A DNA stretch of 20,348 bases from a virus. The notes beneath the pieces were generated by a model. It did no database searches. It was given only the letters and a program-made list of their open reading frames with translations, and had not been told where the DNA came from. Where the stretch lies: IMG/VR virus record IMGVR_UViG_3300025769_001110, positions 1 through 20,348 of that record; one strand, 5' to 3'. Shown piece after piece: positions 1 to 20,348 of this stretch. The position numbers and the translations under genes are program-made. Each line of letters starts with the position of its first letter. Position 1 is the stretch's first letter.

Positions 1-16
1 GATTTAAATGTTTGCA

Positions 17-373
17 TTAGTTATCTACCTTTGCTCCACCGCGCCACTGATAACAAGACCAGTATCTTGCTTTATACTTTGGTCCTGGATTATCACAGTT
101 ATGTCTTGCTCTAAAAGATTTTCTCCGAGCTGGATCATCTCTCTTAATCTCCATGTTTGGATCTCCGAAGCGAACAACTACAACTTTACCATTCGGACCC
201 ATTGTGTACACTTTAAACTTCTTATTAGGATTTTCAGAAGTACGAATAGGATCGTTCAATTTAACTTTTTTACCTTGATACTCTGCTTCAGTAATCTCCA
301 TATCTTCATACAGATTACATTCTTCACAAACTTGATCAATCTCATCGGCCCTATTCTGCTTAAATGTTTTCAT
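17..373 (-). CDS. Small conserved marine-phage protein with Cys-containing C-terminal motif
   Basis: 118-residue protein and the last gene of the late operon in this window. Its ATG overlaps the stop of the upstream gene by one base (TAATG), so translation is probably coupled. The C-terminal half carries RDDPARRKSFRARHNC (about residues 78-93) followed by a Gly-Pro, Tyr-Trp and Cys-rich ending. I recall this block recurring, alone or at the end of longer proteins, in cyanophages and pelagiphages, but its function is unknown. The N-terminus (MKTFKQ) resembles only the start of the T4 capsid-targeting sequence and lacks its Ile/Leu-x-Glu cleavage part. Three cysteines near residues 16-19 and 93, plus another near the end, might bind a metal, but the spacing fits no family I can name. 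Virion association is inferred from operon position only. Confidence 0.8.
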   Translation of the reverse strand: MKTFKQNRADEIDQVCEECNLYEDMEITEAEYQGKKVKLNDPIRTSENPNKKFKVYTMGPNGKVVVVRFGDPNMEIKRDDPARRKSFRARHNCDNPGPKYKARYWSCYQWRGGAKVDN

Positions 374-1554
374 TATCTGTCGCCACGTTTTGCTGATAGA
401 TAAGCTGCTATTGCCATGTCTCTTCGTTCTTCTTTATCTTTACCTTTAAACTGTGGTGCATCTGAACCTTGAAAGTCTTTGATCCAAGAACCCATGCCAT
501 CAGAAACTTTTAGTTTTTCGCTAAACTTCTTAAGTCTTTCACCGGCTTCAGCATCTGCTTTTTTATTACCAGCTTTTTTCAATGCATCAAGACCTTTTCT
601 AATTTTATCTTTATTAGGTGATGCATGTTTATTTAAACCTGTCTTAGTAAGATCTTTCATGCTCATTGAAAGTTCAGCAACTGGTTTTTTCTTTTGTGCC
701 GGTTGCGTTGGCTGATCATGGTGATACTCTTTAAGTGGTTTGTTTAGCAAACCGTCAGCCTTTTTGTATGATATAGGTTTCTTTAGTGTTACGTGTTTTA
801 GTTTTACAACACTGCTCGAGCCTGGCCTACGTTTATTTCTTATTCTGGCCACATCTTTTGCATCGCTGTGGCTATTTGCAAATCCATGAGCTATTCCGTC
901 TTTACCAACTGCAGCATGAGTAGATTTACTTGGACCGCTGGAAAATCCAACAACGTGCCCTCTATGATCAACTGCAGCATGAGTAAACTGTTTTTTATTC
1001 CGTGCTCGGCCCAGCGAGACGTCTGGATCTTCTTTTGTTAACTCTTGCACTGATTCTTTATGCGCAGCTTTATATAACTTTACTGCCTGAGCCATGTGTT
1101 TATCTTTCATAGCTCTTTTTGCCTGCATATGATTTGGATTATCATCAATAAAACGAACTGAAGGCTCATCTACATTATGCTTCTTAACATGCTTCTTATA
1201 CGTATCAAACTTTTTAGCATCTATAGCTTTACCGAATCTCTTACTCATTGGCGTCATGCTACGAGAAATTTCATTTATAGATTCATCAGTTGATTCTCTT
1301 TTAAGTTTACCTAGTAAACCACTGTACTGTCTTCGCTTTAAGCTTCCAGGTGTCATGCTAGGTCGCTTGATTCCTGCAGCTCTTTGAGCTTTACGGTCTT
1401 TCTTTTTGTCAGCATCAATATCTGCTTGAGAAGGAGGTGTATATTTTTTCACTTCTTTCTTGACGATTTCTCGATCGACAGGAACCATACGAATTTTTGA
1501 TTTTCCGTCTGGACCAATGTATCTTTCTGGTTTTCTATCTGCTGACTGTGGCAT
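373..1554 (-). CDS. Basic, probably virion-associated protein of unknown function
   Basis: 393-residue Lys/Arg-rich protein that reads as low-complexity linkers joining small conserved modules. About residues 190-225 contain two imperfect copies of a THAAVxxxGxxxGF motif, mirrored by a 16-nt direct repeat in the DNA. The last 45 residues (SDGMGSWIKDFQGSDAPQFK, then a basic segment and AIAAYLSAK) form a C-terminal module that I recall from other marine T4-like phage proteins. The start follows an AGAGGAAAG ribosome binding site at normal spacing, directly after the stop of 1555-1809. No enzyme motif is visible. Its composition and late-operon position suggest a head or DNA-associated structural role, which is inference. 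Confidence 0.8.
   Translation of the reverse strand: MPQSADRKPERYIGPDGKSKIRMVPVDREIVKKEVKKYTPPSQADIDADKKKDRKAQRAAGIKRPSMTPGSLKRRQYSGLLGKLKRESTDESINEISRSMTPMSKRFGKAIDAKKFDTYKKHVKKHNVDEPSVRFIDDNPNHMQAKRAMKDKHMAQAVKLYKAAHKESVQELTKEDPDVSLGRARNKKQFTHAAVDHRGHVVGFSSGPSKSTHAAVGKDGIAHGFANSHSDAKDVARIRNKRRPGSSSVVKLKHVTLKKPISYKKADGLLNKPLKEYHHDQPTQPAQKKKPVAELSMSMKDLTKTGLNKHASPNKDKIRKGLDALKKAGNKKADAEAGERLKKFSEKLKVSDGMGSWIKDFQGSDAPQFKGKDKEERRDMAIAAYLSAKRGDR
907..985. repeat. Short direct repeat inside the basic protein gene
   Basis: The 16-mer aactgcagcatgagta occurs at 907-922 and again at 970-985, 63 bp apart. It encodes the duplicated THAAV part of the protein on the minus strand, so it is best read as a small internal domain duplication rather than a separate element. 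Confidence 0.75.
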
Positions 1555-1809
1555 TTACTTTCCTCTTACTTTCGCGGCCAGATCTTTGTCTGCCTTTCCC
1601 CATGTACCAGATGATTTGGTAACAAATGAATTGACTCTTGCTAAACCCCATTGTTGTGGAGTAGTACCAGGCCTATGACCAGTTCTCCATGCGGCTACGC
1701 CTCGATTATAAACTTTACGAAGTATACCCATAGGCATACCAGACTTATCTGCTTTTTTCTTTAATGCTGCTGTAGCATTTTCGTTTATGTAAGCTTTAAA
1801 CGTAATCAT
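1555..1809 (-). CDS. Small phage protein, DUF5824-like, with capsid-targeting-like N-terminus
   Basis: 84-residue protein. The core (KSGMPMGILRKVYNRGVAAW, then TGHRPGTTPQQWGLARVNSF, about residues 22-65) matches my memory of a conserved phage family of unknown function, which I believe is DUF5824. The first residues, MITFKAYINENA, resemble the T4 internal-protein signal MKTYQEFIAEA: an aromatic residue at position 4, another at 7, then Ile-x-Glu, the T4 prohead protease (gp21) cleavage type. That suggests targeting into the prohead and trimming after Glu10. The start overlaps the stop of the upstream nucleotidyltransferase-domain gene by four bases (ATGA). The family assignment is moderately sure; packaging is inference. 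Confidence 0.82.
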   Translation of the reverse strand: MITFKAYINENATAALKKKADKSGMPMGILRKVYNRGVAAWRTGHRPGTTPQQWGLARVNSFVTKSSGTWGKADKDLAAKVRGK

Positions 1810-3191
1810 GTTGTTGCCCTATTCTTTGCTTTTGTATCTGCAGTACGAGCTCTGTCCATCATTCGATCGTGTTTACGAGCATCAGATGCTTTCTCTCGAT
1901 CAATCTTCATTTTTGCAATATCTACTTTGCTATCTTTTTCACCGAACATTTGCTTGAACTTTTTCGTATGCTTTGAAGGTTTAGTTTTTGCAGTCTTGTC
2001 ACCCGCAGCTGGTTTATATGCGGCTGGATTATCATCATCCATTTTAGATTGTCTTTTAAATTGACGATCTCTTGAAACTTTTTGTGCCTTTGACAATCCA
2101 GAATGATATGCCTTCGGTTGTGTACCTGGTCGATCCTTAATATCAGAATCTTGTGGTGAACCTTTTTTACGTTCTTTGTCTTCGATGTTTAGAGTTTTGG
2201 GGTAATTCTTGTCCCCTGGTTTTAATTTCGGTTTTCCTGAGGCTCGACGTGCTCTGATATTAGCCCACAAACTTTCATTTTGTCCAGGTGTAGCATCTTT
2301 CCACTTTTTTGCAGCTTCGGGTGTACCTTCATCAGGATAATCTTTGTACATGCTTTTAGTATTATCTTCTTCGAGCTTTGACACTTGGTCTAACCAGCAT
2401 CTTAACTTTTCGGTTTTTGTTTCTACAATCAAATAGTTTGAGCCTAAGTGATGTATCTTGCCAACAATACCTTTATCATTAATAACAACTTCTTCACCGA
2501 GTTCAAATAAGTCATCACGAACATATGCTTCTCTTATATCTGAAACAGATTCTAACTGAATATGATTTTTAAATTCTCTCTTTTCTTTTAAGCCCATACC
2601 TCTACGCACGTCATTAAACAAACGTTTTGCATCGGCATTACTCATTGCCTTTGGTAAACCTTGAGCAAACTGAGTAAAGTCATTGTCGGAAGCATGACCA
2701 CGCTGTTTCGTACCAGATGCTCCTTCTGCACCTGTGGCATCAGGATCTCTTTGGCCTGCTGATACTATCTTGACTCCACCGTCAAAGTTAAAGAATCCGT
2801 GTCCGCCTTTTTTACCATTGTACTTATTGAATCGTAAATCATATTCTTTTACACGATCAGATCCAGCAACCATTACAGCTTTACGAAAGCCTTCATCGTA
2901 TAACGCAGATAAAGCATGGAAAGGTGTTACAACCTTTTTGTTTATCATAATCTGTCGACCATGTTTTGGAAACATTTTACGAACATATTTAACTTTATCT
3001 TTATAAGCTAAAGGATTTTCTTTTGGATCGTTTGATTGGGATAAAAATACACGATAAGGATTTTTACCTGCAGCTGCAGCAAGTTTATCTAGCAATTTGC
3101 CGTGACCAATAGTAGGAGGATTCATTCTACCAAAAGTAAAATAAACAACTCTTTCTTCTTCAACTAAAAATTGGCTAAATGAATTAATCAT
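1806..3191 (-). CDS. Class I nucleotidyltransferase-fold protein with basic tail; candidate packaged enzyme
   Basis: 461 residues. Residues about 14-180 form a class I (HxGH-type) nucleotidyltransferase domain of the cytidylyltransferase or NMN-adenylyltransferase kind: FGRMNPPTIGHGKL (20-33) holds the TxGH form of the signature, AGSDRV lies mid-domain, and GASGTKQRG resembles the family's second phosphate-binding segment. Residues about 233-275 look like a small KOW-like barrel (VVINDKGIVGKIHHLG), followed by a long Lys-rich, probably disordered tail. The N-terminus INSFSQFLVEE fits the T4 capsid-targeting pattern with a Leu-x-Glu cleavage site. ATG overlaps the upstream stop (TAATG). Members of this superfamily transfer a nucleotidyl group to substrates such as NMN or choline phosphate; the substrate cannot be told here. 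It could be a structural protein that keeps an active fold. Confidence 0.85.
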   Translation of the reverse strand: MINSFSQFLVEEERVVYFTFGRMNPPTIGHGKLLDKLAAAAGKNPYRVFLSQSNDPKENPLAYKDKVKYVRKMFPKHGRQIMINKKVVTPFHALSALYDEGFRKAVMVAGSDRVKEYDLRFNKYNGKKGGHGFFNFDGGVKIVSAGQRDPDATGAEGASGTKQRGHASDNDFTQFAQGLPKAMSNADAKRLFNDVRRGMGLKEKREFKNHIQLESVSDIREAYVRDDLFELGEEVVINDKGIVGKIHHLGSNYLIVETKTEKLRCWLDQVSKLEEDNTKSMYKDYPDEGTPEAAKKWKDATPGQNESLWANIRARRASGKPKLKPGDKNYPKTLNIEDKERKKGSPQDSDIKDRPGTQPKAYHSGLSKAQKVSRDRQFKRQSKMDDDNPAAYKPAAGDKTAKTKPSKHTKKFKQMFGEKDSKVDIAKMKIDREKASDARKHDRMMDRARTADTKAKNRATT

Positions 3192-3682
3192 TATGTAGAC
3201 TTGCTCCCACGTTTCTTTTCCATTTCAGCTTTACGAGTCTTTGGTAAAAGCTTCTTTGCAAGTCTATCTATCTTTTTCTTCATAGCAGGTTTTTCGAGAC
3301 GTTTTTCAATCTCTTGCCTACGAGCAAAAGTCAAGTCTGATTTAGGAATATCCTTTGAGATCTTCTTAAATATTAACATTCGAGCAGCTTTACGTGCTCT
3401 GCTTTTTAATTTTTCCGGAGATGCAAACCTACGCTTCGCTCTTTCACGCCCCATCTTGATACGTGACTTATAGCGTTTAAGTAAACGAGCTCGAGCTCTA
3501 CGCTGTTGCATAGTAAGAGCTTCATCTACTTCTTCATCTGATTTGGGTGGATTAGTCGACGCATAGTCTGGACGATACTTGCGCTTCTTTGCGTTCTTTT
3601 TAATTTGATCTGGCATGCCTGGAGCATAGTCTACAGTCAAAAAATCTTTGAAACCTAGTTTCTTATCCATTTTATCTGGCAT
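3191..3682 (-). CDS. Highly basic, probably virion-associated protein
   Basis: 163 residues, extremely rich in Lys and Arg from about residue 55 onward (QQRRARARLLKRYKSRIKMG, later RKAARMLIFKK and a final Lys-rich helix). It is predicted to be largely helical and suited to binding DNA or an acidic scaffold. The N-terminus contains KLGFKDFLTVDYAPG, a weaker version of the capsid-targeting pattern seen in the neighbouring genes, with Asp where Glu would be expected. I recall similar Arg-rich proteins beside capsid genes in marine T4-like phages, without a known function. ATG directly follows the upstream stop codon (TAAATG) and has a GGGAAG ribosome binding site; a second in-frame ATG lies four codons on. 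Confidence 0.8.
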   Translation of the reverse strand: MPDKMDKKLGFKDFLTVDYAPGMPDQIKKNAKKRKYRPDYASTNPPKSDEEVDEALTMQQRRARARLLKRYKSRIKMGRERAKRRFASPEKLKSRARKAARMLIFKKISKDIPKSDLTFARRQEIEKRLEKPAMKKKIDRLAKKLLPKTRKAEMEKKRGSKST

Positions 3683-4930
3683 TTAATTTCTTCCCGGTTT
3701 ATCCCATCCTTTTAATATATCAGGCGAAAAGTTGTTATAGGAGAATTCCATCCTATCAACAATCTTTACCGCGTCACCACCAAGTTTATCAATAGCAACG
3801 TAACCTTCTTCTCCAGTTACCTTATATCCATTACGAGTCTTAACAAATGTTTTAACTTTAGCAAGTTTGTTAAGAGTATTTATAAGTTTTAATTTTGCAA
3901 GAACTATAACTTTTTGTAATTCAAACATATTTATGAGAGATTTTTTATTTTTTTCACTAAAGAATGATAAAATATTATCTAATTTTTGTCGCTGAGTTGC
4001 TTTTCCTTTTTCAGATTTTCTCTTTGCAATCTCTTTTGCATACTTAAGCCGTATCCACCTAATGAGTTTATCGGCGTGTCCTCTTGAATCTCCAGGGACT
4101 TGTCCCTTTCTGACATACTTATTATTGAATTGCTCAATGAGGCGCGGTAACTCATCCGATTTCTCGAGCGTCCTAAGTGTGGATCCTGCGATTTGATTAA
4201 AGAGTTTACCAGCTTGCGATAGATATTCATTCACTTTCTCCGTATCATTTTTGTTCATAGTAACATTTGTCATATCTCTAAGCATTGCATCTTGCGACCA
4301 AACGCCTTTAGATTTATTTAATTTAGAAACATTTACACCATATGAAGCTTTCATAGTTTCAAATGTTTTACCTGTATATGTAGTATGCCAAACAATTCCA
4401 ATCTTAGATTTCTTAATCTCTGCAGCAGCGGCTGAATTACTTGGCACAGCATATACAATAGTATTAGGATGAAATGTAACATAAGATTCGCCATCAATCT
4501 TTTTAGTTGTGATATCACCTGGTCCATATAAGAAGTCACCTTGTACGACACCCTTGATACCTAAAGCTGGAAGTTCTTGTAAAGCTATTTTAAGCTTATC
4601 AGCAAGATCGCCAGAAGTATCAGCATCCACATCACCGGCTGTTTTATATACTTTTGGATTTTTATTAAAGATTCCCTTTTTAGCGACAAAAAACTTTCCA
4701 TCAGATGGATCAATACCAGCAAAGATAGCAGGAGCGCCATCCCACTTGACAGATACACTACCATCGTGAGATCCTTTCAGCATGTTTCTTAATTCTCGCA
4801 AAGCATTAATAGCTTCCCTTGTTCCGTTTACACCACCATATAATACTTTATCCTCTATATGAGTCATATGAGTATTTTTTTGTTCTGTTATATATGAGCT
4901 AAAATTTTCCATATGTGTATTATATTCCAT
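3683..4930 (-). CDS. DUF6267-like protein with ligase-type KxDG motif; candidate packaged enzyme
   Basis: 415 residues, matching my memory of a marine-phage family that I believe is called DUF6267. VKWDGAPAIF (61-70) resembles motif I (KxDG) of covalent nucleotidyltransferases such as DNA and RNA ligases, with Lys62 as the candidate nucleotide-linked residue. KGVVQGDFLYG (126-136) could be the motif III equivalent. I do not see a clear motif IV or V, so ligase activity is a hypothesis. The C-terminal half is helical and basic. Met7 begins MENFSSYITEQ, a good capsid-targeting-like N-terminus with Ile-x-Glu, so the real start may be the ATG at 4912; neither ATG has a convincing ribosome binding site. 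It lies directly downstream of the 4951-6015 gene. Confidence 0.85.
   Translation of the reverse strand: MEYNTHMENFSSYITEQKNTHMTHIEDKVLYGGVNGTREAINALRELRNMLKGSHDGSVSVKWDGAPAIFAGIDPSDGKFFVAKKGIFNKNPKVYKTAGDVDADTSGDLADKLKIALQELPALGIKGVVQGDFLYGPGDITTKKIDGESYVTFHPNTIVYAVPSNSAAAAEIKKSKIGIVWHTTYTGKTFETMKASYGVNVSKLNKSKGVWSQDAMLRDMTNVTMNKNDTEKVNEYLSQAGKLFNQIAGSTLRTLEKSDELPRLIEQFNNKYVRKGQVPGDSRGHADKLIRWIRLKYAKEIAKRKSEKGKATQRQKLDNILSFFSEKNKKSLINMFELQKVIVLAKLKLINTLNKLAKVKTFVKTRNGYKVTGEEGYVAIDKLGGDAVKIVDRMEFSYNNFSPDILKGWDKPGRN
3877..3884 (-). promoter_or_regulatory. Possible internal T4-type late promoter
   Basis: A perfect TATAAATA on the minus strand inside the DUF6267-like gene, about 195 bp upstream of the gene starting at 3682. 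It could give extra late transcription of the downstream virion genes. An 8-bp AT-rich match inside AT-rich coding DNA may also be chance. Confidence 0.35.
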
Positions 4931-4947
4931 TTAAAGAAGAAAGTAAA
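4919..4947 (-). promoter_or_regulatory. Sigma70-type promoter candidate before the DUF6267-like gene
   Basis: On the minus strand, TTTACT (4947-4942), a 17-bp spacer and a perfect TATAAT (4924-4919). The -35 box and the bases after it (TTTACTTTCT) match the tmRNA promoter. The expected start point falls at about 4912, on the A of the second in-frame ATG, so a transcript from here would be leaderless or nearly so. Confidence 0.5.
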
Positions 4948-4950
4948 CCA

Positions 4951-6015
4951 TCATTTATATTTAAAATCACACATCAGACGAGTAGGATAACCATCACCGC
5001 CTTGTGTATCTCTTAAGTTCAATTTGAAAACATATGTTGAGGATTGCATTTCTATATCTATACGTTTACCTTTACCACCTTTTCCTCCATAATAAACAAC
5101 AGGAGCTGTTACTGCAGCTGCAGTTTTCATAGCACTTTGAGTCATTTCTTTTGACAATATCTTGCCACTTAATTTATGTATGATATGATAATTGAAACCA
5201 ATACCAGATTGAAGTAGATGACTTAATCCAGCTTTATCAAACTTCGGTCTCTTGTCGACTCTTCCAGAACTCGTACCGTTAAATACATTGCAGAATTCTT
5301 GTTCGTTAACACCAAATAATTTTAAGAGTTTTTTACCATTTGGATTTACAATCTTTTCTGCCTGTATTTCTTTCTTAGTAAGAATAGTTTTGACACCAAC
5401 ATTAAAGAACGTAGTAGTGCCGCCAAGTTTTAAACTAAGATATATTGGTCCTTGATCAAGAGTAACTGTAATATCAGTTACAGATTTACCTACATCAAAC
5501 CCTTTACCCTTTGGATTAGTAAGTTGGATCTTTGGAGAGAACACGAGAGGACGGCGAGTATTCTCACCACCTACAACATCCACTTTAAATTCTTTTGATT
5601 CCGACATTTCATATGTTTTGTCAAGGTGTTCAATTGCAGATGCCATGTTTCTATCTTTCACAGCATCACCAGCCCACCAAGCTAAAAGAGCATCAGCAAA
5701 CTGTGGTTCAAATAAGTTACCACGGTTGTTGGCACCACGATTACCAGAGGACCCGTTACCAAACTTTATTTTTACTTTTGATAAGTCTGCTTTAGCTTTT
5801 ATATCTGCAATGGACATATCGTCTTGTAACTGGCGAGTTACATTAACGTTGCCTTTTTTTCCTGGATCAATATTAATTGGTGTTTCTGCTTTTGATTTTA
5901 AAATAGCAAAAAGTCTCTTGATCTCTTTTAAATTTTCTTCAGGAAAATCTTTGAGTTCAGAGTCTATCTCTTGCGTTGATTTTGGAAAGAATGTATAGGC
6001 CACACTAAACCCCAT
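4951..6015 (-). CDS. Conserved phage protein of unknown function, possibly nuclease-like fold
   Basis: 354 residues and first gene of the late operon that runs to the left end. FSVAYTFFPKSTQEI at the N-terminus and GNRGNLFEPQFADALLAWW around residues 96-114 look strongly conserved, and I associate them with marine T4-like phages without a known function. The segment DITVTLDQGPIYLSLKLG (about 182-199) has an acidic residue on one strand and a Lys on the next, the arrangement of PD-(D/E)XK endonucleases, followed by TTTFFNVGV. This is only suggestive because no clear second acidic residue precedes the Lys. The gene begins 19 bp downstream of a perfect TATAAATA late promoter. No ribosome binding site is visible before the ATG, which is unusual here. 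It lacks the capsid-targeting-like N-terminus of its neighbours. Confidence 0.8.
   Translation of the reverse strand: MGFSVAYTFFPKSTQEIDSELKDFPEENLKEIKRLFAILKSKAETPINIDPGKKGNVNVTRQLQDDMSIADIKAKADLSKVKIKFGNGSSGNRGANNRGNLFEPQFADALLAWWAGDAVKDRNMASAIEHLDKTYEMSESKEFKVDVVGGENTRRPLVFSPKIQLTNPKGKGFDVGKSVTDITVTLDQGPIYLSLKLGGTTTFFNVGVKTILTKKEIQAEKIVNPNGKKLLKLFGVNEQEFCNVFNGTSSGRVDKRPKFDKAGLSHLLQSGIGFNYHIIHKLSGKILSKEMTQSAMKTAAAVTAPVVYYGGKGGKGKRIDIEMQSSTYVFKLNLRDTQGGDGYPTRLMCDFKYK
4952..4959 (-). promoter_or_regulatory. Near-consensus late promoter TATAAATG
   Basis: TATAAATG on the minus strand sits in the last codons of 4951-6015, 22 bp before the ATG at 4930. It differs from the T4 late box TATAAATA in the last base only. 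Position and spacing resemble the perfect box upstream of 4951-6015. Confidence 0.45.
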
Positions 6016-6033
6016 TGAATTAACAGTTGGTAC

Positions 6034-6041
6034 TATTTATA
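6034..6041 (-). promoter_or_regulatory. T4-type late promoter
   Basis: Perfect TATAAATA on the minus strand, 19 bp before the ATG of 4951-6015 and immediately after the U-tract of the terminator ending the upstream operon. In T4 such boxes are used by RNA polymerase carrying gp55 and gp33; those proteins would be encoded elsewhere in this genome. Confidence 0.8.
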
Positions 6042-6042
6042 A

Positions 6043-6072
6043 TAAAAATAAAAGGGGCCGTAGCCCCCTTAT
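6043..6072 (-). terminator. Rho-independent terminator
   Basis: On the minus strand, AAGGGG (6070-6065) pairs with CCCCTT (6057-6052) around a short loop, followed by TTTTATTTTTATT. It overlaps the stop codon of 6069-6263 and closes the early operon. The plus-strand reading also ends in a short T-rich stretch, so it may work both ways. Confidence 0.85.
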
Positions 6073-6263
6073 TTTAGTTCTATGTAAGTTTTCCGGCCTT
6101 TCCGGACTAGATGATATTGATATTGTTCGAATCCACTATCAACTAAGTCTTGGTTGAGACTATTCACCATCTTCTCTACATTCTGTAGTTCTACAATATC
6201 TTCAGGTGAATTTTTAAATGTGCCGATTAGTTGAGGTTCTTTTTCACTTACTACTATTCCCAT
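6069..6263 (-). CDS. Small protein of unknown function
   Basis: 64 residues from the ATG at 6263, which has an AGAGGAAA ribosome binding site. An ATG at 6320 would extend it by 19 residues but overlaps the upstream gene more and has no such site. The protein is mixed alpha/beta in composition: a probable helix with Glu, Asn and Val repeats (VELQNVEKMVNSLNQDLVDS) then a strand pair ending YQYHLVRKGRKTYIELK. I do not recognise it. It overlaps the end of 6244-6516 by 20 bases and its stop lies inside the operon terminator, so it is the last gene of an early-type transcript. Confidence 0.7.
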   Translation of the reverse strand: MGIVVSEKEPQLIGTFKNSPEDIVELQNVEKMVNSLNQDLVDSGFEQYQYHLVRKGRKTYIELK

Positions 6264-6516
6264 TATCACTTTTCCTCTCATATTGCTTAACCAATGGTTT
6301 AGCAAGAAAGAAGTCACCATAGACTTCTTCTATATAATCTAATACTATACATATTTCTAGAGCATTATCAAAGAATGTTCTTGCACATAAGTCATAGTAA
6401 AATGTTTCATCAAGCTGGCCATAACAATGCGTCATGGTATAATGATGGAGAGCATCAACAATCATGCTTTCAGGAAAATCATATTGTTCTAATTGTTTTC
6501 GCACAATGCTCTCCAT
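6244..6516 (-). CDS. Small acidic protein of unknown function
   Basis: 90 residues, helical and rich in Tyr, Asp and Leu (MESIVRKQLEQYDFPESMIV; later ALEICIVLDYIEEVYGDFF). No family is recognised. The ATG at 6516 follows the stop of the 33-residue basic peptide gene by seven bases and has no clear ribosome binding site, so it probably depends on translation of the upstream gene. An AATAAATA stretch just upstream differs by one base from the late promoter box but is too close to the start to interpret. It overlaps the following gene by 20 bases. Confidence 0.7.
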   Translation of the reverse strand: MESIVRKQLEQYDFPESMIVDALHHYTMTHCYGQLDETFYYDLCARTFFDNALEICIVLDYIEEVYGDFFLAKPLVKQYERKSDNGNSSK

Positions 6517-6523
6517 GTTTTAA

Positions 6524-6625
6524 TTATTTATTCTTTTGTACTCTACGCTTGCGTGCCGCTTTTCTTTTACTTGATCCTTTCTTACGACGGCCAGGGCGTG
6601 GTCTGTTCTTATGAGGCCAAGGCAT
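6524..6625 (-). CDS. 33-residue, extremely basic peptide
   Basis: Small gene starting at the ATG 6625-6623, which overlaps the stop codon of the membrane protein gene 6625-6822 by one base (TAATG), the junction style used throughout this genome. The peptide starts MPWPHKNRPRPGRRKKGSSK and continues RKAARKRR to the end: 16 of 33 residues are Lys or Arg, with no acidic residue. The Pro/Arg-rich start and helical Lys/Arg end suggest nucleic-acid or ribosome binding. I have a faint memory of similar tiny basic proteins in other marine phages but know no function. Coupled placement between two genes supports it being real. Confidence 0.65.
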   Translation of the reverse strand: MPWPHKNRPRPGRRKKGSSKRKAARKRRVQKNK

Positions 6626-6822
6626 TAATTATCTCTTAGTTGCTGGATTTCATAATCAGACTTAGCTTTATCATATGCTAAATAAAAAGCTATAAGCACA
6701 GCAGGTAATATAACAAAGTAAGTGCTGTATGCCATAAGCTCAACTGTAACTAAAACAATGCCTATGCCGACACCGGTAAAGAATGAAAGTTGAGCTAAGT
6801 TCTTCAAAAATAATGATAACAT
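6625..6822 (-). CDS. Small membrane protein with two transmembrane helices
   Basis: 65 residues. Two hydrophobic stretches, LAQLSFFTGVGIGIVLVTVE (about 9-28) and AYSTYFVILPAVLIAFYLAY (about 31-50), are separated by a very short turn, and a charged tail (DKAKSDYEIQQLRDN) follows, probably on the cytoplasmic side. A strong AAGGAG ribosome binding site lies over the stop codon of the DUF932 gene, so the two are co-transcribed. A small two-helix phage membrane protein could be a holin, superinfection-exclusion or antiholin-type factor; nothing in the sequence decides between these. Confidence 0.78.
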   Translation of the reverse strand: MLSLFLKNLAQLSFFTGVGIGIVLVTVELMAYSTYFVILPAVLIAFYLAYDKAKSDYEIQQLRDN

Positions 6823-6833
6823 ATTAATTCTCC

Positions 6834-7799
6834 TTAAGAGGCAGTAGCGTATTCTACTGCCTTGTTAGCTGCTTTGATTTTACGAGATTGATTGACACCG
6901 AACCACGCTGATTGCATACGTGTATCTGCATTACGACCAAGTTTATGATCTGTTAGATACGTGACAGAATTAAGAGCCTGCCACCATGTGCCTTCACCGA
7001 AGTTTGCACCAGGTTGAGTTTCAAGAACTTCATAAGCATCGCGTGCTGTTTTAGAAAGATCTTTAACAGTTTTAACTTCTGATTCCTTATGTGTATAAGG
7101 AAAAACGTCATTGTAAAACTGAACCAATGACTCTGCAGTGAACCTACGAGTTGACAAAAACTCAGCCATTTCTTTGTACTGTGAGAATTTGTCATGAGCA
7201 ATGCCAAGTGTTTCTTTTACTTGATCAGCATCGAATACTGAACGGTGGTTTAACTTGACAAAATTCTTTGAAGCTGAGTTCAAAGAAAAAGTAAGTGTGT
7301 TGCTACATACAACACGGATAGGAGTAAAACGAACGTCAATCGCTTTACCATATTGGTGAGGATTGCTAAACAATAAGTAAGAGTCAACTTGGTCTTCGCC
7401 AAGGATTGTGAAGGAGTCTTTTACTTTTGCTAGAGCAAATACGTTGCTACCACCTTTCAAAGATCCGGCTGTGTTCATTTCCATATCGCCTGCAAGGACA
7501 TACTCAGAAAAGAACTCGAAAGCTTCGGAGTTTTGAACAGGATTCCAATCCCCACCAACATTAGTTAAGATTTTGTTATCAGATGAGCGAACCAAAGACT
7601 GTTGACCAGTAGGAATACGCTCTCCGTCTACTTCAATGAATGAATTAACTTTTTCTACTGTCCAATCAAGGCCAGCTTTTTTCATCATTTGCGCAGGAGT
7701 AAGATCGTTTGAGACTTCTACACCAAGACCATGCCAAGGCTTATCACCTGCATATGCCATTTGTGCTACGCCATCGATCATTTCAACTTCATGTGCCAT
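6834..7799 (-). CDS. DUF932 / phage-plasmid-like protein (TIGR03299 type)
   Basis: 321 residues, full length for the family. The N-terminus MAHEVEMIDGVAQMAYAGDK then PWHGLGVEV is the typical start of DUF932 proteins, and the middle (PIRVVCSNTLTFSL, about residues 163-176) and the WWQALNSVTYLTDH segment near the C-terminus are also family hallmarks. These proteins are common in phages and plasmids; a link to DNA metabolism or transfer is suspected, but no activity is established to my knowledge. An AAGGA ribosome binding site precedes the ATG, and a clear sigma70-type promoter lies at 7832-7860, so this is probably expressed early with the small genes downstream. Confidence 0.92.
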   Translation of the reverse strand: MAHEVEMIDGVAQMAYAGDKPWHGLGVEVSNDLTPAQMMKKAGLDWTVEKVNSFIEVDGERIPTGQQSLVRSSDNKILTNVGGDWNPVQNSEAFEFFSEYVLAGDMEMNTAGSLKGGSNVFALAKVKDSFTILGEDQVDSYLLFSNPHQYGKAIDVRFTPIRVVCSNTLTFSLNSASKNFVKLNHRSVFDADQVKETLGIAHDKFSQYKEMAEFLSTRRFTAESLVQFYNDVFPYTHKESEVKTVKDLSKTARDAYEVLETQPGANFGEGTWWQALNSVTYLTDHKLGRNADTRMQSAWFGVNQSRKIKAANKAVEYATAS

Positions 7800-7831
7800 A
7801 ATATATTTTCCTTTTCATTTTCAATAATAAT

Positions 7832-7860
7832 ATAATACCATAATTCATATTGATTGTAAA
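7832..7860 (-). promoter_or_regulatory. Sigma70-type early promoter for the DUF932 unit
   Basis: On the minus strand, TTTACA (7860-7855), a 17-bp spacer ending TGG, and TATTAT (7837-7832). Each box is one base off consensus, and the TGG before the -10 gives an extended -10 element. It is 33 bp upstream of the DUF932 start. Confidence 0.8.
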
Positions 7861-7888
7861 CCCCTAAAATGCATTTTTTTCATTTTTT

Positions 7889-8008
7889 TTAACAATCATT
7901 ACTTACGTCCCAAACATAGGGACAATACTCATGCTTTGGTCCGAAGATAACTACATCATCATCTCCGACCTCAGTGAATACTCTATCATCATATACTTTG
8001 TGGATCAT
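7889..8008 (-). CDS. 39-residue ORF, likely second half of a split small protein
   Basis: Starts at an ATG overlapping the stop of 8005-8088 by four bases (ATGA). It encodes MIHKVYDDRVFTEVGDDDVV followed by IFGPKHEYCPYVWD and a short end. Joined to the preceding ORF it resembles a small protein I recall from alphaproteobacteria and their phages, with a GFRGDEY start and an FGxPxFIHxVxDxR middle; the two halves are in different frames here. Either the gene carries a frameshift, or the halves are now separate coupled genes, or ribosomes shift frame. The A-rich stretch after the stop codon is not a terminator. Confidence 0.5.
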   Translation of the reverse strand: MIHKVYDDRVFTEVGDDDVVIFGPKHEYCPYVWDVSNDC

Positions 8009-8088
8009 ATAACCGGACCACCAAATATACGATATGCTCTTACATATTCATCTCCTCTGAATCCTACATAATGAACAGTACGTCCCAT
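8005..8088 (-). CDS. 27-residue ORF, likely first half of a split small protein
   Basis: Encodes MGRTVHYVGFRGDEYVRAYR then IFGGPVI before TGA. The HYVGFRGDEYxRA segment is highly protein-like and matches my memory of the N-terminus of a 60-70-residue family. The following 39-residue ORF continues the same family pattern in another frame. The ribosome binding site is weak (AAAAGA just before the ATG) and the gene lies eight bases after the stop of 8097-8444. I report it as coding because the sequence pattern is conserved-looking, although it may be half of a broken gene. Confidence 0.5.
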   Translation of the reverse strand: MGRTVHYVGFRGDEYVRAYRIFGGPVI

Positions 8089-8096
8089 ATCTTTTT

Positions 8097-8444
8097 TTAT
8101 CGCCTCATACTTGCAGCATCAACTGCAGCTTGTTTATTATCTTTACGTACTGGCATTAAGTTTGATTTATGAGTAACAACTATGCCAGCTATTTCGTTAC
8201 CTGTATATTTGACGGCATCTTTCTTTGTGCCATTTGAACAAATGTCATCTGATGTAACACGAGGACCGCAACTTAAATCAGGTAAGTCATTTTTATGTTT
8301 AGCTGTTGACTTACCTACACCTAACTGTTTTAAAAACTTTTCGTGTTCTGCTTCAGCTTTCCTAAGCTTTTTAGATTTATGCCCAGGCTTACGGCGCTTA
8401 CCAGTGCCATGAACCTGAACTCCTCTAATCATATGCATTGACAT
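8097..8444 (-). CDS. Conserved small basic phage protein of unknown function
   Basis: 115 residues from the ATG at 8444, chosen because AAGGAG lies nine bases upstream and the ATG overlaps the stop of 8444-8815 (TAATG). A longer form would need a TTG at 8468. The N-terminal IRGVQVHGTGKRRKPGHKSK is followed by a charged helix (KKLRKAEAEHEKFLKQLGVG), a Cys-containing middle (LPDLSCGPRVTSDDICSNGT) and the C-terminus NEIAGIVVTHKSNLMPV...AASMRR. I recall this arrangement in many marine phages as a hypothetical protein. No enzyme motif is visible. It belongs to the operon driven by the early promoter near 8844-8872. Confidence 0.82.
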   Translation of the reverse strand: MSMHMIRGVQVHGTGKRRKPGHKSKKLRKAEAEHEKFLKQLGVGKSTAKHKNDLPDLSCGPRVTSDDICSNGTKKDAVKYTGNEIAGIVVTHKSNLMPVRKDNKQAAVDAASMRR

Positions 8445-8815
8445 TAAACCATACTCCTTAAGCTCCAAGTTGTTGCATCACTTCTTGTATATTTTGACAT
8501 GATGTTATCATACCATTCAGGATTTTTATTTTTAAGGATGTTGAGTGGAGCGCTGTCAAGGCAATCTTTACTACGAGCTTCAGCATACTCTTCAACAGTA
8601 TGAGATTTGATTAGCTCGGTTAAGAATTTAGCTTTAGTAAAAGGACCTTTATACTTGAAGCGAGCAATGAAAAGTTCCATTGGCATACCGATACGTGAAG
8701 GATGAATATTATCCTTGCCATACACTTCATCATATGTTGGCTGACCTTCATATGGTCCTTTATACTCTAAGTAGCCGCCATGATATATGAAGTTTTCTCT
8801 GATAAACTTAGTCAT
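8444..8815 (-). CDS. Conserved phage protein of unknown function
   Basis: 123 residues, first gene behind the early promoter at 8844-8872, with a good AAGGAGA ribosome binding site six bases before the ATG. Central segments LFIARFKYKGPFTKAKFLTE and LIKSHTVEEYAEA followed by a Pro-Leu-x-Ile-Leu element (APLNIL) look like a family I recall from phages and phage-like islands, in which an FVARFKxxGPxxKxxF core is followed by a helix. Its function is unknown. Its stop overlaps the start of the next gene by one base, so the two are translationally coupled. Confidence 0.82.
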   Translation of the reverse strand: MTKFIRENFIYHGGYLEYKGPYEGQPTYDEVYGKDNIHPSRIGMPMELFIARFKYKGPFTKAKFLTELIKSHTVEEYAEARSKDCLDSAPLNILKNKNPEWYDNIMSKYTRSDATTWSLRSMV

Positions 8816-8843
8816 TACAATCTCCTTAACATTTGATATAACT

Positions 8844-8883
8844 ATTCTACCACAGTTAAATCGAAATGTAAAGGAAAAAGTTT
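8844..8883 (-). promoter_or_regulatory. Sigma70-type early promoter with shared upstream element
   Basis: On the minus strand, TTTACA (8872-8867), a 17-bp spacer ending TGTGG, and TAGAAT (8849-8844). The -35 box lies in the 20-mer aaatgtaaaggaaaaagttt (plus strand, 8864-8883), found identically at 15277-15296 in the promoter of the SleB operon. Confidence 0.85.
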
Positions 8884-8912
8884 ACTTTGAAAACAAATAT
8901 TTGTGATTTTTT

Positions 8913-9035
8913 TTATAATGACTTTAATGCGTGTGCAATCTTATCAATAAGCCATTTTTCGTAGGCGCTTGGTATCCAAGTTTCTTCACGCTTTAGCGTG
9001 TCGAACGCTTGCCACATTTTATCTTGTTCTTCCAT
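8913..9035 (-). CDS. 40-residue ORF overlapping the upstream gene
   Basis: Starts at the ATG 9035-9033 inside the end of 8993-9214 in another frame and runs past it for 80 bases. It encodes MEEQDKMWQAFDTLKREETW then IPSAYEKWLIDKIAHALKSL, an amphipathic, Trp-containing, likely helical protein with normal composition. It fills the stretch between the stop of 8993-9214 and the early promoter. A GAAGGG sequence lies upstream at slightly long spacing. I do not recognise it. The overlap of 43 bases is longer than usual here, which keeps confidence moderate. Confidence 0.5.
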   Translation of the reverse strand: MEEQDKMWQAFDTLKREETWIPSAYEKWLIDKIAHALKSL

Positions 9036-9214
9036 TCTTCTTCAAACCCTTCTTCTTTTTCATATAAAGGTGCGCCATTTCCTCCAGCATACCATAGACG
9101 TTTAAAATAACTATTGTATGATGAATAGGCTTGCTCATCACTTATATCGATGTGGCCTTTTACTAAATAATATATTCTATAAGCTTCTTTTAGATCTGGT
9201 TTATCATCCGTCAT
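8993..9214 (-). CDS. Small charged protein of unknown function
   Basis: 73 residues from the ATG at 9214, which overlaps the end of the upstream gene by 11 bases; ATGs at 9232 and 9256 would add 6 or 14 residues but overlap more and have no better ribosome binding site. The protein begins MTDDKPDLKEAYRIYYLVKG and continues with a Tyr/Trp-rich middle (SYNSYFKRLWYAGGNGAPLY) and a basic tail with one Cys. It is compact and probably helical. No family is recognised. A perfect hairpin, CACGCT-AA-AGCGTG, spans its stop codon (8987-9000), but the sequence after it is not U-rich, so it is not a standard terminator. Confidence 0.65.
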   Translation of the reverse strand: MTDDKPDLKEAYRIYYLVKGHIDISDEQAYSSYNSYFKRLWYAGGNGAPLYEKEEGFEEEWKNKIKCGKRSTR

Positions 9215-9857
9215 CAAACGCTTCTTGTTCATCTTTGGTTTTATATTGCCATTCATCAGTGTGTCCTACTGACCATTTAGGTTCAGTTTCAACTGCATAA
9301 TTTTGAGTGCATACTTTAAAATCTGGTGTCATTAATTTATCAGGAGTCAAGGAGCTATCACGCCATATGATCCTGTTGTTCGGCTGAGCAGCAAACTGAC
9401 CATTGTCTAATCTTAAAACATTAAATGATTTATGTTCTGGATCGTGTTCACTAAAATTTGTATCTAAAACAGAAGGATCTCTATGACAATTATCTATCGT
9501 AAATTCATATTCTCCTGGATGCATTTTCTTATCTTTACCAAAAAACTCAGCTCTACATAAAATTGGTTTTTCAATAACAGTAACATCATAATCAAAGCAA
9601 TCCCAAAGTTGGAGAACGTCAAGTGGTAAGAGATCGCCATGATCAGTTTTCCAAACAAATGCTGAGATAGGAAGTTTGTCAAATAACGCACCGTATTCTG
9701 TTAATAATGTTTCGAAGTACAGTGCTTTATACATTGTACTTTTAACACTTATCCATATGCCTGGTGTAAATTCGCCATGTCCATGTTCGAGATCATAAAG
9801 ATATTCTTTTCGAACATAGACATGGACTGGGGGGAGCGGGTGTACTAAAAATGCCAT
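9204..9857 (-). CDS. Conserved marine-phage protein of unknown function
   Basis: 217 residues from the ATG at 9857; an upstream TTG would add ten residues. The N-terminal third contains YVRKEYLYDLEHGHGEFTPG, WISVKS and the segment ALYFETLLTEYGALFDKLPI followed by SAFVWK, which I recall as a recurring module in pelagiphage and cyanophage hypothetical proteins. The C-terminal part is rich in aromatic residues and Asp, suggesting a beta-rich fold. No catalytic motif is seen. The ATG lies four bases after the stop of 9862-10116, and the nearest AAGGA is about 14 bases upstream, so translation probably depends on coupling. Confidence 0.8.
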   Translation of the reverse strand: MAFLVHPLPPVHVYVRKEYLYDLEHGHGEFTPGIWISVKSTMYKALYFETLLTEYGALFDKLPISAFVWKTDHGDLLPLDVLQLWDCFDYDVTVIEKPILCRAEFFGKDKKMHPGEYEFTIDNCHRDPSVLDTNFSEHDPEHKSFNVLRLDNGQFAAQPNNRIIWRDSSLTPDKLMTPDFKVCTQNYAVETEPKWSVGHTDEWQYKTKDEQEAFDDG

Positions 9858-9861
9858 GATA

Positions 9862-10116
9862 TTATATATTATCCTTTTTCGTTTCAACTTCAGGTATTCT
9901 TAAAACCTTATGTGCAAACCATTTTAAAAATCTTTTAATACTATTGACAATCCATTCATTAAAGAAATGTCTAAGAATTCTAACAATAATAAGAATAGGT
10001 GAGTAAAGAACATCAAAGACGACTAAGAGAAGATCGACAATCAAGTCAATCATGCTGTCTACATTCCACAGCTCCTTTAGTTTCTTTTTAAATTTTGTTC
10101 TTGTTTTCTTAAACAT
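9862..10116 (-). CDS. Small membrane protein with basic flanks
   Basis: 84 residues. A very basic N-terminus (MFKKTRTKFKKKLKELW) is followed by a long hydrophobic stretch, MIDLIVDLLLVVFDVLYSPI then LIIVRIL (about 22-48), possibly one long or two short membrane helices, then an amphipathic basic segment with Phe and Trp. Its ATG overlaps the stop of the coiled-coil gene 10116-10694 (TAATG). A basic-hydrophobic-basic layout suits an inner-membrane protein or an amphipathic membrane-active peptide. Co-transcription with two exported proteins and a membrane-anchored coiled-coil protein suggests these act together at the envelope. Confidence 0.75.
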   Translation of the reverse strand: MFKKTRTKFKKKLKELWNVDSMIDLIVDLLLVVFDVLYSPILIIVRILRHFFNEWIVNSIKRFLKWFAHKVLRIPEVETKKDNI

Positions 10117-10694
10117 TAATCGTTATTAAGTGGGTTATCCAATGCTTCTTGTAACTTTTCATTTAAATCATTCTCAAGTTGTCTTGAATCTGCGTCAATA
10201 CGATCTTCAGTTTCTCTCATAGTATTACGTACGTCCTTTTCAGATTCACGCATAATTCCTTCTACTTCACGTATAGATTGTGTAACATCTTTACGTAGCT
10301 GATTCATTTCTTCACGTATAGTTTCTAAATGAGTTTCTATTAAGTCTTGAGAATTTTTCACTCTTACCTCTGATGCTTCTACTTTATCTTCTGCTCTGTC
10401 GGCGTGTGCTTCCATTGCAGCTACGTCTTCACGTAAATCGTTTTTTATGTCTCTAGCATATTCAATAGCTTCTTCTACTCTTAACATGCTTTCATCTATT
10501 TTTAAAATAACTTTTTCATTTTCTGCGGCGATTGCATCTACATCAATGTTCTGTACAATTTCTTTCATGTCTGTATAATCTTTGTAAAATTCAAAGCCAG
10601 CCCAAAGTCCTCCACCTAAAGTAGATAATGCAGTAAGAACGACAAACATCTTGCCGCCTCTAAATGTTGTACCAGCAATTTCAAATTCTGCCAT
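10116..10694 (-). CDS. Membrane-anchored coiled-coil protein
   Basis: 192 residues. The N-terminal EIAGTTFRGGKMFVVLTALS and following TLGGGLWAGFEFY form a single membrane anchor (about residues 14-37). From about residue 55 to 185 the protein is a continuous acidic/basic heptad-rich coiled coil without Pro, ending in a short tail. I recall close relatives in cyanophages and pelagiphages, annotated only as hypothetical or structural. AAGGA precedes the ATG at normal spacing, one base after the stop of the upstream exported protein. The coiled coil could span the periplasm or form part of a spanin-like or tail-tube-tape-like assembly; I cannot tell which. Confidence 0.82.
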   Translation of the reverse strand: MAEFEIAGTTFRGGKMFVVLTALSTLGGGLWAGFEFYKDYTDMKEIVQNIDVDAIAAENEKVILKIDESMLRVEEAIEYARDIKNDLREDVAAMEAHADRAEDKVEASEVRVKNSQDLIETHLETIREEMNQLRKDVTQSIREVEGIMRESEKDVRNTMRETEDRIDADSRQLENDLNEKLQEALDNPLNND

Positions 10695-10695
10695 G

Positions 10696-12144
10696 TTAGT
10701 TTCCTTCGTACTGTTGTCTTACCATTTCTCTATGAGTAGCATCAGAAGCACCGTTAAAGAACCTTGCTGCAGGATTGTCATAGTTCTGTTGTCCTTCATA
10801 TATTTCTTTTGGTGCATAAAAATCTGCGTCTGCCATCTGCGGTTGTTGATACTGTGCAAAGTTAGGATTGTATCCCATTAACGCAGCTTGAGCATCTTCG
10901 CTATCATCACCAGCAATAGCAGCAGCAACTAAATCTTCTTGAACTTCCAGTGATTCTTCTTTTGCTTCTTCTTCACTTTCTTCTTGATTTTGTTTTTGTT
11001 CTGCAATAACACTACGCTCAAGAGAAAGAACATTTGTTAAAGTATTTTCTATTACGTTAGTTGCGGTTACAACATCAAATGTATCTATTACTATTTCTAT
11101 ATTTATAGATTGCTCTATAATTGATTCTATAGATATATTACCTGTTTCATCTGGCAATGTTGATAGTGAATTAGATACAGCAGCTTCTGCTACACTTAAC
11201 GGATCTATATCATTCTTTTTCTTGACATCTTCAGATACTACAACCTCTGGTTCCTCTACTTCTTCTATCAGTTCAAGTTGTTCTTCGAGTGATGCAACTT
11301 CTCCGGTTGATTGTATGTAAACCCATTCGTCTTCTTGTGGTTGTGGTATTGTTTCTTCTGGAGCATTACCTATAAAGTCTTCACAAGTAGGATCTACAAC
11401 CGGAACCTGTTTACATGGATCTGGATCATATACAAATGTGCTATAGATTGCAGCATTACCGAACTCGGGTCCGTACCAGCCCGGCCACTCACCGGCATCT
11501 TTTCCTTCGACTTCAAGAGTAAGAGTGTCGATCTTGTCGCCAGTAATGAAAGGATCATACCAATGCATACCGTATTTTGTTTCCCATTGATCAATGTGTT
11601 CTGAGTAATCCCATTCTCTTTCGTCTAATATATTTCCTGATTTATCTTTTACCGTTACTGTAACGATAAGAGGATCCTGGCCAAGAGCGCCATTTGTATC
11701 TTCATTGTTTGTATCTGCGTTCTTAACTCTCCATTGCCAACGATAACCAACAACAGTTATGTCAGCGATTTTAAGAGCTTGAGCAATAGCATCTTGTGTT
11801 TGTGAAATAACGGTTGTAGTGTTACCAAAGGTAAACATACCTGTACCAACGTCTTCTGCAGTTGAACCAGTGTTAGCACACTCTCCTCCAGTCTCTCCAC
11901 CCCATCTTCTATTCTGTAAAATATCTAAACAGCCTGTTGTGGCAGTGTATTCACCCGGATCAATTATCTGATCAATATATGTTTTATCTTCTTCAACATC
12001 AGAAGGATCATTAGGCGCGAAGTAAAGCACGCTTTGATCAATATCATTTTCAGTTAGGTCACCGTCATAAGAATATTCTTGACTAGATAGCGAGGAGCAA
12101 AGCAAGAATAACGCCGCCGATAGTAAGAGCGGTTGTTTTATCAT
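10696..12144 (-). CDS. Large exported phage protein, possibly structural
   Basis: 482 residues from the ATG at 12144, chosen for its AAAGGA site five bases upstream; an ATG at 12162 adds six residues without one. A signal peptide is clear (MIKQPLLLSAALFLLCSSLS). About residues 35-250 form a Cys- and Trp-rich, probably beta-sandwich domain (VVGYRWQWRVKNADTN; later EGKDAGEWPGWYGPEFGNAA). Then come an acidic linker, a Ser/Ile/Asn-rich helix and a Gln/Tyr/Ala-rich tail with several NPNF and YxxPQ segments. A secreted virion or host-surface protein fits the layout. Its 5' end overlaps the end of 12083-12853 by 62 bases, and both share the late promoter at 12888-12895. Confidence 0.82.
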   Translation of the reverse strand: MIKQPLLLSAALFLLCSSLSSQEYSYDGDLTENDIDQSVLYFAPNDPSDVEEDKTYIDQIIDPGEYTATTGCLDILQNRRWGGETGGECANTGSTAEDVGTGMFTFGNTTTVISQTQDAIAQALKIADITVVGYRWQWRVKNADTNNEDTNGALGQDPLIVTVTVKDKSGNILDEREWDYSEHIDQWETKYGMHWYDPFITGDKIDTLTLEVEGKDAGEWPGWYGPEFGNAAIYSTFVYDPDPCKQVPVVDPTCEDFIGNAPEETIPQPQEDEWVYIQSTGEVASLEEQLELIEEVEEPEVVVSEDVKKKNDIDPLSVAEAAVSNSLSTLPDETGNISIESIIEQSINIEIVIDTFDVVTATNVIENTLTNVLSLERSVIAEQKQNQEESEEEAKEESLEVQEDLVAAAIAGDDSEDAQAALMGYNPNFAQYQQPQMADADFYAPKEIYEGQQNYDNPAARFFNGASDATHREMVRQQYEGN

Positions 12145-12853
12145 TCTTTTCCTTTCCGTCATCTACTGGCTTAGCATCAGGATCGTTATCCCATAAAGCT
12201 TGAGCAACTGTGCCTATGTTTCCTTTGTATGGACAAGGTGTTCCAGCCATTTCCATAGCTTTAAATACGTTTTCTTCTTGACACATAAGTGCTACAGCTG
12301 CAACTTTCATACCCATGTTATAAAGTGTCTTGGCATTTTTTAATCTTTCACAATTCATATCGCGAATATGACCACCGCTGGACATACCAAGTATCTGAGT
12401 TTGAACCGCAGAAGAATATGATACGGTACAAGTATCATTTCCACCTGATTGAATTGACGGTGCAATTGCTGAAGGAGGTGGAGAAATTACTTCTTGAGTA
12501 ATGTCACTAGTGTTGTTATTATTATTTGTATTGTTTGCTGTACTGTTGACAGTAGTGTTATTTGTATTTGTATTTGTACTAGTGCTCGTATTCGTATTAT
12601 TTGTAGTAACATTAGAAGTAGAGTTCACAGTACTTGTACTGTTAACCGTGGTGTTGTTTGTATTCGTAGATGTAACTGTACTAGTGTTTGTATTATTAGT
12701 CGTTACATTCGAAGTATTTGTATTGTTAGTGGTGCTGTCAGTTTCCACATAACTGGTAGAATCAAATTTGCCATCTGCATCATCGGTGACATCTCCAAAG
12801 GCTGCAGTTGATGCAATCATTACGAAGAATGCACCAAGCAGATGCTTCTTCAT
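12083..12853 (-). CDS. Exported Asn/Thr/Ser-rich phage protein with C-terminal membrane tail
   Basis: 256 residues: signal peptide MKKHLLGAFFVMIASTAAFG, a low-complexity region of about 75 residues made almost only of Asn, Thr, Ser and Val (about 41-118), then a compact domain with four Cys (NDTCTVSYSS, MNCERL, LMCQEE, TPCPYKG; about 140-215) and a C-terminal hydrophobic helix (TTALTIGGVILALLLAI). I recall the four-Cys domain in cyanophage and pelagiphage proteins of the same layout, listed as hypothetical or structural. GAGG lies eight bases before the ATG. It is the first gene after the late promoter at 12888-12895. The low-complexity part may be a flexible spacer or a glycosylation or adhesion surface. 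Confidence 0.85.
   Translation of the reverse strand: MKKHLLGAFFVMIASTAAFGDVTDDADGKFDSTSYVETDSTTNNTNTSNVTTNNTNTSTVTSTNTNNTTVNSTSTVNSTSNVTTNNTNTSTSTNTNTNNTTVNSTANNTNNNNNTSDITQEVISPPPSAIAPSIQSGGNDTCTVSYSSAVQTQILGMSSGGHIRDMNCERLKNAKTLYNMGMKVAAVALMCQEENVFKAMEMAGTPCPYKGNIGTVAQALWDNDPDAKPVDDGKEKNDKTTALTIGGVILALLLAI
12500..12733 (-). repeat. Low-complexity coding repeat (Asn/Thr/Ser/Val)
   Basis: The minus strand is built from imperfect AAT/ACT/ACA-type codon repeats, including recurring AATACAAATAC and GTTAAC units, encoding strings such as TNNTNTSTVTSTNTNN. Such tracts change length easily by slippage, so this is a likely site of length variation between related phages. Long open frames on the plus strand here are a by-product of the repeat. 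Confidence 0.8.
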
Positions 12854-12887
12854 TGAGTATCCTCTCTTTTAGATCTCTGTTCATAAT

Positions 12888-12895
12888 TATTTATA
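12888..12895 (-). promoter_or_regulatory. T4-type late promoter for the exported-protein operon
   Basis: Perfect TATAAATA on the minus strand, 35 bp before the ATG of 12083-12853 and downstream of the terminator at 12958-12986. The same terminator-then-late-promoter order is seen at 6034-6072. Confidence 0.75.
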
Positions 12896-12916
12896 AACTG
12901 TCTTTAAAAATGGTAG

Positions 12917-12957
12917 TGACAATAATTTGTCAATTTTTTACTGTCAAATTTTTGACA
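12917..12957. promoter_or_regulatory. Two adjacent inverted repeats with TTGACA-type half-sites
   Basis: TGACAA-TAAT-TTGTCA (12917-12932) and TGTCAAA-TT-TTTGACA (12942-12957) are both perfect and are centred 25 bp apart, about 30-60 bp upstream of the late promoter at 12888. They could be paired operators. The left-facing TTGACA at 12956-12951 is also a perfect sigma70 -35 box, with TATTGT 17 bp further on the minus strand, so part of this may instead be a promoter. Confidence 0.45.
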
Positions 12958-12986
12958 AATAAAAGGAGGGCTAACCGTGGCCCTCC
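12958..12986 (-). terminator. Strong rho-independent terminator
   Basis: On the minus strand, GGAGGGC (12986-12980) pairs perfectly with GCCCTCC (12971-12965) across an 8-nt loop, followed by TTTTATTTG. It lies 33 bp after the stop of 13019-13414 and ends the transcript carrying the tmRNA-linked genes. Confidence 0.92.
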
Positions 12987-13018
12987 GCGTGCTTATTGAG
13001 TAGCAACCCTATACTAGT

Positions 13019-13414
13019 TTAGAATGAGAATGAAATACCTACTTCGATATCGTCCATTGCTTCCAATTCTAGATCGTAACCTGTTTCAGCATAGACTTTG
13101 GAGTTCAGACCCCACATTGTCATGCCATACTCTGCACCGAAGTCTAGAGTTGGTAGTTCATCATTATTTAATGTGAATTCATTTTCATATAGAATGAAGT
13201 CCATATCTGCTGATAAATCAATACCTGATATAGTGTAACCAACTTCAGGTGTAAAAGTTACGGTCATATCATCGCCATCTATATTATAGCGATTGTCGAG
13301 TTCTGCACCGATTGAGATGCCTGTTGCTCCGATTTCAGCTGCTTCTGCTTCAGTTGCGTGCATGCAAGCTGTAAGTAGGAGTGCCGAAGTTGCTGCTGCT
13401 GCTGCAAGTTTCAT
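13019..13414 (-). CDS. Exported protein, predicted lipoprotein or small outer-membrane barrel
   Basis: 131 residues. The N-terminal MKLAAAAATSALLLTACMHA contains a lipobox (L14-T-A-C17), so signal peptidase II cleavage before Cys17 is plausible; a signal peptidase I site after ATEAEA (about residue 25) is the alternative. The rest alternates hydrophobic and polar residues as in amphipathic beta strands (GATGISIGAELDNRYNID, VEVGISFSF-like end), and the protein ends in Phe, as outer-membrane barrel proteins do. At about 105 mature residues it would make a barrel of at most 6-8 strands. An AGAGGA site precedes the ATG. Phage-encoded outer-membrane proteins can block receptors for competing phages; that role is only a hypothesis here. 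Confidence 0.82.
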   Translation of the reverse strand: MKLAAAAATSALLLTACMHATEAEAAEIGATGISIGAELDNRYNIDGDDMTVTFTPEVGYTISGIDLSADMDFILYENEFTLNNDELPTLDFGAEYGMTMWGLNSKVYAETGYDLELEAMDDIEVGISFSF

Positions 13415-13437
13415 TTAAATTTTTCCTCTATTAAAAT

Positions 13438-13671
13438 TTATTTACGATTCCAGATTTCATATAGAACCCAAACTGAGATCAAACCCATGACGCCTTCAGC
13501 GCCGAGTCCAGCTAACATTGCTGTTACATTGTCAACTACACTCATACCTTCGGGCATGAATGGCATGCTGCTCAATCCTAATATTTCTAGGATGATCGCC
13601 AATGCAGCAACACTAAGTCCTACATCAGCTAGAGCACCTGCCCATGATTTCACTTTGTTTAAAGTTTCCAT
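13438..13671 (-). CDS. Small membrane protein with two helices, holin-like
   Basis: 77 residues. Two hydrophobic segments, ALADVGLSVAALAIILEILG (about 13-32) and MLAGLGAEGVMGLISVWVLY (about 52-71), flank a short loop with Pro and Met; the N-terminus METLNKVKSWAG is amphipathic. I recall nearly identical layouts in other marine T4-like phages, not functionally assigned. Two helices and small size fit class II holins, and a SleB hydrolase gene lies 1 kb upstream, but an unrelated envelope role is equally possible. A strong AAGGGAGA ribosome binding site lies just after the tmRNA coding piece, so it may be co-transcribed with the tmRNA precursor. Confidence 0.8.
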   Translation of the reverse strand: METLNKVKSWAGALADVGLSVAALAIILEILGLSSMPFMPEGMSVVDNVTAMLAGLGAEGVMGLISVWVLYEIWNRK

Positions 13672-13695
13672 AATTGTCTCCCTTAATTTATGGTA

Positions 13696-13827
13696 CCACT
13701 TTTCTGTTGCTAAGCAAGTGGCCAGCTCCCTGTGATTATGCAGCTAGTGCAAATCCAGAAGGTGCAAAGTTATTGTTTGCATTTATGTTTTATAGACTCA
13801 AATACCAGTCGATCCTATTTCACCCCC
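13696..13827 (-). ncRNA. ssrA: tmRNA coding piece with proteolysis tag ANNNFAPSGFALAA
   Basis: Begins with the 5' acceptor strand GGGGGUG and the D-region GAAAUAGGAUCGACUGG. The tag frame starts at the resume codon GCA (13780-13778) and ends with UAA (13738-13736), encoding ANNNFAPSGFALAA, with the ALAA end recognised by ClpXP-type proteases. The stop codon lies in the loop of a helix, CUAGCU (13747-13742) with AGCUGG (13727-13722), as in helix 5 of other tmRNAs. A further stem CCACUU/AAGUGG (13721-13716 with 13701-13696) follows. Only 47 nt separate G1 from the resume codon, too short for an obvious pseudoknot PK1. GUAU (13805-13802) and GUCUAU (13797-13792) can pair with the acceptor piece. 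Confidence 0.88.
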
Positions 13828-13838
13828 ATAAAAACACA

Positions 13839-14030
13839 CTACTTAGAATCTAAAACTTCTTTACATTTACTTGATGCATAAGTTTCAAACCAACGAGGAA
13901 CAAAGGCATGTATGAAACAAGCATATGCTGCTTTTTCCAACTGCCAAGAAATCCACATAGCTCGTTTGAAATGTTGCCAACGTGTCATGCCGGCTTGTTC
14001 TACATGTAACTTACATTTCTTACTAATCAT
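13839..14030 (-). CDS. DUF6356-like small protein encoded inside the tmRNA intervening segment
   Basis: 63 residues from the ATG at 14030, chosen because AAGGA lies six bases upstream and because the longer frame (ATG at 14099) would translate through the tmRNA acceptor piece. The pattern TRWQHFKRAMWISWQLEKAA then YACFIHAFVPRWFETYAS matches my memory of the DUF6356 family (HF..A, a hydrophobic helix, A..IHA..P..FET..S), common in alphaproteobacteria; its function is unknown. It has one amphipathic-to-membrane-like helix and a Cys-containing end. It lies wholly within the 223-nt segment that must be removed to mature the two-piece tmRNA, so making this protein and maturing that same tmRNA molecule may exclude each other. 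Confidence 0.82.
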   Translation of the reverse strand: MISKKCKLHVEQAGMTRWQHFKRAMWISWQLEKAAYACFIHAFVPRWFETYASSKCKEVLDSK

Positions 14031-14050
14031 GTTTTTCCTTAATGTGTTTT

Positions 14051-14105
14051 TGGTGGAGGTGCTGGGTTCTGCCCCCAGGTCCTGTATATCCTCTAACATC
14101 TATGT
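14051..14105 (-). ncRNA. ssrA: tmRNA acceptor piece
   Basis: The 3' end is CACCUCC-A-CCA (14061-14051). Immediately 5' is a T-arm-like hairpin, CUGGG-GGCAGAA-CCCAG (14078-14062), with a 7-nt loop that lacks the usual UUC of tRNA T-loops. Upstream, AUAGAU (14103-14098) and AUAUAC (14089-14084) can pair with GUCUAU and GUAU of the coding piece, forming a P2-like long-range helix. The 5' end is placed at the start point predicted from the promoter at 14111-14139. Confidence 0.85.
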
Positions 14106-14110
14106 CTATT

Positions 14111-14139
14111 ATTTAACCACATATCCGAGAGAAAGTAAA
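14111..14139 (-). promoter_or_regulatory. Sigma70-type promoter of the tmRNA gene
   Basis: On the minus strand, TTTACT (14139-14134), a 17-bp spacer ending TGTGG, and TTAAAT (14116-14111), with an extended -10 TGG as in the promoters at 7832 and 8844. The -10 box is two bases off consensus. The predicted start near 14104 coincides with the 5' end expected for the acceptor piece. Confidence 0.65.
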
Positions 14140-14162
14140 TGGCTTTTTATGATATTTCTTGA

Positions 14163-14182
14163 CCGTGATATAATTATCACAG
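14163..14182. repeat. Inverted repeat between the DUF3310 gene and the tmRNA promoter
   Basis: GTGATA-TAAT-TATCAC (14165-14180) is a perfect 6-bp inverted repeat, extendable to 8 bp with one G:U pair. It lies 24 bp upstream of the tmRNA promoter -35 box and 27 bp after the DUF3310 stop. No U-tract follows on either strand, so an operator is as likely as a weak terminator. Confidence 0.45.
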
Positions 14183-14208
14183 CACCGTTGGCATCATATA
14201 CCACAAAT

Positions 14209-14586
14209 TTATTCTTGTTCTTGAGTATCGTGAATGTGTAATTGGATAAGGGCATAGTGTAATACCTTCATCAAATCTTTACGGGCATCAGCATGGCTTC
14301 CTTTTTTGCCATATCGTTGAGCGTACTTAAGAACATTACCGATGCAGAAACCAGTGCCATGGCCTCCATCAATAATGAATTCTGTTGCTTGAAACTTATC
14401 CTTGGCGTAATGCTGTTCATATGTTCCGTCAATATAATCTTGGAACTCGTCAATTAATCTACCTTCGTTAAACTTATAATCAATCATGTTGTAATCATTT
14501 AAATCCAAAGTCAGTGGTCCTATCGTATCAATTTCAATTGTTGAATTCATATTAGCGAATTCGACTACGTTGTCGTCTTTTGCCAT
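14209..14586 (-). CDS. DUF3310 family protein
   Basis: 125 residues from the ATG at 14586, which has a GAGGAG site upstream; a TTG two codons earlier is less likely. The C-terminal 60 residues carry the DUF3310 pattern: HYAKDKFQATEFIIDGGHGT followed by GFCIGNVLKYAQRYGKKG and a helix with KDLMKVLHYALIQL. The family is widespread in phages, sometimes labelled nucleotide kinase from fusions; its own activity is not established. The N-terminal 50 residues are acidic and not recognised. It overlaps the end of the DUF1289 gene by 35 bases and is the last gene of the operon that starts at the promoter 15257-15285. Confidence 0.88.
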   Translation of the reverse strand: MAKDDNVVEFANMNSTIEIDTIGPLTLDLNDYNMIDYKFNEGRLIDEFQDYIDGTYEQHYAKDKFQATEFIIDGGHGTGFCIGNVLKYAQRYGKKGSHADARKDLMKVLHYALIQLHIHDTQEQE

Positions 14587-14731
14587 ATCCAAGTCTCCTC
14601 ATTATTTTCATTCTTTCGTGATAGTGCATTTTTGGCCATTTGCTTATTTCTTCTTGAGTTCGACCACAACCAACACATTCTTTTGTTTTTCTATCAATTC
14701 GACATATCTGTACGCATGGTGTTACGTACAT
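14552..14731 (-). CDS. DUF1289 family protein (small Cys-rich)
   Basis: 59 residues from the ATG at 14731, which overlaps the SleB stop as TGATG and has AGGTGG upstream; a GTG three codons earlier is the alternative. It has the family's four cysteines and signature: TPCVQICRIDRKTKECVGCG (Cys 6, 10, 19, 22) then RTxEEIxxW and a helix ending in RRL, with a basic tail. DUF1289 proteins are small, common in proteobacteria and presumed to bind a metal through the Cys quartet; a molecular function is not established. The position between a cell-wall hydrolase and DUF3310 does not clarify its role. Confidence 0.9.
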   Translation of the reverse strand: MYVTPCVQICRIDRKTKECVGCGRTQEEISKWPKMHYHERMKIMRRLGYGKRRQRSRIR

Positions 14732-15216
14732 CAATCCCACCTACCAGTCCAGACATAGAATACATGTAGTCCAATAATCTTACTTACGGTTAAAGATTTT
14801 TCTTTATTCCAAAACGGATCTACATAATTAGCGTGATAAAATGTAGCACCCTGTGACGGATCAATAGTGTTACCGATCATAACGTCACGCGCAATAACCA
14901 TAGCTCTATCCCAAGCACGCTTTTCTCTTGGCGTATGGTCCTTTACAAGAAACGTCCAACTAAATTGTTTATATTGATAGACAACGTCACATATGCTATC
15001 AGGAAACTTTGCGTGGTTAACGCGATTCATTGTTACGTGTGCCACAGCAATTTGTCCTTCTATCCTTTCGCTTCTTGCTTCGTGATAGACATTCATTGCC
15101 AGGCAATTTTGCTGTTTTGGATCTACTTCAGGTAGACCCAGCATAGCGATGCTAAATAAGCCTGCTGTTATACTCATAGTGATTAACCCACTTGTTATGG
15201 AAATAAGTCTGTTCAT
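14731..15216 (-). CDS. Cell wall hydrolase, SleB family, with N-terminal membrane anchor (endolysin candidate)
   Basis: 161 residues. After an N-terminal hydrophobic segment (LISITSGLITMSITAGLFSI, about 4-23) comes a SleB-type hydrolase domain: CLAMNVYHEARSE (38-50) with the catalytic Glu of YHEAR, GQIAVAHVTMNRV, VVYQYKQFSWT, and GATFYHANYVDPFW. SleB enzymes cut peptidoglycan glycan strands. The weakly hydrophobic, Gly/Ser/Thr-containing N-terminus could be a signal-anchor-release sequence, keeping the lysin tethered until lysis. No good ribosome binding site precedes the ATG at 15216. The gene sits behind a sigma70-type promoter (15257-15285) rather than a late box, unusual for a lysis gene. 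Confidence 0.9.
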   Translation of the reverse strand: MNRLISITSGLITMSITAGLFSIAMLGLPEVDPKQQNCLAMNVYHEARSERIEGQIAVAHVTMNRVNHAKFPDSICDVVYQYKQFSWTFLVKDHTPREKRAWDRAMVIARDVMIGNTIDPSQGATFYHANYVDPFWNKEKSLTVSKIIGLHVFYVWTGRWD

Positions 15217-15256
15217 TAGTATTTATTATAGCCTGTATTCCTCTTTTTCATGTACC

Positions 15257-15296
15257 ATTCTATACTATTCTTTCGCAAATGTAAAGGAAAAAGTTT
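15257..15296 (-). promoter_or_regulatory. Sigma70-type early promoter of the SleB-DUF1289-DUF3310 operon
   Basis: On the minus strand, TTTACA (15285-15280), a 17-bp spacer and TAGAAT (15262-15257). It shares the exact 20-mer 15277-15296 with the promoter at 8844-8883. It is divergent from the plus-strand late promoter at 15325. Confidence 0.85.
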
Positions 15297-15324
15297 TGTT
15301 TGTTTTCAATAAGATACGTTTTTT

Positions 15325-15332
15325 TATAAATA
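15325..15332 (+). promoter_or_regulatory. T4-type late promoter on the plus strand
   Basis: Perfect TATAAATA, 20 bp before the ATG of 15352-15834, with GAAGGGA as ribosome binding site between. It shows that both strands carry late promoters. Confidence 0.82.
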
Positions 15333-15351
15333 GTTACGAAGGGAAACTGCT

Positions 15352-15834
15352 ATGATAGATCCAATAAGCGCGATCGGAATGGCGACAGCCGCGTATAATG
15401 GTATTAAAAAAGCTGTTAGTACTGGTAAAGAGTTGCATGATATGGCGGGTACGCTGCAGAAATGGGCTACATCTATGTCTGACTTAGACTTCGCTCATAA
15501 ACAAGCTCAGAATCCTCCGATGTTTAAAAAATTATTTGGCGCAAGTCAGATAGAACAAAACGCATTAGAAGTATGGGGCCATAAACAAAAGGCCAAAGAA
15601 ATGCGTGAGGAAATGAAAACACATATTAGTTTTTATTATGGACCATCTGCTTGGGACGAGATTGTTCGTATAGAAGGCGATATGAGAAAGAAACGTAAAG
15701 AAGCTGTGTATGCGGCAGAAGAGCGTAAACAAAAAATATTAGAGTGGATAGTAGGAATTGCTATACTTACTGCTGGTATTAGCGTCATGGGTTTAATATT
15801 CTGGATTATAGGTTCAACACAAGGGAAATGGTAA
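15352..15834 (+). CDS. Coiled-coil protein with C-terminal membrane helix, conserved in marine phages
   Basis: 160 residues, one of only two plus-strand genes. The N-terminus MIDPISAIGMATAAYNGIKK is characteristic; I recall it, with the NPPMFKKLFGASQIEQNALE segment (about 54-73), in cyanophage and pelagiphage hypothetical proteins. The middle is a charged coiled coil (about 75-130), and residues about 132-153 (IVGIAILTAGISVMGLIFWI) form a membrane helix near the C-terminus, so the bulk probably lies in the cytoplasm. It is driven by the late promoter at 15325-15332 and followed at once by a second small gene. A spanin-like, tail-associated or membrane-remodelling role is possible; nothing decides it. 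Confidence 0.85.
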   Translation: MIDPISAIGMATAAYNGIKKAVSTGKELHDMAGTLQKWATSMSDLDFAHKQAQNPPMFKKLFGASQIEQNALEVWGHKQKAKEMREEMKTHISFYYGPSAWDEIVRIEGDMRKKRKEAVYAAEERKQKILEWIVGIAILTAGISVMGLIFWIIGSTQGKW

Positions 15835-16014
15835 ATGTGGGTATTGCTATGGGTACAATTAATGGCAACACAAAATGTAAATCACTTTCATATTGGTAAT
15901 TATTCAAAAGAAGTAGATTGCCAGTCAGCTATGAGTGCTGCGGCTGTTTTAGTTACTAGTAAGAATGAAAGTATTGCATGTTTATATGTAGACATTAATG
16001 ACATTAGAAATTAA
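15835..16014 (+). CDS. Small exported or membrane protein with two cysteines
   Basis: 59 residues starting directly after the stop of 15352-15834 (TAAATG). A short hydrophobic N-terminus (MWVLLWVQLMATQ) could be a signal or anchor, followed by a small domain, HFHIGNYSKEVDCQSAMSAA then AVLVTSKNESIACLYVDIN, with Cys29 and Cys49 well placed for a disulfide in the periplasm. I recall similar two-Cys small proteins next to this gene type in other marine phages. Its stop shares TTAA with the stop of the convergent methyltransferase gene. It is probably translated by coupling, since no separate ribosome binding site beyond AAGGGAAA at 15821-15828 is needed. Confidence 0.75.
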   Translation: MWVLLWVQLMATQNVNHFHIGNYSKEVDCQSAMSAAAVLVTSKNESIACLYVDINDIRN

Positions 16015-17198
16015 ATAAAAGCTTCCAAAGTATTAGGAGCCTTTTCTATATTGTATGATCGAGTCTTGTTATCTTGCAAGATATATTCTGCTTCGACCAT
16101 TTGTAAGTCACCACCTAAAAATCTTTTTACATTTTGTGCCATGTCCATTGCTGTCGTAACGGGCACGTTCTGACATATCATATTTAAGTTCTTTAGTCCT
16201 CCTTGTAATATAAAGTCTTTTGGCATCTTCATTATATCCAATGCTTCACGAGTATTAATGTATCGATCTTCATCAGGGTGACATAACGTATGAGGGAAGT
16301 GACCAACGAAAGCACCAATACGATCTTTACCCATCTCAGTCATTTTTCTCATTATGTTTCCACCAGCCGATAACTTATCAAACATATAGTTACACTTCTC
16401 AGAAAGCTTCTGGTGTCCCCTTTCTGCCATCCAAACGCCCACATCCTTATAAGATACACCTTTATCTTCAATATAGTGCAATGGATTGGTTGTCTTTTCA
16501 ATTAGCTGAAAGAACTCAGGATGAGTAATTCCACCATGCATTTCTTCTAATACGTATTGATAGTAAGGATTGTCCGAAGGTTTCTGTTTACTATTTATTT
16601 GTTCGAACATTGGATCTGGTTCGTTTGTTGCTGATGAACGAATCTGATCTTCGATCTTAGTGTATGGTCGATTGTAATACGATAAGATCGGTACAGAGTT
16701 TCCTTTCCAAAAGAAATAGAACGTCCTATCTCTAACCTGACTTAATCCGTGGAGGATTGATTTGGTTTTGTAGATGGAGAAGACGTAACCGTTTCTTCTT
16801 CCGATTTCTCTAAGTTTTCCCACAACTGGTTCTCCCATTCGACTAGCGAGCCGTGGAGCATTTTCACCCCAGAACACAGTGGGTTGGATTGATTCGAGCA
16901 CATACTCGGCAGACTTGACCATCCAATCATTAGTACTGCTATCACCGCTGCTAGTAGGGCTAAGTGAAGAAAGGCCCGCACAAGGGCAGACAGTATTGAC
17001 CACATCCACTCTGCTAGGCGCAGTGTCCCCTTTATCAAGCAGTAAATAAGGAATATTATTATCGTAATAGTTAAGAAGTTGGCTATCATTTGCTATAAAA
17101 TCCGTGTAAGAGAGGATGTATTCGGGTCTTTTCCCGAATACGTTTTCCATTGCTATTGTTTCACCACCGATAAGAGGAACAATACTTGCATAATTCAT
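16011..17198 (-). CDS. DNA (cytosine-5)-methyltransferase
   Basis: 395 residues from the ATG at 17198, which overlaps the epimerase stop (TAATG) and has AAGGTG upstream; a TTG ten codons earlier is less likely. Recognisable C5-methyltransferase motifs: SIVPLIGGETIAMENVF (5-21) as a divergent motif I; VNTVCPCAGLS (67-77) as motif IV with catalytic Cys73 in a Pro-Cys-Ala context instead of the usual Pro-Cys-Gln; GENAPRL (111-117) as the ENV equivalent; QVRDRTFYFF (154-163) as QxRxR; and near the C-terminus INTREALDIMKMPKDF and NVPVTTAMDMAQNV as motifs IX and X. It would methylate cytosines in a sequence-specific way, probably protecting phage DNA from host restriction. No partner endonuclease is seen. 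Confidence 0.88.
   Translation of the reverse strand: MNYASIVPLIGGETIAMENVFGKRPEYILSYTDFIANDSQLLNYYDNNIPYLLLDKGDTAPSRVDVVNTVCPCAGLSSLSPTSSGDSSTNDWMVKSAEYVLESIQPTVFWGENAPRLASRMGEPVVGKLREIGRRNGYVFSIYKTKSILHGLSQVRDRTFYFFWKGNSVPILSYYNRPYTKIEDQIRSSATNEPDPMFEQINSKQKPSDNPYYQYVLEEMHGGITHPEFFQLIEKTTNPLHYIEDKGVSYKDVGVWMAERGHQKLSEKCNYMFDKLSAGGNIMRKMTEMGKDRIGAFVGHFPHTLCHPDEDRYINTREALDIMKMPKDFILQGGLKNLNMICQNVPVTTAMDMAQNVKRFLGGDLQMVEAEYILQDNKTRSYNIEKAPNTLEAFI
16015..16046. terminator. Bidirectional terminator between convergent genes
   Basis: AAAAG-C-TTCC (16017-16026) pairs with GGAG-C-CTTTT (16036-16045) with one C:C mismatch and one G:U pair; the loop is AAAGTATTA. T-rich runs follow on both strands. 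It lies inside the last codons of the methyltransferase gene and serves both transcripts. Confidence 0.7.
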
Positions 17199-18151
17199 TA
17201 ATTCACCTTGTAATAATCTTTGTACCAAGTGACAAATTTTTCCACGCCATCAGCAATAGGTGTTGTTGGATTGTAACCTAACTTTTGAAGTTTAGTCGTA
17301 TCTGACCATGTGGCTGGAGTATCTGCCGGATGTGCTTCACAAGGATTACGTATTGCTGTGCGACCAAGATTCTTTTCAATATGATCTACAAAATCGAGTA
17401 ACTGTACTTGTTGTCCATATCCGATATTATATATCTCATGATAACGATCACTATCTGTGACAACTTTATCTATCACTAAGCTGATACCATGCACGATATC
17501 TTCAACATAAGTAAAGTCACGTTTCATATCACCGAAGTTGTATAAGTCAATTGGTTTACCCTTTACAATATTATCAGTAAACTTAAAGAGCGCCATGTCT
17601 GGTCTTCCATACGGACCATACACAGTAAAGAACCGTAGACCAGCAGAACGTATAATCTTTGAATGGCCAAACTGACATTCATTTACTTTTTTAGACCAAC
17701 CATATGGATTGTTTTGATTTTCAGGTTTATCATGTTCATTCCAAGGTAAAGGCTGTCCATGCATTACACATGATGATGAAGCATATACTATAGGAATATT
17801 AAGTCCTTTAACTTCTAATGCTTCGATAAGACGCTGTGTACCAGTAATGTTTGTGTCAATATAGTGCTGTGGTTCTTCCATAGCATGACGCGGGTTTGCA
17901 TATGCAGCAAGGTGTAAGACTACATCTACATCATCAAACAAATGCTTATCAGCATGTATGTCTTGAATATCGAGCTGAAACGTATCAACTCCATAGTCTT
18001 CTCTTAATATTCTTGCTCTTTCTCTTTTTAGTTCTACATCGTAGTAGTCATTAAAATTATCGACACCTACTACCGCGTGTCCTTTTTCAGCATAGTATTT
18101 TGCTGAGTGGAAGCCTATCATGCCGGCTTGGCCTGTGATAAATATTTTCAT
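17198..18151 (-). CDS. NAD-dependent epimerase, UDP-glucuronate 4-epimerase-like
   Basis: 317 residues, full length for extended short-chain dehydrogenases. The Rossmann motif GxxGxxG is at Gly7-Gly10-Gly13 (FITGQAGMIGFHSA), the active-site Tyr150 and Lys154 lie in NPYGWSKKVNE, and SSS is at 125-127. RFFTVYGPYGRPDMALFKFT (about 173-192) is a hallmark of UDP-glucuronate 4-epimerases, which interconvert UDP-glucuronate and UDP-galacturonate; related UDP-sugar epimerases remain possible. The start overlaps the stop of the glycosyltransferase gene by four bases (ATGA), suggesting that the two supply and transfer the same sugar. In marine phages such genes are thought to modify virion proteins, DNA or the host surface; the target is unknown here. 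Confidence 0.9.
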   Translation of the reverse strand: MKIFITGQAGMIGFHSAKYYAEKGHAVVGVDNFNDYYDVELKRERARILREDYGVDTFQLDIQDIHADKHLFDDVDVVLHLAAYANPRHAMEEPQHYIDTNITGTQRLIEALEVKGLNIPIVYASSSCVMHGQPLPWNEHDKPENQNNPYGWSKKVNECQFGHSKIIRSAGLRFFTVYGPYGRPDMALFKFTDNIVKGKPIDLYNFGDMKRDFTYVEDIVHGISLVIDKVVTDSDRYHEIYNIGYGQQVQLLDFVDHIEKNLGRTAIRNPCEAHPADTPATWSDTTKLQKLGYNPTTPIADGVEKFVTWYKDYYKVN

Positions 18152-19395
18152 ACGAAGAATTCCTCGAGTCCTTGTGGTTGGGTGCTAGTAGTGTTTAAAG
18201 CGAGATCAACTATTTCTTTCACAACCATTTCTCCATCGGAGTGTTGTTTCCAAAATTCAAAAGCCATCTCTCTCCAATCATCTCTCATCGCAGGATCATT
18301 TTTAAGTTTGACCATCTGGTCACGACACTCATTAAAGTTAGTATGGTCAACGCCAAGAGTGCCAGAGTTTTGACATTGACTAATTGGTTTACCTTGTACA
18401 GGATGAATTACATTATCACAAAAGTGCTTGTGAAATAATGGAACTGTACCTGAAGCTATACATTCAGCATGGCAATTTTCTATATTGTTACCATAGTGTT
18501 CTGCTTTTAAAAAGTATAAGTCAGAACCAAATGCTGACCGTGACATACGATCCATAGCTTCTGAGTTTATATATTGTGGATAAAGGTATGCGCCTTTACC
18601 TTCAACTTCTTTGCCATACAAATCAGGTGTAAACTTGACTTCATTAAATTGTTTCTCAGGTCTGAAATGATTTTCTACAATTCTACGATCTGTAGGATTA
18701 TCTGATTTATTATCACGATATAAGACCAGTGGATATTGTATAGAAGCTTCTAGTCCTTCCAACACCGTGATAAATCCTTGCTCCATCAAAGCATCTTGAT
18801 GGAAGTCAATCATAACACTTGGTCCTTTCCACATAGCAGTACGGCCAATCCATCTTACCATGTTGTGTTGTTGTTCTTCAATAGGACGCCAGTACTTTGC
18901 ACGGTGTCCGTCATAATCAAAGCCGAGGCCCATCTTTGTAAGTGGAGTTTCAATTTTATTTTTTCTCATAAACTTACAGAAATCATTTTCCATGCTATGA
19001 GTCATAATGACATCTACATTTTCGCATACTTCTTTTAAGTTAGCATTACGTGCAATGGATGCTGCTTTATGATCTACATTAATAAACGCTTTACGAATAT
19101 TTAATCTTTTTAAGAATGGAACAAAATTATCTTGGCAATCTTGTGGATGAGACTTTGAGGGTACAGAGTAAATGATGGCTAAGTCATAACCATTGTTAAT
19201 AATGTCAGCTGTCTTATCCCAACATGTTCCCATCATAAATTCTTTTTGTTGGATCTCAAGTCCTTTAGCTCTACCCCATTTCTTATCTACTGCAGAAAAT
19301 ATATCTGCATCCGTAACCTTTTGCATTTGAATAGCGCATTGAGTTACACCACAACCCTCGGTTCCTCTACCTAAGATGATTGCAATTCTAGTCAT
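18148..19395 (-). CDS. GT-B fold glycosyltransferase
   Basis: 415 residues from the ATG at 19395, with AAGGA nine bases upstream. The N-terminal MTRIAIILGRGTEGCGVTQC resembles the Gly-rich loop of GT-B enzymes. RWIGRTAMWKGP (about 182-193) matches the nucleotide-sugar-binding GRxxxxKG segment of GT4-like enzymes, and NCHAECIASGTVPLF (about 330-344) matches the ExxAxGxP-type C-terminal motif. It would transfer a sugar from a nucleotide donor; the donor may be the product of the adjacent epimerase. Acceptor candidates are modified DNA bases, virion proteins or a surface glycan. It overlaps the upstream uracil-DNA-glycosylase-like gene by eight bases. I do not see a close match to T4 alpha- or beta-glucosyltransferase. 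Confidence 0.8.
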   Translation of the reverse strand: MTRIAIILGRGTEGCGVTQCAIQMQKVTDADIFSAVDKKWGRAKGLEIQQKEFMMGTCWDKTADIINNGYDLAIIYSVPSKSHPQDCQDNFVPFLKRLNIRKAFINVDHKAASIARNANLKEVCENVDVIMTHSMENDFCKFMRKNKIETPLTKMGLGFDYDGHRAKYWRPIEEQQHNMVRWIGRTAMWKGPSVMIDFHQDALMEQGFITVLEGLEASIQYPLVLYRDNKSDNPTDRRIVENHFRPEKQFNEVKFTPDLYGKEVEGKGAYLYPQYINSEAMDRMSRSAFGSDLYFLKAEHYGNNIENCHAECIASGTVPLFHKHFCDNVIHPVQGKPISQCQNSGTLGVDHTNFNECRDQMVKLKNDPAMRDDWREMAFEFWKQHSDGEMVVKEIVDLALNTTSTQPQGLEEFFV

Positions 19396-19771
19396 TAATA
19401 AATTCCTTACATTCAATTAAAACATTATGTACGTATTTATGATCGTTTAATTTACGATTTCTAGGGGAAGGATGTGGTAAGACAAAGTGATCTACAAAAC
19501 CAAGACGTTTCAAATAGCTCGATACCATTGAACCCCATACAACTATCTTATCATAGTTTTTAAGACTTGTACATAATAAAGTGTGATCAAAAGTCTTAAA
19601 TTTAAAATCCCATTCAGGATCAAATGATAAGTTAGTGAAGGAGACATGTGTGAGGTCCAATTGATCTAACCAGCTATGGAATCTTTTGTATGCAGACCCC
19701 TTTGCCTTACTCACCGCTACCTTTGAAGGATTCATTCCAACAAAGATAATTCTAGACCGAAACGAATTCAT
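19388..19771 (-). CDS. Uracil-DNA-glycosylase-superfamily protein
   Basis: 127 residues from the ATG at 19771, with GGA upstream at good spacing; a TTG seven codons earlier is less likely. IIFVGMNPSKVA (8-19) is the N-terminal motif of the superfamily, KIVVWGSMVSSYLKRLG (75-91) the middle strand-helix, and LPHPSPRNRKLN (98-109) the C-terminal HPSPRN motif whose His and Asn contact DNA or base. The usual polar catalytic residue of motif A (Asp in family 1) is replaced by the MNPS context, as in family 2-like (TDG/MUG) or other divergent members. At 127 residues it is shorter than most family members. It may remove uracil or a modified base, or be a nucleotide-binding relative. It overlaps the dCMP deaminase gene by 20 bases. 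Confidence 0.78.
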   Translation of the reverse strand: MNSFRSRIIFVGMNPSKVAVSKAKGSAYKRFHSWLDQLDLTHVSFTNLSFDPEWDFKFKTFDHTLLCTSLKNYDKIVVWGSMVSSYLKRLGFVDHFVLPHPSPRNRKLNDHKYVHNVLIECKEFIND

Positions 19772-20219
19772 ATTCAATTCCAGCTTCTTCAAACATAGCC
19801 GAAGTTAAAGCAAATGATTCCACCCAATGTTCAGGTATTTCCTGATTAGGCATAACCACACGTTTAACTCCAACTTGAATCACGCCTTTAGCGCAATCAG
19901 AACAAACAGGTAAACCCCATACGTATAATGTAGATCCATCAAGTGATACACCATTATATGTAGCGTTGTATATTACATTTTGTTCTGCATGAACAACATA
20001 CCTGTACTTAATTTCTTTGACAGCGTATCTATTCAAATCATCTTTTATTCCACGAGGAAAGCCATTGTATCCTTGAGCAAGTACTTGCCCTTTCTTTCCT
20101 ATAGCAACTGCACCAATCTTAGATGATGGATCTTTCGACCAAGAACTTACTTCTTTTGCTAATCCTAGGTATCTTATATCCCATTTACTTGACAAGGTGA
20201 AAGTGCCTTTCATATACAT
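19752..20219 (-). CDS. dCMP deaminase
   Basis: 155 residues as drawn from the ATG at 20219. The zinc and catalytic motif VHAEQN (His77, Glu79) and the second zinc motif PVCSDC (Cys106, Cys109) are intact, and YNGFPRGIKDD is typical of phage and host dCMP deaminases. The enzyme converts dCMP to dUMP, feeding thymidylate synthesis. The thymidylate-synthase-family gene directly upstream, overlapping by 35 bases, fits this pathway. Family members usually start at a KWD-type sequence, so the real start may be the TTG at 20195, which would cut the overlap and give a 147-residue protein; AAAGG lies ten bases before it. Confidence 0.92.
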   Translation of the reverse strand: MYMKGTFTLSSKWDIRYLGLAKEVSSWSKDPSSKIGAVAIGKKGQVLAQGYNGFPRGIKDDLNRYAVKEIKYRYVVHAEQNVIYNATYNGVSLDGSTLYVWGLPVCSDCAKGVIQVGVKRVVMPNQEIPEHWVESFALTSAMFEEAGIEYEFVSV

Positions 20220-20348
20220 GCAAGTTTTGTACTTGCCACATAATCATACCAGGCTGAAGTCCTTCATAGCTATGAGCATGTCTATCAATTCTGTTTATGT
20301 TATCACATAACAATGAGAGTACATGCATTTGCCAAGCATAATCATTCT
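20185..20348 (-). CDS. Thymidylate-synthase-family enzyme, C-terminal part (gene continues beyond the window)
   Basis: Only the last 53 or so residues lie in the window. They read NDYAWQMHVLSLLCDNINRI, then HSYEGLQPGMIMWQVQNLHV and YERHFHLVK before the stop. GLQPGMIMWQVQNLHVYERH aligns with the GDxHxYxNH region near the C-terminus of thymidylate synthase. The protein ends about nine residues after the HxY motif, whereas canonical ThyA continues for some 50 residues, so this is a short phage-type member. dUMP methylation, or hydroxymethylation of dCMP or dUMP, are both possible; the deciding residues lie outside the window. The downstream dCMP deaminase overlaps it. Confidence 0.78.
   Translation of the reverse strand, partial: NDYAWQMHVLSLLCDNINRIDRHAHSYEGLQPGMIMWQVQNLHVYERHFHLVK

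Follow-up and report, generated by a model that had tools for sequence, protein, structure and literature searches.

Permuted tmRNAs and protein genes within tmRNA genes

Two-piece tmRNAs of marine phages were published in 2022, that of Methylophilales phage Melnitz being an ssrA of the alphaproteobacterial type (PMC9004378, MZ577097), and a phage-borne permuted tmRNA is therefore not new in itself. The locus described here, in a 20,348-nucleotide stretch of viral DNA (IMGVR_UViG_3300025769_001110, hereafter the window), resembles the Melnitz tmRNA in its permuted alphaproteobacterial-type form, in belonging to a related T4-like marine phage, and in having an open reading frame (ORF) in the intervening segment (IVS, or spacer) between the two pieces, but differs in the cargo of that segment (a DUF6356 protein rather than one of the KYLxG family) and in having lost the longer region that Melnitz keeps before the tag. 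With the two-piece tmRNAs of Alphaproteobacteria (RF01849, RF04321; Caulobacter, Pelagibacter) it shares the permuted layout, acceptor stem, T-arm, D-loop, tag and a terminal helix of the IVS, whereas the bacterial IVSs are short and without genes (see below) and the window tmRNA is without PK1.

A protein gene that sits within a tmRNA gene and is missing from the mature RNA is also known from the group I intron that carries a LAGLIDADG homing endonuclease gene (PMC11915505); however, that intron is self-splicing and lies in the T-loop, whereas the window has the IVS of a permuted gene, with a cargo that is not an endonuclease and that would be removed by tRNA enzymes. On the contents of IVSs, a tmRNA database paper of 2025 mentions one MAG with a tRNA-Ala gene and a repeat element in HGM16780 (PMC11915505), which are extra IVS sequences as in the window, but single cases for which no protein-coding cargo is described. 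A search of open-licence papers found no protein gene reported from the spacer of a permuted tmRNA, and a protein gene in the spacer of a phage permuted tmRNA, exchangeable between relatives, has apparently not been described before.

The permuted tmRNA of the window

The window covers part of the genome of a T4-like (Kyanoviridae-type) marine phage, whose DUF6267 protein is 64% identical to that of phage C48C1, 46% to that of Melnitz, and 38% to that of Pelagibacter phage HTVC008M, a relative that has a two-piece tmRNA with a short spacer. Other phage genes on the minus strand encode a sugar-nucleotide epimerase (17198-18151), a C5 cytosine methylase (16011-17228) and a cell-wall hydrolase (14731-15216). 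SmpB was sought in 12 phage records and none was found.

A preliminary description of the window had placed a permuted tmRNA with an alanine identity pair at 13691-14105 on the minus strand, and its coordinates and the parts that it named are right (Table 1). Rfam (cmscan) aligns 14103-13736 (minus strand) with the full length (1-213) of RF04321, tmRNA_permuted, at 78.3 bits (E 8e-14, gathering cut-off 47 bits), and 14088-13800 (minus strand) with RF01849, alpha_tmRNA, at 65.2 bits (E 4e-16, cut-off 50 bits), so the covariance-model search that the description had proposed is positive twice over. ARAGORN, which it had also proposed, reported no tmRNA in the window, and an Rfam model is therefore needed to detect it. 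The two acceptor strands form seven of seven pairs, G3:U70 included, so that this alanine identity element and the encoded CCA are both present; the tag ANNNFAPSGFALAA has an Ala resume codon and a hydrophobic ALAA end, and GGATCGAC can be read directly in the tmRNA sequence as well. These sequence features confirm that the phage carries a permuted, two-piece tmRNA of the alanine type that encodes a tag; its activity in trans-translation is putative.

Table 1. Features of the tmRNA locus in the window, in order of transcription (IVS, intervening segment)
Feature	Position	Strand	Basis
3' (acceptor) piece of tmRNA	14051..14109	-	Rfam matches, sequence, precursor fold
H2 strand ATAGAC/ATAGAT in 3' piece	14109-14098	-	Rfam matches, sequence, precursor fold
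T-arm CTGGG-GGCAGAA-CCCAG	14078-14062	-	sequence
Acceptor strand CACCTCC of 3' piece	14061-14055	-	sequence
A, then encoded CCA	A 14054, CCA 14053-14051	-	sequence
IVS, 223 nt, not in mature tmRNA; cargo slot	13828..14050	-	position between CCA and RNase P side of acceptor; L334 comparison
Predicted clamp, 5' strand AAAACACATT	14041..14050	-	duplex prediction, fold, covariation over 39 IVS clusters
Shine-Dalgarno-like AAGG of nested gene, directly inside clamp	14037..14040	-	sequence
Nested DUF6356 gene, 63 aa (MISKKCKL...VLDSK), ATG at 14030, stop TAG 13841-13839	13839..14030	-	Pfam, related loci, pN/pS
Predicted clamp, 3' strand AGTGTGTTTTT, overlaps stop codon	13830..13840	-	duplex prediction, fold, covariation
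5' piece start GGGGGTG (13827-13821) and D-loop region AAATAGGATCGAC	13808..13827	-	Rfam, sequence
H2 strand GTCTAT in 5' piece	13792..13797	-	Rfam alignment, fold
Tag frame GCA..GCA TAA, ANNNFAPSGFALAA and stop	13736..13780	-	sequence; inside Rfam alignment
3' stem CCACTT/AAGTGG of 5' piece (remnant pseudoknot/terminal stem)	13696..13721	-	fold; relatives

PK1, usual in alphaproteobacterial tmRNA, is absent upstream of the tag in the window, where about 11 nt lead from the H2 strand to the resume codon (13797-13780) and the Rfam alignment has a deletion. RF04321 models the pairs of the tRNA domain only, and PK1 is not among its defining features. PK1 is also missing in L002, L005, L006, L017, L041 and L334, and is kept by L008, L013 and other phage tmRNAs; since L334 has an empty slot, the loss of PK1 was not caused by insertion. 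The 3' stem has a counterpart, TCACTT/AAGTGA, in L005 and L006.

Loss of acceptor-stem pairing in related phages had been named as grounds for rejecting the tmRNA, but relatives found by the nested protein alone keep the pairing by compensatory changes, in four variants (GGGGGTG/CACCTCC, GGGGCAG/CTGCTCC, GGGGCTG/CAGCTCC and GGGGGAG/CTCCTCC), which argues that the RNA has been kept. Only these protein-found loci are independent evidence of acceptor covariation, acceptor pairing having been used to locate the spacers of loci found by pattern.

Other parts of the preliminary description fared less well, and its interpretation as a whole is partly supported. A matching promoter was claimed at the start of the tmRNA, where a consensus scan of this strand finds no sigma-70 promoter; the sole promoter-like element there is the late-promoter-like TTAAATAA at about 14116-14109, which resembles T4 TATAAATA. 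The phage does carry a permuted tmRNA, but the suggestion that this copy points to the host is weak, because Melnitz, with an OM43 (Methylophilales) host, carries a tmRNA of the alphaproteobacterial type too (PMC9004378). Likewise, the segment holds a tmRNA as stated, but to call it RNA between protein genes was to overlook the DUF6356 gene inside it, between both tmRNA pieces.

A DUF6356 gene between the two pieces

The nested protein matches PF19883 (DUF6356) over residues 8-59 at 46.4 bits (Pfam cut-off 24.4), and a search of viral contigs with it found 46 related loci. The layout is shared by divergent phages: DUF6356 lies exactly between the tmRNA pieces in L002, L003, L005, L006, L008, L013 and L041; L004 has the same nested layout as far as the contig end, L017 and L019 have DUF6356 together with a second small gene in one spacer of 443 nt, and elsewhere the gene is free-standing. 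Copies in the slot have pN/pS of 0.05-0.19 at synonymous divergence of up to 0.8, and the window gene compared with the other slot copies has 0.13-0.19 or lower; by this codon-level measure DUF6356 is evidently under strong purifying selection at the level of the protein. Among INPHARED phages there was no match by tblastn of the nested protein or by distant blastn of the locus, nor did the DUF6356 alignment retrieve any relative from genome contigs. An AlphaFold model is all-helix (pLDDT 82, pTM 0.46) and says little on function. The T-loop of the window tmRNA is intact (14073-14067) without a group I intron, Rfam finds no intron family in the window, and the slot holds no LAGLIDADG or other endonuclease ORF, the ORF being DUF6356 (Pfam).

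Length and coding content of spacers in phages and bacteria

Spacers of phages and bacteria were collected by pattern scans with a single D-loop signature, and percentages describe these samples. Among the matches listed, at least 278 phage loci, at least 245 of them distinct, have a readable spacer, with a median length of 74 nt and a maximum of 499; the IVS is 130 nt or longer in 46 of the 245 distinct phage permuted tmRNAs and in none of the 100 distinct loci that the same signature finds in bacterial genomes, where it measures 11-71 nt (Fisher p 8e-8). The bacterial sample consists mostly of Alphaproteobacteria, Pelagibacteraceae included, and the viral contigs may contain some prophage or host stretches; in the samples examined, long IVSs filled by a predicted gene are restricted to viral contigs.

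The long IVSs, those found through DUF6356 included, form 39 clusters, and in 31 of these the ORF is longer than in dinucleotide shuffles (p<0.05). A sense ORF covers more than 70% of the IVS in 34 of the 39, the median cover being 0.89 for sense ORFs versus 0.43 for antisense ORFs, and a Shine-Dalgarno-like motif precedes 28 of 34 slot ORFs, versus a fraction of 0.19 at random control positions. Slot ORFs end within the spacer in 11 clusters, at the TGAT that precedes the acceptor in 8, at the D-loop TAG in 11 and deeper inside the tmRNA in 4. Rfam confirms the tmRNA in each of the 16 nested loci that were sampled. IVSs of 60-100 nt have ORFs at chance level only when compared with shuffles, and what is said here of the group is therefore limited to IVSs of at least 130 nt; some single slot ORFs, above all in IVSs shorter than 150 nt, may be due to chance. 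With a second tmRNA signature (..AATGGTTTCGAC), 12 permuted-like loci were listed, none with a credible nested ORF. In L065 a reading frame at 4150-4540, which may start at a GTG, stays open across the acceptor piece and the whole spacer as far as the D-loop stop, so that tmRNA sequence may there encode the N-terminus of a protein.

Exchange of cargo between related tmRNAs

The cargo of the slot comes from many unrelated families of small proteins, for which PHROGs gives no function. Besides DUF6356 (the window and its relatives, with a remote member in L190) there is a membrane-type protein (L100, L017), the 'WSICAD' protein (L104, L108, L154, L178), the DFHWISW protein (L056, L089, L243), the KYLxG family (L095, L313, L358 and the cultured phage Melnitz), an HNH-like protein below the Pfam cut-off in a 471-nt IVS (L240), and cargoes of paired loci (L103/L346, L071/L305, L054/L218). 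A free-standing homologue of the L218/L054 cargo occurs in the window itself (8993-9256, minus strand; 44% identity over 43 aa, E 7e-9), and cargo genes thus occur outside the slot as well.

What speaks most strongly for a slot is that nearly identical tmRNAs hold empty, filled or different spacers. The tmRNAs of L305 (a 150-nt spacer with an ORF) and L360 (37 nt) are 96% identical, those of L118 and L350 are 95% identical around 160-nt spacers with unrelated ORFs, and identity is 93% both between L008 (DUF6356) and L057 (78 nt) and between L240 (HNH-like) and L222 (67 nt); the window tmRNA is 91% identical over 185 nt to that of L334, whose IVS has 78 nt, with compensated changes in the acceptor and T-stem.

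The other slots led to the named phages RcSimone-Hastad, DSS3P8, RcXuper, Phosso and Melnitz, and only Melnitz has an ORF that clearly fills the IVS: the 142-nt IVS holds an ORF of the KYLxG family that runs on into the tmRNA. The Melnitz record (MZ577097) annotates the tmRNA without an inner ORF, and the paper (PMC9004378) describes no gene inside it either. In Sinorhizobium phage Phosso (L489, record 348628-351665) the permuted tmRNA, which is not annotated, has a spacer of 410 nt that no single long ORF fills. In L118 a glutamine riboswitch (Rfam; 2150-2198) immediately precedes the filled tmRNA, and in Melnitz one lies downstream (L488, 1856-1904). L190 (IMGVR_UViG_3300008120_000431) has 17 tRNA genes within about 9 kb, together with a permuted tmRNA into which the remote DUF6356 gene of the spacer extends.

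A predicted clamp at the ends of the spacer

The ends of the spacer are predicted to pair into a clamp helix of roughly 10 bp. At least nine of ten clamp positions are paired in 33 of the 39 clusters, versus 21% for mismatched spacer ends, and across the 39 at least four standard pair types occur at every position from 4 to 8. In its minimum-energy structure (z -2.85), the precursor of the window stacks the acceptor stem, clamp and H2, and the ORF forms the loop. The ends of bacterial spacers form a terminal helix whose energy is similar; the clamp may therefore have no role beyond processing, and it seems that phages have made the loop longer and placed genes in it. As the Shine-Dalgarno motif of the window gene lies just inside the clamp and not within it, its sequestration would be weaker.

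A dual-function precursor and its alternatives

We favour, at a probability of roughly 0.72, a dual-function precursor, a permuted tmRNA whose IVS is an exchangeable slot for small genes and which serves as mRNA first and as tmRNA after processing. The tmRNA parts, the selection on the nested protein, the predicted clamp and the exchange of cargo are read from sequence and its comparison; that translation comes before processing is what we infer. The clamp would extend the acceptor stem past a small internal loop that contains the CCA, making the gene the loop of a tRNA-like hairpin. In the transcript's first role, as mRNA, ribosomes would load on the Shine-Dalgarno motif beside or inside the 5' strand of the clamp before synthesis of its 3' strand is complete, translate the loop, and terminate at the stop codon at the clamp's foot. 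Clamp and acceptor stem would then close, RNase P would cut before GGGGG, 3' processing would expose the CCA, and the mature two-piece tmRNA would work with the SmpB of the host. The phage would gain a small protein from RNA that is otherwise waste, its yield tied to tmRNA synthesis. For cargoes with a stop inside the tmRNA, of which the window cargo is not one, the RNase P cut would leave the spacer as an mRNA with no stop codon, and maturation might thereby shut the cargo off. In E. coli the stop-less arfA message is repressed by trans-translation (PMC10107115); the proposed likeness, which is not one of homology, concerns only those cargoes, whereas that of the window keeps its own stop. 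Only tentatively would we extend the proposal to a general swappable cassette, in which clamp closure and RNase P switch the transcript from mRNA to tmRNA and, where the stop lies in the tmRNA, the two outputs control each other.

The spacer ORF could also be an incidental passenger of a functional permuted tmRNA, the shared transcript saving space with no regulatory link, and with cargoes that are mutually unrelated, DUF6356 free-standing elsewhere, empty slots working equally well and a bacterial terminal helix of similar energy, this account keeps a substantial, if minority, share of our expectation; what tells against it is that Shine-Dalgarno motifs and stop codons lie repeatedly at or in the clamp, where interference between ribosomes and processing would be hard to avoid. 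It is improbable that the slot genes are mobile, homing-type inserts tolerated in a spacer that is removed anyway, for most cargoes, DUF6356 included, are without nuclease similarity and the window has no intron family, although cargo presence does vary among close tmRNAs and the HNH-like ORF of L240 is missing from the short spacer of its near-identical relative L222.

Still less credible is that an insertion broke the tmRNA and left its halves as decaying remnants around a phage gene. The absence of PK1 in the window lineage, the failure of ARAGORN and a score of 78 bits, against 94-121 bits in other nested loci, would fit such decay, but the acceptor halves change in concert at loci detected through the protein alone, the tag and D-loop are intact, the 3' stem is compensated, the empty-slot relative L334 is also without PK1, and other filled loci reach 129 bits with alpha_tmRNA. 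An artefact of assembly or annotation, conceivable for IMG/VR contigs, which are metagenome assemblies, is refuted for practical purposes, for the arrangement recurs across many samples and also in cultured Melnitz, and there is selection at the codon level.

Implications

ARAGORN misses many of these phage tmRNAs and the ORFs inside them may be passed over by gene callers, with the result that both are under-annotated, even in a cultured phage. A survey of spacers is a route to dozens of unknown small phage proteins. If the dual-function precursor is correct, a non-coding housekeeping RNA gene would serve these phages as a cassette for protein genes, which would mean genome compaction and possibly regulation, and a coupling of tmRNA processing to translation of the spacer becomes testable.
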